DNA from: Pseudomonadota bacterium
GTDB taxonomy: Bacteria > Pseudomonadota > Gammaproteobacteria > Burkholderiales > Gallionellaceae
Reading direction: 5' to 3'
Length of the DNA: 64,000 nucleotides
NCBI GenBank assembly: GCA_021782365.1
Contig: JAJXVB010000006.1
Location: forward strand, 1-64,000
Part shown: positions 1-64,000 of the stretch, piece after piece
Numbering within the stretch: the first letter of the stretch is position 1
How the letters are laid out: each line of letters begins with the position of its first letter
Position numbers and translations under genes: made by a program
The notes under the pieces: generated by a model
What the model was told of the DNA's origin: nothing
The model's input: the letters and a program-made list of their open reading frames with translations, nothing else
Databases searched by the model: none

Positions 1-52
1 TTACTTTGCGGTGAGACTCGAATCCTGCTGTCGCCAAGGTCTGTTGTTTCAT
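1..52 (-). CDS. IS5-family transposase, N-terminal 17 residues (cut by window edge)
   Basis: Reading the minus strand from ATG at 50-52 gives MKQQTLATAGFESHRK and continues off the window. MKQQT followed by a short FE..RK stretch is the characteristic opening of IS5-group transposases, as I know the family. A purine-rich run (AGAAGAAGAG) lies just before the ATG. The catalytic DDE region is outside, so whether the gene is intact cannot be judged. The identification rests on the short N-terminus together with the nearby terminal repeat. Confidence 0.65.
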   Translation of the reverse strand, partial: MKQQTLATAGFESHRKV

Positions 53-108
53 CTCTTCTTCTCGCGTTTATGATCCACACACATTAACGCACATCTCCCC
101 TAATCGGT

Positions 109-127
109 GGACTTATTCAGTGTTTCC
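109..127. repeat. Putative IS5-family terminal inverted repeat
   Basis: Plus strand reads GGACTTATTCAGTGTTTCC; read inward it starts GGAAACACTGAATAAG, the style of IS5-group termini, which often begin GG and contain CTGAATAAG. The partner repeat is outside the window. Confidence 0.55.
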
Positions 128-1535
128 CTAATCCTTCCTTGAACATCGCCAATGTCGCAACCCTTGCCTTCGCATGGTCCACGACAGGCAAAGGATAAGT
201 TTTTCCGATGAAAATCTTCAAGCGCTGCTGATCGGATTGCGGCATCAGCCAGGGCTCATGTATCCATCTGTCAGGGCAGTTTGCGAGCTCCGGCAGATGG
301 TGGCGAATGAAACTGCCTTCCGGATCGAATTTCTTCGATTGGGTAACCGGATTGAATATCCGGAACCAGGGCTGCGCATCGCAGCCGGTCGAAGCAGCCC
401 ATTGCCAGCCTCCGTTGTTGGCCGCAAGATCGAAATCCAGAAGATGCGCCGCGAAGTATTTCTCTCCCCAGCGCCAGTCCACATGCAGATCCTTCACCAG
501 AAAGGATGCGCACACCATGCGCAGCCTGTTGTGCATCTCTCCCGTGAGGTTCAGCCTGCGCATGCCTGCGTCGATCAGAGGATACCCCGTGCGCCCTTCG
601 CACCAGGCTGCATGCTTTTCAACCTCGTTGGAAAAGGCGATGCTCTCGAACTGCGGCTTGAAGGCATGCCCTTCTGCAAGGCCCGGATGATGGCAAAGCA
701 GCATGTGATAGAAGTCGCGCCACGCAAGCTCGGAAAGCCAGGATGCAGCCCCTTCACCACCCCTCCTGTATGCGAGTTCTGCCAGCTTGCGTATCGAGAT
801 CGTGCCGAAGCGCAGATGCACGGAAAGGTGCGATGTGCCGTTCAGCGATGGAAAGTCGCGGGCCTTGTGATACTGATCGATGCGCGACATGAAGTCGTCC
901 AAAACCTTTTCCGCGCCACATTCTCCCGCCTCGACTTCCAGCTTTCCTCTTGAAAATCCGAAAGATTCAAGAGACGGAAAATCGACCGGCTCGCATCGGG
1001 CAAGTGCAGAAAGATACCGCGCTACCGGATAGGCGCCCAGATAATAGTCATCCAGTTTCTTGAGCCAGGCATTCCTGTAGGGAGTGAAAACGCCGTATGG
1101 TTTGCCGGAGCCTGTCAGGATTTCCGAATCCTCGAATATCACCTGATCCTTGTAGCGATGCAGTGCGATGCTGCCGAGCGCAATTTCCACAGCCGCATCG
1201 CGCCGAACGGCATCGGGCTCGTAATCGCGGTTGCAATACACAGCCTGAACGTCGAGTTTTCTGGCAAGCTCGGGAATTTCCGTCTTCGCCTTTCCGTAAA
1301 GCACATGAAGCGCACTGCCCAGCTTCACCAGGCTTTCATGCAGCTCGAGAAGGCTCTGCCAGATGAACTCGACGCGCCTGTCCTGTTTGTCGGATAGGCG
1401 ATCCAGTATGTCGCTGTCGAACAAAAAAACGCAATATACCGATTCGCTTTCCTTCAACGCATGATAGAGCGCCGCGTGATCCGCCAGGCGCAGGTCACGG
1501 CGTAACCAGCAGATCGCGCGGGAATGGCGTTTCAC
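117..1535 (-). CDS. phrB: Deoxyribodipyrimidine photolyase, 3' end rewritten by an IS
   Basis: Light-dependent repair of cyclobutane pyrimidine dimers with FAD and an antenna cofactor. The N-terminal antenna half opens with CWLRRDLRLADH (residues 9-20). The FAD half carries WLSELAWRDFYHML (266-279), RTGYPLIDAGMRRL (315-328), MHNRLRMVCASFL (334-346) and WQWAASTGCDAQPWFRIFNP (377-396), all hallmarks of class I CPD photolyases. Length 472 is normal for the family. The start is a GTG at 1533-1535, four bases after the stop of the upstream 102-residue gene, so the two are probably cotranscribed. The last two residues (Lys-His) and the stop codon lie inside the IS end, so the native C-terminus has been replaced, but only a few residues can be missing and the enzyme is probably still active. 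Confidence 0.95.
   Translation of the reverse strand: MKRHSRAICWLRRDLRLADHAALYHALKESESVYCVFLFDSDILDRLSDKQDRRVEFIWQSLLELHESLVKLGSALHVLYGKAKTEIPELARKLDVQAVYCNRDYEPDAVRRDAAVEIALGSIALHRYKDQVIFEDSEILTGSGKPYGVFTPYRNAWLKKLDDYYLGAYPVARYLSALARCEPVDFPSLESFGFSRGKLEVEAGECGAEKVLDDFMSRIDQYHKARDFPSLNGTSHLSVHLRFGTISIRKLAELAYRRGGEGAASWLSELAWRDFYHMLLCHHPGLAEGHAFKPQFESIAFSNEVEKHAAWCEGRTGYPLIDAGMRRLNLTGEMHNRLRMVCASFLVKDLHVDWRWGEKYFAAHLLDFDLAANNGGWQWAASTGCDAQPWFRIFNPVTQSKKFDPEGSFIRHHLPELANCPDRWIHEPWLMPQSDQQRLKIFIGKTYPLPVVDHAKARVATLAMFKEGLGKH
128..131. repeat. Putative target-site duplication CTAA (one copy)
   Basis: CTAA directly abuts the IS tip and matches the YTAR target preference of IS5-group elements. The second copy would lie at the far IS end, outside the window. 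Confidence 0.5.
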
Positions 1536-1539
1536 CGCT

Positions 1540-1848
1540 CTAGAGCTGCTGCAGCATGCGGTTCGTCAATGCCTCCGGCATCTGATAGGTATTCATGTCC
1601 CAGCCTTCCAGTCGCAGGATGTCATCCAGACATCTCTCCATCTCGGCATGGCTTACCTTCACCGCCTCGACGATGCGCTGATGCACGGCGGTATCCGTAT
1701 CGCTCAAATTCAGGCAGCCTGCCTGATAAGCGAAGAGGCCGCGCAATTCGTTGATGGCCCTGCAAACCTGCGCAGGACAGGCGCATTGGTAGATCATGGA
1801 CTGCTCCAGGATCTTGGTGATCACCTCGTTCGAAAATCTGATTTCCAC
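1540..1848 (-). CDS. Conserved small hypothetical protein with a Cys cluster
   Basis: 102 residues, function not recognised. It has no signal peptide or membrane segment. A cysteine cluster C-A-C-x4-C stands at residues 22-29, with more cysteines at 45 and 73 and histidines at 56 and 67, so metal or heme-degradation-like binding is possible but unproven. The rest looks helical and acidic-amphipathic. It lies 30 bases after ptsI and 4 bases before phrB on the same strand, suggesting cotranscription at the end of the gshA-PTS run. The tight spacing and clean reading frame argue that it is a real gene. Confidence 0.8.
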   Translation of the reverse strand: MEIRFSNEVITKILEQSMIYQCACPAQVCRAINELRGLFAYQAGCLNLSDTDTAVHQRIVEAVKVSHAEMERCLDDILRLEGWDMNTYQMPEALTNRMLQQL

Positions 1849-1878
1849 ATCATCCCCCTTGACTATATCGCTCTTCTC

Positions 1879-3603
1879 TCAATCGTTCAGCTTGTCCAGC
1901 AGCTCGCGTATCTTCATCGGATCGTCCGCGCGCATGATCTTCTGCACAAGCGGTCCTATCTCGCGCAGGCTCGTGGTCAGGACGCGCTGCTTGATGTTCG
2001 GCACCTGGGCCGAGAACATCGAGAACTGGCGCAGTCCCATGCCCAGGAAAAGCCTCGTGTAGGCAAGTTCGCCTGCCATTTCCCCGCATACCGATACCGG
2101 AACGCCGAGCTTGTTCGCCGTGCCGATCACATGAGACAGGAGATGAAGCACGGCAGGATGCAGCGGATCGTAAAGATGCGCCACATCCTCATCGGTGCGG
2201 TCTATCGCGAGCGTGTACTGGATCAGATCGTTTGTGCCTATCGAAAGAAAATCCAGCTGCCTTGCAAACACGTTCAGGGAAAGGGCCGCCGCTGGAATCT
2301 CTATCATGCCGCCTATCTTCACTTCCCTGTCATAGGGTATGCCTTCTATGTCCAGGCTCTGCTTGGACGCATCGATGAACTGCAGCGTCTGGTTTAACTC
2401 CGAGACCGACGAGAGCATCGGTATCAGTATCTTGACGTTGCCATAGTAGGTTGCGCGCAAGAGTGCGCGCATCTGCGTGCGAAAAAGCTGCGGCTCGGCC
2501 AGGCAAAAGCGTATCGCGCGCAGCCCCAAGGCAGGATTGCTCGCGACGCGCTCAACCCCCTTGATCTGCTTGTCGGCCCCCAGATCGAAAGTGCGTATCG
2601 TGACCGGCATGCCGTTCATTCCGGCCGCAGCAGCGCGATATGCCTCGAACTGCTCCTCCTCGTCCGGAAGCTCGTCCCTGTTCAGAAAAAGAAATTCGCT
2701 CCTGAATAGGCCGACGCCGGTAGCACCATTTTCCTTGGCATCCGCGATGTCTTCAGGCTTTTCTATGTTGGCATGCAGCTCGACTGTCTCGCCATCGAGC
2801 GTGTTGGCGCGCGCGGTGCGCAGGCGCTTCAGCTTCTTGCGCTCGAGCTCCCATTCGCTCTGCAGCAGCTTGTATTCTGCCAGGATCGCCTTGTCAGGAT
2901 TGACGATCAGGATGCCCTGCTCTCCATCCAGTATCAGCAGATCGTCCTCGCGGATCAGCTCTCGCGCATTGTGCAAGCCGACAACACAGGGGGTGTTTAG
3001 GCTGCGCGCGACGATCGCCGTGTGCGAAGTCGCACTCCCCGCATCGGTGACGAAGGCGGCAAACTGCTGTGGCCTGTACTGGATCATGTCTGCCGGACTC
3101 AGGTCATGCGCGACCAGTATCGTCTCGACATCACGCCGCAAATGGGTTGGCTGGTGACCTGGCTGGCCTGAGAGCTGCTTCAGCAATCGCTCGGCGACCT
3201 GCTTCACATCCGCCTGCCTTTCGCGCAGATAGGCATCCTCAAACTCGTCGAACTGAGCGACCAGCGCGTCGGTCTGCACCTTGACCGCCCATTCCGCATT
3301 GCAGTGCTCGCGCTCGACCATCTGTCGCGGCCCGATGCTGAGCAGCGGGTCGTCCAGTATCATCTGGTGCAGCTCGAGAAATGCGTCGAATTCAGCCGCG
3401 GCATAGCTCGGTCGGTTGCTGCGCAGGCTCGCGAACTCGTTGCGCGTGGCCTGCAGCGCGGCATCGAAGCGCGATACTTCGTCGGCAACGAAAGACTTGG
3501 GCAGCGTATAGTGCGCAACCTCCAGGGAATTATGCGAAAGCAGATGCGCATAGCCGATCGCAATTCCGCTGGAAACCGCAATGCCATGCAGCGCAAAAGT
3601 CAT
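1879..3603 (-). CDS. ptsI: PTS enzyme I (phosphoenolpyruvate-protein phosphotransferase)
   Basis: Takes phosphate from PEP and passes it to HPr. The 574 residues match the usual length. The phosphorylated histidine lies in SATSHTAIVARS (about residue 190), and the C-terminal PEP-binding barrel has the active-site cysteine in VCGEMAGE (about 506). The ATG at 3601-3603 overlaps the ptsH stop by four bases (ATGA), so translation is coupled. Upstream are ptsH and an EIIA of the mannose family. No EIIB or EIIC gene is in the window, which fits the regulatory, non-sugar-importing phosphorelays common in betaproteobacteria; that role is inference. Confidence 0.96.
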   Translation of the reverse strand: MTFALHGIAVSSGIAIGYAHLLSHNSLEVAHYTLPKSFVADEVSRFDAALQATRNEFASLRSNRPSYAAAEFDAFLELHQMILDDPLLSIGPRQMVEREHCNAEWAVKVQTDALVAQFDEFEDAYLRERQADVKQVAERLLKQLSGQPGHQPTHLRRDVETILVAHDLSPADMIQYRPQQFAAFVTDAGSATSHTAIVARSLNTPCVVGLHNARELIREDDLLILDGEQGILIVNPDKAILAEYKLLQSEWELERKKLKRLRTARANTLDGETVELHANIEKPEDIADAKENGATGVGLFRSEFLFLNRDELPDEEEQFEAYRAAAAGMNGMPVTIRTFDLGADKQIKGVERVASNPALGLRAIRFCLAEPQLFRTQMRALLRATYYGNVKILIPMLSSVSELNQTLQFIDASKQSLDIEGIPYDREVKIGGMIEIPAAALSLNVFARQLDFLSIGTNDLIQYTLAIDRTDEDVAHLYDPLHPAVLHLLSHVIGTANKLGVPVSVCGEMAGELAYTRLFLGMGLRQFSMFSAQVPNIKQRVLTTSLREIGPLVQKIMRADDPMKIRELLDKLND

Positions 3604-3866
3604 TCGCCTTCTCCGAAGTAGTCGTTGATCAGCGCGACGATCGCTTTCATCGCCGCATCCTCATCCTCCCCATGGGTCTCTATCGTGATGGTCGCCCCCT
3701 TGGCCGCCGCCAGCATCATCACGCCCATGATGCTCTTGGCATTCACGCGGCGGTTGTTGCGCGAGAGCATCACTTCGCACTTGAAACTTGAAGCCAGTTG
3801 CGTGAGTTTCGCGGAAGCCCTCGCATGCAGGCCCAGCTTGTTGATGATCGTGATTTCCTGCTGCAT
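3600..3866 (-). CDS. ptsH: Phosphocarrier protein HPr
   Basis: 88 residues. The EI-phosphorylated histidine is His14 in LGLHARAS. Ser45 in VNAKSIMGVMMLAA is the site an HPr kinase/phosphorylase would modify in families that have one, so regulation by HprK is plausible though no hprK is in the window. The start is taken at MQQEITII (ATG 3864-3866). A longer reading frame exists upstream but would overlap the EIIA gene by about 40 bases and adds residues foreign to HPr. With this start the gene begins one base after the EIIA stop and overlaps ptsI by four bases. Confidence 0.95.
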   Translation of the reverse strand: MQQEITIINKLGLHARASAKLTQLASSFKCEVMLSRNNRRVNAKSIMGVMMLAAAKGATITIETHGEDEDAAMKAIVALINDYFGEGE

Positions 3867-3867
3867 G

Positions 3868-4254
3868 CTAGTGCTCCATGTGGACGATGCATTCGCGCCC
3901 GCCTTCAACGGCCAGATCGGCCATCTCGTGCAGAGGCTTGTTCGACGAGCAGACCACGCGAAGCAGCATGGGAAGATTCACGCCCGCGACACCCGACACG
4001 CGCTCAGTATGACAAAGCCTGCGGCCTATGTTTGCTGGCGTTGCGCCGAACACGTCGGCCAGGATCAGCACGCCGCTGCCGTTGTCGAGCTCCCTGATGA
4101 GTTTTTCCCCTTCGGCGAATTTCTTCTGTGGGTCCTCTTCCGCGAGCACAGACAAGACCCTGAGATTGTCAGGCATTTTTCCCAACACATGTTTGACACA
4201 ATCGGCAAGGCTGTTGCCCAATCCGTTGTGCGTCACGAGTAATATCCCAACCAA
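3868..4254 (-). CDS. PTS EIIA component, mannose/fructose family
   Basis: Accepts phosphate from HPr. With the chosen start the protein has 128 residues and the phosphorylated histidine is His9 in ILLVTHNGLG, the family signature near the N-terminus. The start is a TTG at 4252-4254. A GGAGG Shine-Dalgarno sequence (complement of 4263-4267) sits eight bases before it, while the earlier TTG at 4269 would place that GGAGG inside the gene. It lies 21 bases after apbE and one base before ptsH. In betaproteobacteria this EIIA-Man/HPr/EI trio is usually regulatory. Its target here is unknown. Confidence 0.93.
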   Translation of the reverse strand: MVGILLVTHNGLGNSLADCVKHVLGKMPDNLRVLSVLAEEDPQKKFAEGEKLIRELDNGSGVLILADVFGATPANIGRRLCHTERVSGVAGVNLPMLLRVVCSSNKPLHEMADLAVEGGRECIVHMEH

Positions 4255-4275
4255 TTCAGATTCCTCCAAACGCCC

Positions 4276-5358
4276 CTATTCGACCTGCAGGCGCACATTC
4301 TTGTTGCTGAATTCTAGCCGTTTCTTGAGTCCGATTGTGATATGGATGCCGCCATTGCCATCCACCAGCATCGCATCTTCGAGATTCATCCAGCTTGCCG
4401 CTTCCCGCCATCCTTTGACACCTGCGACAAACAAAGGTTTGGAATCGGCATCGGACAGCACTCCCGCGCGGGCACCCCGGGTCAGCACCGTCACGGCCTC
4501 CACCCCCTGCACCGGATAGCCGCTTCTGGGATCGATCAGGTGGCAATAGCGCTTTCCTCCTAGCATGAAATACCGCTGATAGTCACCGGATGTGCCTATC
4601 GCCTCCCCATCCTGCAAATCGACCACGGCCAGCGCACCGGCATCCCTGGGATGCTGCACGCCTACGCGCCAGAGTTTCTGGCCGTGCTTGCCCAGCGCGA
4701 TGATGTTACCGCCGATATTGACCAGCGCATTGCGTATCCCCGCCTTCTTCAGCAATTCCAGCGCCCTGTCCAGAGCATATCCCTTGGCATACCCTCCGAG
4801 ATCGATCTGCACTGCCTTGTTGCTGCTGTGCACCTTCACTCCGCCTTCGACACTCGTATAGGTAAGATCGCTGATCTGTGGGTTGGCCTTCACCCAGGCA
4901 GCGATCACATCAGGATCCGGCTCTGACGGCTTGAAGCTGTCGGAATGAAAACCCCAGAGCCCAACCAGGCCACCTATCGCCGGATTGAAGAGGCCATGCG
5001 ATTCCCGGGAAAGCGAACCTGCATCCTGCAATATCGCAGCCAGCTCGCTGCTCACGACGCGATCCTGACCTTCCGCAATGGCCTTGTTCAGATCGCTCAA
5101 TTCGGAGGGCTTCCACGCATGCAGCATGTTGTGCAGGCGCTGGAATTCGTGCATCACCTGGGCCGAGGCAAGCCTTGCACGCTCTTCAGGTTCCCCGTAG
5201 ATCGTGACCTCGACCATCGTGCCGAACACATAGCCCTCTTCCTGATAAATAGGCTCCTTGCTGCACCCGGTCAAAAAAAGGCCAAGAAATAAAATGCAGA
5301 GAAAGCCTTTGGCTAACCACAGAGAGGATGATGGCATTTTAAAATGCAATGCGCTCAT
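4276..5358 (-). CDS. apbE: FAD:protein FMN transferase (ApbE), lipoprotein
   Basis: Attaches FMN covalently to Ser/Thr of periplasmic or membrane redox proteins such as Nqr/Rnf subunits. A lipoprotein signal ends in LTGC (Cys32 from this start; a Met at residue 8 may be the true start). Family motifs follow: FGTMVEVTIYG, LFNPAIGGLVGLWGF, QIDLGGYAKGYALDRA, LVNIGGNI, GTSGDYQRYF, HLIDPRSGYP and the metal-binding LSDADSKPLFV. Its ATG overlaps the gshA stop by four bases. In many betaproteobacteria gshB occupies this slot between gshA and the EIIA gene, so apbE here is an unusual neighbour. The substrate flavoprotein is not in the window. Confidence 0.94.
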   Translation of the reverse strand: MSALHFKMPSSSLWLAKGFLCILFLGLFLTGCSKEPIYQEEGYVFGTMVEVTIYGEPEERARLASAQVMHEFQRLHNMLHAWKPSELSDLNKAIAEGQDRVVSSELAAILQDAGSLSRESHGLFNPAIGGLVGLWGFHSDSFKPSEPDPDVIAAWVKANPQISDLTYTSVEGGVKVHSSNKAVQIDLGGYAKGYALDRALELLKKAGIRNALVNIGGNIIALGKHGQKLWRVGVQHPRDAGALAVVDLQDGEAIGTSGDYQRYFMLGGKRYCHLIDPRSGYPVQGVEAVTVLTRGARAGVLSDADSKPLFVAGVKGWREAASWMNLEDAMLVDGNGGIHITIGLKKRLEFSNKNVRLQVE

Positions 5359-6623
5359 TGCTCTTCGGAAAGCTCGAATGAAGCCGCTAGCAATGCAAGG
5401 CGAGCAACCACCCCATAGGCATAGAAACGGTTGGGCATGTCGTCCGGCGCCCTGTCGGGATTGGGCAGCGTGCAGGACGACTCGAAAGCCAGCGGCACGA
5501 AATGCATGCCGGGCGCATTGAGGTTCTCGTCGACGCCCCGATCGGTGTGCACGCGATAGAATCCGCCGACCACGGAATGATTGATCATGTAGACGACGGG
5601 TTCTGCGACCGCCTCGTTGATGTTCTCGAAGGTATAGACGCCCTCCTGAACCAGCACATCCGATACTTCAAGGCCTTCCTTCACGACCGCCATCTTGTTG
5701 CGCTGCCTGCGATTTAAGCCCGTGATTTCGCTCGCATCCTTGACCGTCATGATGCCCATCCCATAGGTGCCTGCATCCGCCTTGACGATCACGAAGGGAT
5801 CGCTCTTCACGCCGTATTCCGCATACTTTGCGCGCATCTTTTGCAATACCGCATCGACCTGCGCCGCCAGGCACTCTTCGCCGACGCGTTCATGGAAATT
5901 GATCTGGTTGCATGTCGCAAAATAAGGATTGATGAGCCAGGGATCGATGCCGAGCAGCGCGGCAAATTCGTTCGCCACGCGATCGTATGCGGCAAAGTGC
6001 CTCGATTTACGCCTGGTATACCACCCTGCAGAAAGCGGCGGGAATATCGCCTGTTCGATATTCTTCAGGATGTCCGGCGCGCCTCCTGAAAGATCATTGT
6101 TGAGCAGTATCACGCAAGGATCGAAACCCTCCAGGCCTAGCCGGTTGCCGTTTCTGACCAGAGGCTCGAGGGTCAGCTCGCCCCCCTCCGGCAGCGCGAT
6201 TTTTGTGGGCTTCGCGATCTCGGGCAAGAGGCTTCCGACTCTCACGAGCATGCCAGCCTGTTTGAGTATCGTCACAATCTGGGCGACGTTTTGCAGATAG
6301 AAAAGGTTGCGCGTGTGATTTTCCGGGATCAAAAGCACGCCCCTCGCCTCAGGGCAGATCTTCTCGACCGTACCCTGCATCGCCTGCACGCAGAGCGGCA
6401 AGAAATCAGGGTTGAGATTATTGAATCCGCCCGGGAAGAGATTCGTGTCGACGGGCGCCAACTTGAAGCCGCTGTTTCTCAGGTCCACAGAGGCATAGAT
6501 GGGTGCCGCATGATCCTGCCATTGCTTGCGAAACCAGTGCTCTATGTTGGGCAATGCGGCGAGGAAACGCCGCTCGAGATCGAGCAGCGGGCCATTGAGT
6601 GCAGTCGTCAGATGGGGAACCAT
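5355..6623 (-). CDS. gshA: Glutamate-cysteine ligase, proteobacterial short type
   Basis: First step of glutathione synthesis: ATP-dependent joining of glutamate and cysteine. The 422-residue sequence belongs to the family described in Acidithiobacillus and betaproteobacteria, unrelated in length to the 518-residue E. coli enzyme. Recognisable segments are VDLRNSGFKLAPVDTNLFPG near residue 45, VLLIPENHTRN, VIVKADAGTYGMGIMTVKD (an ATP-grasp-like lysine/glycine segment) and the C-terminal FYAYGVVARLA. It heads the minus-strand run gshA-apbE-EIIA-ptsH-ptsI. No gshB is visible in the window. Confidence 0.93.
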   Translation of the reverse strand: MVPHLTTALNGPLLDLERRFLAALPNIEHWFRKQWQDHAAPIYASVDLRNSGFKLAPVDTNLFPGGFNNLNPDFLPLCVQAMQGTVEKICPEARGVLLIPENHTRNLFYLQNVAQIVTILKQAGMLVRVGSLLPEIAKPTKIALPEGGELTLEPLVRNGNRLGLEGFDPCVILLNNDLSGGAPDILKNIEQAIFPPLSAGWYTRRKSRHFAAYDRVANEFAALLGIDPWLINPYFATCNQINFHERVGEECLAAQVDAVLQKMRAKYAEYGVKSDPFVIVKADAGTYGMGIMTVKDASEITGLNRRQRNKMAVVKEGLEVSDVLVQEGVYTFENINEAVAEPVVYMINHSVVGGFYRVHTDRGVDENLNAPGMHFVPLAFESSCTLPNPDRAPDDMPNRFYAYGVVARLALLAASFELSEEQ

Positions 6624-6715
6624 GGGTTTCTTGCCGGAAAGGAATATTCATATTCTAGCCTATCGCCAGGGATCATGCAGATTCCAGGAGCCGGGAACCG
6701 CTGAATGCCGCGCAA

Positions 6716-6724
6716 TGATAAAAT
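6716..6724 (+). promoter_or_regulatory. Candidate extended -10 promoter for the ABC-F gene
   Basis: TGATAAAAT fits an extended -10 (TGn plus TAAAAT, 5 of 6). No -35 of quality stands 17 bases upstream. It lies 35 bases before the ATG in the divergent 135-base gap between gshA and the ABC-F gene; nothing else was recognised in that gap. Confidence 0.4.
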
Positions 6725-6758
6725 TAACATTTGAAATTCTGAAGAACAGGTCACTATC

Positions 6759-8357
6759 ATGCTTTCCACCGCCAACATCACCATGCAATTCGGCTCCAAG
6801 CCGCTGTTCGAAAACGTGTCCGTGAAATTCGGCAACGGCAACCGCTACGGCCTGATCGGCGCCAATGGCTGCGGCAAGTCCACCTTCATGAAGATACTGG
6901 GCGGAGACCTCGCGCAGACCTCGGGCGAGGTGATGCTGGACAAGGGGGAGCGGCTGGGCAAGCTGCGCCAGGACCAGTTCGCCTATGAAGACAACCGCGT
7001 GCTGGACGTGGTGATGATGGGCCACAAGGAGATGTGGGAAGTGATGTCGGAGCGCGACGCGATCTACGCGAATGCCGACGCGACCGAAGAGGACTACATG
7101 CGCGCGGCCGATCTCGAAGCCGCCTTCGCAGAATTCGACGGCTATACGGCGGAGGCCAGGGCAGGAGAGTTGCTTCTGGGACTCGACATCGGAATCGATC
7201 TTCACCAGGGCAAGATGAGCGAGATTGCACCGGGCTTCAAGTTGCGCGTGCTGCTGGCCCAGGCGCTGTTTTCAAACCCGGACATACTGCTGCTAGACGA
7301 ACCAACCAACAACCTCGACATCAACACCATACGCTGGCTGGAAAACATCCTCAATGCGCGCACGTCGACGATGATCATCATCTCGCACGACCGGCATTTC
7401 CTGAACAGCGTCTGCACCCATATGTGCGACCTGGACTACGGCAAGATCACGACCTACCCCGGCAACTACGACGACTACATGCTGGCCTCGACCCAGGCGC
7501 GCGAGCAGCAGGCTGCCGACAATGCACGCGCGAAGGAAAAGGTCGCAGAACTCAAGGCCTTCGTCGCGCGTTTCTCGGCCAATGCCTCCAAGGCCAGGCA
7601 GGCCACTTCGCGCGCGCGCCAGATCGACAAGATCAAGATCGAGGACATCAAGCCATCCAGCCGCCAGTATCCCTTCATCAGATTCGAATACGACGAAAGG
7701 GAGAAGCTTCATCGCACCGCAGTCGAGGTCGAGAAGCTGTCCAAGGGCTTCGACCGAGTGCTCTTCTCCAACGTGAATTTCCGCATCGATGCCGGGGAGA
7801 AGATCGCGATCATCGGGCCCAACGGCATCGGAAAGACCACGCTCCTGCGCTGCCTGGCAAACGACCTTACTCCCGACACCGGCTCCATCAAATGGACTGA
7901 AAAAGCGAAGATCGGCTATTACGCGCAGGATCACAGTGCAGAATTTGCAGTCGACCAAAGCATGACGGACTGGATGACGCAATGGCGCGGAGCAAATGAC
8001 GACGATCAGGCTGTGCGCGCGACCCTCGGCCGACTTCTTTTCTCCGGCGACGAGGCGAAGAAGCAGGTGAAAGTGCTGTCTGGCGGCGAAAAGGGACGCA
8101 TGCTCTTCGGCAAGCTGATGCTCTCCCGCCCTAATGTCTTGCTGATGGACGAGCCGACCAACCACATGGACATGGAATCCATCGAGTCGCTCAACACGGC
8201 ACTGCTCGAATACAAGGGCACGGTGATCTTCGTGAGCCATGACCGCGAATTCGTCTCTTCTCTTGCCACCCGCATCATCGAGATTTCCGAAAAGGGCGTG
8301 ACCGACTACCACGGCACCTACGAGGAATATCTGCGTGAACAGGGCATGACACTTTAG
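6759..8357 (+). CDS. ABC-F family ATPase, YbiT type
   Basis: Soluble protein with two ABC ATPase domains and no membrane segments, a translation factor-like ribosome-associated ATPase by family. Domain 1 has Walker [10 protein letters not shown] (near residue 36) and Walker [13 protein letters not shown], with the noncanonical signature [16 protein letters not shown] that is typical of YbiT. A charged linker spans roughly residues 230-310. Domain 2 has GPNGIGKTT (near 352), [14 protein letters not shown] and [12 protein letters not shown]. The 532 residues match YbiT. murI follows after four bases, so they are probably cotranscribed. The exact role of YbiT-type proteins is poorly known. Confidence 0.92.
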
Positions 8358-8361
8358 GCGC

Positions 8362-9150
8362 ATGACGACAATAGGCGTGTTCGATTCAGGCGTAGGCGGG
8401 CTTTCCGTGCTGCGCCACATCCGGACTTTGCTGCCTGATGCGGATCTCGTCTATGTCGCGGATTCCGCCCATGTTCCCTATGGAGACAAACCCCAGCATT
8501 ACATAGAGCAGCGCGCCGTCGAGCTGACGCGCTTTTTGATCGAACAGGGCGCGGAAGCCATCGTGATCGCCTGCAACACCGCGACTGCGGCGGCGGCAGC
8601 GAGATTGCGCCGTGATTTTGAATGTCCGATCATCGGCATGGAGCCCGCGGTCAAACCTGCAGTCACGGCAACGAAAAGCGGCGTGGTGGGAATCCTCGCG
8701 ACCGTCGGCACCCTCAAGAGCGCGCGCTTTGCCGCCCTGCTCGAGCGACATGCGAAGGGCATCGAAGTCATCACTCAGGGATGCCCCGGCCTTGTCGAGC
8801 AGGTCGAATCGGGCGACCTTGAAGGACCCGAAACCTTAAGTCTCGTCGAGCGCTACACAAGGCCACTGCTTTCTCACGGTGCTGACACGCTGATCCTGGG
8901 TTGCACCCATTATCCATTTCTTGCACCGATGATATGCAAAGTCGCAGGTCCAGATATTGCGCTGATCGACACGGGAGAAGCGGTCGCCCGCCAGTTGCAG
9001 CGCAGGCTCCTGGCGGAACTTCCAGACACCTTACCCGGTGACGGGCTCGAGCATTTCTTCACGAGCGGCGACCCGCATGCAGCAAGCCTCATCATGTCCA
9101 AGCTCTGGGGAAACGCTGTGGTTGTTCATCCGATGGAAGACGCCGTTTAA
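8362..9150 (+). CDS. murI: Glutamate racemase
   Basis: Converts L-glutamate to D-glutamate for peptidoglycan. The N-terminus IGVFDSGVGGLSVLRHI is diagnostic. The two catalytic cysteines lie in IACNTATAA (near residue 71) and LGCTHYPF (near 181). 262 residues is the usual length. It begins four bases after the ABC-F stop. The cell-wall role links it loosely with mpl at the far end of the window, but there is no local cell-wall cluster. Confidence 0.95.
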   Translation: MTTIGVFDSGVGGLSVLRHIRTLLPDADLVYVADSAHVPYGDKPQHYIEQRAVELTRFLIEQGAEAIVIACNTATAAAAARLRRDFECPIIGMEPAVKPAVTATKSGVVGILATVGTLKSARFAALLERHAKGIEVITQGCPGLVEQVESGDLEGPETLSLVERYTRPLLSHGADTLILGCTHYPFLAPMICKVAGPDIALIDTGEAVARQLQRRLLAELPDTLPGDGLEHFFTSGDPHAASLIMSKLWGNAVVVHPMEDAV

Positions 9151-9227
9151 TTTATTGTTCACATACGCTTAACCCGCCTGCAACATGCAAGGCTTAGTCT
9201 GATCGCACTACCTTCAAGGAGGCGATC

Positions 9228-9986
9228 ATGCTTGACCTGTTACACCCAGCAGCAGCCCAGCCCTCTCGCAGCTTGAGCTGCGAACTTGCAAAAACACCCG
9301 AAGAAATCAGGGAAGCCCAGCGCATACGCTATCAGGTATTCGGGCTCGAAATGGGCGCAAAGCTTCCCAGCGCCTCATCAGGTCTCGACATCGACCGCTT
9401 CGACGAGTACTGCGATCATCTCCTGGTGCGTGACCAGGGCAACAGCAAGGTGGTTGGAACCTATCGCATCCTCTCTCCCGAACAGGCCTGCAATGCAGGC
9501 GGATACTATTCCGAGACAGAATTCGACATGAGCAGCCTGCAGCACCTGCGCGGCCGCATGGCCGAAGTCGGCCGCTCCTGCGTGGACGTTCACTACAGGG
9601 ACGGCGCGACGATCGCCCAGCTCTGGTCGGGGCTTGCCGAATACATCACGAAGCGCAATCACGAATACCTGATCGGCTGTGCCAGCATCGGCATGAGCGA
9701 TGGCGGGCACTATGCCGCAAGCGTGTTCAACAAGGTCTTCAAGCTTCACGCATCTCCTGAAGAGCTGCGCGTTGCGCCGCATCGCCGTTTACCCATCGAG
9801 AATCTGGAACAGAATCTCGACGTGATCATACCTCCGCTGATCAAGGGCTATCTGCGCCTGGGCGCCTATGTCGCGGGAGAACCCGCATGGGATCCCGAAT
9901 TCAACTCCGCCGATCTCTTCATCCTGCTCCCCGTATCGCGCATCAGCGCGCGCGCCACCCGGCATTTCCTGCGCAGGGCCTCATAA
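9228..9986 (+). CDS. OlsB-like N-acyltransferase (ornithine lipid / N-acyl amino acid synthase)
   Basis: GNAT-fold acyltransferase of the OlsB family, which transfers a 3-hydroxyacyl chain from ACP to the alpha-amino group of ornithine to make lyso-ornithine lipid. Family segments are AQRIRYQVFGLEMGA (about residues 31-45), FDEYCDHLLVRD, VGTYRIL and EVGRSCVDVHYRDGATIAQL (about 115-135). A strong AAGGAGG at 9216-9222 fixes the ATG. No olsA-type second acyltransferase is adjacent. Instead dgkA, a glycosyltransferase and a PAP2 phosphatase follow. A terminator after the gene separates it from dgkA. The amino acid substrate cannot be told from sequence; some relatives use other amino acids. Confidence 0.82.
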   Translation: MLDLLHPAAAQPSRSLSCELAKTPEEIREAQRIRYQVFGLEMGAKLPSASSGLDIDRFDEYCDHLLVRDQGNSKVVGTYRILSPEQACNAGGYYSETEFDMSSLQHLRGRMAEVGRSCVDVHYRDGATIAQLWSGLAEYITKRNHEYLIGCASIGMSDGGHYAASVFNKVFKLHASPEELRVAPHRRLPIENLEQNLDVIIPPLIKGYLRLGAYVAGEPAWDPEFNSADLFILLPVSRISARATRHFLRRAS

Positions 9987-10005
9987 AACCGCACATCCCC
10001 CTTTG

Positions 10006-10028
10006 ACGCGCATTGCGCGTTTTTTTTT
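10006..10028 (+). terminator. Intrinsic terminator after the OlsB-like gene
   Basis: Six-base-pair stem ACGCGC (10006-10011) / GCGCGT (10015-10020) with an ATT loop, followed by a run of nine T (10020-10028). It isolates the OlsB-like gene from dgkA. Confidence 0.85.
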
Positions 10029-10083
10029 GCGCATGATATCGTCAGGGTCGTTAAACCCCAAAAACCACAACGGATAAACTGCA

Positions 10084-10455
10084 ATGGAAAGTCCCTACAA
10101 AGGCAAGACCGGCTTGCGCCGCCTGATCAATGCGTTCGGCTATTCTCTGGCCGGCTTTCGCGCGGCCTACAAGCATGAAGACGCATTCCGCCAGGAAGTG
10201 CTGCTCGCAGCCATCCTGATACCGCTCGCCATTTTTCTGCCGGCAAACCTGATCGGCAAGGCGCTGATGGTAGGCAGCGTGCTTTTGGTGATCATCGTCG
10301 AGCTGATCAATTCCGGGATAGAGGCGACGGTCGACCGCATCTCTCTGGACAGCCATGATCTTGCCAAGCGCGCGAAGGACATCGGCAGCGCCGCAGTTCT
10401 GGTGAGCCTCATCAATGCTGTGGTCGTCTGGGCGCTGGTTTTGATGGCTTCATGA
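10084..10455 (+). CDS. dgkA: Diacylglycerol kinase, integral membrane type
   Basis: Phosphorylates diacylglycerol to phosphatidic acid in the inner membrane. The 123 residues contain the N-terminal amphipathic helix, AYKHEDAFRQEVLL (catalytic/metal-binding Glu region), three membrane helices and the signature VELINSGIEATVDRIS. The length is the usual one for this small trimeric enzyme. It lies 55 bases after the terminator of the OlsB-like gene, and its stop codon falls inside the first of the 11-base repeats that precede the next gene. By recycling diacylglycerol it would act opposite to the PAP2 phosphatase two genes on. Confidence 0.94.
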   Translation: MESPYKGKTGLRRLINAFGYSLAGFRAAYKHEDAFRQEVLLAAILIPLAIFLPANLIGKALMVGSVLLVIIVELINSGIEATVDRISLDSHDLAKRAKDIGSAAVLVSLINAVVVWALVLMAS

Positions 10456-10490
10456 AATCTTCAACAAAGGTTCATGAAAGCTTCATGCAG
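10447..10490 (+). promoter_or_regulatory. Pho-box-like array of four 11-base direct repeats
   Basis: Four consecutive 11-base units at 10447, 10458, 10469 and 10480 read GCTTCATGAAA, TCTTCAACAAA, GGTTCATGAAA and GCTTCATGCAG. Each has TTCA at the same place, and three continue into an A-rich tail. This is the period and layout of PhoB sites (CTGTCATAWAW units, 7 conserved plus 4 A/T-rich). Units 1 and 3 match that unit at about 7 of 11 positions. The array overlaps the end of dgkA and immediately precedes the glycosyltransferase gene. Another OmpR-family regulator is possible, since they share this architecture. Confidence 0.6.
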
Positions 10491-10500
10491 CCGCATCACG

Positions 10501-11718
10501 ATGCGTTTCATGATGAACGAAACCGAAGGCTTGCCAAAACGCCTGCGCATCGCGCTGGTCACTGAAACTTACCTGCCCGAGGTCAACGGCGTTGCGATCA
10601 CCATAGGGCGCATGGTGCATGGGCTATGCGAACGCGGCCACGACATACACCTTGTCAGGCCTCGCCAGCATCGCGATGATGTGGCGACAAGCTCGGTCAA
10701 TTATCGCGAGACGCTGGTCAAGGGCATGCCCATACCGGGCTATCCCGAACTCAAGTCCGGCCTGCCCGCCAAGGGAAGGTTGCTGAGCCTCTGGAAGGAG
10801 GCGCGCCCTGACATCGTTCATATCGCAACAGAAGGGCCGCTTGGCTGGTCTGCCCTGGCGGCCGCAAAGAGGCTTGAAATCCCGGTCAGCACGGACTTCC
10901 ACACCAACTTCCACAGCTACACCAAGCACTACGGAATAGGTCTTCTGAAATGGCCCATCGCGGCTTACCTCAGGCATTTCCACAACAAGGCCGCCTGCAC
11001 TCTCGTGCCCACTGACGAACTGCAAAAGCAGCTTGCAGAAGAAGGCTACCGCAATGTGGAAGTGGTATCGCGCGGCGTCGACACCCAGCTCTTCAATCCC
11101 AAAAGGCGAAGCGCCGAGCTTCGCGCATCCTGGGGTGCAGATGAAGATACCCCTGTCGTGATGCTGGTGAGCCGCCTCGCTGCAGAAAAAAACCTGGGCC
11201 TTGCGATAGATGCCTTCTACAAGATGCGAGAGGCGAACCCGGATGCCAGGATGGTGCTGGTAGGCGACGGGCCTGCGCGCGAAAGACTCCAGAAGCAGTA
11301 CCCCGACATCATTTTTTCGGGCATGCAAAAGGGCGAGAATCTGGCCGAGCACTATGCATCCGGCGATATCTTCATCTACCCCAGCATGACCGAGACCTAT
11401 GGCAACGTGACGATAGAGGCGATGGCAAGCGGCCTGGCTACGGTCGCCTTCGATTATGCCGCAGCGCGCCAGCATATAGTCAACGACTCAAGCGGCGTTC
11501 TGGTTCCCATGGGCGACGAGCAGGCATTCATCCTGCAGGCCGTCTTGCTGATAGAGGACAGGGAGCGCATAACGCGCCTGCGCAATGCGGCTCACGAGGC
11601 GGTCAGGCTTCAAGGGTGGAGTCACATCATGAATCAGATGGAATCGATGCTCTTCAAGACATTGCATACGGAGGGAATATCAAATGGCCAACCTGAATTC
11701 GCCGCTGCAACGGATTAA
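10501..11718 (+). CDS. Glycosyltransferase family 4, MgtA-like (possible glycolipid synthesis)
   Basis: Retaining GT-B glycosyltransferase similar to GDP-mannose-dependent or diacylglycerol glycosyltransferases. It starts like the family (RIALVTETYLPEVNGVA), has DFHTNFHSY, the nucleotide-binding VSRLAAEKNLGL and the EX7E motif in TETYGNVTIEAMASG near residue 298. Start uncertain: ATGs at 10474 (inside the 11-base repeats), 10501, 10510 and 10513 are in frame and none has a good ribosome site. I use 10501 because the repeats should lie upstream of the coding region. It overlaps the PAP2 gene by 35 bases. Neighbours suggest diacylglycerol as acceptor, but this is inference. Confidence 0.85.
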   Translation: MRFMMNETEGLPKRLRIALVTETYLPEVNGVAITIGRMVHGLCERGHDIHLVRPRQHRDDVATSSVNYRETLVKGMPIPGYPELKSGLPAKGRLLSLWKEARPDIVHIATEGPLGWSALAAAKRLEIPVSTDFHTNFHSYTKHYGIGLLKWPIAAYLRHFHNKAACTLVPTDELQKQLAEEGYRNVEVVSRGVDTQLFNPKRRSAELRASWGADEDTPVVMLVSRLAAEKNLGLAIDAFYKMREANPDARMVLVGDGPARERLQKQYPDIIFSGMQKGENLAEHYASGDIFIYPSMTETYGNVTIEAMASGLATVAFDYAAARQHIVNDSSGVLVPMGDEQAFILQAVLLIEDRERITRLRNAAHEAVRLQGWSHIMNQMESMLFKTLHTEGISNGQPEFAAATD

Positions 11719-12217
11719 CGACTTCGACGCGGCGCTCTGCCATCTTTGCAACCGGCAGAGCCGGAATTTTTATGTGCGCCATGTTTTCCGCCTGGTCAGC
11801 CGCTTGGGAGACGGCATATTCTGGTATGCGCTGATGGCGCTGTTAATGCTTAAATACCAGGAGCAGGCATTGCCGGCCGTGCTGCACATGCTGGCGGTCG
11901 GGCTTGTCGGGACTGCGATCTACAAGCTCATCAAGGAACACACGCTGCGCCCCAGACCCTTCAACGTATACCCGTCCATCATCTGCACAGGAAAAACGCT
12001 GGACCAGTTCAGCTTCCCTTCAGGCCACACCATGCACGCCGTTTCGTTCAGCCTAATCTCGATATACTATTTCCCCGCTCTCGCTTGGCTGACGATCCCC
12101 TTCGCAGCGCTGGTCGCCCTCTCCCGACCGGTGCTGGGCCTGCACTACCCGACGGACGTGCTGGCCGGAATCGCGCTTGGCGCAGCGATCGCATCGGCAT
12201 CCTTCCTATGCATCTAG
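11684..12217 (+). CDS. PAP2-family membrane phosphatase
   Basis: Integral membrane phosphatase of the phosphatidic acid / undecaprenyl pyrophosphate phosphatase superfamily. The three catalytic motifs are present: KEHTLRPRP (KX6RP), FPSGHTMH (PSGH) and SRPVLGLHYPTDVLAG (SRX5HX3D). The 177 residues hold about five membrane helices. The start lies inside the glycosyltransferase gene (35-base overlap), so the two are translationally linked. A reasonable hypothesis is that it makes diacylglycerol from phosphatidic acid for the glycosyltransferase next door. Its stop is seven bases from the convergent uspA stop. Confidence 0.9.
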   Translation: MANLNSPLQRINDFDAALCHLCNRQSRNFYVRHVFRLVSRLGDGIFWYALMALLMLKYQEQALPAVLHMLAVGLVGTAIYKLIKEHTLRPRPFNVYPSIICTGKTLDQFSFPSGHTMHAVSFSLISIYYFPALAWLTIPFAALVALSRPVLGLHYPTDVLAGIALGAAIASASFLCI

Positions 12218-12224
12218 CCAGAAC

Positions 12225-12671
12225 TCAGGGAAACAGCATCAGGGGGCACGACGCCCTTTTGGAAAGCCTTGCAGCGAGCGATCTTAAGCTTGGCCTTCCG
12301 CTGACCTGGAACACGCGCTTGCTTGCGATCAGAATTCCCGCGCTTGCCGATTGCGCGACGAGCACGGAAGCAGGATCTCCCGCATGAACAGAAAACACCG
12401 CTCCTTCCATTCCCTGCGCGGCAAGCGAAAACTGCGAGCGCGCAAGCTCGGCCTGTTCTTCCTGTTCTCTTCTTATGTAGTCGAGAAAACCCTGCCTCGC
12501 CCCCTTTGCTGATTGCCAGTCGTTGCCGATGAAATCCGGCCACTTCGAGTCGACGACGAAAATACCAAGCAGCCTCGCATCCTGATTCCGGGCCAGAAAG
12601 ACAGCATGGTCGAGCGCATCCTTTGACGCTTCTGCGCCATCGACCGCAACGACGATGCTGCCAAAACCCAT
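12225..12671 (-). CDS. Universal stress protein family (UspA fold)
   Basis: 148-residue single-domain protein with the UspA start FGSIVVAVDGAEASKDALDHAV (read across residues 2-23) and a fold-typical C-terminus ending SCPLMLFP. The usual ATP-binding signature GX2GX9G(S/T) is not evident: the corresponding stretch is ASKRVFQVSGRPSLRSLAAR, so this is probably a non-ATP-binding member. It begins one base after the stop of the 50-residue membrane protein and is the last gene of the YeiH run. The link to the exporter is by position only. Confidence 0.85.
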   Translation of the reverse strand: MGFGSIVVAVDGAEASKDALDHAVFLARNQDARLLGIFVVDSKWPDFIGNDWQSAKGARQGFLDYIRREQEEQAELARSQFSLAAQGMEGAVFSVHAGDPASVLVAQSASAGILIASKRVFQVSGRPSLRSLAARLSKRASCPLMLFP

Positions 12672-12672
12672 G

Positions 12673-12825
12673 CTACTTTTTCAACAGTACGATAGCCACC
12701 ACGATGATCACTGTGATGATGATCGCGCCGATATCCTCGGCGCGATCGTCCTTGAAAAGCGATGCCTTGTTTCCCATTTCCGCATCGCTTGCCCCATTAA
12801 CGCCATACTTATCTTCATTAGCCAT
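12673..12825 (-). CDS. 50-residue single-pass membrane protein of unknown function
   Basis: Found by reading the gap between the YeiH-type gene and uspA. ATG at 12823-12825, TAG at 12673-12675. The N-terminal half is hydrophilic and acidic (MANEDKYGVNG, then KDDRAED at 25-31). The C-terminal half is one hydrophobic helix of I, V, A and L (about 32-48) ending Lys-Lys, so a tail-anchored inner-membrane topology is likely. A GGAAGAA ribosome site precedes the ATG. The spacing is 23 bases after the exporter gene and one base before uspA, so it is in the same transcript. I do not recognise a family. It could be an accessory subunit of the exporter. Confidence 0.7.
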   Translation of the reverse strand: MANEDKYGVNGASDAEMGNKASLFKDDRAEDIGAIIITVIIVVAIVLLKK

Positions 12826-12848
12826 TGTTCTTCCCGGTAGCATGAAAT

Positions 12849-13991
12849 TTAAACAAAGTACTGCTTTAGCAGCAGGACGATCAGCAATGCCACAATGTAT
12901 TTCGTAGCACCTACCAGGAGGCCCAGCCTGAAAGGCGCGCCTCCGGCCTGACGCAGTTCATCGAAGTCTATGAAGCCGCCAAGCCCGACAAGGCCAAAAC
13001 CGAAGATCCACTGCATCGTGACGCGCAAGGACATGATGGCGGCTGAAGGGGAATGACCGCTTTCCACGCCTACATCGCCAAACGCACCCATGCTGGTCAA
13101 GAACACCATCGCCATGAAACCGATCACGAACACCGGAAATTTTTCAACCAGGAGCGAGCCCAGGCTCTGCCTGTTTCCCTTGCTGTCAACCGCATCCTTG
13201 CCTGCCCAGTACCAGAACGTGACCGCGAACACCGCAAAGGGAATCGCAATCACGCGCATGACGTTCCATACCTCGGCTACGGCCAGCGCAGTTCCAGGTC
13301 CGGCCTGCGGATCGAACGCCAGCGCAGAAGCCAGCACCTGTCCCGTGTTCAATATCCCCGTGCCTATCCACGCGCCGTATTGCATGTTGGTCAAACCGAG
13401 TTCATGCCCGATGTAAGGGCTCAAGAACATGGTCAGCACGCCAAAACCCAGTATCGTCGCAATCGCATAAGCCACATGGCTCGCCTTGGCTTCAACCGCA
13501 GGAGAGGTCGCAACCGCAGCACTCACGCCGCAGATGCTTAGCGCATTGGCAAGCACCGCGGTCATCGAACGGTCAAGCCCGAAGGCCTTTCCGAGCCAGA
13601 GCACCATCAGCACCGTGAGCACGACGAATGCGCTGATCAGCGCGATCGCGGTGAAGCCAAGCTTGATGATCGCGGAAAAAGTGTAAAGAGAGCCCAACAG
13701 TATTATCCCGACCTTGATCATCAGGCGAGAAAGCCTGAAGCCGTCAACCAGCATGTCAGGTATCTTTCCGCCGAAAACAATGTTGCGGTAAAACATGCCG
13801 CTTATGATGCCGAGCAAGATGTAATTGAGGTGAAAGGCATCGGTGAGCGGCTTGGACATGCCGAAAATCTTGGTATGCGCCATCCAGGGTTCGATCCAGA
13901 TGCGTATGACCATCATGGTGACGATGATCAATACCAGCCCTGGAAGCGCGCTCGGAAGCTGACGGAAAAAGCCGGGTGATTCGCTACTCAT
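12849..13991 (-). CDS. YeiH-family putative sulfate exporter
   Basis: Polytopic membrane protein of the YeiH/YfiH family, 380 residues with about ten helices. Family features are LLGIISGMFYRN, LLGSLYTFSAIIKLG, ANALSICGVSAAVAT, WIGTGILNTGQVLASA, VWNVMRVIAIPF and FGLVGLGGFIDFDELRQAG near the C-terminus. A strong GGGAGG ribosome site lies six bases before the ATG. The substrate is described only as putative sulfate for this family. It leads a three-gene run with the 50-residue protein and uspA. Confidence 0.9.
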   Translation of the reverse strand: MSSESPGFFRQLPSALPGLVLIIVTMMVIRIWIEPWMAHTKIFGMSKPLTDAFHLNYILLGIISGMFYRNIVFGGKIPDMLVDGFRLSRLMIKVGIILLGSLYTFSAIIKLGFTAIALISAFVVLTVLMVLWLGKAFGLDRSMTAVLANALSICGVSAAVATSPAVEAKASHVAYAIATILGFGVLTMFLSPYIGHELGLTNMQYGAWIGTGILNTGQVLASALAFDPQAGPGTALAVAEVWNVMRVIAIPFAVFAVTFWYWAGKDAVDSKGNRQSLGSLLVEKFPVFVIGFMAMVFLTSMGAFGDVGVESGHSPSAAIMSLRVTMQWIFGFGLVGLGGFIDFDELRQAGGAPFRLGLLVGATKYIVALLIVLLLKQYFV

Positions 13992-14060
13992 ATTCTTCCT
14001 CCCTGATTGATGAAACGACCGCGGCAGCCTTGAAGGCCGCTCTGTTATGTTGAACGGTTG

Positions 14061-14088
14061 CCTATAGTCGCATTTTTTTCGATGTAAA
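14061..14088 (-). promoter_or_regulatory. Sigma-70-like promoter for the YeiH operon
   Basis: On the minus strand TTTACA (-35, 5 of 6) is followed after 16 bases by TATAGG (-10, 4 of 6). The predicted leader of about 60 bases contains an imperfect hairpin at 14021-14040 (GCGGC ... GCCGC with an inner CCT/AGG) just before the ribosome site; it has no T tract and is not a terminator. Confidence 0.5.
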
Positions 14089-14142
14089 TACAGACCCGTG
14101 CAAAAATCGAAGGCACGGCCAATCCTGATCGCCAGACTGTCT

Positions 14143-14148
14143 TATAAT
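14143..14148 (+). promoter_or_regulatory. Perfect TATAAT -10 hexamer before the EVE gene
   Basis: TATAAT 37 bases before the TTG start of the EVE gene. The -35 region is poor, so support is partial. The rest of this 172-base divergent gap holds only the opposing YeiH promoter. Confidence 0.4.
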
Positions 14149-14184
14149 CCTGATCCCGAATGATTGCGAAATACGAGGTGCAAT

Positions 14185-14649
14185 TTGCGCTATTGGCTCA
14201 TGAAATCAGAACCGTCGGATGTCAGCATAGATGATCTGGCAACCTTCCCGAACCAGAGTGTGGCCTGGTACGGCGTGCGCAATTACCAGGCCAGAAACTT
14301 CATGAGAGACCAGATGAAGATCGGGGACGGCGTGCTGTTCTACCACTCCAACTGCAAGGCTCCCGGCATCGCAGGCATAGCCAGGGTGGCAAGCCTGGCC
14401 TACCCGGACGCCACGCAGTTCGACAGCAACAACAAGTATTTCGACGCAAAGGCGACACAGGAGCAGCCGCGCTGGTTCAACGTGGACGTGCAACTCGTCA
14501 GAAAGATCGAACTCATTCCGCTTAACGAGCTGCGCAAACATCCCGAACTTCAGCGCATGCGCACGCTGCAGCCCGGCAACCGACTGTCGATCACGCCGCT
14601 CGACCCCGCCGAATGGGAATACATCACCACCAGGCTGGTGAGCGGCTGA
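14185..14649 (+). CDS. EVE-domain protein (PUA-like fold)
   Basis: Single EVE domain of about 154 residues. The signature start RYWLMKSEPSDVS is followed by WYGVRNYQARNFMRDQMKIG, GVLFYHSNC, PGIAGIARVASLAYPD and the C-terminal TPLDPAEWEYI. EVE domains belong to the PUA-like fold and are thought to bind modified bases in RNA or DNA; the ligand here is unknown. The start is taken as TTG at 14185 because GAGG lies six bases before it and the protein then begins at the family start. The in-frame TTG at 14164 would add seven unrelated residues. relA follows after 16 bases. Confidence 0.9.
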   Translation: MRYWLMKSEPSDVSIDDLATFPNQSVAWYGVRNYQARNFMRDQMKIGDGVLFYHSNCKAPGIAGIARVASLAYPDATQFDSNNKYFDAKATQEQPRWFNVDVQLVRKIELIPLNELRKHPELQRMRTLQPGNRLSITPLDPAEWEYITTRLVSG

Positions 14650-14665
14650 TGTCCCAAGAATAATC

Positions 14666-16603
14666 ATGGTTTCCACACGCGCAGTGCAGCTCGACACGGA
14701 ATCCTGGCTTGCAGGCTTTGCGCGAATTTTCACGCCTGCCGAGACTGAAACCGTTAAGCGCGCCTGCACTCTTGCCGAATCGCTTTATGCCGGAAGGACA
14801 AATTCGATAGGCTTCCCACTGCTGCAGCATGCGCTGGGTACGGCAGGCGTCCTGTCAGACATGAACATGGATCACGAGGCTATCGCGGCATCCATCCTTC
14901 AGGCCGTTCCTGAATTCATGATCGAATGGCAGGATAAGATCCGTGCCGATTTCGGTTCCAGCATCGCGCTGCTGATGGAAGGCATCTCGCGCCTCGAGCA
15001 GATGCAGGAATTAAGCCAGGAGAGCCATGATCTCAAGAAGGGCGAATCCCAGATCGAAAGCCTGCGCAAGATGTTCCTGGCGATGGTGGAGGACATACGC
15101 GTCGTCCTGATCAAACTTGCCGAGCGCACGCAGACCCTGCGCGAATTGTCCAGCGCCCCAGAGGAACAGCAAAGGCTGATCGCGCATGAGACGCACAATC
15201 TCTACGCGCCTCTGGCAAACCGCCTTGGCGTATGGCAGATCAAATGGGAGCTCGAAGACCTTTCCGTGCGCTATCTGGAGCCCGTCCTCTACAAGAAGAT
15301 CGCCGGCCTCCTGGATGAAAAGCGGATCGACCGTGAAAGATACATCAGCGACATCATCTCCCAGCTGAAAACAGCCCTGGATCACGCAGGCATCAAGGCT
15401 CAGGTCACAGGGCGCCCCAAGCACATCTACAGCATCATCAACAAGATGAAGCGCAAGCACCTTGCGTTTGAAGAACTCTACGATGTGCGCGCGGTTCGCA
15501 TACTGGTCGAAGACGTGGAAAGCTGCTATGCCGCGCTTTCCCTCGTGCAGTCGATGTGGCAGCCGATAGAGAGCGAATTCGACGATTACATTGCGCACCC
15601 CAAGAGCAACAACTACCGATCCTTGCACACGGCGGTCCGGGACCCGCGCGGACAAGCCTTCGAGATACAGATACGCACCCATGAGATGCACCAGCATTCG
15701 GAGCTTGGGGTTGCCGCTCACTGGCGCTACAAGGAAGGCAAGAAGGCGGATTCGAGGCTGGACGAGAAGATCATCTGGCTGCGCCAGATCCTGGAGTGGA
15801 AGCAGGATCTTGCCGACACAGGAGACCTGAAGGAACAGTTCAGAAACGATCTCTTCAGGGATCAGGTTTACGTCTTCACACCGCAGGGAAGAGTCATCGC
15901 GCTGGCCAACGGCGCAACACCCGTCGATTTCGCCTACAGCCTGCATACCGATCTCGGGCACCGAACGCGAGGCGCCAAGGTGAACGGGCATATCGTTCCG
16001 CTTAACTATCCCTTGCAGAACGGGGAGCGCGTGGAAATACTGACTGCCAAGATAGGCGCGCCGAGCCGCGACTGGCTGAGTCCCTCCCTTGGGTTCCTGC
16101 ACAGCAGCAGGGCCCGCGCCAAGGTGCGCGCCTGGTTCAAGAGCCAAAACCTGGATGAGAGCATCGCCCAGGGCCGCGTGCAGCTGGACAAGGAGCTCAA
16201 CAGGCTGGGCGTGACATCCGTGAACCAGGAAAAGTTGGCTCAGCGCCTGCACTTCAACAAGCCTGAAGAGCTGCTCGCCGCGATAGGACGCAACGAGATC
16301 ACGACGAGGCGCATCGCGCAGGCCCTGCACGCGGAGCTTCCGCACAAGATCGCTGCGGTCGTGAAACCGACATATAGACCCCCGGCCGAGCGCAGCAGCT
16401 CGACCGGCATCCTGATCGAAGGCGTGGGAAATCTGGCAAGCCGCATGGCCAGGTGCTGCAATCCCGAGCCCCCAGACAGCATCATTGCCTATGTCACGAG
16501 AGATCGCGGCATTGCGATCCACCGCCAGGACTGCGCGCATATACTGCGCATGAAGGAAACCCATAAGGAACGCCTGCTCGATGCGAGCTGGAGCGTATCC
16601 TGA
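14666..16603 (+). CDS. relA: RelA-type (p)ppGpp synthetase lacking the C-terminal ACT/RRM domain
   Basis: Makes (p)ppGpp from ATP and GDP/GTP in the stringent response. Order: pseudo-hydrolase domain (about 40-200) in which the HDxxED metal site is replaced (AASILQAVPEF), synthetase domain with the RelA-type acidic SEFDDYIAHP and EIQIRTHEMHQHSELG, TGS domain from about 390 (DQVYVFTPQGRVIALANGAT), a helical region, and the zinc-finger/CC domain MARCCNPEPPDSIIA...HRQDCAHI. The protein stops at residue 645, just after that domain, whereas E. coli RelA has 744 residues and ends with an ACT/RRM domain. No ACT-like coding follows in any frame before the next gene. The truncation point is clean, at a domain boundary. 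Confidence 0.93.
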   Translation: MVSTRAVQLDTESWLAGFARIFTPAETETVKRACTLAESLYAGRTNSIGFPLLQHALGTAGVLSDMNMDHEAIAASILQAVPEFMIEWQDKIRADFGSSIALLMEGISRLEQMQELSQESHDLKKGESQIESLRKMFLAMVEDIRVVLIKLAERTQTLRELSSAPEEQQRLIAHETHNLYAPLANRLGVWQIKWELEDLSVRYLEPVLYKKIAGLLDEKRIDRERYISDIISQLKTALDHAGIKAQVTGRPKHIYSIINKMKRKHLAFEELYDVRAVRILVEDVESCYAALSLVQSMWQPIESEFDDYIAHPKSNNYRSLHTAVRDPRGQAFEIQIRTHEMHQHSELGVAAHWRYKEGKKADSRLDEKIIWLRQILEWKQDLADTGDLKEQFRNDLFRDQVYVFTPQGRVIALANGATPVDFAYSLHTDLGHRTRGAKVNGHIVPLNYPLQNGERVEILTAKIGAPSRDWLSPSLGFLHSSRARAKVRAWFKSQNLDESIAQGRVQLDKELNRLGVTSVNQEKLAQRLHFNKPEELLAAIGRNEITTRRIAQALHAELPHKIAAVVKPTYRPPAERSSSTGILIEGVGNLASRMARCCNPEPPDSIIAYVTRDRGIAIHRQDCAHILRMKETHKERLLDASWSVS

Positions 16604-16664
16604 TCAATAAAACACGCGCCCCTGACTTTGGGTTAAACTTAACGCCTAAACCTCAGGTACACAG

Positions 16665-18467
16665 ATGGAATCGATTCAGGAACAACTGCTGATCAACCAG
16701 GCTCTGCTGGCTGCAACGCAAAGCCTGGCCCAGGGAAGCACGCCGGATGAAGTTTTGAAGGCTGCCTGCAATGCGCTCGTTGCCTCGTCAAAACACATCT
16801 GCCTTGCCTGGATGTATCTCGGCAATCCGGACAGCGAAACCATCTCCCCCTCCTACACCGTTGGACGTGCTTCCGAATATACCGAAAATCTGATCATCGA
16901 TCTGTCGCCCGAAGCAATGCAAGGTCCTGGCAGGCGTTCGCTCGCAAGCAACCAGCCCGTTCTGGTCGACGTCCGTTCGGATCAGACCTTCGGCATCTGG
17001 CGCGAACGCGCGATCCAGTACGACCTCCAGGAGGCGCTCACCCTGCCCATAGGAAATCCCAACGAGACATATCGCGGACTGATCGTGATCTTTGCCGACT
17101 CTCCCGCGTATTTCAAGCAGGTGGGGATCGAGGCATTTGTCGCCTTCTCGCAGCTTGCGACCGTCGCGCTGCAGCAGGCGAACTTGAAGCTGATGCTGGA
17201 GAAAATGGCGAGCTTCGATCACACGACCGGCCTCATGAACCGGCGCGCCTTCACCGAAATCATCCATCGCGAATATGCGCAATCGAAGAGATCCGGGAAG
17301 CCCTTCAGCCTGCTGCTGATGGACCTCGACCGCTTCAAGCTGATCAATGACAACTATGGGCACGAAACGGGCGACAGGATACTTCGCGGCATCAGCGAAA
17401 CCTCGAGGAGCACCTTGAGGTCATGCGACTGGATAGGAAGATGGGGAGGAGAGGAATTTCTCGCGATATTGCCCGACACCGACGAAGCGGAAGCGCAGGC
17501 GATCGCGGAAAGGCTGAGGGAAAGCGTCGACCAGTTTTCGATCGAGCTCAACGGTCAACTGATCAAGGCGACGATGAGCATAGGCATCTCAAGCTTTCCC
17601 CAGGATGGCGAAACGCCCGATTTTCTCATCAGGGCCGCGGATGCCGCGCTCTACGAGGCGAAGAAGACTGGCCGAAATCGCGTCGTCGCCGCCAAGGAAA
17701 AGCACGAGATCTATTCCATCGCCTCGAAGATCAACAATGCGATCGCGAACAACCGCCTCGTGCCCGCCTACCAGGTCATCGTCGATCTCAAGACCCGCGA
17801 GACCGTCGCGGAAGAAGCGCTGGCTCGGCTGATAGACGAGAACGGAAAGCCCATCGAAGCGATGCAGTTCATATCGGCCGCAACCGAACTACAGCTCACG
17901 CACCTGATAGATTCCGAGATCATCAAGAGAACCATGAACCGCTGTGCTGGCAACATCGCGGCCGGCGGGGAACGCATCGCACATTTCGTGAACCTGTCAG
18001 GCGACTTTTTGCTTCACCAGGAACTCATACAGGAACTTTTCATTGAAGCGCAGGCAGCATGCCTGACCTGCGGCATCGATCTCGGCCCGGTTAAGCCGCT
18101 GGTTCTCGAGATCACCGAGAGGCAGCTTCTGGGAGACATGAATGCGGTGAAGGCCAAGCTCGCGCCCTTCCTGGATTTCGGCATGCGCCTGGCAGTCGAC
18201 GACTTCGGCAGCGGCTATTCCTCTTTTCAGTACCTGGCCGAACTGCCGGTCTCCTTCCTCAAGATCGAAGGCAGCCTCATCAAGCAGATCCGCGACAACC
18301 GGATCAGGAAGATCATCGGACGCATCGACGACATCGCCAAGGACCTTAACCTGATCACGGTTGCCGAGTTCGTTGAGGATGCGGACACTGCAAACATCCT
18401 TTGCGATATCGGCATAGACTGGGCTCAGGGTTATTATTTCGGCCGGCCGGTCATAGCCCCCTGCTGA
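16665..18467 (+). CDS. GAF-GGDEF-EAL protein (c-di-GMP turnover)
   Basis: Cytoplasmic 600-residue protein without membrane segments. An N-terminal GAF-like sensor (about 15-180) is followed by a GGDEF domain with an intact active site GGEEF (near 262) and an RSCD inhibitory I-site five residues before it, so it is probably an active, product-inhibited diguanylate cyclase. The EAL domain retains EEALARL, FVNLSG, LEITER, DDFGSGYSS, the lysine of FLKIEG and QGYYFGRP, but LKID has become LKIE and AEGVE has become AEFVE, so phosphodiesterase activity is uncertain. It follows relA by 61 bases on the same strand. Its stop is seven bases from the convergent livF stop. Confidence 0.92.
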   Translation: MESIQEQLLINQALLAATQSLAQGSTPDEVLKAACNALVASSKHICLAWMYLGNPDSETISPSYTVGRASEYTENLIIDLSPEAMQGPGRRSLASNQPVLVDVRSDQTFGIWRERAIQYDLQEALTLPIGNPNETYRGLIVIFADSPAYFKQVGIEAFVAFSQLATVALQQANLKLMLEKMASFDHTTGLMNRRAFTEIIHREYAQSKRSGKPFSLLLMDLDRFKLINDNYGHETGDRILRGISETSRSTLRSCDWIGRWGGEEFLAILPDTDEAEAQAIAERLRESVDQFSIELNGQLIKATMSIGISSFPQDGETPDFLIRAADAALYEAKKTGRNRVVAAKEKHEIYSIASKINNAIANNRLVPAYQVIVDLKTRETVAEEALARLIDENGKPIEAMQFISAATELQLTHLIDSEIIKRTMNRCAGNIAAGGERIAHFVNLSGDFLLHQELIQELFIEAQAACLTCGIDLGPVKPLVLEITERQLLGDMNAVKAKLAPFLDFGMRLAVDDFGSGYSSFQYLAELPVSFLKIEGSLIKQIRDNRIRKIIGRIDDIAKDLNLITVAEFVEDADTANILCDIGIDWAQGYYFGRPVIAPC

Positions 18468-18474
18468 CCCTTAT

Positions 18475-19182
18475 CTAGCCGCCAAGATATGCGCGCCGCA
18501 CCGCATCGCTGTCCAGCAGGGATGTGCCTGACAGCGTGATCGACCCGGATTCCATCACATAGCCGCGATCCGCAACCTGCAATGCGAGGCCCGCATTCTG
18601 CTCGACCAGCAGTATGCTCATGCCCTGTGCCGCGACTTCCTTGATCGTCTCGAAAATCTTCTTCACCATCAGGGGCGCCAACCCCATGCTGGGCTCGTCT
18701 AGCATCAGAAGGCGGGGCCTGCTCATCAGCGCGCGCGCCATCACGAGCATCTGCTGCTCGCCGCCCGACAGCGTTCCTGCCAGTTGATCGCGTCGCTCGA
18801 TCAATCGCGGAAAAAGATCATACATGCGCAAAAGATCCTCCCTGATTCCGGCATCGCTTCGGCTATATGCGCCCATCAGAAGATTCTCCGAAACAGACAG
18901 CCTGGAAAAAACCCCGCGCCCTTCCGGCACGAGCGCGATGCCCATGGACACGCGCTTGCAGGCTTCCACACCGCTCATGCTCTTCCCGTCAAAATGCACC
19001 TGCCCCGCATTCGATGGCTGCAACCCCGCGATGGACTTTAACGTGCTGGTCTTGCCGGCGCCGTTGCTGCCAATCAGCGCGACGAGTTCCCCTTTCCCGA
19101 CATCGAGATCTATCCCTTTGACAGCCTCTATGCCGCCATAGGAAATCTTGATTCCCCTGATTTCAAGCAGGCTATTCACCAT
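18475..19182 (-). CDS. livF: Branched-chain amino acid ABC transporter ATPase LivF
   Basis: Second ATPase of a high-affinity Leu/Ile/Val-type importer. Walker A LIGSNGAGKTS, signature LSGGEQQMLVMARAL, Walker B LLMLDEPSMGL; about 235 residues, typical for LivF. The ATG at 19180-19182 is preceded closely by GGGG and overlaps the livG stop; a TTG three codons earlier and a GTG one codon later are alternatives. It is the last gene of livKHMGF. The substrate could also be amides or urea, since this transporter class is broad, but no urea-specific context is present. Confidence 0.92.
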   Translation of the reverse strand: MVNSLLEIRGIKISYGGIEAVKGIDLDVGKGELVALIGSNGAGKTSTLKSIAGLQPSNAGQVHFDGKSMSGVEACKRVSMGIALVPEGRGVFSRLSVSENLLMGAYSRSDAGIREDLLRMYDLFPRLIERRDQLAGTLSGGEQQMLVMARALMSRPRLLMLDEPSMGLAPLMVKKIFETIKEVAAQGMSILLVEQNAGLALQVADRGYVMESGSITLSGTSLLDSDAVRRAYLGG

Positions 19183-19936
19183 CCACCCCAAGATAGGCGG
19201 AAATCACCGCAGGATCATTTCGCACCTCGTCGGGCACGCCTTCCGCGATCTTGCGCCCGTAGTCCAGCACCGCCACGCGATCGCAAAGCCCCATGATCAG
19301 CTTCACGTCGTGCTCGATCAGAAGCACCGTGATGCCTGAATCTCGTATCGCATTGATCAGCGCCTTCAGATTTTCCGTCTCTGTCGCATTCATTCCGGCA
19401 GCGGGTTCATCCAGCGCGAGCAGCAAGGGTTCGGTTGCCAGCGCGCGCGCTATCTCTAGCCGACGCTGCTCGCCATAGGAAAGATTCTTGGCCAGCGTCT
19501 GGTGAGGCTTCTTGAGTCCGACCATATTCAGCAATTCAGAAGCCTTGTCCCTGCATGCCTTCTCCTCCAGACGCGTCGCTTGGCTGTTCATGATTGAGCC
19601 CATCACGCCCGCCCTGGTTCTGACATGTCTTCCTATCATCACGTTTTCCAGCGCCGTGAGATTGGCAAACAGGCGTATGTTCTGGAAGGTCCTCGCGATG
19701 CCATCGCCTGCCAGCACATGCGGCTTTGCTCCACGATAGCTTTTGCCGTTGAAGTGAAACTCTCCCGAGTCCGGCTGATAGAGTCCTGTGATCACGTTGA
19801 AGAGCGTGGTCTTTCCAGCGCCATTCGGCCCGATCAGGCCATATATCTCGCCACGCTCGATGTGCAGGGACACATCTGTCAGCGCATTGAGTCCGCCGAA
19901 GCGTTTGCCTATGCGGGAAAGCTCAAGCAGATTCAT
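19172..19936 (-). CDS. livG: Branched-chain amino acid ABC transporter ATPase LivG
   Basis: First ATPase of the importer. Walker A LIGPNGAGKTTLFN, signature LSYGEQRRLEIARAL, Walker B LLALDEPAAGMN, and the C-terminal ILLIEHDVKLIMGLCDRVAVLDYG typical of LivG. The start is placed at ATG 19934-19936 (MNLLELSRIG) with GAGAGG four bases before; an ATG four codons earlier is also possible. It overlaps both livM and livF, which indicates coupled translation. Confidence 0.93.
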   Translation of the reverse strand: MNLLELSRIGKRFGGLNALTDVSLHIERGEIYGLIGPNGAGKTTLFNVITGLYQPDSGEFHFNGKSYRGAKPHVLAGDGIARTFQNIRLFANLTALENVMIGRHVRTRAGVMGSIMNSQATRLEEKACRDKASELLNMVGLKKPHQTLAKNLSYGEQRRLEIARALATEPLLLALDEPAAGMNATETENLKALINAIRDSGITVLLIEHDVKLIMGLCDRVAVLDYGRKIAEGVPDEVRNDPAVISAYLGVDGE

Positions 19937-21038
19937 TCGGCCTCTCATCTGACGAGAGTTCTCGGCGGCGCACCCTGGATGGCCAGAGTCCCGCCGGGCG
20001 ATAAAGCATCACCAGGATCAGCGCGAAGCCGAACAGCAGCATGCGCAGGCTCTCAGGATCGATGATGGTTTTGCCAAACAGCGCCTGCTGCACTGGCACC
20101 ACGCTGTGGCGCAGCAATTCCGGCAGCAGCGCAAGCAGCAATCCGCCCAGGATCACGCCATAAATATGCCCCATGCCGCCCAGAACCACCATGCAAAGCA
20201 CCATCACGGATTCCATCAGGCTGAAACTCTCCGGGCTCACGAAACCCTGGAAGCCGGCGAACAGCGTGCCGGAAATTCCGCCGAATGCGGCGCCCATCGC
20301 GAAGGCCAGCAGTTTCAGGTTCCTGGTGTTGATGCCCATCGCGGAAGCCGCGATCTCGTCTTCCCTGATCGCCATCCACGCGCGACCTATGCGCGATCTT
20401 TCGAGGCGCTGCGAGACAAAAACCACGAGCCCTGCGAAGAAGAGAAAGAGGTAGAAATAAAGATGAACGGAAGGAAGCGTGAATCCGAATATCCTCTGCG
20501 TTGCATTGAGCGAGATACCCGCGATGCTGATCGGATCGATGCGGCTGATCCCCTGCGGACCGTTCGTCAGATTCAAAGGCGCGTTCAGGTTGTTCATGAA
20601 GATGCGGATGATCTCCCCGAATCCCAGCGTGACGATCGCAAGATAATCCCCGCGCAGCTTCAATGTGGGCGCCCCCAAAAGCACCCCCATGCCGCCAGCC
20701 AAAAGCGCTGAAACTGGCAGCACGATGAAAATGGAGAGATGCACGCCATCCGGGAAGAGCCGGGGGAAGGCGATTGCCAAGTGAGGCGAGGCTGAAAGCG
20801 CATAGCAATAGGCACCCACCGCGAAAAAGGCGATGTATCCGAGATCGAGGAGCCCTGCATAACCCACCACGATGTTGAGGCCCAAAGCCAGCATGATGTA
20901 GAGCATCGCGAAATCGACGATGCGAAGCCAGCCGCGCCCCAGTAGCGCGTCGACCGCGAAGGGCAGAAGCAGGAGGACTGCGATCAAGACGATGCGCTTA
21001 TTCAGGCGCCTAAAAACAACCTCACGCGCGTTCTGCAA
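19923..21038 (-). CDS. livM: Branched-chain amino acid ABC transporter permease LivM
   Basis: Inner-membrane permease, 371 residues, eight to ten helices. Family segments are ALGLNIVVGYAGLLDLGYIAF near residue 60, LRGDYLAIVTLGFGEIIR, and the cytoplasmic coupling loop RSRIGRAWMAIREDEIAASAMGIN (contact with the ATPases), followed by GAAFGGISGTLFAG. It overlaps livH by 17 bases at its 5' end and livG at its 3' end. Confidence 0.94.
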   Translation of the reverse strand: MQNAREVVFRRLNKRIVLIAVLLLLPFAVDALLGRGWLRIVDFAMLYIMLALGLNIVVGYAGLLDLGYIAFFAVGAYCYALSASPHLAIAFPRLFPDGVHLSIFIVLPVSALLAGGMGVLLGAPTLKLRGDYLAIVTLGFGEIIRIFMNNLNAPLNLTNGPQGISRIDPISIAGISLNATQRIFGFTLPSVHLYFYLFLFFAGLVVFVSQRLERSRIGRAWMAIREDEIAASAMGINTRNLKLLAFAMGAAFGGISGTLFAGFQGFVSPESFSLMESVMVLCMVVLGGMGHIYGVILGGLLLALLPELLRHSVVPVQQALFGKTIIDPESLRMLLFGFALILVMLYRPAGLWPSRVRRRELSSDERPNESA

Positions 21039-21939
21039 GCCGCTCCCCCAGAAGTCCGGAAGGACGAAAGATCAGAACCGCGATCAGCACCAGGAAGGCG
21101 AACACATCCTGGTACTGACTGCCCATGAAGCCTCCCGTGATATCCCCTATATAGCCCGCGCCCAGGCTCTCGATCAGCCCGAGCAGCAGCCCTCCCAGCA
21201 TCGCGCCGCGCAGATTTCCAATTCCGCCCAGCACAGCCGCAGTGAACGCCTTGAGCCCCAACAGGAAACCCATGTAGTAATGTGCAAGCCCGTAGTTCGC
21301 GCTGACCATCACTCCCGCGACCGCAGCAAGCGCCGAGCCTATCATGAAGGTGATCGAGACCACGCGGTTGACATCCACGCCCATCAGCTGGGCGGCATGC
21401 TGGTTTTCGGCGACCGCGCGCATCGCGCGTCCCAGACGCGTCCTGTGAACCACGAGCATGAGGCCTGCCATCATCAAGAATGCCGCAACCACGATGACGA
21501 TCTGGATGTCGTTGATGATCGCGCCGCCTATCCTGTGCGCATGGTTAGCGAAGAGCTGCGGAAAGGAATGGTAGTCACGCCCCCATATGAGCATCGCCAG
21601 ATTCTGCAATACGATGGAAACGCCTATCGCGGTGATCAGGGGTGCCAACCTTGGCGCATGGCGCAAGGGACGATAGGCGATGCGTTCTATGCCGTAACCC
21701 AGCGCCATGCACACGGAAATCGCCAGAAACAGGCTCAACGGCAAAGAGACCAAGGGAGGGAGTCCCGCCATCACCGACAGCGCGGACAGCGCGACCATCG
21801 CGCCCATCATCACCACCTCGCCGTGCGCGAAATTGATCAGCCCGAGTATCCCGTACACCATCGTGTAGCCCAAGGCCACCAGCGCATAAACGCTGCCCTG
21901 AACCAGCCCGTTGATGATTTGCTGTAAGAATATTTCCAT
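21022..21939 (-). CDS. livH: Branched-chain amino acid ABC transporter permease LivH
   Basis: Inner-membrane permease partner of LivM, 305 residues. It begins with the family pattern LQQIINGLVQGSVYALVALG and GLINFAHGEVVMMGA, and carries the coupling loop RTRLGRAMRAVAENQHAAQLMGV and AAVLGGIGNLRGAMLGGLLL. It lies 24 bases after livK and overlaps livM by 17 bases. Confidence 0.94.
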   Translation of the reverse strand: MEIFLQQIINGLVQGSVYALVALGYTMVYGILGLINFAHGEVVMMGAMVALSALSVMAGLPPLVSLPLSLFLAISVCMALGYGIERIAYRPLRHAPRLAPLITAIGVSIVLQNLAMLIWGRDYHSFPQLFANHAHRIGGAIINDIQIVIVVAAFLMMAGLMLVVHRTRLGRAMRAVAENQHAAQLMGVDVNRVVSITFMIGSALAAVAGVMVSANYGLAHYYMGFLLGLKAFTAAVLGGIGNLRGAMLGGLLLGLIESLGAGYIGDITGGFMGSQYQDVFAFLVLIAVLIFRPSGLLGERLAERA

Positions 21940-21963
21940 TTATTCGGGAGCTGAGGCCAGAAA

Positions 21964-23109
21964 TCACTGCCCGCCTATGGTCTCCAAGGGCTGCCATTGA
22001 TCCTGCTTCACCTGGTACAGAGTGACGGCGCCGCCCTTCAGGTCGCCGTTGTTATCGAACTGGATTTTTGCGGTGATGCCGTCGTGCGAAATGGCCGCAA
22101 GCGCCGGCAGATATTTTGCTGGATCGGTCGAGTTGGCCTTCTGCATCGCGGCGATCATCACGTTGACCGCGTCATAGCAGTAAGGCGCATAAAGCTGGAT
22201 GGGCTGTTTGAATTCCGACTCGTAGCGCCTTGAAAATTCCATACCCCCGGACATCTTCTCGAGCGGCACGCCGGGCAGCGATCCATATGCGCCTTCAGCC
22301 GCGTCACCCGCAAGCTTGATGAATTCCGGCGTGCGCCCCCCATCGCCCATCATGAACTTGACGTTCAAGGCAAGCGCCTTGATCTGTCTTGCCATAGGCC
22401 CACCCTGCGCGTCCATTCCGCCATAGAACAGAAGCTCGGGCTGCTTGGCCTTGACGGCAGTCAGGACGGCCGTGAAGTCAACGGATTTGTCGCTTGTGTA
22501 TTCATGCGAGACGATTTCAGCGCCCGACGCGGTTGCCGCCTTGATGAATTCGTCCGCCAGCCCCTGCCCGTAAGCGGTGCGATCATCGATCACCGCTATC
22601 CTCTTGGCTCCCAGATTCTTCACGGCATAAACGCCCAGCGCATGCCCCTGCTGCGCATCGTTGGCCATCACCCGGAATGCGGTCTTGAATCCCTGATGGG
22701 TATAGGCGACTGCAGTCGCAGAAGGGGAAATCTGGGGAATGCCGTTGTCGCTGTATATCTTCGCGGCGGGAATGGTGGTGCCTGAATTGAGGTGCCCGAT
22801 CACGCCACTCACGTTGTCGTCCACCAGCTTTTGCGCGACGATGGTCGCGGTCTTGGGATCTGCCTGATCGTCTTCGCTAACGAGCTCGAAATGCACCTTC
22901 TTGCCGCCTATCGAGATGCCTTTTGCATTTGCATCCTCTATCGCCATGCGCGTGCCGTTCTCGTTGTCCTTGCCAAGATGCGCCTGCGGGCCGGTCAATG
23001 GAGCCGCAGCGCCGATGCGCACCGTCAGGCTATCGGATGGCTGATCGGTCGCGGATTTGCCGCAGGCGGCAAGCAGCAGGGATGCAAGCAATAGAGAGAC
23101 TAGGCGCAT
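21964..23109 (-). CDS. livK: Branched-chain amino acid-type substrate-binding protein, lipoprotein
   Basis: Periplasmic type I binding protein of the LivJ/LivK family. The signal peptide ends with the lipobox LAAC (Cys16), so it is probably lipid-anchored, unlike soluble E. coli LivK. Family segments: IGAAAPLTGPQAHLGKDNEN, VIGHLNSGTTIPAAKIY, PQISPSATAVAYT, VIDDRTAYGQGLADEF and YAPYCYDAVNVMI. 381 residues is normal. It leads the livKHMGF run behind a clear promoter at 23139-23168. Confidence 0.93.
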   Translation of the reverse strand: MRLVSLLLASLLLAACGKSATDQPSDSLTVRIGAAAPLTGPQAHLGKDNENGTRMAIEDANAKGISIGGKKVHFELVSEDDQADPKTATIVAQKLVDDNVSGVIGHLNSGTTIPAAKIYSDNGIPQISPSATAVAYTHQGFKTAFRVMANDAQQGHALGVYAVKNLGAKRIAVIDDRTAYGQGLADEFIKAATASGAEIVSHEYTSDKSVDFTAVLTAVKAKQPELLFYGGMDAQGGPMARQIKALALNVKFMMGDGGRTPEFIKLAGDAAEGAYGSLPGVPLEKMSGGMEFSRRYESEFKQPIQLYAPYCYDAVNVMIAAMQKANSTDPAKYLPALAAISHDGITAKIQFDNNGDLKGGAVTLYQVKQDQWQPLETIGGQ

Positions 23110-23138
23110 TTCAGATTCCTGATGAAGAAAACGACCGG

Positions 23139-23168
23139 ATTATGCGGAGCGGGCGCGCCTCTTGTCAA
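23139..23168 (-). promoter_or_regulatory. Sigma-70 promoter of livKHMGF
   Basis: On the minus strand a perfect TTGACA (complement of 23163-23168) is followed after 18 bases by CATAAT (complement of 23139-23144; 5 of 6). Predicted transcription starts about 23 bases before the livK ATG. The -35 overlaps the stop codon region of the cytochrome gene. Confidence 0.75.
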
Positions 23169-23569
23169 TTTGAGGGCCTGGAACCAGCGGGTTTCATGGG
23201 TTGCCTGGCCAACCCCAGGATGTATTCGACGAGCTGCCTGATTTCTCCCTGGTTGGTTTCGTTAGGATCGTTCGCGATCATCGGCGCCTCTCCCCAGTTT
23301 CCGTGCCCCCCATGGGAAATCTTGTGCATCAAGCCTTCCACCAGCGGAAATTCTTTGGCGTCGGGAGATGCGGAGCCATTGACCGAATACATATAGGCCT
23401 TTGCATCCTTGTATTTTTTCGAGACCTCCATCCACGATGGGCCCACGACCCTGTGATCGATCGCATGGCAGACCGCGCAGTTGTTTTTCTGCGCCAGGGG
23501 AGGCATTTCCCTCGCACTGAGAATGCTCGCGGTCATTGCCAGTGCGATTCCTGCAACGATAGGTCTCAT
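23165..23569 (-). CDS. Periplasmic c-type cytochrome, class I
   Basis: Small monoheme cytochrome of about 134 residues. A signal peptide (MRPIVAGIALAMTASILSA) is followed by the heme-binding CAVCH and, downstream, methionine candidates for the axial ligand in LVEGLMHKISHGGHGNW and EAPMIAND; the c551/c552-like pattern W-G-x-x-P-M suggests the latter. The start is the ATG at 23567-23569, preceded by AGGAGA; a longer frame starting five codons earlier would bury that ribosome site. The electron partner is unknown. Confidence 0.9.
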   Translation of the reverse strand: MRPIVAGIALAMTASILSAREMPPLAQKNNCAVCHAIDHRVVGPSWMEVSKKYKDAKAYMYSVNGSASPDAKEFPLVEGLMHKISHGGHGNWGEAPMIANDPNETNQGEIRQLVEYILGLARQPMKPAGSRPSN

Positions 23570-23618
23570 GTTCTTCTCCTGCAATCGAGTGAAGAAGCTG
23601 ATTGCACCAAGCTCAGAC

Positions 23619-24524
23619 TCAGAGTGAAACGGCGCGATACTCCACGATCAGCGTATGGCGGGTTCCCGATGCGACCTTCACCTGATTTTCGAGCGCATTA
23701 GCCGACTCCACGCAGAGCATCTCGCGCCACCCGTCCGGCTGCCCCATGTCCCCCATCTTGTTCGCCTTATCTATCCAGGGCGTCCAGACCACGGTGGAAA
23801 GGCTGCCGGACTTCGCGACATGGATGCTGCGCATGAGCTTCTCGTCGCGAATCACGCATTCTGAGACGGTGTTGATGTAGACCCTGTCCGTCTCTCCGGA
23901 AAAGCGGATCTCGCCATTCTGCTTCCTGAGGCTCGAGCCGCCGACCTTGTCCCAGTATTCGCAACCTTCAAGACCGCTCACGCTGACCTCTGAGATGTCG
24001 CCTATCTGGAAATAGGTGTGCAGGGCTTCGCCTATCACGAAATCGTCGCTGCCCGTGTTTTCGGTGATCAATTCCATGCGCAGCGTCTCGCCGATGGTGA
24101 TGACAAGATCCAGATTGCATGCGTGCGGCCACTGCTCGCGCGTCTTGTCGGAAGCAACGAGGCGCAGCGCCAGACGCGTCTCACCATCGATACCCTTGCC
24201 GGATTCGATCACGCGCCATGGCACGGTGCGCGCAAATCCATGTCCCGGGAATGCAGATTCAGTCGCATGCGCGCCAAACCAGGGCCAGCAGACGGGGGCG
24301 CCGCCGCGGATCGACTTGCCAACCGCGAGTTTCGCATCCCTCGATAGCCAAACCACAGGCGTCTTCTGGCTCCTGGGCTGCCAGCTCATCAGATGCGCGC
24401 CCTGCAGGCAGAGTGTGGCCGAACCTTGAGCATTGTCGATTTTAGCTACGGCGAGACCACTTTCATCCTCGACGAAATCGAGTTCACCCTCGATGCCAAA
24501 CTGTGCATTCAATTCCCTGATCAT
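23619..24524 (-). CDS. D-hexose-6-phosphate mutarotase (YeaD family)
   Basis: Aldose 1-epimerase-like beta-sandwich enzyme that interconverts anomers of hexose 6-phosphates. Family segments are LQGAHLMSWQPR, SIRGGAPVCWPWFGAH, the catalytic histidine in FPGHGFAR (about residue 94), a second in GEALHTYFQIGD, and the late acidic DGWREMLCVESAN. 301 residues is normal. It lies between ilvD (37 bases upstream) and the cytochrome gene on the same strand. No sugar-uptake genes are nearby, so a housekeeping role is likely. Confidence 0.9.
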   Translation of the reverse strand: MIRELNAQFGIEGELDFVEDESGLAVAKIDNAQGSATLCLQGAHLMSWQPRSQKTPVVWLSRDAKLAVGKSIRGGAPVCWPWFGAHATESAFPGHGFARTVPWRVIESGKGIDGETRLALRLVASDKTREQWPHACNLDLVITIGETLRMELITENTGSDDFVIGEALHTYFQIGDISEVSVSGLEGCEYWDKVGGSSLRKQNGEIRFSGETDRVYINTVSECVIRDEKLMRSIHVAKSGSLSTVVWTPWIDKANKMGDMGQPDGWREMLCVESANALENQVKVASGTRHTLIVEYRAVSL

Positions 24525-24561
24525 GATCTGTCCTTTCGAAAAACTGCAAATCCTCGCGCGA

Positions 24562-26406
24562 TCATTTTTCTATCCTTGTCACATCGCGCACCGCGCCCTT
24601 GTCCGCACTGGTGGTCATCGCCGCATAGGCCCTTAATGCGACAGAGACCTTCCGGTCCCGCTTGCCTGGCTTCCATGCAGCGCTTCCTCTGGCCTCCATC
24701 TCCTTACTGCGTGCGGCAAGCTCCGCATCCGATATCGCAAGCGCGATGCTGCGATTCGGTATGTCGATCTCTATCGTGTCCCCTTCCTGCACGAGCGCGA
24801 TCGCGCCGCCGCTCGCGGCTTCAGGAGATACGTGGCCTATGGAAAGGCCAGATGTTCCTCCGGAGAAGCGGCCATCGGTGAGAAGCGCGCATGCCTTGCC
24901 CAGCCCCTTGGACTTCAAATACGAAGTCGGATAGAGCATCTCCTGCATGCCGGGGCCTCCCTTTGGTCCCTCGTAACGGATCACGACCACATCGCCCGCC
25001 ACGATGCTGTCAGCCAGTATCGCCGAGACCGCAGCATCCTGGCTTTCGAACACACGGGCGCGCCCTTTGAATTTCAAAATGCTTGCATCCACTCCGGCCG
25101 TCTTCACGATGCATCCATCAAGCGCGATATTGCCGTGCAAGACCGCAAGACCTCCATCCTGGCTGTAGGCATGTTCCTTGTCTCTTATGCATCCTGAAAC
25201 CCGGTCGCGATCCAGATCCGGATAGAGCATGGACTGTGAAAAAGCGATCGTGGTAGGTATCCCTCCGGGTGCGGCGCGGAACAGCCTGGCCGCCTCCTCC
25301 CCGCCCTGCGAGATGTCCCACTGCCTCAATCCTTCGCGCAGCGTCTTGCTGTGCACCGTGCTTACATCCCCATGCAGCAGCCCTGCCCTGTCGAGCTCTC
25401 CCAGGATCGCGGGTATGCCGCCTGCGCGGTGCACGTCTTCCATGTGGTATTCGGAGGAAGGTGCCACCTTGCAAAGCGTCGGCACATGGCGGGAAAGCCT
25501 GTCCATGTCCTTCATCGTGAAGTCAACGCCTGCCTCATATGCGACTGCCAGAAGATGCAAAACCGTGTTGGTCGAACCGCCCATCGCGATATCCAGCGTC
25601 ATCGCATTCTCGAATGCATCGAAGCTTGCGATGCTGCGCGGCAAGACGGATTCGTCGTCCTGCCCGTAATAGCGTTTGCAAAGCTCGACGACAAGCCTGC
25701 CCGCACGCAGGAAAAGCTCCTTGCGTTCGGCATGGGTTGCAACCAGAGATCCGTTGCCAGGAAGAGAAAGGCCCAGCGCCTCTGTCAGGCAGTTCATCGA
25801 ATTGGCGGTGAACATGCCGGAACAGGAGCCGCAGGTGGGGCATGCCGAGCGCTCTATCGCATCGACCTCTTCGTCGCTGACGCGGCTGTCTGCCGCGGCG
25901 ACCATCGCATCGACCAGGTCCAGCCCCTTCACCTTGCCCTGCCAATTCACCTTGCCGGCCTCCATCGGGCCGCCGGATACGAACACCACCGGAATGTTCA
26001 GGCGCATCGCGGCCATCAGCATGCCAGGCGTGATCTTGTCGCAGTTCGAGATGCAAACCAGCGCGTCCGCGCAGTGCGCATTCACCATGTATTCGACCGA
26101 GTCCGCGATCAGATCCCGGCTCGGCAATGAATACAGCATGCCGTCATGGCCCATCGCGATGCCATCGTCCACCGCGATGGTGTTGAATTCCTTCGCGATG
26201 CCGCCGGCCTTTTCGATCTCGCGAGCGACCAGCTGCCCCAGGTCCTTCAGGTGCACATGCCCGGGGACGAACTGGGTGAATGAATTGGCAATCGCGACGA
26301 TGGGCTTGCCGAAATCCGCATCCTTCATGCCGGTCGCGCGCCAAAGCGAGCGAGCGCCGGCCATGTTGCGGCCATGAGTGGATGTTCGTGAGCGGTAAAC
26401 TGGCAT
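24562..26406 (-). CDS. ilvD: Dihydroxy-acid dehydratase
   Basis: Iron-sulfur enzyme of valine, isoleucine and pantothenate synthesis. It starts [20 protein letters not shown], has the cluster-binding cysteines in [13 protein letters not shown] and [19 protein letters not shown], and the late segment [22 protein letters not shown] that houses the catalytic serine. 614 residues matches the long proteobacterial form. It diverges from lgt; the lgt -35 hexamer overlaps the ilvD start codon. Confidence 0.97.
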
Positions 26407-26428
26407 GATGTCTCTCGTAGGCTATAAT
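26400..26428 (+). promoter_or_regulatory. Sigma-70 promoter of lgt
   Basis: CTGGCA (-35, 4 of 6) at 26400-26405, 17-base spacer, then a perfect TATAAT at 26423-26428. Predicted start is about 22 bases before the lgt ATG. The -35 overlaps the start of the divergent ilvD gene. Confidence 0.65.
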
Positions 26429-26456
26429 CAGGTCGTCGATTCTACCTGATTCCACC

Positions 26457-27248
26457 ATGCTCGTTTACCCACAATTCGATCCCGTCGCAGTAAAGATAGG
26501 TCCGCTCTCCGTCCACTGGTATGGACTGATGTACATGGCCGGGTTCATGACCTTTTTGTGGCTGGGACGCCGCCGCATCGCAAACATGGCCCATCCGCTG
26601 CTCGACAACAAGCTGCTCGATGACCTTCTGTTCTATGGCGTGCTGGGTGTGATTCTCGGAGGAAGGCTCGGGGAAGTGCTGTTTTACAATCCCTCCTACT
26701 ATTTTTCAGAGCCTCTGAAGATCTTCGCAGTCTGGGAAGGGGGCATGTCTTTCCACGGAGGATTCCTTGGCGTATTGACGGCAATGGCGCTCTTTGCCAA
26801 ACGGCATAAGCTCAACTGGCTTGAGCTTATGGACTTCATCGCGCCCATGGTGCCGCCTGGTCTGGCTTTCGGCAGGCTGGGAAATTTCATCAACGGAGAG
26901 CTTTGGGGTCGACCCACCGACCTGCCATGGGGCATGGTCTTTCCGAAGGTGGACAACCTTCCGCGCCACCCTTCCCAGCTTTATGAATTCGCGCTGGAAG
27001 GCGTGCTGCTTTTCGCGATACTCTGGATATACGCGAAGAAGCCCAGGCCCACTGGGGCGATTTCCGGTCTCTTCCTGATCGGCTATGGCAGTTTCCGCTT
27101 CATCGCGGAATTCGCACGCAACCCCGACGACGGAATCTTCGGATTGATGACCTTCGGCGTCAGCATGGGACAGTGGCTTAGCCTGCCCATGGTGCTCGCG
27201 GGAATCGCGATGATGGCGTGGAGCAGGCGCAAAGAGCACGGGGGGTGA
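26457..27248 (+). CDS. lgt: Prolipoprotein diacylglyceryl transferase
   Basis: Adds diacylglycerol from phosphatidylglycerol to the lipobox cysteine of prolipoproteins. 263 residues with about seven membrane helices. The Lgt signature [14 protein letters not shown] (about residues 140-153) holds the essential arginine and asparagine. [11 protein letters not shown] and [13 protein letters not shown] are also family-specific. The next gene starts seven bases on. The lipoproteins LivK and ApbE in this window would be substrates. Confidence 0.97.
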
Positions 27249-27255
27249 GCCAAAC

Positions 27256-28533
27256 TTGGAAGATCTCTCTCTAGACACGCTGCTCCTCATCCTCTTCCTT
27301 CTGCTGCTTTGCGGCGCGTGGTTTTCCGCGTCCGAGACCAGCATGATGGCGCTGAACCGCTACAGGTTGAGCCACCTGGTCCGGAAGAACGTGCGGGGTG
27401 CAAAGCTCACCTCAGGTCTGCTTTCCAAGGTCGACAAGCTCCTGGGATCCATCCTCTTCGGCAACACGCTGGTGAATGTCTCGGCTGCCGCGATCACCAA
27501 CATCGTCATCCAGCGCCTGTTCGGCACCAGCGAGTTAGCACTTCTGCTCGGCACGCTGCTCATCACCTTTCTGCTTCTGGTGTTCAGCGAGATCATGCCC
27601 AAGATCATCGCGGCGAGCCATCCCGAGCGCGTGGCGCTCCCCTCGAGCTACCTGCTCTCACCGCTGATCAAGCTCTTCCATCCCGTCGTCGTCGTGGCAA
27701 GCGGTATCGTCAAAGGTTTGCTCAGCCTGCTTCGCATCAAGATACAGACAGACCAGAGCAAACAGAGGATGACGCTCGAGGAGCTGCGCGGGCTCGTGCT
27801 GGACGCAGAACATTTTTTGCCGCGCCAGCACCAGAAGATGCTGCTCAATCTGGTCGACCTGGAGCGCATCACGGTCAACTACGTGATGATCCCGCGCAAC
27901 CAGATCGAATCCCTGGACATCAACGCCGACCAGGAAACGTTGCGCGAGCAGATCACCACCTGCCACCACACGCTGCTGCCTGTATATGAAGACACGCCCG
28001 GCAACATCATCGGCATTTTGCACATCAAACGCGTGCCGGCGCTGTTTCAGGAAGCGACGCTCAATGTCGCCGAGCTTCGCGGCACCCTGTCCGAACCGTA
28101 TTTCATTCCGACCGACACTCCGCTGCTCCAGCAGCTTCAGCAGTTCCAGCAGCGCCACGCGCGCATGGGGCTGGTCGTGGATGAATACGGGGAGCTGCTT
28201 GGGCTGGTCACGCTGGAAAACATCCTGGAAGAGATAGTCGGCGAATTCACCACACAGTCTCCTTCACAGACCGGGAAATTCCTGCGCCAGGAGGATGGCA
28301 GCATCCTGCTCGAAGGCTCCATGAGCCTACGCGAGTTGAACCGCAAGCTGGGCCTGCATCTTCCGCTGGATGGCGCGAAGACCCTTAACGGCCTGATACT
28401 CGATCACCTGGAAGACATTCCCGAGACGGGAACCAGCCTCAAGGTCGCAGGCTACCCGATAGAAATCATCCAGGTCCAGGATCGCACCGTCAAGGTTGCA
28501 AGGCTGTTCCCCGGCCAGACTCCCAAGCATTGA
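27256..28533 (+). CDS. CNNM / CorC-HlyC family membrane protein with CBS domains
   Basis: 425 residues: an N-terminal DUF21 membrane domain (SASETSMMALNRYRL, FSEIMPKIIAASHP), a CBS pair in the middle (VMIPRNQIESLD ... VVDEYGELLGLVTLENILEEIVGE) and a C-terminal CorC_HlyC domain (ILLEGSMSLRELNRKLGL). Members are linked to Mg/Co export. The start is a TTG at 27256 supported by a strong GGGGGGTGAG six bases upstream. It follows lgt by seven bases, so it is probably cotranscribed. Confidence 0.9.
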   Translation: MEDLSLDTLLLILFLLLLCGAWFSASETSMMALNRYRLSHLVRKNVRGAKLTSGLLSKVDKLLGSILFGNTLVNVSAAAITNIVIQRLFGTSELALLLGTLLITFLLLVFSEIMPKIIAASHPERVALPSSYLLSPLIKLFHPVVVVASGIVKGLLSLLRIKIQTDQSKQRMTLEELRGLVLDAEHFLPRQHQKMLLNLVDLERITVNYVMIPRNQIESLDINADQETLREQITTCHHTLLPVYEDTPGNIIGILHIKRVPALFQEATLNVAELRGTLSEPYFIPTDTPLLQQLQQFQQRHARMGLVVDEYGELLGLVTLENILEEIVGEFTTQSPSQTGKFLRQEDGSILLEGSMSLRELNRKLGLHLPLDGAKTLNGLILDHLEDIPETGTSLKVAGYPIEIIQVQDRTVKVARLFPGQTPKH

Positions 28534-28616
28534 TTCCCAGATGAAGTCCCGGCGCTTTACAAGTCACTGAAAGCTCGGCATGATACTGAGACAAGGCAAC
28601 TCGGGGAACTCAAGTC

Positions 28617-29831
28617 ATGGCTGTCGCACCCACTAATGTAAAAGAATACACCTACAACTGGGAAGGCAAAGATAGATCTGGCAAGTTAGTCAGAGGAGAG
28701 AACCGTTCAGCAGGAGAAGCCAGCCTGTCGGCCCAGTTGCGCCGCCAGGGTATCCAGGTCACCAAGATCAAACGCGCGCGCACCAGCACCAAGGCCATCA
28801 AGCCCAAGGACATCGCGCTTTTTACCAGGCAGCTTGCCACCATGCTGCGATCTGGCGTTCCCCTTTTGCAGGCTTTCGACATCGTAGGCAAGGGACACAG
28901 CAATCCTTCCGTCGCGAGACTCCTGTTTTCGATCAAGACCGACATCGAAACCGGAAGCAGCCTGCAACAGGCATTCAAGAAGCATCCTCTGTATTTCGAT
29001 GATCTGTACTGCAACCTCGTCGGCGCCGGCGAAGCGGCGGGCATACTGGACAGTCTCCTCGATCGGCTCGCAACCTATCAGGAAAAAATTCTCGCGATCA
29101 AGGGAAAGATCAAGTCGGCGCTCTTCTATCCAATTTCCATCATCGTCGTCGCCTTCATCATCACCGCGGTGATCATGATTTTCGTGATCCCGGCATTCAA
29201 GCAGCTTTTCACGAGTTTCGGCGCAAACCTGCCGGCGCCGACGCTGCTCGTCATGTCCATTTCCGATTTCTTCGTCAAATACTGGTTCTTCATCTTCTTT
29301 GGCCTAGGGGCCGGCATATACGGTTTCTTCTATGCTTGGAAGCGCAGCCGCCCCGTGCAATACTTCATGGACAGGCTGCTTTTGAGGCTGCCCCTGTTTG
29401 GCGAGATCATCCGCAAGGCCACCATCGCGCGCTGGGCACGCACCCTTTCCACGATGTTCGCGGCCGGCGTGCCCCTGGTCGAATCCTTCAATTCCGTTGC
29501 GGGAGCAGCAGGAAACATCATCTATTACGATGCCACCAAGGCGATACAGCGCGAGATCAGCACGGGAAACAGCCTGACTTCCGCGATGCAGAACACCAAT
29601 GTGTTTCCCAGCATGGTGACCCAGATGGTCGCGATCGGCGAGGAGGCGGGCTCCCTGGACTCCATGCTGGGCAAGGTCGCGGACTTCTACGAGGAAGAGG
29701 TGGACGACGCCGTCGCCGGCCTTTCCAGCCTGATGGAACCGATCATCATGGTGGTCCTGGGCACGCTGATAGGCGGCATGGTGATCGCGATGTACCTGCC
29801 GATATTCAAGATGGGTTCGGTCGTTGGATAA
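28617..29831 (+). CDS. pilC: Type IV pilus inner-membrane platform protein PilC
   Basis: 404 residues with two T2SF/GspF domains and three membrane helices. Recognisable segments are KPKDIALFTRQLATMLRSGV, YCNLVGAGEAAGILD, IKSALFYPISIIVVAFIITA and the repeat equivalent MVAIGEEAGSLDSMLGKVADFYEEEVD. It leads pilC-pilD. The ATPase gene pilB, often directly upstream, is not here; a CorC-type gene takes that position. The 83-base gap before it shows no convincing promoter. Confidence 0.93.
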   Translation: MAVAPTNVKEYTYNWEGKDRSGKLVRGENRSAGEASLSAQLRRQGIQVTKIKRARTSTKAIKPKDIALFTRQLATMLRSGVPLLQAFDIVGKGHSNPSVARLLFSIKTDIETGSSLQQAFKKHPLYFDDLYCNLVGAGEAAGILDSLLDRLATYQEKILAIKGKIKSALFYPISIIVVAFIITAVIMIFVIPAFKQLFTSFGANLPAPTLLVMSISDFFVKYWFFIFFGLGAGIYGFFYAWKRSRPVQYFMDRLLLRLPLFGEIIRKATIARWARTLSTMFAAGVPLVESFNSVAGAAGNIIYYDATKAIQREISTGNSLTSAMQNTNVFPSMVTQMVAIGEEAGSLDSMLGKVADFYEEEVDDAVAGLSSLMEPIIMVVLGTLIGGMVIAMYLPIFKMGSVVG

Positions 29832-29846
29832 GGGAGCTCGCGATTT

Positions 29847-30731
29847 TTGCGGGCCGATCGCCTCATGAGTTTTCTCGATTTCATGCAAGCAACGCCTGCG
29901 GCCTTCATCGGCCTTTGCGCTGTCCTGGGTCTTCTGGTCGGCAGCTTTCTGAACGTGGTGATCCATCGCCTTCCAAAAATGCTGGATCTTGACTGGAAGC
30001 GACAATGCGCCGAGTTGCGCGGCGAGACACCAGAGACTCAAGAGCGATACAACCTGCTGGTTCCCCGCTCGGCCTGTCCTCATTGTGGGCACCCCATCGG
30101 CGCGATGGAGAACATCCCTGTCCTCAGCTATCTCATGTTGCGCGGAAAATGCCGGGGATGCGGTGCCGCGATCTCATTGCGATATCCCGCAATCGAAGCC
30201 ATAAGCGGCGCACTTTGCGGATATGCCGCCTGGCATTTCGGCTTCGGCTTGGCAAGCGTCGGCGCGCTACTGCTTGTCTGGTCGCTGCTCGCATTGACCG
30301 TTATCGACTTCGACACACAACTTCTTCCAGACAGCATCACGCTTCCCTTGATCTGGATTGGCCTGATCCTGAACCTTGGCGGCACTTACACTTCGTTGCA
30401 CGACGCGGTGCTTGGCGCAATCTTCGGCTATCTCTCGCTCTGGGCTGTATACTGGCTATTCAAGCTCGCCACAGGCAAGGAGGGGATGGGCTACGGTGAC
30501 TTCAAGCTCCTGGCGGCGCTTGGCGCATGGATGGGATGGCAGATGCTGCCTCTTGTCATCGTGCTTTCCTCGATGGTCGGGGCCGTAGTCGGCATCACGC
30601 TGATCGTCGCAGTCAAACGCGGCCGTGACATACCCATCCCCTTTGGCCCTTATCTTGCCGGAGGCGGGCTGATCGCCCTTTTCTGGGGACATGCGCTGAC
30701 AGAGACCTATCTGCAGCTTTTCGCGCATTGA
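29847..30731 (+). CDS. pilD: Prepilin peptidase / N-methyltransferase PilD
   Basis: Cleaves and N-methylates type IV prepilins. It has the N-terminal VGSFLNVVIHRLP, the zinc-binding cysteine pairs CPHCGHPI and CRGCGAAIS, and both catalytic aspartates, in LTVIDFDTQLLPD and GMGYGDFKLLAALG. Two starts are possible: TTG at 29847, which has GGGAG nine bases upstream, or ATG at 29865 without a ribosome site. I keep the longer one. coaE follows ten bases after. Confidence 0.95.
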   Translation: MRADRLMSFLDFMQATPAAFIGLCAVLGLLVGSFLNVVIHRLPKMLDLDWKRQCAELRGETPETQERYNLLVPRSACPHCGHPIGAMENIPVLSYLMLRGKCRGCGAAISLRYPAIEAISGALCGYAAWHFGFGLASVGALLLVWSLLALTVIDFDTQLLPDSITLPLIWIGLILNLGGTYTSLHDAVLGAIFGYLSLWAVYWLFKLATGKEGMGYGDFKLLAALGAWMGWQMLPLVIVLSSMVGAVVGITLIVAVKRGRDIPIPFGPYLAGGGLIALFWGHALTETYLQLFAH

Positions 30732-30740
30732 GGGCGCCTT

Positions 30741-31358
30741 GTGACCCGGCTCTGTGTAGGACTCACGGGTGGCATAGGCAGCGGGAAGAGCACGGTCGCA
30801 GAACTCTTCGGGGAACTGGGTGCAGCCGTCATAGACACGGATGCGATCTCTCACGAACTGACAAAGCCGAATGGTCAGGCGATGCCTGGCATCCGTTCAG
30901 CGTTCGGCGACCGGTTCATGGACCCATCCGGCGCATTGGACAGAAGCAAGATGCGACACCTGATCATCGCAGACGCATCGGCCAAGGTAAGGCTTGAGCA
31001 TATCCTGCATCCCATGATACTGGATGCCTGCAAGAAAAAAATGCAGGAGCCAGCCCCATACCACATGTTGATGGCCCCCTTGCTTCTCGAAGCGCCGGAT
31101 TTTCTGAAACTTGTAGACCGTGTATTGCTCATAGACTGCACGGAGCAGCATCAGATCGATCGCGTTATGCAGCGCAGTTCCCTTTCAGAAGCCGAAATAC
31201 GCGCCATCATCGCGCTGCAGCTTCCCAGGGCTGAACGCATCCGGCATGCCGACGACATCATAGAGAACAACGGCACGCGCGAAGATTTGATTCCAAGCAT
31301 AGCCGCCCTGCACCGGCGTTATGCAAATTTCGTCGATAACCATTTGACGACGGACTGA
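30741..31358 (+). CDS. coaE: Dephospho-CoA kinase
   Basis: Last step of coenzyme A synthesis. The P-loop GLTGGIGSGKSTVAELFGEL opens the protein, followed by VIDTDAISHEL, the lid region and QHQIDRVMQRSSLSEAEI. 205 residues is normal. The start is a GTG at 30741. The order pilD-coaE-zapD-yacG is a well-conserved block in beta- and gammaproteobacteria. Confidence 0.96.
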   Translation: MTRLCVGLTGGIGSGKSTVAELFGELGAAVIDTDAISHELTKPNGQAMPGIRSAFGDRFMDPSGALDRSKMRHLIIADASAKVRLEHILHPMILDACKKKMQEPAPYHMLMAPLLLEAPDFLKLVDRVLLIDCTEQHQIDRVMQRSSLSEAEIRAIIALQLPRAERIRHADDIIENNGTREDLIPSIAALHRRYANFVDNHLTTD

Positions 31359-31411
31359 CATTCAATATATCTTCCACACTTGGCGGCCATTTAATCCCAA
31401 CATATAAAAAA

Positions 31412-32176
31412 GTGATCAGCTACGAATTTCCCCTCAACAGTGAAAAAGTACGCACCTGGCTGCGCCTCGAGGATTTATTCGCACGCATGAATCACTTTTT
31501 GAATTGCGATCTCAGCATGGAACACCATGTCGCTCTAATGACGCTTTTCGAGCTTCATGAGGTTGCATGCAGGCCTGACCTCAAAAACGAGCTGCTTCAG
31601 GAACTGGAAAAACAGAAGCGCGCGCTGGCCACCCTGCACAACAATCCAGCCATATCCGAGCAGGCGCTGGACAACATATTGAACGAGATCGAGCAATCTT
31701 CCAACAACCTTCTTGCATTGCCCGGCAAGGTGGGCGCGGCATTGCGCGAAAACGAATGGCTGATGAGCATCAAGCAGCGCGCCAGCATGCCCGGAGGCAC
31801 CTGCCAGTTCGATCTTCCTTCCTATCATTACTGGCAGCAGCAGCCAGTCAGCGTGAGACGAAACAACCTGAAGGAATGGCTTTCCCCGCTTTTGCCCATC
31901 AGCGTCGCGATCAACATCCTTCTGAACCTGTTGCGGGAGAACGGCAGAAAGATGAGCTTCGTCGCCCATCACGGCGCATTCCAGCAGATGCAGGGCGGGC
32001 GCGCAGCGCTGCTTTTGCGCATCAGCCTTGGCAGCGACATCCCGTGCATACCCGAGCTAGGTGCAAACAAGTATGCGATCAACATACGGTTCATCTCGGC
32101 GACTTTCGAGGCGAAGTCCTCCCTCTATGAGCACGACGTGCCTTTCGAGCTGACTTTCTGCACCCTCACATCGTGA
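31412..32176 (+). CDS. zapD: Cell division protein ZapD
   Basis: Cytoplasmic FtsZ-ring crosslinking protein (YacF). The family start ISYEFPLNSEKVRTWLRLED, the LLQELEKQKRAL helix and the late GTCQFDLPSYHYWQ are recognisable. 254 residues is usual. The start is a GTG at 31412 with no obvious ribosome site in the 53-base gap after coaE. It overlaps yacG by four bases (GTGA). Confidence 0.95.
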   Translation: MISYEFPLNSEKVRTWLRLEDLFARMNHFLNCDLSMEHHVALMTLFELHEVACRPDLKNELLQELEKQKRALATLHNNPAISEQALDNILNEIEQSSNNLLALPGKVGAALRENEWLMSIKQRASMPGGTCQFDLPSYHYWQQQPVSVRRNNLKEWLSPLLPISVAINILLNLLRENGRKMSFVAHHGAFQQMQGGRAALLLRISLGSDIPCIPELGANKYAINIRFISATFEAKSSLYEHDVPFELTFCTLTS

Positions 32177-32361
32177 CCAAAAAGACGCTCATCGTCTCAT
32201 GCCCGCACTGCGGGGGAGAATCGCGCTATGAAGAAAGCAATCCGTTTCGCCCTTTCTGCTGCAAGCGCTGCAGGATGATAGACCTGGGCAAATGGGCGGA
32301 CGAGGAATTTCGCGTAGCGCTTGTCGACGAGGAAAGCCTACCAGGCGCCCCTGAGCAGTGA
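32173..32361 (+). CDS. yacG: DNA gyrase inhibitor YacG, zinc-binding
   Basis: 62-residue zinc protein with the four metal cysteines as CPHC and CCKRC and the family tail CRMIDLGKWADEEFRV. YacG binds GyrB and blocks DNA binding in E. coli. The GTG start overlaps the zapD stop (GTGA). The last 24 bases overlap the 3' end of the convergent Nudix/TMP-synthase-like gene. Confidence 0.93.
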   Translation: MTKKTLIVSCPHCGGESRYEESNPFRPFCCKRCRMIDLGKWADEEFRVALVDEESLPGAPEQ

Positions 32362-33276
32362 GATTCCGTGGGCGCCATGCTGCCATGCGGTTGTCATGTC
32401 CTGACGGCTCAGGCCGCCCAACGCATACACCGGGATGGATGAGCCTTTTACAATTTCCGCAAAGCCTTCCCACCCCAGAGTAACCGCCCCGGGATGACTC
32501 TTGGTCGGCAAAACCGGGCTCAGCAGCGCAAAATCGCAACCCAGCTCTTCCGCACGGCGCAGTTCCTCAAGGTTGTGGCAGGATGCCGAACACAGGCGCA
32601 CCTTGGGGCGCTCTTTCAACGAGGCGAGCTGGGATGCAGAAAGCTGTACGCCATCGGCGCCGACCTCGTTCGCGAGATCAACATCCGCATTGATCATCAC
32701 CCTTGCGCCACTGCCATGCGCTAGAGACACGACCCGATTCGCAAGATTCTCCAAAACCACCCGCGGCATGCCCTTCTCTCTGACCTGTATCAGCCTCATT
32801 CCTTCATCCAATTTTCTTTGCAGCCTTAGAAGGAATTCCGTCTCACCCAGCTCCGAGACATTGCTAATCGCATAAAGGCTCGGCAACGCCAATGCCCGCA
32901 GCACAGGTTCGTTGGCCGGCAACAGAGGGCTCACTTTGACATCTTTTACATGCTGCCAGGAAAACTGCTGCCCCTCGTGAGGATGCAACTGCCCGCCCCA
33001 CTTCACGACCCTGAAGAAATGGAGCCGAACTTTGGCATGAGGATAAACGAAGACGCGGGTGATCCAGGGATAGGCCGTCAAGACCTCGATGCCCAGTTCT
33101 TCCTTCAGCTCGCGGGATAGCGCATCCCGCGCCGACTCGGAAGGCTCGAGCTTGCCGCCGGGGAATTCCCAGTAGCCCGCCCATATCCTGCCCTGAGGTC
33201 GCTGAGCCAGGAGAAAGGTGCCGTCAGGCTTCTCCAGTACCGCCGCTGCGACCTCGACTGTCTTCGATTCTTGCAA
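32338..33276 (-). CDS. Nudix hydrolase fused to a TMP synthase-like (ThiE/TenI) domain
   Basis: 312 residues. The N-terminal MutT-like domain (1-130) carries the Nudix box GGKLEPSESARDALSRELKE running into ELGI, consistent with 8-oxo-dGTP cleavage. The C-terminal half (about 135-312) is a TIM-barrel TMP synthase homologue with LIQVREKG, VMINADVDLANEVGADGVQL, ALLSPVLPTKSHPGA and PVYALGGLS. This fusion is known in betaproteobacteria and the second domain's reaction is unproven. The start is a TTG at 33274-33276, two bases after the DUF302 stop. No other thi gene is nearby. It overlaps yacG by 24 bases tail to tail. Confidence 0.9.
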   Translation of the reverse strand: MQESKTVEVAAAVLEKPDGTFLLAQRPQGRIWAGYWEFPGGKLEPSESARDALSRELKEELGIEVLTAYPWITRVFVYPHAKVRLHFFRVVKWGGQLHPHEGQQFSWQHVKDVKVSPLLPANEPVLRALALPSLYAISNVSELGETEFLLRLQRKLDEGMRLIQVREKGMPRVVLENLANRVVSLAHGSGARVMINADVDLANEVGADGVQLSASQLASLKERPKVRLCSASCHNLEELRRAEELGCDFALLSPVLPTKSHPGAVTLGWEGFAEIVKGSSIPVYALGGLSRQDMTTAWQHGAHGISLLRGAW

Positions 33277-33278
33277 AC

Positions 33279-33785
33279 TCAGAGATCGCCCTTGCTTGCC
33301 GCGACCATCATGTCCTTCATCGATGCCATCACGGCCTCCGCGCTCTTGCGCGTGTCTTCAGGCATGTCCTTCAGCATCTTGAGATCGATCATCATCGAAA
33401 TCACCCAGAGCTTGCCCTGCGCATCCTCCAGGATGGAAATGCGGCATGGCATGAAGGCGACCATCAGCGGATCCGCCTTGAGCATCTTGTTCGCGGTCAG
33501 CCCGTCGCAGAAGCTGAATATCTCTGTGCGTTTCGCGGGCTTGCCTGTGAGCGCCTCGATCTCCTTGTAGACCTTGCTGACCCCCGCGAACTTCAAGTTA
33601 TGCTGGTTGGCGCGAAGCTTTAAAGACTCGACCGCATCGTCGAAGCTCACCCCGCTCTGCACCGGAATGCGGGCGATTTGCAGTCCCACGTCGACATAAT
33701 CGATGCCATGGGCATCCGTTGCAGCGATGGCAGTTTGCAGGAACAGCGACAACAGCAATGCAAGAACGAAACGCAGTTGATTCAT
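33279..33785 (-). CDS. Periplasmic DUF302-family protein
   Basis: 168 residues with an N-terminal signal peptide (LRFVLALLLSLFLQTAIAA) and a DUF302-like body that includes EIFSFCDGLTANKMLKAD, MVAFMPCRISILED and WVISMMIDLKML. Two cysteines (in FSFCDG and MPCRI) could pair or bind a ligand. The function of DUF302 proteins is not established. The gene lies ten bases after waaA and two bases before the Nudix fusion gene, so it belongs to the apaH-waaA run. Confidence 0.82.
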   Translation of the reverse strand: MNQLRFVLALLLSLFLQTAIAATDAHGIDYVDVGLQIARIPVQSGVSFDDAVESLKLRANQHNLKFAGVSKVYKEIEALTGKPAKRTEIFSFCDGLTANKMLKADPLMVAFMPCRISILEDAQGKLWVISMMIDLKMLKDMPEDTRKSAEAVMASMKDMMVAASKGDL

Positions 33786-33795
33786 GTCTTATCCT

Positions 33796-35070
33796 TTAAG
33801 GTCGGGTTGATTGAATTGCAGCAGGCGCAATCTTAACATGCCTGATGATGCCCATCGCCTTGCCTGTAGCCCCCTGGTGGGATGCAACGAACGCCTGCGC
33901 CTGTCTCCCCATGAGGGCGATCTTCTCCTGATCTTTCAGAATGCGCGCAGCTTCCTGCATCAATTCGTCCGCGTCCTTCACCTTGATTGCGGCACCTGCC
34001 TCGACAGCCAGTCTGGTTGCGTCGGCAAAGTTGAAGGTATGCGGCCCGATCAGCACGGGCTTTCCGACAGAGCATGCCTCGATCAGATTCTGCCCTCCAA
34101 AGGGCAACAGGCTTCCTCCGATGAAGGCGATATCGCAGGCGGCGTAATATGCAAACATCTCTCCCATGGAGTCGCCCAGCACGACCCCGATCTCATCCGC
34201 GACCCGCCTGTTTTCGCTTCTTCTCTGATAGCGCAGCTCGCGGCTCTTCAGCATGTCTGCTATCTCGTCAAAGCGCTGCGGATGGCGCGGCACGATGACC
34301 AGCAAGGCGCCAACCGGACATTTCTCCCATGCATCCAGAGCCAGCGCTTCCTCTCCCTCCCTTGTGCTCGCCAGAAGAAATACAGGCCTGGCACCGAACT
34401 GTTCGCGCAATTCTGCACCGAGCTCAAGCATCCCGGCAGGCGGCACGATGTCGAATTTCAGGTTTCCCATCACCGATACATTTTTCGCGCCCAGCCTCAT
34501 GAGGCGATCCGCGTCGTCTTTTCCCTGGGCCGCAACTGTCGACAATTCGCGTAGCGCGTTCCTTGTCAGACTCGCGATGCGCGCATAGCCCCCTGCCGAT
34601 TTTTCGGACATGCGCGCATTCATCAGGAGCATGGGCACGCCCGCCTTTTTTCCGGCATGGATCAGATTGAACCAGATTTCGGTCTCCATCAGGATGCCAA
34701 GCTCCGGCCTGAAATGGCGAAAGAATCTTCGCACCGCGAAGGGATAGTCATAGGGAAGATAGGCTCGCAATACGCTATCGCCATAGAGCTGTTCTCCCGC
34801 GGCACGTCCCGTCGGCGTCGTATGGGTGAGCAATATCTGATGGTCCGGATAGGCATTTTTGAGTCCTGCGACGAGACTTGCGGTCGCGCGCGTCTCGCCG
34901 ACCGAGACCGCATGCAGCCAGATGACGGGTTTTTCGGGCAAAACAGGATAGAAGCCGAAACGCTCGCCGACATGCTTCAGATATTCCGGCTGGCGGCGCG
35001 ACTTCAATGCCAGGCGCAAAAGGATCACGGGCAGCAGCAGCCAGAGAAAAAGGGTATATATGATATTCAC
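33796..35070 (-). CDS. waaA: Kdo transferase (3-deoxy-D-manno-octulosonic acid transferase)
   Basis: Adds Kdo to lipid A precursor at the inner membrane. The N-terminal membrane anchor (IIYTLFLWLLLPVILLRLAL) is followed by VWLHAVSVGETRA-type residues, ILMETEIWFNLI with the catalytic glutamate, and GGSLLPFGGQNLIEACSVGKPVLIGP. The start is a GTG at 35068-35070 that overlaps the apaH stop by four bases; the much longer upstream frame is antisense-like read-through of apaH and rejected. 424 residues is the usual length. Confidence 0.95.
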   Translation of the reverse strand: MNIIYTLFLWLLLPVILLRLALKSRRQPEYLKHVGERFGFYPVLPEKPVIWLHAVSVGETRATASLVAGLKNAYPDHQILLTHTTPTGRAAGEQLYGDSVLRAYLPYDYPFAVRRFFRHFRPELGILMETEIWFNLIHAGKKAGVPMLLMNARMSEKSAGGYARIASLTRNALRELSTVAAQGKDDADRLMRLGAKNVSVMGNLKFDIVPPAGMLELGAELREQFGARPVFLLASTREGEEALALDAWEKCPVGALLVIVPRHPQRFDEIADMLKSRELRYQRRSENRRVADEIGVVLGDSMGEMFAYYAACDIAFIGGSLLPFGGQNLIEACSVGKPVLIGPHTFNFADATRLAVEAGAAIKVKDADELMQEAARILKDQEKIALMGRQAQAFVASHQGATGKAMGIIRHVKIAPAAIQSTRP

Positions 35071-35891
35071 CAGTGCCTTGCCACGGAAGAATCCACGCAG
35101 TCCACCTGTATCACCTCTCGGTCTTCGAGGCGGATCGCGGTAAGCGGCCCCCCCCACAGGCATCCCGTGTCGAGTGCAATCGCGTTGTGCCTCAACATCA
35201 ACCCCAGCGCAGACCAGTGCCCGAATATCACGGTAGATTCAGCACTCTTGCGATCAGGCACATCGAACCAGGGCAGATAGCCTTGAGGAATGGACTGCAC
35301 TTCCGCCTTGAAGTCAAATTCCATTCTCCCGCTTGCCGTGCAGATGCGCATCCTCGTGAGCGCATTGGTGATCACGCGCTGTCTGGAATATCCAGCAAGC
35401 TTTTCGCTCCAGGCATCCGGCTGGTTGCCATACATGTGCGCCAGGAACTCGGCATGGTTCTCGCCTCTGAGTTCTGCTTCCACTTCACGCGCAAGGCTCG
35501 CCGCCTGTTCAACACTCCAGCCTGGCAACAGGCCTGCGTGCACCAGCACGAAACCCCCTTCTGCATGCAAAAGCCTCTGATTGCGCAGCCAGCTTAAAAG
35601 CTCATCGCGATCGGGGGCTTTCAGAATCTCGCCCAGCGTGTCCCCCCTGTGCAGCCTTCCCGTTCCGTTGGCCACGGCCAGAAGATGCAGGTCGTGGTTG
35701 CCGAGCACGGTGATCGCACATTCTCCCAGCGACTTGATGAGGCGCAATACCTGAAGCGATTCCGGTCCGCGGTTGACCAAGTCTCCCACCAGCCAAAGCC
35801 TGTCGCGAGACTGATCGAAGCGGATCTTATCCAGCAGCTGCGAAAATTCCGTGTAGCAGCCCTGTATGTCGCCTACCGCATATGTCGCCAT
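35067..35891 (-). CDS. apaH: Diadenosine tetraphosphatase (symmetrical)
   Basis: Splits Ap4A into two ADP. Calcineurin-like metal motifs are in order: GDIQGC, GDLVNRGP, LGNHDLHLL, VHAGLLPGW and FGHWSALG. The start is the ATG at 35889-35891 (MATYAVGDIQG); 274 residues is standard, and an upstream in-frame extension lacks family residues. It heads the run apaH-waaA-DUF302-Nudix fusion and diverges from the MBOAT gene across 97 bases. Confidence 0.95.
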   Translation of the reverse strand: MATYAVGDIQGCYTEFSQLLDKIRFDQSRDRLWLVGDLVNRGPESLQVLRLIKSLGECAITVLGNHDLHLLAVANGTGRLHRGDTLGEILKAPDRDELLSWLRNQRLLHAEGGFVLVHAGLLPGWSVEQAASLAREVEAELRGENHAEFLAHMYGNQPDAWSEKLAGYSRQRVITNALTRMRICTASGRMEFDFKAEVQSIPQGYLPWFDVPDRKSAESTVIFGHWSALGLMLRHNAIALDTGCLWGGPLTAIRLEDREVIQVDCVDSSVARHW

Positions 35892-35988
35892 CGCCCGTTC
35901 ATGACCCAATAACCTGATAGAATAGCGTAACAGATTTTGAAGCGCCTTTGATGAAATCCATCCTGCATGTCCGCATGCTGATAGCCTG

Positions 35989-37476
35989 ATGCTGTTCAAT
36001 TCCTACGCCTTCATCTTTTTCTATCTGCCTGTCGTGCTGATCGGCTTTTTCCGCCTGGCAAAGATCAACCATGCCTATGCGTCTGGGTGGCTTGCGCTCT
36101 CCTCGCTGTTTTTCTATGCCTACTGGAACCCGGCCTACATCGGGCTTCTGCTCGGCTCCATCGTCTGCAACTATGCCTTCGGGACCTGGATAGCCAAAAG
36201 CAGGACGGAGGATCGAGGATTGAGAATCCAGCGGCATGAGATAAGCAAAAAGCTGCTCATCGCGGCGATCGCCGCCAATCTGACCTTGCTGGGCTATTAC
36301 AAGTACGCCGATTTTTTCATAGCCAACATCGACAGCCTGACAGGACTGCACTTGCAGATGGCAAACATCGTATTGCCGCTCGGCATCTCCTTCTTCACCT
36401 TCACCCAGATCGCCTATCTGGTCGACACCTATCAGGGCAGGGTAAAGGAATACAACTTCATCCACTATGTGCTCTTTGTCACCTATTTCCCGCATCTCAT
36501 CGCAGGCCCCATCCTGCACCACAAGGAGATGATGCCGCAGTTCGCCAAACAGACAAGCTACAAAATAGACTGGAACAACGTTGCAAACGGCCTGATGTTG
36601 TTCACGCTTGGACTGTGCAAGAAGACGCTCCTCGCCGATGCATTGGCGCCCTATGCAAACGGCGTGTTCCACGCCGCAGAACTTGGCATATTGCCGACAA
36701 CCTATGAAGCATGGGCTGGCGCACTGGCCTATACCCTGCAGCTCTACTTCGATTTCTCCGGCTACACCGACATGGCGCTGGGAATAGCTTTGATGTTCAA
36801 CATCCGCCTGCCTGCCAACTTCGACTCCCCCTACAAGGCGACCAGCATCATCGATTTCTGGCGGCGCTGGCACATGACGCTCTCGCGTTTCCTGCGCGAC
36901 TATCTCTATATCCCGCTGGGCGGCAACCGAAAAGGCAGGATGCGCCGCTATGCAAACCTGATGATCACGATGCTTTTGGGCGGGCTGTGGCATGGAGCAG
37001 GGTGGACTTTCGTTGCATGGGGTGCGCTGCACGGGATCTATCTGACCATCAACAACCTGTGGCGCGATGCAACCGCAGGGAAAGTCTTATTGCCCGGCCG
37101 GATAGGCTCTATGATCGGCGGCGCGATCACCTTCATCGCGGTGGTCGCGGCCTGGGTCGTTTTCAGGTCGTCAGACATCGCGCAGGCAAGAACCATGCTA
37201 GAAGCGATGTTCGGCATCCACGCGCGCGCCATCTCATTTCATTCCGTGCTGCACGGCCAGTTGCTGCTGGCGACCGATCTTTCCGGGCGTGACCTGATCC
37301 GGCTTCTGCTTCCTTCCCTGGCCTGGGTCTGGCTGCTTCCCAATTCCAGCCATCTGCGATTCATCGGCGGCAGCGCCGCGTTAGCACTGCTTCAGGCAAC
37401 AGTCGCATTTTGTTTCATCGCGCTCGCGATAGACCAGTTCGGCAGTTACAGCCCTTTCCTCTACTTCAGGTTCTGA
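35989..37476 (+). CDS. MBOAT-family O-acyltransferase (AlgI-like)
   Basis: Polytopic membrane acyltransferase of the AlgI/DltB kind that exports acyl groups to envelope polymers. 495 residues, about eleven helices. The family core is GISFFTFTQIAYLVD, FPHLIAGPI, LYFDFSGYTDMALGIA, FWRRWHMTLSRFLRDY, YIPLGGNRKG and the invariant histidine in LWHGAGWTFVAWG. The next gene (SGNH-like) starts three bases after and is the probable periplasmic partner. No alginate genes are nearby, so the acceptor is more likely the local polysaccharide or O-antigen. Confidence 0.93.
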   Translation: MLFNSYAFIFFYLPVVLIGFFRLAKINHAYASGWLALSSLFFYAYWNPAYIGLLLGSIVCNYAFGTWIAKSRTEDRGLRIQRHEISKKLLIAAIAANLTLLGYYKYADFFIANIDSLTGLHLQMANIVLPLGISFFTFTQIAYLVDTYQGRVKEYNFIHYVLFVTYFPHLIAGPILHHKEMMPQFAKQTSYKIDWNNVANGLMLFTLGLCKKTLLADALAPYANGVFHAAELGILPTTYEAWAGALAYTLQLYFDFSGYTDMALGIALMFNIRLPANFDSPYKATSIIDFWRRWHMTLSRFLRDYLYIPLGGNRKGRMRRYANLMITMLLGGLWHGAGWTFVAWGALHGIYLTINNLWRDATAGKVLLPGRIGSMIGGAITFIAVVAAWVVFRSSDIAQARTMLEAMFGIHARAISFHSVLHGQLLLATDLSGRDLIRLLLPSLAWVWLLPNSSHLRFIGGSAALALLQATVAFCFIALAIDQFGSYSPFLYFRF

Positions 37477-37479
37477 ACG

Positions 37480-38463
37480 ATGAAACAGGCCAGATTATTC
37501 TCAATCATCTTGTTTGCAGCACTTGCGATCTACGGCGCCATCGGATTTTATTTTTTGCCTCTTGCAAGCTTCACAGGCCCATTGACGCGCATGGGCAAGA
37601 TCCCCGAATCGCTGTTTGGCTGGACCAAGCCTCAGCCTTATGTCGATCCAGCATACCTTGCGAATGCATCCTGGCAGGAAGCGGACATGCTGGTCATCGG
37701 GGACAGCTTCTCCATCCCGCATCTATGGCAGAGCGTGCTGGTCAAAAACGGCATGAAGGTTCATACGGAAACATGGGAGAGCATGCGCGATGTCTGCGAA
37801 GATTTTTCGACATGGGTACAAGACAAAGGTTTCAGGGGACGCTATGTTGCGATCGAAGCAGTCGAGCACAATTTCAAGGACACGCTGAACCGCTCAGTCG
37901 GATGCAAGAAGATGGATTATCGCGCAACCGTAGAACTTCCGGTCTCCCCACCGCCGCGCCTCATGGTGCGCAATGCTTCCGACTATTCGGGAAGAATTTC
38001 GGTCGGCATAGAAACAGAACTGCATGCGCTGCAATACGAGAAGTTCTCTGCCAAGCCTGATTTCACAACATGGAGTCTGGGCAACAACGTGCGCATGAAC
38101 AGGGTCAAGGATGGCTGCAAACTCTTCAGCCACCCAAGCTGCAACGATGCGCTTTTTCTTGCGGACGACCAGGCGGACGATTTTGGCGAAGACGTGCTGG
38201 ACGAGATGCAGATCATCGAAGACAGATTGAAGGGATTCCACCTCATATGGGTGATCGTACCCAACAAGACCACTTCCTATCTCCACCCTGAAAAGCAGTT
38301 CTGGAACAAGGCCGAAGAGAGATTCAAAGCGCCCAATCTCCTGAGGCTGACGCGTGAAAAGATAGACTCAAAAATCGTCGATCTTTATCCCGCGAACGAG
38401 ACGCATCTTTCAACCACAGGATACCTGATGCTGGGCGACGAAATCTATCGCCACATGCGCTAA
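37480..38463 (+). CDS. SGNH-like exported protein, MBOAT partner
   Basis: 327 residues with an N-terminal signal anchor (FSIILFAALAIYGAIGFYFL). The SGNH/AlgX-AlgJ style nucleophile motif VIGDSFSIPHLW comes at about residue 73 and the late catalytic Asp/His pair in DLYPANETHLSTTGYLMLGD, so it is probably a periplasmic acetyl transferase acting with the MBOAT protein encoded three bases upstream. The middle part is not recognisable. Its stop overlaps the convergent family-2 glycosyltransferase gene by four bases. Confidence 0.75.
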   Translation: MKQARLFSIILFAALAIYGAIGFYFLPLASFTGPLTRMGKIPESLFGWTKPQPYVDPAYLANASWQEADMLVIGDSFSIPHLWQSVLVKNGMKVHTETWESMRDVCEDFSTWVQDKGFRGRYVAIEAVEHNFKDTLNRSVGCKKMDYRATVELPVSPPPRLMVRNASDYSGRISVGIETELHALQYEKFSAKPDFTTWSLGNNVRMNRVKDGCKLFSHPSCNDALFLADDQADDFGEDVLDEMQIIEDRLKGFHLIWVIVPNKTTSYLHPEKQFWNKAEERFKAPNLLRLTREKIDSKIVDLYPANETHLSTTGYLMLGDEIYRHMR

Positions 38464-39374
38464 TTCCCACCGCTCCATTTCCCGGTACCCGGCATAGCAT
38501 CCCATGCCTCGATATCCTCAAGAGGATAGCTATAACGTAGTCCATAGCCCACCCTGCGCATCTTGCCGAGCAGCGAGCCGCGCACGAAATTGTGCGGATT
38601 GGAAACGGTATTACCTTTATCGGGTCTTCTCAATGAAGGCATGTAAATCCTGTGGAATTCGATTTGCGTGATTCCCCATTTCATCACGAAGATGCGCCCG
38701 CCAAGGTTATGCTTGATGCGCCCCGTGCTCTTGCATCCGAAATGGTAGAAGCGGCTCTTTTCCACGACGCGGTAATTGCGGCATCCGGCCACCCAGAATT
38801 TCATCAGGAGGTCGTCGTCCGAGCTCATGCCAGGCGAAAACTCGAGACTGTAGCCGCCGACCATGTTCCACCATTTCCTGTGCGCCAGCGTGGGCTGCGA
38901 GGCTGCCCCCTCGAGATCGCTCCTCTTATCCGACATGCACTCTGCAAGAAATTTCTTCTCGTCGAATTCCTGAGGCTCCAGTCCGAAATTTCGCTTGATC
39001 ATCGTTTCGCTCTTGCCGATCTCGGGCTGTATCAGCGTGCCGAAATACATCGCAAGATCCGTATCCAAAGAAGAAATCGCCTCAGCAAATCCGACATCCC
39101 AGCCGGGTGCGGCAACCATGTCATCGTTCATGTACAAGACCCAGTCGTAACTTGCCTGTGCGACCAGATGGTTCACCGCAAGGCAGACACCCACATTCTT
39201 GTCGGACTGCGTATATTTGATCCCTTGGGACTTGACCCAGTCCAGAGAGCCATCCGAGCCATCGTTCAGATGCACGATTATCTCGTGTTCACAGCTTGAA
39301 TGTTTCCTCAGACTCTCGATGCAGAGCTTGAGGTAGGCAAGGTTGTTCCAGCTGGGTATGACGATGCTAAACAC
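38460..39374 (-). CDS. Glycosyltransferase family 2 (paralogue A)
   Basis: 304 residues with a GT-A fold: FSIVIPSWNNLAYLKLC start, NDGSDGSLDWV, the metal-binding VLYMNDDMVAAPGWD and GGYSLEFSPGMSSDDDLLMK. No membrane helices. The start is the GTG at 39372-39374, with AAGGA six bases upstream, overlapping the ligase stop. This matches the start of its paralogue at 42537 (FSIIIPTWNN), which shares long stretches such as EFSPGMSSD and CKSTG. Sugar and acceptor are unknown; likely O-antigen or exopolysaccharide assembly. Confidence 0.88.
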   Translation of the reverse strand: MFSIVIPSWNNLAYLKLCIESLRKHSSCEHEIIVHLNDGSDGSLDWVKSQGIKYTQSDKNVGVCLAVNHLVAQASYDWVLYMNDDMVAAPGWDVGFAEAISSLDTDLAMYFGTLIQPEIGKSETMIKRNFGLEPQEFDEKKFLAECMSDKRSDLEGAASQPTLAHRKWWNMVGGYSLEFSPGMSSDDDLLMKFWVAGCRNYRVVEKSRFYHFGCKSTGRIKHNLGGRIFVMKWGITQIEFHRIYMPSLRRPDKGNTVSNPHNFVRGSLLGKMRRVGYGLRYSYPLEDIEAWDAMPGTGKWSGGN

Positions 39375-40608
39375 TTTGGTTCCTTTGAGATGTTTCGCTA
39401 TGATTTGCATTCAAACAAGCGGCCAGCAGCACTGCGACAGTCAGCCCATAGAATGCGGTCGACATGGTCAGGTTGAGCGTGTCTGCAGTCAGCCCGAAAA
39501 CCATGAATCCACTTACAAAAACCAGACCTAGCATGCCTGACTGCCTGACCCGAGATATCGATGATCGCATCGATCGATAGAAAATTCGGGCGGGCACGAG
39601 GTAAACCGACAGTATCGCGACAAGTCCAAAAACTCCCATTCCGGCCGCCCTCGAAAGCAGTTCGTTATGCACCTCCCCGCGACCGAGATCGGCCGCCAAT
39701 GGCGTGACCGTTCCTGCTCGCTGCATCGCATCCATTTCCTTCGCAAAACCCTCAGGGCCGACGCCGAATACCGGATTATCCATGAAGACTCTAGCTGCAG
39801 CCCTATAAAGCTGCAAACGGATACCTGTCGAAGTGTCCCGATTGCCATGCTCTAGGCTTGTCATGTCGCCGACCAGTTCGCTCATCCTATGATGCATCGT
39901 CTGGCTTGTCCCATAGGCGATGAAGCCAGCAAGGATCAGCACCAGCGGAATCGCAAGCAGCGCCTTAAACGAAACCTTGCCATATTTAAAATAGATGAAG
40001 ATGATCAGAAAAACTGGCAACGCAACCCATCCTCCTCGGGAACCGGATACGATAGAGGCATAGGCTCCCGCAATGAAACCAACCACCTTCAAGATGCGCA
40101 GAGGCAACGAATCTCGCTTTACCCAGTCCATGCTCAACACAGACAAAACACCCATGACCAGCGCAAAGTCTCCGAAGTGGATCAGATCCAGAGTCGGAAT
40201 GCCATAGCGTCCATCATCAATCTGCCGGACCATCATGCAGCCCACGATGGTCGCCAGCGGAAAACCATACTGCACGCTGGCAACGGTAGAAAAGCGCATG
40301 TTTCTCAGCATTGCGAAGACAGGCACGCCCAGCAGGAAGCGAGATGAGGCATCGTAGGGATGGCCGCTATAGTGGTGGTGATAGCTCTGGCTCAGGAAGA
40401 TCGCGATGGGCATGGATGCCATCGCGAGCAGATAGATCGCCGCTTCCCTGTCCCATATGCGCATCTGTCTGAATGACCATGCCGAAAGAACAATCAGCAA
40501 CAGGAAGGCGCCGTTGATTCCGCCCTTCACTACAAACACCAGGACAGGATAAGCCAGCAGCAGGAATGCGACGACGCTCTCCTTCCATTTCGTATCAATG
40601 CCTGTCAT
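39367..40608 (-). CDS. O-antigen ligase / polymerase family protein (WaaL-Wzy)
   Basis: 413-residue polytopic membrane protein with about eleven helices and a large periplasmic loop between residues 245 and 330. The Wzy_C/WaaL signature GSRGGWVALPVFL and the loop VFGVGPEGF...GEVHNELLSRAAGMGVFGL carrying the conserved H-N pattern are present. It joins O-antigen to lipid A-core or polymerises repeat units; sequence does not distinguish. Its ATG overlaps the upstream glycosyltransferase stop by four bases and its end overlaps paralogue A. Confidence 0.88.
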   Translation of the reverse strand: MTGIDTKWKESVVAFLLLAYPVLVFVVKGGINGAFLLLIVLSAWSFRQMRIWDREAAIYLLAMASMPIAIFLSQSYHHHYSGHPYDASSRFLLGVPVFAMLRNMRFSTVASVQYGFPLATIVGCMMVRQIDDGRYGIPTLDLIHFGDFALVMGVLSVLSMDWVKRDSLPLRILKVVGFIAGAYASIVSGSRGGWVALPVFLIIFIYFKYGKVSFKALLAIPLVLILAGFIAYGTSQTMHHRMSELVGDMTSLEHGNRDTSTGIRLQLYRAAARVFMDNPVFGVGPEGFAKEMDAMQRAGTVTPLAADLGRGEVHNELLSRAAGMGVFGLVAILSVYLVPARIFYRSMRSSISRVRQSGMLGLVFVSGFMVFGLTADTLNLTMSTAFYGLTVAVLLAACLNANHSETSQRNQSV

Positions 40609-41642
40609 CTCTGGACTTCACCGTATATGCGTTCGAATTCATTGGCCACCTTGTCCCATCCCCGTTCATATCTGGGCACAGGAGCATCTCTCAGCAATTG
40701 CCTATCGACGGCATCGACCCATGCATCGAGTGATGCCGAGAGGGACAGCACCGTTCCCGCATCAGAAGTCACCTCGTCTGCGGCGCCGCAAGCATCCGAT
40801 ATCACCACGGGCACGGAAGCGGCCATCGCCTCGGCGATCACCATGCCGTACGGTTCTGCACGCGCAGGATGCAAAAGCACATCGAACTCGTCATAGCTGA
40901 CATCCTTGCATCGTCCTAAAAGCCAGTATCCGCGCGGCCATCCCGAAAAGAGATGTTGCACTTCTTCCTGAAGAGGCCCCACCACGAAAAACTCCAGCCC
41001 CGGCCTTTTGCTGCGCAATTGCTCAACAATCTCGATCGCAAATGGCAACCCCTTGCGTTTCCATTCGATGCCGACGAATCCGACAACGCCTCCATCAAGC
41101 GGCACCTTTCGATGGGTCCGCAAAGCTCCCGGCAACACGCCTGGCACGACCGGAGAGGTGATCTTTTCTGCATATTCGGGATAGTAATGCGCCAATTGCC
41201 TGGCGATGATCCTTGAATTCGGCACGATGCATTTTGCGACGCGCAATTCGCGCCGTTCCATGTAGAGCTGCATTGCGACCCTCAGGGAGATTTTCTTCCA
41301 CCAGGGTTTTTCGCGCACCGAGGCAAACGGCGGGCCGTGAAATGTGGTGACATCGTGCACCCCGACTCTCTCGTGGCTGTGGATGATCCAGCCAGGATGC
41401 GGATGCTCACTCAGCCATCCCTTCACGCGTCGTCCGAAACGCCAGTAATACAGCCAGCGCGGGCGGTAGAACATCTTTCCGAGCTCATGCACTCTTATCC
41501 CGTCAGGTTTTTCTGCTGGACAATATTCACACAGCACCTGGACTTCATGCCCCAGTCTTGCCAGTTCCTTCGTGGTCTCCCAGACATAGCGCTCCATCCC
41601 TCCTACGGGACCGTATCGCCTGACTATGTGCAGCAATCTCAA
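40605..41642 (-). CDS. Glycosyltransferase family 4 (WaaG-like)
   Basis: GT-B enzyme of 345 residues: LHIVRRYGPVGGMERYVWE start, HSHERVGVHDVTTFHGPP, GFVGIEWKRKGLPFAIE and the EX7E motif in RAEPYGMVIAEAMAA. It resembles lipopolysaccharide core glucosyltransferases. The start is TTG at 41640-41642 with AGGTGG four bases upstream, overlapping the stop of the methyltransferase gene region. It overlaps the ligase gene by four bases. Confidence 0.9.
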   Translation of the reverse strand: MRLLHIVRRYGPVGGMERYVWETTKELARLGHEVQVLCEYCPAEKPDGIRVHELGKMFYRPRWLYYWRFGRRVKGWLSEHPHPGWIIHSHERVGVHDVTTFHGPPFASVREKPWWKKISLRVAMQLYMERRELRVAKCIVPNSRIIARQLAHYYPEYAEKITSPVVPGVLPGALRTHRKVPLDGGVVGFVGIEWKRKGLPFAIEIVEQLRSKRPGLEFFVVGPLQEEVQHLFSGWPRGYWLLGRCKDVSYDEFDVLLHPARAEPYGMVIAEAMAASVPVVISDACGAADEVTSDAGTVLSLSASLDAWVDAVDRQLLRDAPVPRYERGWDKVANEFERIYGEVQR

Positions 41643-41650
41643 TGTGCCAC

Positions 41651-42418
41651 CTATTTGAATTTAAGTTTGGCGACCAGAATGAGTGTATTTCCACCCATCA
41701 ACACTTCCGAAGCATTGTTGTCCTTCATCCAGTATTTCTTCTGCGCCTTCTTACCTCTCATAAGGGTAATCAGCTGTATGGCCCACGCGATGGGCCAGAG
41801 TAAACGCTGCTTTCTCTTTGGCTTGTCTTCATGAACGCTTTCTATCTTGAATCCGGCGAACTCGAGCGCCATCCGGATCATGGGATAGGGAAGCCGGTTA
41901 ATGTGTATCATGAACTCATTGCCGGCATAATCTGATTTTAGAGATTCATATGAAACCACTGGTTCGATGACGCCATTGAGAAACAACTTGATCCGATTCT
42001 GAATATTTGAATAATTTGGTAGCGATACCACCAGCGCCCCATCTGGTTTCAATATGCGCGCGAATTCCCGCAAACATTGAAACACATTTTCGACATGTTC
42101 AGGTCCTTCCACAAAGCATGCATAATCAAAGCTGTCCGATTCAAATGGAAAAGCATGATTCAGATCTGCTCGCACAATTTCAATTTCAGGATTCTTGAAG
42201 GCTTCAGGAACAGCATCCGCCGCTGTAACCAAAAATCCTTCGTTCTGCAAACGCCAGGCGAGGCTTCCGGAGCCTGTCGGGAAATCCAGCAGTTTTCCCT
42301 TTGGCATCCCTTTTAATATCTTAGAGATTACTGGATGGATTTCCGAGCGCGAATAGCTGGGAAAAATTCTACCGTAAACCTCCACCACATCTTCTTTTGT
42401 TGTAACACCTCTAGCCAT
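41651..42418 (-). CDS. Class I SAM-dependent methyltransferase
   Basis: 255 residues. Motif I is LLDFPTGSGSLAWRL, followed by DAVPEAF, RADLNHAFPFESDSFDYACFVEGPEHVENV and ILKPDGALVVSLPNYSNIQNR, a UbiE/Coq5-like fold often found among sugar or polysaccharide methyltransferases. The start is ATG at 42416-42418 with AGAGG six bases upstream (a TTG one codon earlier is in frame). The base composition is distinctly lower in GC than its neighbours: two lines counted by hand gave 38% and 42%, against 50-63% elsewhere. This suggests recent transfer. The substrate is unknown. Confidence 0.87.
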   Translation of the reverse strand: MARGVTTKEDVVEVYGRIFPSYSRSEIHPVISKILKGMPKGKLLDFPTGSGSLAWRLQNEGFLVTAADAVPEAFKNPEIEIVRADLNHAFPFESDSFDYACFVEGPEHVENVFQCLREFARILKPDGALVVSLPNYSNIQNRIKLFLNGVIEPVVSYESLKSDYAGNEFMIHINRLPYPMIRMALEFAGFKIESVHEDKPKRKQRLLWPIAWAIQLITLMRGKKAQKKYWMKDNNASEVLMGGNTLILVAKLKFK

Positions 42419-42536
42419 CAAAGTCCTCTTGCTCTACCATTCTCGCAAAGTAAACAGCTGATTCATGAAAATGTCAGTCTATCACGACTGAAATCAAAGA
42501 CGGCCCGCAAGAAAGCAAAGGACCATCCTCATTAAT

Positions 42537-43376
42537 ATGTTCTCCATCATCATACCCACCTGGAACAACCTGGAACTGCTGAAGCTCTGCGTCGATAGCA
42601 TCAGGAAGAATTCCGCATATCCCCATCAGATCATCGTGCATGTCAACGACGGCAGCGACGGCAGCCTGGCATGGGTGCAAGAACAGGGGATTGAGCACAC
42701 GAGCTCGCCACAGAACATCGGCATCTGCCTCGCGGTCAACGAGGCGGCGATGCTGGCAAAGCTGGACTACATCGTATATCTCAACGACGACATGTATTGC
42801 TGCCCTGGCTGGGACAAGGCGCTTGCCGAAAAAATAAAGGGACTGGACACCGATCTCTTCATGCTCTCGGGCACAATGATAGAGCCCAGGAACACGAACA
42901 ACCCCTGTGTTATCGTCGCCGACTATGGAACGGATGCGGGAAACTTTGAAGAACATAGGCTGCTTGCCGAACTGCAAAACCACAGAAAGGCGGACTGGTG
43001 GGGTGCTACCTGGCCGCCCACGCTGGTCAGCCGCCGATGGTGGTTCAGGGTTGGCGGCTACAGCAGCGAATTCTCCCCCGGCATGAGCAGCGACAACGAT
43101 TTCTCGATGAAGCTGTGGCATGCTGGCTGCAGGGTTTTCATCGGGATCGGCGCCTCCCTCGTGTACCACTTCCAGTGCAAGTCCACCGGCAAGATCAAGA
43201 AAAACGACGGCGGCAAGCAGTTCCTGAACAAGTGGGGCATGCGCCAGTCGGTGTTCGACCGGTATTATTTAAGGCGCGGCAAGATCGCAGAAGGCTTGAG
43301 ACTAGAAGAACCCGAAGACACAAAAGAACTGCGCTGGCAGATGTTGCGCAGCAGGATCAAGCGCGCCCTGGGCTGA
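42537..43376 (+). CDS. Glycosyltransferase family 2 (paralogue B)
   Basis: 279 residues, clearly paralogous to the protein encoded at 38460-39374: the same FSIIIPTWNN start, VNDGSDGSLAWVQEQG, IVYLNDDMYCCPGWD, FSPGMSSDNDFSMKLWHAGC and CKSTGKIKKNDGG. It is on the opposite strand from all its cluster neighbours, convergent with the next gene (20-base overlap). The acceptor is unknown. The 115-base gap before it shows a distant AAGGA but no convincing promoter. Confidence 0.88.
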   Translation: MFSIIIPTWNNLELLKLCVDSIRKNSAYPHQIIVHVNDGSDGSLAWVQEQGIEHTSSPQNIGICLAVNEAAMLAKLDYIVYLNDDMYCCPGWDKALAEKIKGLDTDLFMLSGTMIEPRNTNNPCVIVADYGTDAGNFEEHRLLAELQNHRKADWWGATWPPTLVSRRWWFRVGGYSSEFSPGMSSDNDFSMKLWHAGCRVFIGIGASLVYHFQCKSTGKIKKNDGGKQFLNKWGMRQSVFDRYYLRRGKIAEGLRLEEPEDTKELRWQMLRSRIKRALG

Positions 43377-44115
43377 TTCTGTTCAAGGCTTCCAGCTTGC
43401 GGTATTTCAGGTAGGTTGTGCGCGCGTTCATGCGTGCGATTTGAAAACCTGCCAGCCCATCCAGCATCCCGAGGCGCAAAAGATAAGTCCTGAAAAATGC
43501 CCAGCCGCCTCTCAAGATCGCAGAAAGCAGGCCTGCACGCTTGCCGGCCTCGTGCATCTGTCTGGCTGCCGCGCTCGAATACTGTTCCACCTTGCGTTCG
43601 ACATCGCCCTGATTGAGGTAGCTGTAGTGCAACAGCGGATTCTTGAGTTTTGCTGTCTTTCCATCAAGCCTCACGATCTCGTGGACCAGGCTGCCCGAAA
43701 ACCTTCCCGCATTTCGCCTGAAAAGACGCAGCACATAATCGGGATACCAGCCGGAATGATGGATGAACTTCCCGCAGAATTGCGAGAGGCGCGGACAGTA
43801 ATAGCCGTCCGAATCCGGATTTTTCAAGACTAATTCGATCTCGCATCGCAGATCATCCGTGACGCGCTCGTCCGCATCGATGGAGAGCACCCAGTCGCCT
43901 GTCGCATAGCCCAGCGCTCTATTTTTCTGCGGGCCGAACCCCGGCCAGTCGGCATGCAGGTATACTTTGGCCCCCAGAGAGCGCGCGATGGCAACAGTTT
44001 CGTCCTCGCTTCCCGAATCCACCAGAACGATCTCATCGGCCCAGGATACCGATTCCATGCAGTCGCGCATGTTGCCCGCTTCATTCTTCGAAATGATGAT
44101 GACGGACAGCATCAT
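43357..44115 (-). CDS. Glycosyltransferase family 2, WaaE/KdtX-like
   Basis: 252 residues with the family pattern of LPS core beta-1,4-glucosyltransferases: LSVIIISKNEAGNMRDCMES, EIVLVDSGSEDETVAIARS, GFGPQKNRALGYATGDWVLS, IDADERVTDDL and the C-terminal GGWAFFRTYLLRLGMLDG. The start is the ATG at 44113-44115, which overlaps the stop of the dehydratase gene by four bases; the longer upstream frame is out of family. It ends the minus-strand run waaC-initiating transferase-dehydratase-WaaE-like. Confidence 0.9.
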   Translation of the reverse strand: MMLSVIIISKNEAGNMRDCMESVSWADEIVLVDSGSEDETVAIARSLGAKVYLHADWPGFGPQKNRALGYATGDWVLSIDADERVTDDLRCEIELVLKNPDSDGYYCPRLSQFCGKFIHHSGWYPDYVLRLFRRNAGRFSGSLVHEIVRLDGKTAKLKNPLLHYSYLNQGDVERKVEQYSSAAARQMHEAGKRAGLLSAILRGGWAFFRTYLLRLGMLDGLAGFQIARMNARTTYLKYRKLEALNRISPGRA

Positions 44116-45932
44116 TGTGGCTGATATTCCGGCACCCAGGTCTTCAGCGCTTCCTTCACATCGCCATCCGGCATCGTTTGCACGGATGTCCATTCGAGCA
44201 GTTCCATCAACCACGCCTCATCCGTCGACCTTGCCTTGGCGATGCGCAGCTTGGAATGATGGGTGGGAAGCGTATGCTCGTTGTCGGCCAGCAATTCTTC
44301 ATACAGTTTTTCGCCAGGACGCAATCCGGAAAACTCGATCCTGATTTCTTCCTCTGTATATCCTGAAAGAAGGATGAGCTGCCTTGCAAGATCGACGATC
44401 TTCACGGGCTCCCCCATGTCGAGCACGAAGATCTCGCCGCCTTTGCCCATCAGTCCCGCCTGCAGCACGAGCTGCGCCGCCTCCGGTATGGACATGAAAT
44501 AGCGCGTGATCTCGGGATGGGTCACCGTGACAGGCCCGCCTTGAGCGATCTGCACGCGAAACTTCGGGATCACGCTGCCCGTGCTGCCCAGCACGTTGCC
44601 AAAGCGCACCGTGATAAAGCGCGTCCCATCCGATCCTTGTGCCTGGCATACCATCTCGGCCAGGCGTTTGGAGGCCCCCATCACATTGGTCGGATTGACC
44701 GCCTTGTCGGTCGAGATCAGCACGAATTTCTCGACGCCGTGTTGCCTTGCAGCCTGCGCCAGCGTATATGTTCCCAGGACGTTGTTGCGTATCGCCTGCC
44801 ATGCGTTGTGATTTTCCATCATCGGAACATGCTTGTATGCCGCCGCATGGAACACCACCGGCGGCTTGTATTGCCTCATGATCTCATCGACACGCGCCGC
44901 ATCCCGCACGTCCCCCATGATGCAGACAAAGTCGAGTCCTGCGACCTTCTGCTGAAGCTCCTGCTCCAGCGTGTAGAGCGCATATTCGTTGAGCTCAAAG
45001 AGCACCAGCCTGCCGGGGGAAAAGCGCGCGATCTGGCGGCAAAGCTCCGAACCTATCGAGCCCCCGGCACCCGTCACCATCACGGTTTTCCCGCTTAGCA
45101 GCTCTTTCAGGCCAACCGTATCGAGCAGCACGGGATCGCGCCCCAAAAGGTCGTCGAGTTCGATCGCCCGCAACTGGGAAACCGCCACCTTGCCGCTCAT
45201 CAGATCGTCGAAGGAGGGCACCGTAAGCGCCTCCACCTTCGCAGCATTGCATATCTGGATGGCGCGCTGGCGCTGCTGATGAGAAGATGACGGCATCGCG
45301 ATGATCGCCCGCGAAATGCCGAAGTGCCCCGCAAAACGAGGAAGATCTTCCAGACTGCCCAGCACCCTCACTCCGTTTAGCGTATGGCCATGCTTGCTCG
45401 AATCGTCATCCAGGAATCCCGCCAGCTGCCAGGCAGGATTCATTTCGAGATCCTTGGATAGCGCAACGGCGGCATCCCCGGCCCCCAGTATCAGCACCGG
45501 TTCTCCGGCAAGCTTGAACTTGCCCTGAAATCTCGTCTCTTTCCATGTGCGATAAAGAACCCGGCTTCCGCCCATAAACATGATCAACAAAAGTGGGTCC
45601 AGCACCAGCACAGACCGCGGCACGATCAGATGGCTTCTCGCCATCCTGAGTGCGAACGGGATGACTATGGCAGCCAAAAGAACCGCAAGCACGATACGCC
45701 GCAGATCGTTCAGACTCGCATAACGCCAGATGCCGCGGTAAAGACCGAACTGCCAGAAAATCATAACCTGCAGAGGGACGACCCATAGCAGGGTATACCG
45801 CATCTCTGCGCTGAAATTGACAGGCAAGTCGAAATTGAAACGAAGCAGATAGGCGAGCATCCAGGCCGCTGCGGCCGCGACGATGTCGTGAAGGATCGCA
45901 AGCAGGGTGCGCGTGTAAGACTTACTCAGCAT
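44112..45932 (-). CDS. Membrane nucleoside-diphosphate-sugar 4,6-dehydratase (WbpM/CapD family)
   Basis: 606 residues. Four N-terminal membrane helices (about 1-115) are followed by a first Rossmann segment VLILGAGDAAVALSKDLE and the catalytic SDR domain from about 285 with VTGAGGSIGSELCRQIA, IMGDVRDAARVD, FHAAAYKHVPMME and STDKAVNPTNVMGASKR, in which the usual tyrosine is replaced by methionine as in WbpM. Likely makes a 4-keto-6-deoxy sugar nucleotide such as from UDP-GlcNAc for O-antigen. It overlaps the initiating transferase gene by 11 bases and the next gene by four. Confidence 0.92.
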   Translation of the reverse strand: MLSKSYTRTLLAILHDIVAAAAAWMLAYLLRFNFDLPVNFSAEMRYTLLWVVPLQVMIFWQFGLYRGIWRYASLNDLRRIVLAVLLAAIVIPFALRMARSHLIVPRSVLVLDPLLLIMFMGGSRVLYRTWKETRFQGKFKLAGEPVLILGAGDAAVALSKDLEMNPAWQLAGFLDDDSSKHGHTLNGVRVLGSLEDLPRFAGHFGISRAIIAMPSSSHQQRQRAIQICNAAKVEALTVPSFDDLMSGKVAVSQLRAIELDDLLGRDPVLLDTVGLKELLSGKTVMVTGAGGSIGSELCRQIARFSPGRLVLFELNEYALYTLEQELQQKVAGLDFVCIMGDVRDAARVDEIMRQYKPPVVFHAAAYKHVPMMENHNAWQAIRNNVLGTYTLAQAARQHGVEKFVLISTDKAVNPTNVMGASKRLAEMVCQAQGSDGTRFITVRFGNVLGSTGSVIPKFRVQIAQGGPVTVTHPEITRYFMSIPEAAQLVLQAGLMGKGGEIFVLDMGEPVKIVDLARQLILLSGYTEEEIRIEFSGLRPGEKLYEELLADNEHTLPTHHSKLRIAKARSTDEAWLMELLEWTSVQTMPDGDVKEALKTWVPEYQPQ

Positions 45933-46893
45933 CGCCTTTTTCCTGATGCATGCGCCAGCGCTTGTCCACCCACATGCTTATCCCCAGATAAATTGCAGCC
46001 CAGAAGGCCAGGAGATTACCCTGAAATTTCCTATCCATGTGCAATCCGATCAGCGCCGATATGCCGGCCAGCACCATCAGCACATATTCTGCAATGGCCG
46101 TGTTGCGATGCCCCCACCCCATCTTCACCAGCCTCTGGTAATAATGGCTGCAATGGGCGACGGAAAGCGCCTCCCTTTTGCGAATGCGCCTGAAAAGCGT
46201 GAATGTCGCATCGACCACGAAAGGCGAGAACACCAGAAGAGGGAACCAGAAAGGCCAATATCCCTTCTGCCAACCCATCACGCCGAAGGCTGCGGCAAGG
46301 AATCCAAGCGGGATCGAACCCGCATCGCCCATGAAGATTTTTGCAGGATGAAAATTGTGATACAGGAATCCCATCGCCGCCGCACCCACCGTGAAACTGA
46401 GCATCGCGAAGGAGGCATTCCCGTTCATCAGGGCAGCGATGCCATAGAAGCTGAAACCCATCAGCGCCATGCCGCCCGCGAGGCCGTCCGAACCGTCCAT
46501 GAAATTGTAAAGGTTGGTCATCCAGACGATGTAAATCGTGACCGGCAGCATCCACACCCCGCCAAGTTTTGAACCCAGCACCACGCACAGCGCCGCGATG
46601 AAATGGCCGACCAGGCGAATCTTAGGCTTCAGACCGCGCACATCGTCGACGAGCGACATGAGGAAAAGCCCCAGCATCGGAACGACGAACCACCATTCCC
46701 ATGACTTGAAAAGCAGAACCCAGCCCGACATGATGCCCGCCAATAGCGCGATGCCGCCCGTGCGCGGTACCGGCTTGTCGTGCAGCGAGCGTTCGTTCGG
46801 GATGTCCTCTATCGTACCGTGCTTGCTCAAAGTCAGAATCAGCGCCAGCAGCATGGTGACTGCGGCCGAGATCAGCGGTGAATATTGGTTCAT
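45922..46893 (-). CDS. Undecaprenyl-phosphate sugar-1-phosphate transferase (WecA/MraY superfamily)
   Basis: Polytopic enzyme that loads the first sugar phosphate on undecaprenyl phosphate. 323 residues, about eleven helices, with the metal-binding LVDDVRGLKPK, NLYNFMDGSDGLAGGMA and KIFMGDAGSIPLGFLAAAFG, and a cytoplasmic TLFRRIRKREALSVAHCSHYYQR-type segment near 250. The start is ATG 46891-46893 (MNQYSPLIS), 44 bases after waaC; the longer frame runs back over waaC. It would work with the dehydratase encoded immediately downstream. Confidence 0.92.
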   Translation of the reverse strand: MNQYSPLISAAVTMLLALILTLSKHGTIEDIPNERSLHDKPVPRTGGIALLAGIMSGWVLLFKSWEWWFVVPMLGLFLMSLVDDVRGLKPKIRLVGHFIAALCVVLGSKLGGVWMLPVTIYIVWMTNLYNFMDGSDGLAGGMALMGFSFYGIAALMNGNASFAMLSFTVGAAAMGFLYHNFHPAKIFMGDAGSIPLGFLAAAFGVMGWQKGYWPFWFPLLVFSPFVVDATFTLFRRIRKREALSVAHCSHYYQRLVKMGWGHRNTAIAEYVLMVLAGISALIGLHMDRKFQGNLLAFWAAIYLGISMWVDKRWRMHQEKGDAE

Positions 46894-46937
46894 GAACGGT
46901 ACCAGGGATTGAACGGCGTGAATTCTAACATGGCCCC

Positions 46938-47966
46938 TCAGCCATAAATCCCGGAAAACTGCCTGAAGCACTCTTCCATGACGCGCTCCGCGCTGATGGC
47001 CTCCTGACAGGGCGGCCATCTCTCATCGGAAATGGGGCAATCCCTCTTGAAGCAGGGCGAGCAGTCGAGGCCGCTTGTGATGTGCTTGCAGTATCTTCCC
47101 AGTATACCGCTGTAGTCTGGGTCGGTCGGACCATGGAGCATGATACCCGGCACATCCAGAACCGAGGCGAGGTGACCTATACCGGTCTCCACACTGACAA
47201 ATCCTCGCGCATGCAAAAGCACGCCTGCGAGCTCATTCAGAGAAAGTCTAGGCAAAACCTCGCCTCCCTGAAGCGCAATCCGCTCGGCGCGCTGCCTCTC
47301 CTCCTCGTTTCCCCATGGCAGAAGGCAGCGGAATCCCTTTTTCGTGAGCATACCTGTAAGCTTCAGCCAATATTCTTCCGGCCAGTATTTGCTGTTCCAG
47401 GTGGTCCCATGAAGCAGCACGACGCCATTTCTTCCGACATCGAAGGGGGGCGCCTGCCCCATCAGCTTCTGCCTGAATGCTGCAAGGCCGAAATCCGGCC
47501 GAGTGTTCGCATCGCTTCCAAAGAGCTGCGCGATCAGCGCCCTGTTCTTCTCAACCACATGCATGCCATGTGGAACTTCTGCAGTCTTCTTGTAGAACCT
47601 TGCGGCAAGCGCCTCCCGCGCACTGTTTTCAGAAAAACCGTATATATCGGCGCCTGCAAGGCGAGCCAAAAGCGCGCTCTTGATGAGGCCCTGCGCATCG
47701 ATCACCAGGTCGTAACGCTCACCCCTTAACTGCTTCTTCAGGCTGCGCAGCAATCCAGGAATTTTCCACCAGGTTTTCTTGTGGCGCCTCAAAGGCACCG
47801 CCATCACCTTGTCCACTGCAGAATGCCAGCCGGCCATCTCGGAAAAGGCGGGTTCGACCAGCCAGTGTATTTCGGCGTCCGGAAAGCACAGGCGCAGGTC
47901 GCTGATGGCCGGAAACAGGTGCAGGACGTCGCCCAGCGAGGAAAGCCTAACGACGAGAATCTTCAT
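46938..47966 (-). CDS. waaC: Lipopolysaccharide heptosyltransferase I
   Basis: GT9 enzyme that adds the first heptose to Kdo of the LPS inner core. It has the signature start MKILVVRLSSLGDVLHLFPA, LVIDAQGLIKSALLARLAGA, LLHGTTWNSKYWPEEYW and the donor-site VSVETGIGHLASVLDVPGIM with HGPTDP. 342 residues. A C-terminal cysteine group (DCSPCFKRDCPI) is common in this family. It heads the minus-strand LPS run and diverges from fbp across 224 bases, in which I see no convincing promoter on the waaC side. Confidence 0.93.
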   Translation of the reverse strand: MKILVVRLSSLGDVLHLFPAISDLRLCFPDAEIHWLVEPAFSEMAGWHSAVDKVMAVPLRRHKKTWWKIPGLLRSLKKQLRGERYDLVIDAQGLIKSALLARLAGADIYGFSENSAREALAARFYKKTAEVPHGMHVVEKNRALIAQLFGSDANTRPDFGLAAFRQKLMGQAPPFDVGRNGVVLLHGTTWNSKYWPEEYWLKLTGMLTKKGFRCLLPWGNEEERQRAERIALQGGEVLPRLSLNELAGVLLHARGFVSVETGIGHLASVLDVPGIMLHGPTDPDYSGILGRYCKHITSGLDCSPCFKRDCPISDERWPPCQEAISAERVMEECFRQFSGIYG

Positions 47967-48190
47967 GATCTGTAGATTGCGATCTGCAAGGATCGCGCGG
48001 TTTCTGTGCCATCTTTCAACTATATATCATCTAGGCTTAATTTAGGCTAAAACCTCTCAGACGGCCCGCAATGATGGCGATCACAATTGGGAATGCACAG
48101 CTGACGCAACAATTTGGCGCACAAATCGATGCAAAAGACGGTACAATCGCGAGTTCAAAATTTCAACCCTGTACGACAAGGATAAAACGA

Positions 48191-49192
48191 ATGAGCAAGA
48201 GCCTGATCCAATTCATCATCGAAGAACAGCGCCAGATCCCCCACGCAAGTGGCGATTTCACCGGACTTCTGAACGACATCGTCTCCGCATGCAAGCAGAT
48301 CGCGCATGACGTGAACAAGGGCGCGCTGATCGGCGTTCTGGGCAGCGCCGGCAGCGAGAACGTGCAAGGCGAGACTCAGAAGAAACTCGACGTGATCACG
48401 AACGAGGTTTTCATCAAGGCCAACGAATGGGGCGGACATCTGGCCGCGATGGCTTCCGAGGAAATGGACGACATCTATCCCATCCCGGCCCAGTACCCAA
48501 AGGGAAAATACCTGATCTGCTTCGATCCGCTGGACGGCTCATCCAATATCGACGTGAACATTTCCGTGGGCACGATATTCTCCATCCTGCGCTGCCCGGA
48601 TGGCGTGACCAATCCGACCGCAGCCGACTTCCTGCAGCCCGGAACCAAGCAGGTATGCGCAGGATATGCGCTTTATGGCCCTAATACCATGATCGTGCTC
48701 ACCACAGGAAATGGCGTGAACGGCTTCACGCTGGATCGCGACGTCGGTGACTTCTTCCTGACCCATCCCAACATGCAGATTCCGGCCGACACTGCCGAGT
48801 TCGCCATCAACATGTCCAACCAGCGCTTCTGGGAAAAGCCGGTGCAGCGCTATGTCGAGGAATGCGTGAAGGGCAAGGACGGCGGCCGCGAAAAGAATTT
48901 CAACATGCGCTGGGTTGCCTCCATGGTCGCCGAGGTGCATCGCATCCTGACACGCGGCGGCATCTTCATGTATCCGTTCGACACCAAGGATCCTTCCAAG
49001 GCAGGCAAGCTGCGCCTGATGTATGAGGCAAACCCGATGTCCTTCATCGTCGAACAGGCAGGCGGCTTGAGCTCTACTGGACGCGAGCGCATCATGGAAG
49101 TCACCCCTACCGGCCTTCACCAGCGCGTCCCCGTGATACTGGGATCGAAGAACGAAGTCGAGCGCGTGGTGAGCTACCACAAGGGTGCATAA
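48191..49192 (+). CDS. fbp: Fructose-1,6-bisphosphatase class I
   Basis: Gluconeogenic/Calvin-cycle hydrolysis of fructose 1,6-bisphosphate. 333 residues with metal-binding [13 protein letters not shown], preceded by [10 protein letters not shown] and ASEEMDDI, and followed by [17 protein letters not shown] and [15 protein letters not shown]. The start is ATG 48191 (MSKSLIQFI) with AAGGA eight bases upstream; a 40-residue in-frame extension has no family similarity. A TACAAT at 48142-48147 may be its -10 but lacks a -35. purC follows after 12 bases. Confidence 0.96.
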
Positions 49193-49204
49193 AGACTGGA
49201 AGCC

Positions 49205-50092
49205 ATGGAGACGTCCGCGCTGCATGAATCCAGTCTGACCAGCCTGCCCTTCCTGCATCGCGGCAAGGTGCGCGACCTCTATGAGGTCGATGCGCAGCAT
49301 CTTCTGATCGTGCAGACTGACAGACTTTCCGCCTTCGACGTCATCCTGCCCGACCCGATTCCTGGAAAAGGCGCGGTTCTCACCGCCATGTCGAACTTCT
49401 GGTTCGGCAAACTCGGACACATCATCCCCAACCACCTGAGCGGGAGAGCCCCGGAGTCCGTGGTCAGGGGAGCGGATGAAATCGAACAGGTAAGGGGTCG
49501 CTCATTCGTCACGAAAAAGCTCAAACCTTTGCCGATCGAGGCCATCGTCCGCGGATATCTCGTCGGCTCAGGATGGAAGGATTACCAGAAGACGGGTAGC
49601 GTCTGCGGCATCGCGCTGCCTCCTGGTCTTAAGGAAGCGGAGAAGCTTCCGGAGGCGCTTTTCACGCCTTCCACGAAGGCCGCAGTGGGCGAACACGACG
49701 AGAACATCTCCTACGAGGAAGCCGAACGCCTGCTGGGGGATAAGCGCGCAGCCGAAGTCAGGGATGCAGCGATCGCTCTCTATGTCGAGGCGGCAAACTA
49801 TGCGGCGACCAGGGGCATCATCATCGCGGATACGAAGTTCGAATTTGGCGTCGACGAATCAGGAAAACTTTATCTGATCGACGAGGCCCTGACGCCGGAT
49901 TCATCTCGTTTCTGGCCTGCCGAGACCTATCAGGTGGGCAAGAATCCGCCGAGCTTTGACAAGCAGTTCGTGCGCGACTGGCTGGAGTCCTCAGGATGGA
50001 ACAAGAAGGCACCCGCGCCGCGCATCCCGGAAGCAGTGCTGCAAAAGACTGCAGAAAAATATCGGGAAGCGCTGCAGCGCCTGACGGCCTGA
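49205..50092 (+). CDS. purC: Phosphoribosylaminoimidazole-succinocarboxamide synthase
   Basis: Joins CAIR and aspartate in purine synthesis (SAICAR synthetase). 295 residues with [69 protein letters not shown] and [10 protein letters not shown]. The long form without fusion partner is common in betaproteobacteria. It is seven bases from the convergent DUF4124 gene. Confidence 0.97.
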
Positions 50093-50099
50093 CGAGAAG

Positions 50100-50708
50100 C
50101 TATTTCCCCGTGAGCTCCTTGTAGCGCGTCTTCTCCGAGTCGAAACGGGCCTGAACGTCAGCCCTCTTTTCCTTGCTCCTGGCAAGGTCCTGCTGCAAGC
50201 TACCCAGACGTTCCTGCGATTCCTTGATTTCGTTCAACATGAATAGCGGGACTTTCTTGTTTGCCTTTCGGCGCTCCGCCACTTCCTTTTGCAAAGAGGA
50301 CAAATGGTTCGTGACCATCGCAATCTGCGAATTGATGCTGGTGATGCCCGCATCCACCTGCTGAAGGCTGCGCGTTTTCGCAAGTTCAATTTCATCCACA
50401 CTGCTATAGCTTTCCACAAGCGATTTGTCGTAGCGCCTCTGATCCCTTGCGGCGGCAGCCTCCGCGCGTGTCTTCGCGGACTCTTCGTCCTTCGCGCGGC
50501 GCTCATCCGGCGTCAGCACATCCTGAGTCTTGATCACGACGCCGGATTTATTCAAAATCTGACGGCTCTTGTTTGCATATTCGGGCGGCAGCGTCTCGGA
50601 ATAGTGGGTGACTCCCTGATTGTCGACCCATTTATATGTGTCGGCAAAGGCCGGCAAGCCGGCAAGCAGGCCCGCGATCAGGACTGCCGATCGCTCAAAT
50701 TTGTTCAT
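50100..50708 (-). CDS. Exported DUF4124 coiled-coil protein
   Basis: 202 residues with a signal peptide ending ...LPAFA, then a DUF4124 domain ([20 protein letters not shown]) near residues 23-45, and a long charged coiled-coil region from about 60 to 200. Function unknown; such proteins are periplasmic or envelope-associated. The ATG overlaps the 3' end of pyrE by 14 bases, so it is probably cotranscribed. A second DUF4124 protein of similar plan is encoded at 59921-60328. Confidence 0.85.
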
Positions 50709-51360
50709 CTTCGACCCCGAAAAGATCGCGATAGGCTCTCACCGCGTTGAGATTTTCCTGCATCTCCGGCTCGTCCTGCAAATAACCAAGCAGGTCGGTG
50801 AGCGTGGCAATCGCAATGACGGGGATGCCATATGTCTCCCTGACTTCCTGAACTGCCGAAAAATCTCCGAGCCCGCGCTCCATGCGGTCCAATGCGATCA
50901 CGACACCGCATGGCACAGCGCCCGCATCGCGTATCAGCTCGATGGATTCGCGCACCGAAGTGCCTGCAGAGATCACGTCGTCTATGATCAGAACGCGGCC
51001 TTCGAGCTTCGCGCCCACAGTGCTGCCGCCCTCTCCGTGATCCTTGGCTTCCTTCCTGTTATAGCAATAAGGCACATTGCGGCCTTGCTCGGCCAGCGCG
51101 ATCGCCGTGCCTGCCGCCAGCGGAATGCCCTTGTAGGCAGGGCCGAAAAGCATGTCGAACGGCACTTCAGCGGCCTGGATGGCCTGCGCATAAAACTGCG
51201 CGAGGTTCCTCAGCGAATCTCCGTCGTTGAACAAACCCGCATTGAAAAAATAAGGAGAAAGGCGTCCGGCCTTGGTTTGAAACTCGCCAAAACGCAAAAC
51301 CTTCTTGCCAACCGCGAAGCGGATGAAATCCTGTCTGAAATTGAACATGTTCCGATTCAT
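50695..51360 (-). CDS. pyrE: Orotate phosphoribosyltransferase
   Basis: Forms OMP in pyrimidine synthesis. 221 residues with [43 protein letters not shown] (flexible loop) and the PRPP motif [17 protein letters not shown]. Starts ATG at 51358-51360; a second ATG four codons in is possible. It diverges from the exonuclease gene across 54 bases with a shared palindromic -10. Confidence 0.96.
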
Positions 51361-51377
51361 GAATACCGTCTGGAAAC

Positions 51378-51385
51378 ATTATAAT
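51378..51385. promoter_or_regulatory. Palindromic -10 element ATTATAAT shared by pyrE and the exonuclease gene
   Basis: ATTATAAT is its own reverse complement, so each strand shows a perfect TATAAT (plus strand 51380-51385, minus strand 51378-51383). It is the only good -10 in the 54-base divergent gap and points both ways, about 30 bases from one ATG and 18 from the other. Neither -35 is strong. Confidence 0.5.
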
Positions 51386-51414
51386 CTTGCGCTGACTTTC
51401 ATAGGAATTTTTTC

Positions 51415-52185
51415 ATGCGCATCATCTCCGTCAATTTGAATGGCATCAGATCCGCCTCCAGCAAGGGATTTTATGAATGGCTGTCGCATCAGGATGCGGA
51501 TGTCGTCTGTCTTCAGGAGCTCAAGGCACAGGCCCCCGACATGACAGAACAGATGCTGAATCCTGATGGCTACCGCGGCTACTTTCATTATGCCGAGAAG
51601 AAGGGTTACAGCGGCGTCGGCATCTATTGCAGGGATGAACCCAGGCAAGTGGTCCAGGGGCTTGGAATAACGGAGTTCGATGTCGAAGGCCGATATATCT
51701 GCGCAGACTTCGAGGATTTCAGCGTCGTCTCCGTCTATCTTCCATCAGGCTCAAGCGGCGATGAAAGGCAGGCCGTCAAGTTCAAATTCATGGAAGCCTT
51801 CCTGCCTCATCTCAAAGAACTGCGCGCAAGCCAACGCGAGGTCGTGATCTGCGGCGACTGGAACATCGCTCACAAGGAGGTCGATCTGAAAAACTGGAGA
51901 GGAAACAGAAAGAATTCAGGCTTCCTTCCGGAAGAACGCGCATGGCTCACCCACGTGTTCGACGAAGTGGGTTTTGTCGACGTGTTCCGCGCGATACATC
52001 CGGAGCTCGAGGCCTATACCTGGTGGTCGAATCGCGGCCAGGCCTGGGCAAAAAATGTCGGCTGGCGCATCGACTACCAGATTGCAACACCGGGTTTCGC
52101 AAGACTGGCAAAGGCCGCCAGCGTCTACAAGGAGCAGCGCTTCTCGGACCATGCGCCGCTCATCATGGATTACGATCTCGCCTGA
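51415..52185 (+). CDS. xth: Exodeoxyribonuclease III (AP endonuclease)
   Basis: 256-residue EEP-family nuclease that nicks abasic sites and removes 3' blocks. Motifs: RIISVNLNGIRSA, VVCLQELKA (metal-binding glutamate), GYSGVGIYCR, VICGDWNIAHKEVDLKNW, SGFLPEERAWL and the C-terminal RFSDHAPLIMDYDL with the catalytic histidine. It diverges from pyrE. Confidence 0.95.
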   Translation: MRIISVNLNGIRSASSKGFYEWLSHQDADVVCLQELKAQAPDMTEQMLNPDGYRGYFHYAEKKGYSGVGIYCRDEPRQVVQGLGITEFDVEGRYICADFEDFSVVSVYLPSGSSGDERQAVKFKFMEAFLPHLKELRASQREVVICGDWNIAHKEVDLKNWRGNRKNSGFLPEERAWLTHVFDEVGFVDVFRAIHPELEAYTWWSNRGQAWAKNVGWRIDYQIATPGFARLAKAASVYKEQRFSDHAPLIMDYDLA

Positions 52186-52210
52186 ATTCGGCTTGTTGCC
52201 CGATTCCATG

Positions 52211-52246
52211 CGTCAGATTAAACTCAACCGTCAGACTTAAATTCAG
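52211..52246 (+). repeat. Two 18-base imperfect direct repeats before the DUF4337 gene
   Basis: Copies at 52211-52228 and 52229-52246 both begin CGTCAGA and continue with TTAAA plus a TTCA/CTCA element. They end about eight bases before the ATG and cover the ribosome-site region. They could be an operator, but there is no supporting promoter. Confidence 0.4.
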
Positions 52247-52254
52247 GAGAGAAA

Positions 52255-52824
52255 ATGTCAGAAGATGGATTTCATGTGCACGGCGCTCATGACCACGCAG
52301 TCGAGCACCACGCGCATAGCGGCGACCGCCTCGGCGGACAGGTCGCGATCTTTACCGCCATTCTGGCTTCAATCGGCGCGATCATCAGCTACCAGGGCGG
52401 AGCCACGCAGAATGAGGCGATGCTGCTGAAAAACGAGGCGGTGCTAAAAAAAGCGCAGGCATCCGACCAATGGAATTTTTATCAGGCCAAGAGCAACAAG
52501 GGTCATCTGATGGAACTCGCGGCCGATCTTTCCCCGGAACAGAAGCGCGAGGCTTACAGCGAAAAGCTCAAGAAGTACGAGGCAGACAAGAAGGAGATCA
52601 AGCTCAAGGCAGAGGCGCTCGAAGCCGAGTCTGAAAAGGCCAACCAGGAAAGCGAGCGCATGCTGCATCCGCATCACAAACTGGCGCAGGCGATGACCCT
52701 GATACAGATCGCCATTTCGCTCGCTTCCGTGACAGTGCTGACGAGACAGAAATGGCTATTCGCGCTCGCAGGCGTGTCGGCCGCGGGCGGAGTTGCGATG
52801 TGGATTTCAGCGCTGTTTGCCTGA
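52255..52824 (+). CDS. DUF4337-family membrane protein
   Basis: 189 residues. A His-rich N-terminus (HVHGAHDHAVEHHAHSGD at about 6-23) is followed by one membrane helix (VAIFTAILASIGAIISYQGG), a long charged coiled coil (about 60-140) and two further hydrophobic segments near the C-terminus. This layout fits DUF4337, whose function is unknown. AGGAGAG lies just before the ATG. The PAP2 gene follows after four bases. Confidence 0.83.
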   Translation: MSEDGFHVHGAHDHAVEHHAHSGDRLGGQVAIFTAILASIGAIISYQGGATQNEAMLLKNEAVLKKAQASDQWNFYQAKSNKGHLMELAADLSPEQKREAYSEKLKKYEADKKEIKLKAEALEAESEKANQESERMLHPHHKLAQAMTLIQIAISLASVTVLTRQKWLFALAGVSAAGGVAMWISALFA

Positions 52825-52828
52825 TATC

Positions 52829-53413
52829 ATGAAGGAGATCCTGTACGACTGGGGCGGCGCAAACATCTGGCTGTTTCATGCGATAAACGATGTGCGCAAT
52901 GAATTCCTGGACAAATTCATGCTGCTCGGAACGCAGCTTGGAGAGCATTCGCTGTTCCCATTCTACCTGGCTCTCATATCGCTTTTCGCGCTCCACCAGG
53001 CCGCAATGGATCGCCAGAAAACGCAGCGCTGGCTCATCGTCATCGCGGTATTCAGCACCGCATATCTGCTGGACGGCATGCTGATCGGCTTTCTGAAGCC
53101 GCTGCTCGATTTTCCTCGCCCCCCCTTGGCGCTGCCGCAAGGAACGGTGCATATCGTAGGCAAGGCCGAATACCATCACAGCCTGCCCAGCGGACATTCC
53201 TCATTCGCGATGCTTTGCACGGCGAGCCTCTGGCCCGAACTCAACCGGCATGGACGCATCGCAGGCGTATTCTTCGTGCTCTGGGTGGGCATATCCAGGA
53301 TCAGCCTGGGCGCGCATTTTCCAGCAGACGTGCTGGCGGGATTCCTGTCCAGCCTCGCCGTCGTGCTGATGGTGCGGGCAACGATCAAAGCCTATGCCAG
53401 AAAGAGCAACTAG
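52829..53413 (+). CDS. PAP2-family membrane phosphatase (second copy)
   Basis: 194 residues, about five membrane helices. The catalytic motifs are KPLLDFPRP (KX6RP with near-consensus spacing), LPSGHSSF and SRISLGAHFPADVLAG. The start is ATG 52829 (MKEILYDWGGANIW), four bases after the DUF4337 stop; the longer frame overlaps that gene. It is distinct from the PAP2 protein at 11684. Possible substrates are undecaprenyl pyrophosphate or lipid phosphates. The stop overlaps the convergent ABC ATPase gene by four bases. Confidence 0.88.
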   Translation: MKEILYDWGGANIWLFHAINDVRNEFLDKFMLLGTQLGEHSLFPFYLALISLFALHQAAMDRQKTQRWLIVIAVFSTAYLLDGMLIGFLKPLLDFPRPPLALPQGTVHIVGKAEYHHSLPSGHSSFAMLCTASLWPELNRHGRIAGVFFVLWVGISRISLGAHFPADVLAGFLSSLAVVLMVRATIKAYARKSN

Positions 53414-54741
53414 GCGATGTCGCGAGCGCGCTGCTCCGCTGCAACTTCCTCGTCTTTAGGCATATTCAGGGTGCCCGTATTGAAGTCGTATTCGAAAAGT
53501 TCTCCATAGCGGCCCCACTCGATCGCGACGCGCAATGCCGAGAGCGTGTCGGCCTCGCTCAGCGTGAAGCGCAGCAGCTTCAAGAACAGATCCTCGTGCA
53601 GGTCTCCGGACGGGTCCTGCACCAGGCCGTGGCGTATGTAGGCGATCAGCGGCACGTTCTCGATGAGCTGATGCCCGAAGATGGCCTTTCTTTCGGAATT
53701 TTCTGCCTGTGCATACTTCAATCCCAAGGGCGTGAGCATGATATCGCCTTGCTCCAAAAGCGCGAATCCGAGCAACGTCAGTGCGCTTGCGATATCGAGC
53801 AGCTCATGGTCGCTGAGTTCGGTCTTTTCGGCCAGCTTGGGCAAATCCGCGCGCCCGAGGAAAGGCTCGTCGGCAAGAATTTCCAGGGTGCCTTCCATGC
53901 GGGATATCCCGACCTCAGGCAAGCGGTCTCCTATGCCCATCTTCACGCCCTTGTCTGCCATGCGCCCGCTGCGCAAAGCGCCCGCCGTCATCAATCCGTA
54001 GACCTTGTCGATCAGGCTGCGCACATCCGCCCCCTCGACCTCCCTCGGCCTCGGAAGCTTGATCTGCAGCTCGTCCCTCACGCGCCCGGGATCGCTCGCA
54101 AAGACCAGAACACGATCGGCCATCATGACCGCTTCCTCGATGTTGTGAGATACCACCAGCATCGCCTTGGTGGGAAGCAGCCCTCCCTCCCACAGTTCCA
54201 GAATGTCCTCGCGAAGACGCTCGCCTGTCAGCACATCGAGCGCGGAAAATGCCTCGTCCATCAGCAGCACTTCAGGCTCCATCACCAATGCGCGTGCAAT
54301 TCCCACTCGCTGTCTCATGCCGCCCGACAATTCGCGGGGAAGCGCTCCCTCGAAGCCCGAAAGGCCTATCAGCTCGATCGCGGACCGGGCTCGCTGTATC
54401 CTTTCATCAGGCGACATCCCTTTTGCCTCTAGGCCTAGCTCGACGTTTTTCTGCACGGTAAGCCATGGAAAAAGCGCGAAGGACTGGAATACCATGCTGA
54501 TGCCATGCGCAGGTCCGTAGATCGGCAATCCCCGGTAGAGCACCTGTCCGCTGTCTGCACCGATCAAACCTGCCATGATGCGCAGCATGGTCGACTTGCC
54601 CGAGCCTGACTTGCCGAGCAGGGCCACGATCTCGCCTTCGTTGAGCGTGAAATCGACATTTTCCAGCACGGATCTTGCCGATCCATCCGCAGAACGAAAG
54701 GATTTTCCGACCGATTTAAGCTCGATGATGGGTGAATTCAT
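53410..54741 (-). CDS. ABC transporter ATPase with C-terminal AAA-associated domain
   Basis: 443 residues. The first ~250 are a nitrate/sulfonate/taurine-type ATPase: Walker A LLGKSGSGKSTMLR, signature LSGGMRQRVGIARAL, Walker B VLLMDEAFSALD. The last ~190 residues form the extra domain seen after this type of ATPase (ADLPKLAEKTELSDHELLDI, GQLIENV-like and LFLKLLRFTLSEADTLSALR segments), probably regulatory. It is 12 bases after the two-lobed permease gene. No periplasmic binding protein is encoded nearby, so the substrate is open. Confidence 0.9.
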   Translation of the reverse strand: MNSPIIELKSVGKSFRSADGSARSVLENVDFTLNEGEIVALLGKSGSGKSTMLRIMAGLIGADSGQVLYRGLPIYGPAHGISMVFQSFALFPWLTVQKNVELGLEAKGMSPDERIQRARSAIELIGLSGFEGALPRELSGGMRQRVGIARALVMEPEVLLMDEAFSALDVLTGERLREDILELWEGGLLPTKAMLVVSHNIEEAVMMADRVLVFASDPGRVRDELQIKLPRPREVEGADVRSLIDKVYGLMTAGALRSGRMADKGVKMGIGDRLPEVGISRMEGTLEILADEPFLGRADLPKLAEKTELSDHELLDIASALTLLGFALLEQGDIMLTPLGLKYAQAENSERKAIFGHQLIENVPLIAYIRHGLVQDPSGDLHEDLFLKLLRFTLSEADTLSALRVAIEWGRYGELFEYDFNTGTLNMPKDEEVAAEQRARDIA

Positions 54742-54753
54742 GGATGCGTATCC

Positions 54754-56484
54754 TTAAAAATGCAGGCGATTTTCGGTCATGCGATAGAGACTGCGCCAGA
54801 TGAAATGATTGAATCCCATCACGAATATGCACATGACGCCTATGCCAAGCGCAATCCTCGGGAAGTCGCCGCTCGCCGTCATTTCAGCAATATAGCTCCC
54901 TATGCCGTGAGCCTTCAGGGTCGTGTTACCCCAGGTCACATATTCGGCGACGATGCTGGCATTCCAGGAGCCTCCGGATGCCGTGATGGCGCCCGTGACA
55001 AAGCTCGGGAAGATCGCAGGAAGCAGGTAGCGACGCCATTTCAGCATGCCGGAGAGGCCGAAATTCTGCGCGGCATAGCGCAGCTCGGTCGGAATGGTCG
55101 AAGCGCCCGCGATGACGTTGAACAGGATATACCATTGCGTGCCCAGTATCATCAGCGGAGAGAGCCAGATATCCGGATTGAGATGGTAGCGCACGAGCAA
55201 GAACACCACGACCGGGAACATCAGATTGGCCGGGAATGCCGCCAGAAACTGTATCACCGCCTGTGCCCTGCCGGCTATCCTCGGATTCATTCCTATCCAC
55301 ACACCGACCGGTATCCATACGAGCGCCGCCAGGAAGATCAGGACGACCACGCGAACCATGGTGTAAAACCCCATCATGAAGGCAAGACCGACTTCGCTCC
55401 AGCTCACCTCCGCATGTATGAAATGCACCAGCGTCCACAATGCATAGAAAACGACTGCTGCAAGCACGGCATCCCAGATGCGCTCCGGTGTCGTTGATCT
55501 CGCAAGCGGCCTTGCACGGATCGAAGTGCCGTCGTAATTGTGCTTGAAAATCACGAATGAACGCTCAAGCGTGTTGCTGGCCGCAAGCGCGATTCCCTTG
55601 GTGCGCTCGGTCTTGCGCAGCCAGTTCAGGAGCCATGATTCCTGCGCGGTTTCGCTGCCCGATTCCTCAAAGCGGAACTTGTCCGCCCAGGCAAGAAGCG
55701 GCCTGAAGAAGAACTGATCGTAGAGGATCACGCCTACCAGCATGGCTCCAATCGCCCATGCAATCGCATGAAGGTTGCGCTGCTCGATCGCCAGCGCAAT
55801 ATATGAGCCGATGCCTGGAAGCTTGATATTCTGGTTGGATACCGAAATGGCCTCGGACGCGACCACGAAGAACCATCCGCCCGACATCGACATCATCATG
55901 TTCCACAAAAGTCCCGGCGTTGCAAAAGGCAGCTCGAGCCGCCAGAAACGCTGCCAGGAGGAAAGGTTGAACACGCTCGCCGCCTCCTTCAACTCGGTCG
56001 GCACCGTGCGAAATCCCTGATATGCGCTGAATGCCATGTTCCATGCCTGGGATGTGAATATCGCAAATATCGCTGCGCATTCCACTCCCAGAAGGCTGCC
56101 CGGAAAGAGCGCGATGAAGGCGGTTACGGTGATGGACAGAAAGCCCAGGATGGGAATCGACTGCAGGATGTCCAGCATGGGGATCAGAAATTTTTCGGCG
56201 GCTCGATATTTCGTCGCAAGCACCGCAAAGACACAGCTGAAGGCGATCGATGCGCCAAGCGCGATGAACATGCGCAGGGTCGTGCGCAGCAGGTAATAAG
56301 GCAAATATTCCGGATTGAGAGAAAGATCCAGCGCCTGACCGACCTGGTAGGGGCGCGACATCTCCTCGCCGCCGTAGGCCAGCAGGACCAGAACAGCCAG
56401 AACCATGGGGAGCAATGCCCAGTCCCACTTGTTCCATCCGGTCTCGACAACCTGCCTTGGAAAAAACTGCTTGCGCTCACTCAT
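54754..56484 (-). CDS. ABC transporter permease with two fused permease domains
   Basis: 576 residues. Two BPD_transp_1-type permease lobes lie in one chain: lobe 1 (about 20-290) with LIPMLDILQSIPILGFLSIT and a coupling loop near FRTVPTELKEAASVFNLSSW, and lobe 2 (about 335-570) with FLAAFPANLMFPVVVFLL and TIPTELRYAAQNFGLSGMLK. The duplicated EAA loops (PTELKEAA / PTELRYAA) are clear evidence of two functional half-permeases. The start is ATG 56482-56484 (MSERKQFF); the upstream extension is antisense over the rhodanese gene and rejected. Partner of the ATPase 12 bases downstream. Confidence 0.9.
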   Translation of the reverse strand: MSERKQFFPRQVVETGWNKWDWALLPMVLAVLVLLAYGGEEMSRPYQVGQALDLSLNPEYLPYYLLRTTLRMFIALGASIAFSCVFAVLATKYRAAEKFLIPMLDILQSIPILGFLSITVTAFIALFPGSLLGVECAAIFAIFTSQAWNMAFSAYQGFRTVPTELKEAASVFNLSSWQRFWRLELPFATPGLLWNMMMSMSGGWFFVVASEAISVSNQNIKLPGIGSYIALAIEQRNLHAIAWAIGAMLVGVILYDQFFFRPLLAWADKFRFEESGSETAQESWLLNWLRKTERTKGIALAASNTLERSFVIFKHNYDGTSIRARPLARSTTPERIWDAVLAAVVFYALWTLVHFIHAEVSWSEVGLAFMMGFYTMVRVVVLIFLAALVWIPVGVWIGMNPRIAGRAQAVIQFLAAFPANLMFPVVVFLLVRYHLNPDIWLSPLMILGTQWYILFNVIAGASTIPTELRYAAQNFGLSGMLKWRRYLLPAIFPSFVTGAITASGGSWNASIVAEYVTWGNTTLKAHGIGSYIAEMTASGDFPRIALGIGVMCIFVMGFNHFIWRSLYRMTENRLHF

Positions 56485-56510
56485 GGCGGATTCTGTTAAG
56501 GTGTCGAGGG

Positions 56511-56963
56511 TCACCCCTGTATCCAGGGCAGTCCTGCCACGCGCCAACCCTCGAGGCTGTTGCGATGCCCGTCCGCATCCCGATCGCCCTCGAAACCCTG
56601 AAGCACATTGTAGCTGTCGCGATAGCCGGCAAGCGTTGCAGACATCGCAGCGGAATGGGACCGCGCACCGCTGCGGCAGATGAACATCACCAGCGCCTCC
56701 TTGTCGACCTGCTGTTCCAGTTGCGCCATGAAACCGGGGTTGAGCTTCATTCCAGGATAGCTCATCCACTCGATCTCCACGGCGCGCGGTATGTGACCCA
56801 CCCAATCCAGCTCGGCCCGGCTGCGAACGTCCACAAGTTTAGCACCCGGCGCGGATTGCAGAATCTCATAGGCTTCACCTGGCAGAAGCGCGCCCTCGTA
56901 GGAAAAACCCGCATCCCTCGCGCGTTGCTGTGCGGCCTGCAAAATGGCGGTGATTTTACCCAT
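56511..56963 (-). CDS. Rhodanese-domain protein
   Basis: 150 residues, a single rhodanese domain: KLVDVRSRAELDWVGHIPRAVE near residue 42 and the active-site loop FICRSGARSHSAA (Cys near 96), followed by NVLQGFEGDRD. Sulfur transfer from thiosulfate or a protein persulfide is the family activity. No signal peptide. It lies 26 bases before the permease gene on the same strand, which may hint at a sulfur compound as the transporter's substrate; that is only a guess. Confidence 0.9.
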   Translation of the reverse strand: MGKITAILQAAQQRARDAGFSYEGALLPGEAYEILQSAPGAKLVDVRSRAELDWVGHIPRAVEIEWMSYPGMKLNPGFMAQLEQQVDKEALVMFICRSGARSHSAAMSATLAGYRDSYNVLQGFEGDRDADGHRNSLEGWRVAGLPWIQG

Positions 56964-57000
56964 GGAAACTCTTCCTGTTTATGTTGGTTCTTCGCGAGTC

Positions 57001-57018
57001 ATGCGCTATGCTGCGCAT
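57001..57018. promoter_or_regulatory. Inverted repeat upstream of the CDF transporter gene
   Basis: ATGCGC (57001-57006) and GCGCAT (57013-57018) are separated by six bases, and with one mismatch the arms extend to eight. It lies about 27 bases before the ATG in the divergent gap between the rhodanese and CDF genes, where a metal-responsive repressor would bind. No regulator gene is adjacent. Confidence 0.35.
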
Positions 57019-57044
57019 CATAGCCGCATACTAGCTCAACCGAA

Positions 57045-58211
57045 ATGAAAAATCACATGCAACAGGAAGAGAAATTCGAACCACCCCACCCCGAAAGATA
57101 CGCCGCCGCGCAAAAGTGCACATGGGTCAGCATCGCCATCAATCTCCTTCTGACCCTGTTTCAGATCGCAGGAGGATTCCTTGCTCATTCTCAGGCATTG
57201 ATGACAGATGGTCTCCATTCCCTGTCAGACCTGCTCTCCGATGTTCTGGTCTTGTATGCAAACCGCCACGGCAACCGGGATGCGGATGACAACCATCCAT
57301 ATGGACACGCCAGAATCGAAACCGCAGCGACGCTGATCCTGGGCGTCTTTCTCGCAGGCCTTGGCATAGCACTCCTGATCGCCGCCGCGATGCGCCTCCA
57401 GCACCCCTCAAGCCTGCAGGCGATCAGCCCGATAGGCCTTGGCATCGCCCTGCTCGCACTTGCGGCCAAGGAGGGGATGTTCCGCTACATGATGGCGGTA
57501 GCGCTCAGAGTCCGTTCCCAGATGCTGGTGGCCAATGCGTGGCATGCGCGTTCCGATGCGGCATCTTCCCTTGTAGTCGTGGCAGGCATCGTCGGCAACC
57601 TGCTGGGTTATACCTTCCTCGATTTGGTGGCGGCTGCGGTCGTCGGCGTGATGATCGCATACATGGGTGGCAAACTTGCACTGGAAGCGTTGTCTGAACT
57701 CATCGACACAGGACTGGATGCCGAAGAAGTGGAAGCGATAAGGCAAACCCTGCTCGACACGCCAGGCGTGCTGGGATTGCACGAATTGCGCACACGCAAG
57801 ATGGCTGACAATGCGCTGGTGGACGCACATATCCTGGTCAACCCGAAGATCAGCGTTTCAGAAGGACACTACATCGCCGAAACGGCCAGGCATGCCGTGC
57901 TCAACCAGCACCACGTCCTGGACGTGATGGTGCACATCGATCCCGAAGACGACATGCAGGCAGGACAGCATGCGAAGCTTCCGAGCCGCCCAAGGCTGCT
58001 CGAACTGCTTGCAGATAAGCTGGGCGATGTCCTGCTGGACAACCATGTGGTGTTCCATTACCTGGAAAGCCGCGTGGACGTCGAACTCTATCTTCCCTCT
58101 GATCAGTTCTCGCCCGAAGGAGCACGCACCCTGCAAGCGCGGTGCAATGAACTGGTGAAGGATGACCCGCTGTTTCGCGCCATTCATGTCCATCTCAATC
58201 ATGCACAATAA
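57045..58211 (+). CDS. Cation diffusion facilitator (CDF) transporter
   Basis: 388 residues: six membrane helices (about 25-215) and a C-terminal cytoplasmic domain longer than usual, ending with LFRAIHVHLNHAQ. Metal-site residues are HSLSD in helix 2 (within LMTDGLHSLSDLLSD, near 57) and HARSD in helix 5 (near 167), the HxxxD pair typical of zinc-type CDFs, plus HPYGHAR between. Exports Zn or another divalent metal in exchange for protons. An NtrC-type site overlaps its stop codon. Specificity is inferred from the HxxxD pattern. Confidence 0.9.
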   Translation: MKNHMQQEEKFEPPHPERYAAAQKCTWVSIAINLLLTLFQIAGGFLAHSQALMTDGLHSLSDLLSDVLVLYANRHGNRDADDNHPYGHARIETAATLILGVFLAGLGIALLIAAAMRLQHPSSLQAISPIGLGIALLALAAKEGMFRYMMAVALRVRSQMLVANAWHARSDAASSLVVVAGIVGNLLGYTFLDLVAAAVVGVMIAYMGGKLALEALSELIDTGLDAEEVEAIRQTLLDTPGVLGLHELRTRKMADNALVDAHILVNPKISVSEGHYIAETARHAVLNQHHVLDVMVHIDPEDDMQAGQHAKLPSRPRLLELLADKLGDVLLDNHVVFHYLESRVDVELYLPSDQFSPEGARTLQARCNELVKDDPLFRAIHVHLNHAQ

Positions 58212-58218
58212 TGGTGCA
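58202..58218 (+). promoter_or_regulatory. NtrC binding site 1 (glnA upstream)
   Basis: TGCACAATAATGGTGCA: 17 bases with perfect TGCAC/GTGCA arms, matching the NtrC consensus TGCACC-N5-GGTGCA closely. It overlaps the end of the CDF gene and lies about 110 bases upstream of the -24 element of the glnA promoter, a normal enhancer position. Confidence 0.85.
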
Positions 58219-58233
58219 ATCTTGAGAGCATAG

Positions 58234-58250
58234 CGCCCAATCTTGGTGCG
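58234..58250 (+). promoter_or_regulatory. NtrC binding site 2 (weaker)
   Basis: CGCCCAATCTTGGTGCG, 17 bases; the right arm TTGGTGCG is close to consensus and the left arm CGCCCAA weaker. Its centre is 32 bases from site 1, about three helical turns, so both could be occupied on one face. Confidence 0.65.
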
Positions 58251-58290
58251 TTTTATTTTTGTGTTGCGCCACGGGCTTATGGCACAATGG

Positions 58291-58309
58291 CGATCTGACA
58301 TGCAGATCG
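58291..58309. promoter_or_regulatory. Perfect 19-base inverted repeat between NtrC sites and the glnA promoter
   Basis: CGATCTG and CAGATCG (7-base perfect arms, spacer ACATG). It ends five bases before the -24 GG of the sigma-54 promoter. It is not an NtrC site. Candidate operator for another regulator. Confidence 0.45.
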
Positions 58310-58311
58310 GG

Positions 58312-58329
58312 TTGGCACGCTTTCTGCAT
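58312..58329 (+). promoter_or_regulatory. Sigma-54 promoter of glnA
   Basis: TTGGCACGCTTTCTGCAT: the invariant GG (58314-58315) and GC (58326-58327) are separated by ten bases and the -24 box is TTGGCACG, a near-perfect match to TGGCAC-N5-TTGCW. The predicted start is near 58339, about 40 bases before the glnA ATG. With NtrC sites upstream this is a glnAp2-like arrangement. Confidence 0.92.
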
Positions 58330-58377
58330 TAGTTATTTTCGGGTTCATTGTTTGATTGATACTTTTGGGAGAAAGCT

Positions 58378-59793
58378 ATGTCGTTGTCGGCTAAAGACGT
58401 TTTGCAGATGATCAAGGATCACGATGTCAAATTCGTGGATTTTCGTTTTACGGATACACGCGGCAAGGAGCAGCATGTCGGCGTGCCCGCGAAATATGTG
58501 GACATGGGTAAATTCGAAGATGGCCATGCATTCGATGGCTCTTCGATCGCCGGCTGGAAGGGCATACAGGCCTCGGACATGCTTTTGATGCCTGATCCCG
58601 TAACCGCCTACATCGATCCGTTCATGGACGAAAACACGCTGGTGCTCACCTGCGACGTGATCGAACCCACCGACGGCAAGGGCTATGACCGCGACCCGCG
58701 CTCCATCGCGAAGCGTGCAGAAGCCTATCTGCAATCAAGCGGCCTCGGCGATACCGCCTACTTCGGTCCTGAACCTGAATTTTTCATCTTCGACTCCGTC
58801 AACTGGCAGATCGACATGTCAGGCTGCTTCGTCAAGGTCAATTCCGAAGAGGCCGCATGGGCTTCTGCAGAGAAATTCGACGGCGGCAACACCGGACATC
58901 GCCCCTCGGTGAAGGGCGGATATTTCCCCGTGCCCCCGGTTGACAGCCTGAACGACATACGCGCGGCGATGTGCCTCGCGCTCGAAGACATCGGCATCGA
59001 AGTCGAAGTGCATCACCACGAAGTGGCGACTGCCGGTCAGTGCGAAATCGGCACGAAGTTCAACACGCTGGTGCGTCGCGCCGACCAGACCCAGGTGCTT
59101 AAATACGTCGTGCACAATGTCGCGCACCAGTATGGCAAGACAGCCACCTTCATGCCCAAGCCCATCGTCGGCGACAACGGTTCAGGCATGCACGTTCACC
59201 AGTCCATCTGGAAGGGCGGCAAGAACCTGTTTGCAGGCAACGGCTACGCCGGCCTGTCCGAGACAGCGCTTTACTACATCGGCGGCATCATCAAACATGC
59301 CAAGGCACTGAATGCGATCACCAACCCTGGCACGAATTCCTACAAGCGCCTCGTGCCCCACTATGAGGCACCGACCAAGCTTGCTTATTCGGCCAAGAAT
59401 CGCTCCGCATCCATCCGCATTCCGCATGTGCCGAGCGAAAAGGCGCGCCGCATCGAGACGCGCTTCCCTGATCCCACGGCCAATCCTTATCTGTGCTTCG
59501 CAGCGCTGATGATGGCTGGCCTGGATGGCATCCAGAACAAGATCCACCCCGGAGATCCCGCGGACAAGAACCTGTATGACCTGCCTCCCGAAGAAGATGC
59601 AAAGATCCCGACAGTCTGCTCTTCTCTCGATGAAGCGCTGGCTCATCTGGACAAGGACCGCGAGTTCCTGACCCGCGGCGGCGTATTCTCGAACGACTTC
59701 ATCGATGCCTACATCGCATTGAAGATGGACGAAGTCACGCGCCTGCGCATGACGACCCATCCTGTCGAGTTCGACATGTACTACAGCATCTGA
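58378..59793 (+). CDS. glnA: Glutamine synthetase type I
   Basis: ATP-dependent glutamine formation from glutamate and ammonium. 471 residues with [79 protein letters not shown] and the adenylylation tyrosine in [10 protein letters not shown] (near residue 399), so control by adenylylation is expected. GGGAGA six bases before the ATG. Driven by the NtrC/sigma-54 promoter and followed by a strong terminator. Confidence 0.98.
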
Positions 59794-59811
59794 TCCTTGC
59801 CTGTAGCGTCC

Positions 59812-59839
59812 AAAAACGGGGCCTTGCGCCCCGTTTTTT
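59812..59839 (+). terminator. Intrinsic terminator after glnA
   Basis: Stem ACGGGGC (59816-59822) / GCCCCGT (59828-59834), five-base loop CTTGC, preceded by AAAAA and followed by TTTTTT. Separates glnA from the DUF4124-glnL-glnG genes. Confidence 0.92.
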
Positions 59840-59864
59840 ACGCCTCAGGTTTGCCTCAAACCGT

Positions 59865-59893
59865 TTGTCTTGAACGCAGGCATGTCCTATACT
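59865..59893 (+). promoter_or_regulatory. Sigma-70 promoter before the DUF4124-glnL-glnG genes
   Basis: TTGTCT (-35, 4 of 6) at 59865-59870, 17-base spacer, TATACT (-10, 5 of 6) at 59888-59893, about 28 bases before the ATG. Lying just after the glnA terminator, it would give ntrBC independent expression. Confidence 0.55.
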
Positions 59894-59920
59894 CATCGCG
59901 TCTTTTTGCAGGAGTTTGTC

Positions 59921-60328
59921 ATGAAGTCTTTATGCTTGCTGTTGTGTATGCTCCCCATTGCGGCACAGGCCGACATATACAAGGCAGTCGACGCCGAAGG
60001 CCATGTAACCTATTCCAGCACGCCGATCAAGGGCGGCAAGCGCCTCAATCTCATGCATCCCGAGGAAAGGAGCCGTGAAAAAGCGCGCGACACTCCACAG
60101 GACTTTCCCAAGGTAACCGAGGAAACGCAGAAGGTGCGCGACGGTACGCGCAGGAAGATACTCGAAGACGAGCTCAAGACCGAGGAAGGCATGCTCAGCA
60201 ATGCAATACAGGGCCTGAAGTCGGTCAATCCGAAGGATCAGGAAAAACTGGATTCGTTGAATCGCCAGGTCGAATTGCATCAGGGCAACGTCGATGCTTT
60301 AAAGGCAGAAATTTCCAGGCTTAAATAG
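59921..60328 (+). CDS. Small exported DUF4124 protein in the glnA-ntrBC locus
   Basis: 135 residues. Signal peptide (SLCLLLCMLPIAAQA), then the DUF4124 core DIYKAVDAEGHVTYSSTPIK (about 17-36), then a charged coiled-coil tail (60-135). The start is ATG 59921 with GCAGGAG seven bases upstream; a longer frame adds 17 residues before the signal peptide. It lies between the glnA terminator and glnL. Same plan as the 202-residue protein at 50100. Function unknown; position suggests a link to nitrogen control, but an exported coiled-coil protein has no obvious role there. Confidence 0.86.
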   Translation: MKSLCLLLCMLPIAAQADIYKAVDAEGHVTYSSTPIKGGKRLNLMHPEERSREKARDTPQDFPKVTEETQKVRDGTRRKILEDELKTEEGMLSNAIQGLKSVNPKDQEKLDSLNRQVELHQGNVDALKAEISRLK

Positions 60329-60366
60329 CAAGAAATATCAGGCATGATCCTTGCTTCTATACCGGT

Positions 60367-61416
60367 ATGCCTGACTTCCTACACCTTACGCTAGATTACC
60401 TCACCACCGCCGTCATCCTGGTGGATGAAACCCTGCACGTCATCTACATGAATCCGGCGGCCGAGAATCTTTTCGAGGTGAGTGGAAAGAACCTGCTCAA
60501 CAATCCGTTGCAGATGGTGTTCACCGATACAGGCCAGCTCGCCAATGCGATGCAGCGCGCCTTGAAGAGCAACGCAAGCTGCATAGAGCACGACCTGATG
60601 TTGCTGACTCATACGCACAACAAGCTGCATTTGCGCGGAACCGTCACGCCACTGCGGATTGACAAGCCCAGCCTGCTGCTGGAATTCCATCCCATGGACA
60701 GGCCGCTCAAGCTGGCGAGGGAAGAGCAGATGCTGGATCAGACTCAGGCAAGCCGCCTGTTGCTGCGCAATCTCGCTCACGAAATCAAGAACCCACTGGG
60801 AGGCATAAGAGGCGCTGCGCAATTGCTCGAACAGGAACTCGACAAACCCGCATTGCGGGAATACACCCAGGTCATCGTTCAGGAAGCCGACCGCTTGCGC
60901 GCCTTGATGGAAAAACTGCTCACGCCCCAGGGCAGCATCCGGCATAGCGAACTCAACATCCATGAAGTGCTGGAACGCGTGCGCTCTGTCGTGCTGGCCG
61001 AGATGCCGGAGGGGCTCACCATCAAGCGGGATTACGATCTGAGCCTGCCCGATCTGATAGGCGACAAGGAGCAGCTGATCCAGGTCATACTCAATATCGT
61101 GCGCAATGCAGCCCAGGCGATGAAAGGGCATGGGCGCATCATCCTGCGCACCAGGATTGCGCGCCAAGTCACTCTGGTCAAACAGCGCCACCGCCTGGCC
61201 ATCATGGTGCAGATCATAGACAACGGTCCCGGCATCGCGCCGGAGATGAAGGACAAGATATTCTATCCCCTGGTGTCCGGACGCGCCGACGGGCACGGCC
61301 TGGGACTGACCCTTGCGCAGGACTTCGTCAGCCAGCACCATGGCACCATCGAATTCGACAGTGAACCTGGGCACACCTGTTTCACCGTGATGCTGCCATT
61401 GCGCGCTAACACATAA
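60367..61416 (+). CDS. glnL: Nitrogen regulation sensor kinase NtrB
   Basis: 349-residue cytoplasmic histidine kinase/phosphatase that controls NtrC in response to PII. N-terminal PAS domain (about 5-115: TTAVILVDETLHVIYMNPAA), then the H box NLAHEIKNPLGGIRGAAQLL (His near 138), N box NIVRNAAQAM (near 243), DNGPGIAPEMKDKIFYPLVS and GHGLGLTLAQDF. No membrane helices. It is 38 bases after the DUF4124 gene and 21 before glnG. PII itself is not in the window. Confidence 0.96.
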   Translation: MPDFLHLTLDYLTTAVILVDETLHVIYMNPAAENLFEVSGKNLLNNPLQMVFTDTGQLANAMQRALKSNASCIEHDLMLLTHTHNKLHLRGTVTPLRIDKPSLLLEFHPMDRPLKLAREEQMLDQTQASRLLLRNLAHEIKNPLGGIRGAAQLLEQELDKPALREYTQVIVQEADRLRALMEKLLTPQGSIRHSELNIHEVLERVRSVVLAEMPEGLTIKRDYDLSLPDLIGDKEQLIQVILNIVRNAAQAMKGHGRIILRTRIARQVTLVKQRHRLAIMVQIIDNGPGIAPEMKDKIFYPLVSGRADGHGLGLTLAQDFVSQHHGTIEFDSEPGHTCFTVMLPLRANT

Positions 61417-61437
61417 CCACATGGAAAAACTCTCACC

Positions 61438-62835
61438 ATGAAACCAGTCTGGATAATTGACGACGACAGATCGATACGATGGGTATTGGAAAAATCGCTT
61501 GCGCGCGCTGACATCGAATTCGAGAGCTTCTCCTCCGCCGACGATGCATTGCGCACCCTGAATCACGAATTGCCTCAAGTGGTCCTAAGCGACATACGCA
61601 TGCCCGGAAGCTCCGGGCTGGATTTTTTGCATGAGCTGCATCAGCGCCACCCGCTGATACCGGTCATCATCATGACCGCCTATTCCGATCTGGAGAGCGC
61701 AGTGTCGGCATTTCAGGGAGGCGCATTCGAGTATCTGCCCAAGCCTTTCGACATCAACCACGCGGTCGATCTGATACGCCGTGCACTGGAGCAGAGCCGC
61801 AGCAAGTCGTCTGAAGCGGGGCCAGTCGAAGTTGTGGCGGACATACTTGGCCATGCGCCCGCGATGCAGGATGTGTTTCGCGCGATAGGAAGACTTTCAC
61901 AATCCCATGCGACAGTGCTGATCAACGGCGAGTCTGGCTCAGGCAAGGAGCTCGTCGCGCGCGCATTGCACCGCCACAGTCCCCGCGCCGACAAGCCGTT
62001 CATCGCGATCAACACGGCCGCGATCCCCAAGGATCTTCTCGAGTCGGAACTTTTCGGGCACGAACGAGGCGCCTTCACAGGGGCTGCGGCCACAAGGCAT
62101 GGCAGGTTCGAACAGGCGGAAGGCGGGACACTATTCCTGGACGAGATAGGCGACATGCCACCAGAGCTGCAAACGCGACTTTTGCGCGTGCTCTCGGACG
62201 GCAACTTCTATCGAGTCGGCGGTCATCAGCCTATCAAGGCGAACGTGCGCATCATCACCGCAACGCACCAGAACCTTGAAGAGCGGGTCAAGTTAGGTCT
62301 TTTCCGAGAGGACCTTTTTCACAGGCTTAACGTGATCCGGCTTCGCCTTCCTCCGCTAAGGGAAAGAAGGGAGGACATCCCCCTGCTTGCGAAATATTTC
62401 CTTCAGAGGAGCGCACGCGAGCTTTCGGTCGAGCAGAAACAACTGAGCGAGGCGGTCTTGCAGCACTTGAGTTCACTGGATTTTCCAGGCAATGTCCGCC
62501 AGCTCGAGAACCTTTGCCACTGGCTGACCGTGATGACCCCGTCGCAGGTCGTCGAGATTGCGGACCTTCCGCCTGAATGGCGCAATATCGAAAGCGCGGA
62601 AACGAATCAGGGGGACTGGAGCAAGCTGCTTGCAAATCAGGTCGAGGCCGCATTGCAGCGCGGAGACGAGGGGGTCATGGACAGCCTGCTCGCGCAGTTC
62701 GAACGCACGCTTATCCTGCAAGCCCTGCATCACACCCATGGGCGGCGCATCGAAGCCGCCACCCTGCTTGGCATCGGAAGAAACACCCTCACTCGCAAGG
62801 TACACGAACTGGGGCTGGATGACGAAGAGGCATAG
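61438..62835 (+). CDS. glnG: Nitrogen regulation response regulator NtrC
   Basis: 465-residue sigma-54 activator. Receiver domain with the phospho-acceptor aspartate in VVLSDIRMPGSSGLDF (near 52); AAA+ domain with Walker A GESGSGKELVARALHRHS (near 164), the sigma-54 contact loop ERGAFTGA (near 211), FLDEIGDMPPELQTRLLRVL and the arginine finger region; C-terminal Fis-type helix-turn-helix (RRIEAATLLGIGRNTLTRKV). Expected to act on the two sites upstream of glnA. It is three bases from the convergent mpl stop. Confidence 0.97.
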   Translation: MKPVWIIDDDRSIRWVLEKSLARADIEFESFSSADDALRTLNHELPQVVLSDIRMPGSSGLDFLHELHQRHPLIPVIIMTAYSDLESAVSAFQGGAFEYLPKPFDINHAVDLIRRALEQSRSKSSEAGPVEVVADILGHAPAMQDVFRAIGRLSQSHATVLINGESGSGKELVARALHRHSPRADKPFIAINTAAIPKDLLESELFGHERGAFTGAAATRHGRFEQAEGGTLFLDEIGDMPPELQTRLLRVLSDGNFYRVGGHQPIKANVRIITATHQNLEERVKLGLFREDLFHRLNVIRLRLPPLRERREDIPLLAKYFLQRSARELSVEQKQLSEAVLQHLSSLDFPGNVRQLENLCHWLTVMTPSQVVEIADLPPEWRNIESAETNQGDWSKLLANQVEAALQRGDEGVMDSLLAQFERTLILQALHHTHGRRIEAATLLGIGRNTLTRKVHELGLDDEEA

Positions 62836-62838
62836 GCC

Positions 62839-64000
62839 TCAGCCCTTGAGCCTCCCGATCAGCTTCTCGTGTATCCCGCCGAATCCGCCGTTGCTCATCA
62901 CGAGGATGTGGTCCCCAGGCCTCGCGAATCCCGAAATCGCTTCAACCAGCGCATCGAGATCGCCTTCGACTTCAACCCTGCTTCCCAGAGGAGACAGCGC
63001 CTCCTTCGCGTCCCAGCCGAGATTTCCCGAATAGCAGAAGACCCGGTCGGCATCCTTCAGGCTGTCCGGCAGCGCGGCCTTCATCACGCCAAGCTTCATG
63101 GTATTTGAACGGGGTTCCAGCACCGCCAGGATGCGCGCATTGCCCACCTTCTTTCGCAGTCCTGCCAGAGTGGTTTCGATCGCCGTGGGGTGGTGCGCAA
63201 AGTCGTCATAAACCGTAATACCGTTTACGCTTCCGCGAACCTCCATGCGCCGCTTCACGTTCCTGAAAAGCGTCAATGCCTCTATTCCCTGCGATACGGG
63301 GACGCCCGCATGGCGAGCGGCGGCGAGCGCGGCGAGCGCATTCATGCGGTTGTGCTCCCCGAGAAGATCCCAGTGCAGCGTTCCCTGAATATTGCCGCTC
63401 AATGCAATGCGGTTTTCGTCGTCGACACTCCATCCTTCAGGATTGCCGAACGTCTCCACAGTCGTCCAGCAGCCGCGATTCAGCACGCGCTGCAGCGATT
63501 CTTCGCGGCCATTGCAGACTATCAGCCCGTTTCCCGGCACGGTGCGCACCAGGTGATGAAACTGCGTCTCGATGGCGGCAAGGTCGGAAAAGATGTCCGC
63601 ATGATCGAACTCCAGGTTGTTGAGTATCGCGGTGCGCGGGCGGTAGTGCACGAACTTTGAGCGCTTGTCGAAAAAGGCCGTATCGTATTCATCGGCCTCG
63701 ATCACGAAAAACGGCGAGTCGCTGATGCGCGCGGAAATCCCGAAGTTCTGCGGCACGCCGCCGATCAGGAAACCGGGATTCAAACCCGCATGCTCGAGTA
63801 TCCAGGCAAGCATGGACGAGGTCGTCGTCTTGCCGTGCGTGCCCGCCACGCCCAGCACCCAGCGTTCGCGCAGCAGCGTTTCGGACAGCCATTGCGGCCC
63901 CGAGACATAGGGGAGATTGCGGTTCAAGATCTCCTCCATCAGCGGATTTCCGCGCGCAACCACATTGCCTATGACGTAAATGTCGGGTTCAAGCGCGAGC
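62839..64000 (-). CDS. mpl: UDP-N-acetylmuramate: tripeptide ligase Mpl, N-terminus beyond window
   Basis: Recycles murein tripeptide by ligating it to UDP-MurNAc. A Mur ligase-type sequence with GVAGTHGKTTTSSMLAWIL (ATP loop), FVIEADEYDTAFFDKRSKF, ILNNLEFDHADIF, HHLVRTVPGNG, VYDDFAHHPTAIETTL and LEPRSNTMKLGVMKAALP; the DEYDTAFFD and HHPTAI patterns are those of Mpl rather than MurC. The frame is open to base 64000 (L-A-L-E-P-D-I-Y-V-I-G-N precede the first internal Met), so about 70-80 N-terminal residues are missing from view. Convergent with glnG, three bases apart. Confidence 0.94.
   Translation of the reverse strand, partial: LALEPDIYVIGNVVARGNPLMEEILNRNLPYVSGPQWLSETLLRERWVLGVAGTHGKTTTSSMLAWILEHAGLNPGFLIGGVPQNFGISARISDSPFFVIEADEYDTAFFDKRSKFVHYRPRTAILNNLEFDHADIFSDLAAIETQFHHLVRTVPGNGLIVCNGREESLQRVLNRGCWTTVETFGNPEGWSVDDENRIALSGNIQGTLHWDLLGEHNRMNALAALAAARHAGVPVSQGIEALTLFRNVKRRMEVRGSVNGITVYDDFAHHPTAIETTLAGLRKKVGNARILAVLEPRSNTMKLGVMKAALPDSLKDADRVFCYSGNLGWDAKEALSPLGSRVEVEGDLDALVEAISGFARPGDHILVMSNGGFGGIHEKLIGRLKG

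Follow-up and report, generated by a model that had tools for sequence, protein, structure and literature searches.

The stretch analysed here (the window) comprises 64,000 nucleotides of a Gallionellaceae genome of 2,527,798 bases (2.53 Mb, 93.7% complete). Four genes follow one another on its + strand in the order olsB-like, dgkA, GT4 glycosyltransferase (GT) and PAP2-superfamily phosphatase, and arrays of four 11 bp units precede the first and the third of them (Table 1). The overlap of the GT4 gene with the PAP2 gene described in the first-pass annotation was confirmed; it amounts to 35 bp, and the domains of both families were detected. The dgkA product scored 119.1 bits against a PF01219 cut-off of 22.3. 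The first gene product matched two OlsB models of NCBIfam best, but its scores of 179 and 175 bits stayed below their curated cut-offs (320 and 350, respectively); OlsB being the best family despite these scores, the gene is named OlsB-like. Terminator-like sites numbered five in the scanned 3.3 kb, compared with a shuffle mean of 3.2, and the hairpin after olsB is weak on its own.

The longest GT reading frame (414 aa) starts at 10474, within the repeats, while 120 listed homologues measure 390–413 aa and an identical protein record of 405 aa (P0001) matches a start at 10501. Translation of the GT therefore probably begins at 10501 or further downstream.

Table 1. Features of the locus, with positions in the window
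Feature	Position	Strand	Basis
Four-unit PhoB-type array before olsB	9145..9188	+	Top four-unit score of the unit matrix in the window; arrays before olsB of relatives
olsB-like N-acyltransferase (ornithine-lipid synthesis)	9228..9986	+	PF13444
Terminator-like hairpin and T-run after olsB	10005..10021	+	Consensus scan
dgkA, prokaryotic diacylglycerol kinase	10084..10455	+	PF01219, E 8.3e-35
Four-unit PhoB-type array before the GT gene	10447..10490	+	Repeats, genome pattern counts, unit matrix, conservation
GT4 glycosyltransferase, probable diacylglycerol glycosyltransferase	10501..11718 (start 10501, 10510 or 10513)	+	PF13439, PF00534
PAP2-superfamily lipid phosphatase, probable diacylglycerol source	11684..12217	+	PF01569

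Tandem 11 bp arrays before the GT and olsB genes

The array before the GT gene consists of the units GCTTCATGAAA, TCTTCAACAAA, GGTTCATGAAA and GCTTCATGCAG, in which TTCA starts at 10449, 10460, 10471 and 10482. The first-pass annotation had reported four in-phase 11-base units with TTCA at the same position, overlapping the dgkA stop and ending in A-rich tails. The phase, the TTCA and the overlap were all present, unit 1 covering the stop codon at 10453–10455, but the tails are A-rich in units 1–3 only, that of unit 4 being GCAG. Four TTCA at exact 11 bp spacing gave a single match in the 2,527,798 bases of the genome, and a reversed-pattern control gave none. When up to three mismatches were allowed, the window yielded four matches, all within the 10447–10490 block; the mean in 100 dinucleotide shuffles was 0.5, with no shuffle reaching four. 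In the interval 10447–10501 a sigma-70 scan listed no promoter on the + strand, which weighs against the PhoB-activated operon proposed below.

The PhoB box is described as a tandem of 11 bp units that share a core like TGTCA(T), the consensus being CTGTCATNNNNCTGTCAT (PMC8528852, available part of the text). The genome encodes PhoB, PhoR and PhoU above curated cut-offs and also PstS, and the ORFs behind pstS look by eye like pstC, pstA and pstB; its own pstS promoter carries no clean TTCA repeats. The training set was drawn from the genus, as 60 promoters (the 30 best phoB and the 30 best pstS matches). An unsupervised motif search of these promoters returned TGTCATAATCCTGTCATAAAT, a box like that of E. 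coli (TGTCAT-NNNN-CTGTCAT). Of the 60 promoters, 58 held a site and were used for training; the pstS upstream regions of L196 and L212 had none. At phoB promoters a third unit, NNTTCAT, was common by eye, and its core is shared with the units of the window.

A strict 22 bp matrix was dominated by near-identical phoB promoters, and an 11 bp unit matrix was used instead, built from 72 distinct units of phoB and pstS sites and none from GT or olsB. Scoring of the repeats with a PhoB matrix, as proposed in the first-pass annotation, gave a divided result. With the strict matrix, the best forward-strand site of the GT region reached only −15.6 bits (rank 655 of 127,958), and the region p values of the nearest relatives (L045–L048) were 0.26–0.37. 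Of the 78 GT upstream regions of relatives as a whole, 59 reached p<0.05 and 27 reached p<0.01 by the strict matrix. With the unit matrix, in contrast, the two best four-unit sites of the window were the olsB array (16.0) and the GT array (8.8), and the p value of the latter for a 165 bp region was 0.0019 for four units, 0.0035 for three, 0.028 for two and 0.40 for one. In the three-unit scan the GT array ranked fourth of 127,936 places; ahead of it were the olsB array, in two registers, and one site at 46333.

The higher-scoring olsB array (GTTTAATTTAT TGTTCACATAC GCTTAACCCGC CTGCAACATGC), which lies 83 bp before olsB, was absent from the first-pass annotation. Ornithine-lipid synthesis is under PhoB/PhoR in Sinorhizobium and Vibrio, according to the available part of PMC11828411.

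Within this genome the unit matrix was checked on 227 kb of chosen stretches, some of them picked for TTCA repeats, so that the outcome is not a genome-wide rank. At a score of at least 8.8 it found phoB, pstS, phoU, olsB and GT (the lowest), together with two places on contigs C6 and C11; phoU was recovered though absent from the training set. The phoU box reads TTGTCATATTT CTTTCATGATC GTATAATAGTA (L022, 9311–9343, contig C5 of this genome), and phoU here adjoins a ppx-like gene (by eye), outside the pst operon. The places on C6 (L007, 1507) and C11 (L011, 1421) are high-scoring four-unit arrays as well. Promoters of plcP, likewise untrained, scored at least 10 in 26 of 35 distinct upstream regions (250 bp regions, without a matching background), the 35 coming from 40 of 48 upstream sequences (L123 and L142–L148 left out).

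Conservation was assessed at the best 80 of 232 confirmed stretches carrying the GT. Upstream tests covered 78 of these GT loci (L077 and L116 had too little upstream sequence) and 50 of the 52 loci with olsB. Four-unit scores of at least 10 were found before GT in 63/78, before olsB in 38/50, before dgkA in 1/62, before PAP2 in 0/74 and in 19/319 other intergenic regions; compared with these 319 regions, the scores were higher for GT (p 9e-38) and olsB (9e-26) by Mann–Whitney tests uncorrected for the relatedness of the sequences. With three units at p<0.05 the counts were 78/78 for GT, 48/50 for olsB, 0/74 for PAP2 and 15/62 for dgkA, the last exceeding the expected 5%, and no site was found before USP (0/3) or murI (0/4); at p<0.01 they were 42/78, 14/50 and 2/62 for GT, olsB and dgkA, respectively. 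Of the 319 intergenic regions, all from relatives, 6.3% scored as high as the window GT array with four units and 10.3% with three, and taken alone this array is a moderate match. Since the strict matrix misses the window's own site, the case for PhoB is carried by conservation.

The consensus of 49 distinct GT arrays, ccGTCAcaAAc TcTTCAAnaAa nctTaATCAAA taTTCATgcgn, holds T at position 4 of units 1–4 in 49, 49, 49 and 48 arrays, and A at position 6 in 49, 48, 49 and 47. A matrix of GT arrays built without L045–L048 placed 10447 first in the window (41.6, with the next non-overlapping site at 10.5), and a matrix of olsB arrays placed the GT array second (9.6, versus 37.2 for olsB's own site). 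By the GT-array matrix, the phoB and phoU promoters of this genome scored above the 99.99th percentile of the window, and pstS above the 99.9th only. The PhoB control suggested in the first-pass annotation gains from the unit matrix, from the conserved array before GT and from pst, phoU or plcP genes near GT in some relatives; by such comparison it is well supported, with PhoB as the predicted binding protein.

Pairing of the GT with PAP2 or PlcP

The nearest NCBIfam models of the GT were N-acetylglucosaminyl-phosphatidylglycerol synthase and monoglucosyl-diacylglycerol synthase, with scores far under the cut-off in both cases; among solved structures, the group-1 glycosyltransferase 2jjm, PimA and BshA were the closest. 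The EX7E residues E298 and E306 were invariant in alignments A1 and A2, and a pattern search found EX7E at 75 of the 80 GT loci. The next GT match in this genome scored 58.8 bits, compared with 113–131 bits for the GT4b genes of relatives. The GT is a probable diacylglycerol (DAG) glycosyltransferase. At L123, a gene of the UDP-glucose dehydrogenase family (7094–8578) lies beside the GT, a hint, from this one locus, at UDP-glucuronate as sugar donor.

At 74 of the 80 loci a PAP2 gene was found within 400 bp downstream of the GT; in 61 of these the spacing was −60 to +20 bp. Thiobacillus thioparus DSM 505 (L107) and Sulfuriferula multivorans TTN (L099) are among the isolates that have the pair. 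The PAP2-superfamily motifs KX6RP, PSGH and SRX5HX3D were present in the window PAP2 and in all 68 relatives (of the 74) with at least 140 aa matched. The dgkA gene occurred at 62 of the 80 loci, adjoining the GT at 40. PAP2 was missing at six: L050, L086, L112, L093, L110 and L123. At L050, L086 and L112, neither PAP2 nor PlcP was detected within the 486, 1215 and 1234 bases after the GT, respectively; the isolate that yielded L086, STC_76, is also the source of L073, where the GT–PAP2 pair is present. A PlcP-like gene was found at L093 and L110, whereas L123 carries, besides the dehydrogenase gene, OlsB and a PlcP-like gene 2.5 kb away. The PlcP-like protein is related to LpxH and falls below the LpxH cut-offs, as expected for PlcP.

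Four neighbourhoods combine the GT with a PlcP-like gene no more than about 1.1 kb away, and a tblastn search with the window PAP2 detected no PAP2 in them. The order is dgkA–GT–PlcP–pstSCA at L270, with 0.8 kb between GT and PlcP; GT–PhoU–PlcP–GT4b on the contig of L271 and L093, where L271 continues to olsB and pstSCA; GT4b–PlcP–GT at L272; and convergent GT and PlcP at L110. These PlcP-paired GTs occupied four places in the GT tree, at least three of them forced by well-supported branches. L270 was placed beside PAP2-paired genes with strong support, and L272, L110 and L093 sat on long branches and are less certain. Because a PlcP-like gene takes the place of PAP2 near the same GT, this swapping supports the assignment as a DAG glycosyltransferase that would be fed by PAP2. 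At L273 (1–12500), PAP2–GT–dgkA, two alkaline phosphatases, a PlcP-like gene, a second GT4 and a PhoU-like gene occur together, both systems lying within about 9 kb.

Among 158 genomes of the family, 70 had the GT, 47 had PlcP, 21 had both (20.8 expected) and 62 had neither. Strict mutual exclusion of GT–PAP2 and PlcP was rejected by these counts (Fisher p = 1), and also by the four genomes with the most similar GTs (G031, G004, G105 and G106), all of which have PlcP, the match in G031 holding one TGA. GT and PlcP are distributed independently, not exclusively. In this genome, at 93.7% completeness, PlcP gave no match; since the most GT-similar relatives have both genes, PlcP may have been lost recently or may fall into an assembly gap. 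The first-pass view of the pair as a different solution from PlcP fits the 49 of 70 GT-bearing genomes, this one included, with no PlcP match, but not the 21 with one, among them the four most GT-similar. PAP2–GT is an alternative or parallel route to PlcP, not its strict replacement.

Proposed mechanism and alternative explanations

Taken together, 10447–12217 probably represents a PhoB-activated lipid-remodelling operon, in which GT4 and PAP2 would make a phosphorus-free glycolipid and olsB would be activated separately. Sequence comparison provides the arrays and their conservation, the pairing of the genes and the exchange of partners; PhoB binding, the substrates, the sugar and the induction are what we infer. 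At low phosphate, PhoB would bind the four 11 bp units and turn on the GT4 and PAP2 genes. PAP2 would dephosphorylate phosphatidic acid, and perhaps other lipid phosphates, to DAG, and the GT4 enzyme would add a sugar to yield the glycolipid, while the second array, at 9145, would turn on olsB and the formation of ornithine lipid. Separate activation of GT–PAP2 and olsB by PhoB appears most likely, a terminator-like hairpin following olsB. The DAG glycosylation fed by PAP2 that the first-pass annotation envisaged is plausible, and the swapping of PAP2 and PlcP near the same GT adds to it, with the enzyme activities as predictions. The dgkA gene between olsB and GT would work against PAP2; its frequent presence may serve to recycle DAG that other reactions release. 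Since PAP2 enzymes are usually periplasm-facing and GT4 enzymes act in the cytosol, DAG would have to flip, which counts against the proposed route. We give even odds to the reading in which this PhoB-controlled operon bypasses PlcP, with a dedicated PAP2 drawing on freshly synthesized phosphatidic acid for phosphate-free glycolipid, and in which one GT lineage was paired repeatedly with PlcP or PAP2. If this is true, bacteria can switch between salvage of old phospholipid and diversion of new synthesis.

Another OmpR-family regulator, PmrA, ColR or similar, might control envelope modification through GT–PAP2. Such regulators bind direct repeats of about 11 bp spacing and their regulons include dgkA and PAP2 genes; in addition, all four units of the window have TTCA instead of GTCA, and this missing G counts against PhoB. 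We consider this quite unlikely, however, because most relatives carry GTCA in the first unit (36 of the 49 distinct arrays have G at its position 3), the matrix trained on phoB and pstS separates GT and olsB promoters from others, and pst, phoU, plcP or alkaline-phosphatase genes flank 12 of the 80 GT loci (a count with no background rate). The overlap of unit 1 with the dgkA stop would also suit repeats that are non-regulatory, arising by chance or as a coding by-product of the dgkA 3′ end. That the exact pattern occurs once in the genome, and that an array scoring at least 8.8 was found at 21 of 21 GT loci without an adjacent dgkA (27 of 30 with one; 51 of 52 Gallionellaceae-like loci tested), makes this explanation extremely improbable.

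With control by PhoB as the preferred reading, the array could be PhoB-bound and the GT could make a glycolipid even if DAG came from elsewhere (PlcP or an MdoB-type reaction) and PAP2 served to recycle undecaprenyl diphosphate or to free lipid phosphate. The best NCBIfam match of the window PAP2 was indeed the undecaprenyl-diphosphatase SepP (56.6 bits against a cut-off of 250), followed by PgpB, and PlcP is also present in 21 of the 70 GT-bearing genomes. This source of DAG seems rather unlikely, given the 49 GT-bearing genomes without a PlcP match, the PAP2 gene after GT at most loci and the PlcP-like gene near the GT in the four neighbourhoods without PAP2. A weak match of PAP2 to LpxE in the PDB (6ebu, E 2e-4) could suggest a lipid A phosphatase, with the GT putting a sugar in place of the lipid A phosphate. 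PgpB and YodM were matched better, the closest models of the GT work on glycerolipids, a GT4 enzyme is expected in the cytosol, and a PlcP-like gene lies near the GT where PAP2 is missing, all of which render an LpxE-like role very unlikely.

Comparison with known lipid-remodelling systems

If the PAP2–GT operon is as proposed, bacteria other than cyanobacteria place the phosphatidate-phosphatase route under PhoB, and surveys with plcP as marker would miss PAP2–GT remodelling, 49 of the 158 family genomes having the GT and no PlcP match. In these relatives of the iron-oxidizing Gallionella, the GT–PAP2 pair is apparently induced by phosphate starvation and probably swaps the phosphate of lipid precursors for sugar. 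Iron oxides bind phosphate, and iron oxidizers are therefore a sensible place to look.

The PlcP–Agt systems of Agrobacterium, Phaeobacter, SAR11, Pseudomonas aeruginosa and Methylosinus resemble this locus in their PhoB-type boxes, in a DAG-forming enzyme beside a GT4 and in the accompanying ornithine lipid (available parts of PMC4796936, PMC8528852 and PMC9239053). Their defining feature is PlcP beside the GT, whereas here PAP2 stands in its place, and DAG would come from phosphatidic acid via PAP2 instead of from phospholipids via PlcP. Their DAG glycosyltransferase belongs to the GT4 family; the window GT, a candidate for this activity, has GT4 domains, its nearest models being glycerolipid glycosyltransferases below cut-off, and it shares 27.8% identity with the PlcP-linked GT4 of L110.

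In the available text of PMC4796936, the DAG of heterotrophs is attributed to PlcP, and a phosphatidate-phosphatase route is suggested for cyanobacteria only. That route, for which Nakamura 2007 is cited there, would likewise convert phosphatidate to DAG for non-phosphorus lipids; it is a proposal with no operon mentioned in that part of the text, whereas here, in Betaproteobacteria, a phosphatase and a GT lie behind a PhoB-type array. A further parallel is Desulfovibrio alaskensis with its Agt (Dde_3613) and OlsF, where phosphate limitation leads to the replacement of phospholipid by glycolipids and ornithine lipid; the source of DAG is unnamed, and neither 'phospholipase' nor 'PAP2' occurs in the main text (PMC5193443, as available). 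Our search of the open-licence PMC literature found no description of a PAP2–glycosyltransferase pair under phosphate or PhoB control in bacteria, and none of the matches listed dealt with the lipids of phosphate-limited Gallionellaceae. The available text of PMC10128005, on C. difficile, mentions PAP2 and glycosyltransferase, and PhoB not at all. The idea of DAG from phosphatidate is already in print, as far as the available text of these sources goes, and our best reading of the PAP2–GT pair under PhoB, not found described, is that of a variant of PlcP–Agt remodelling.
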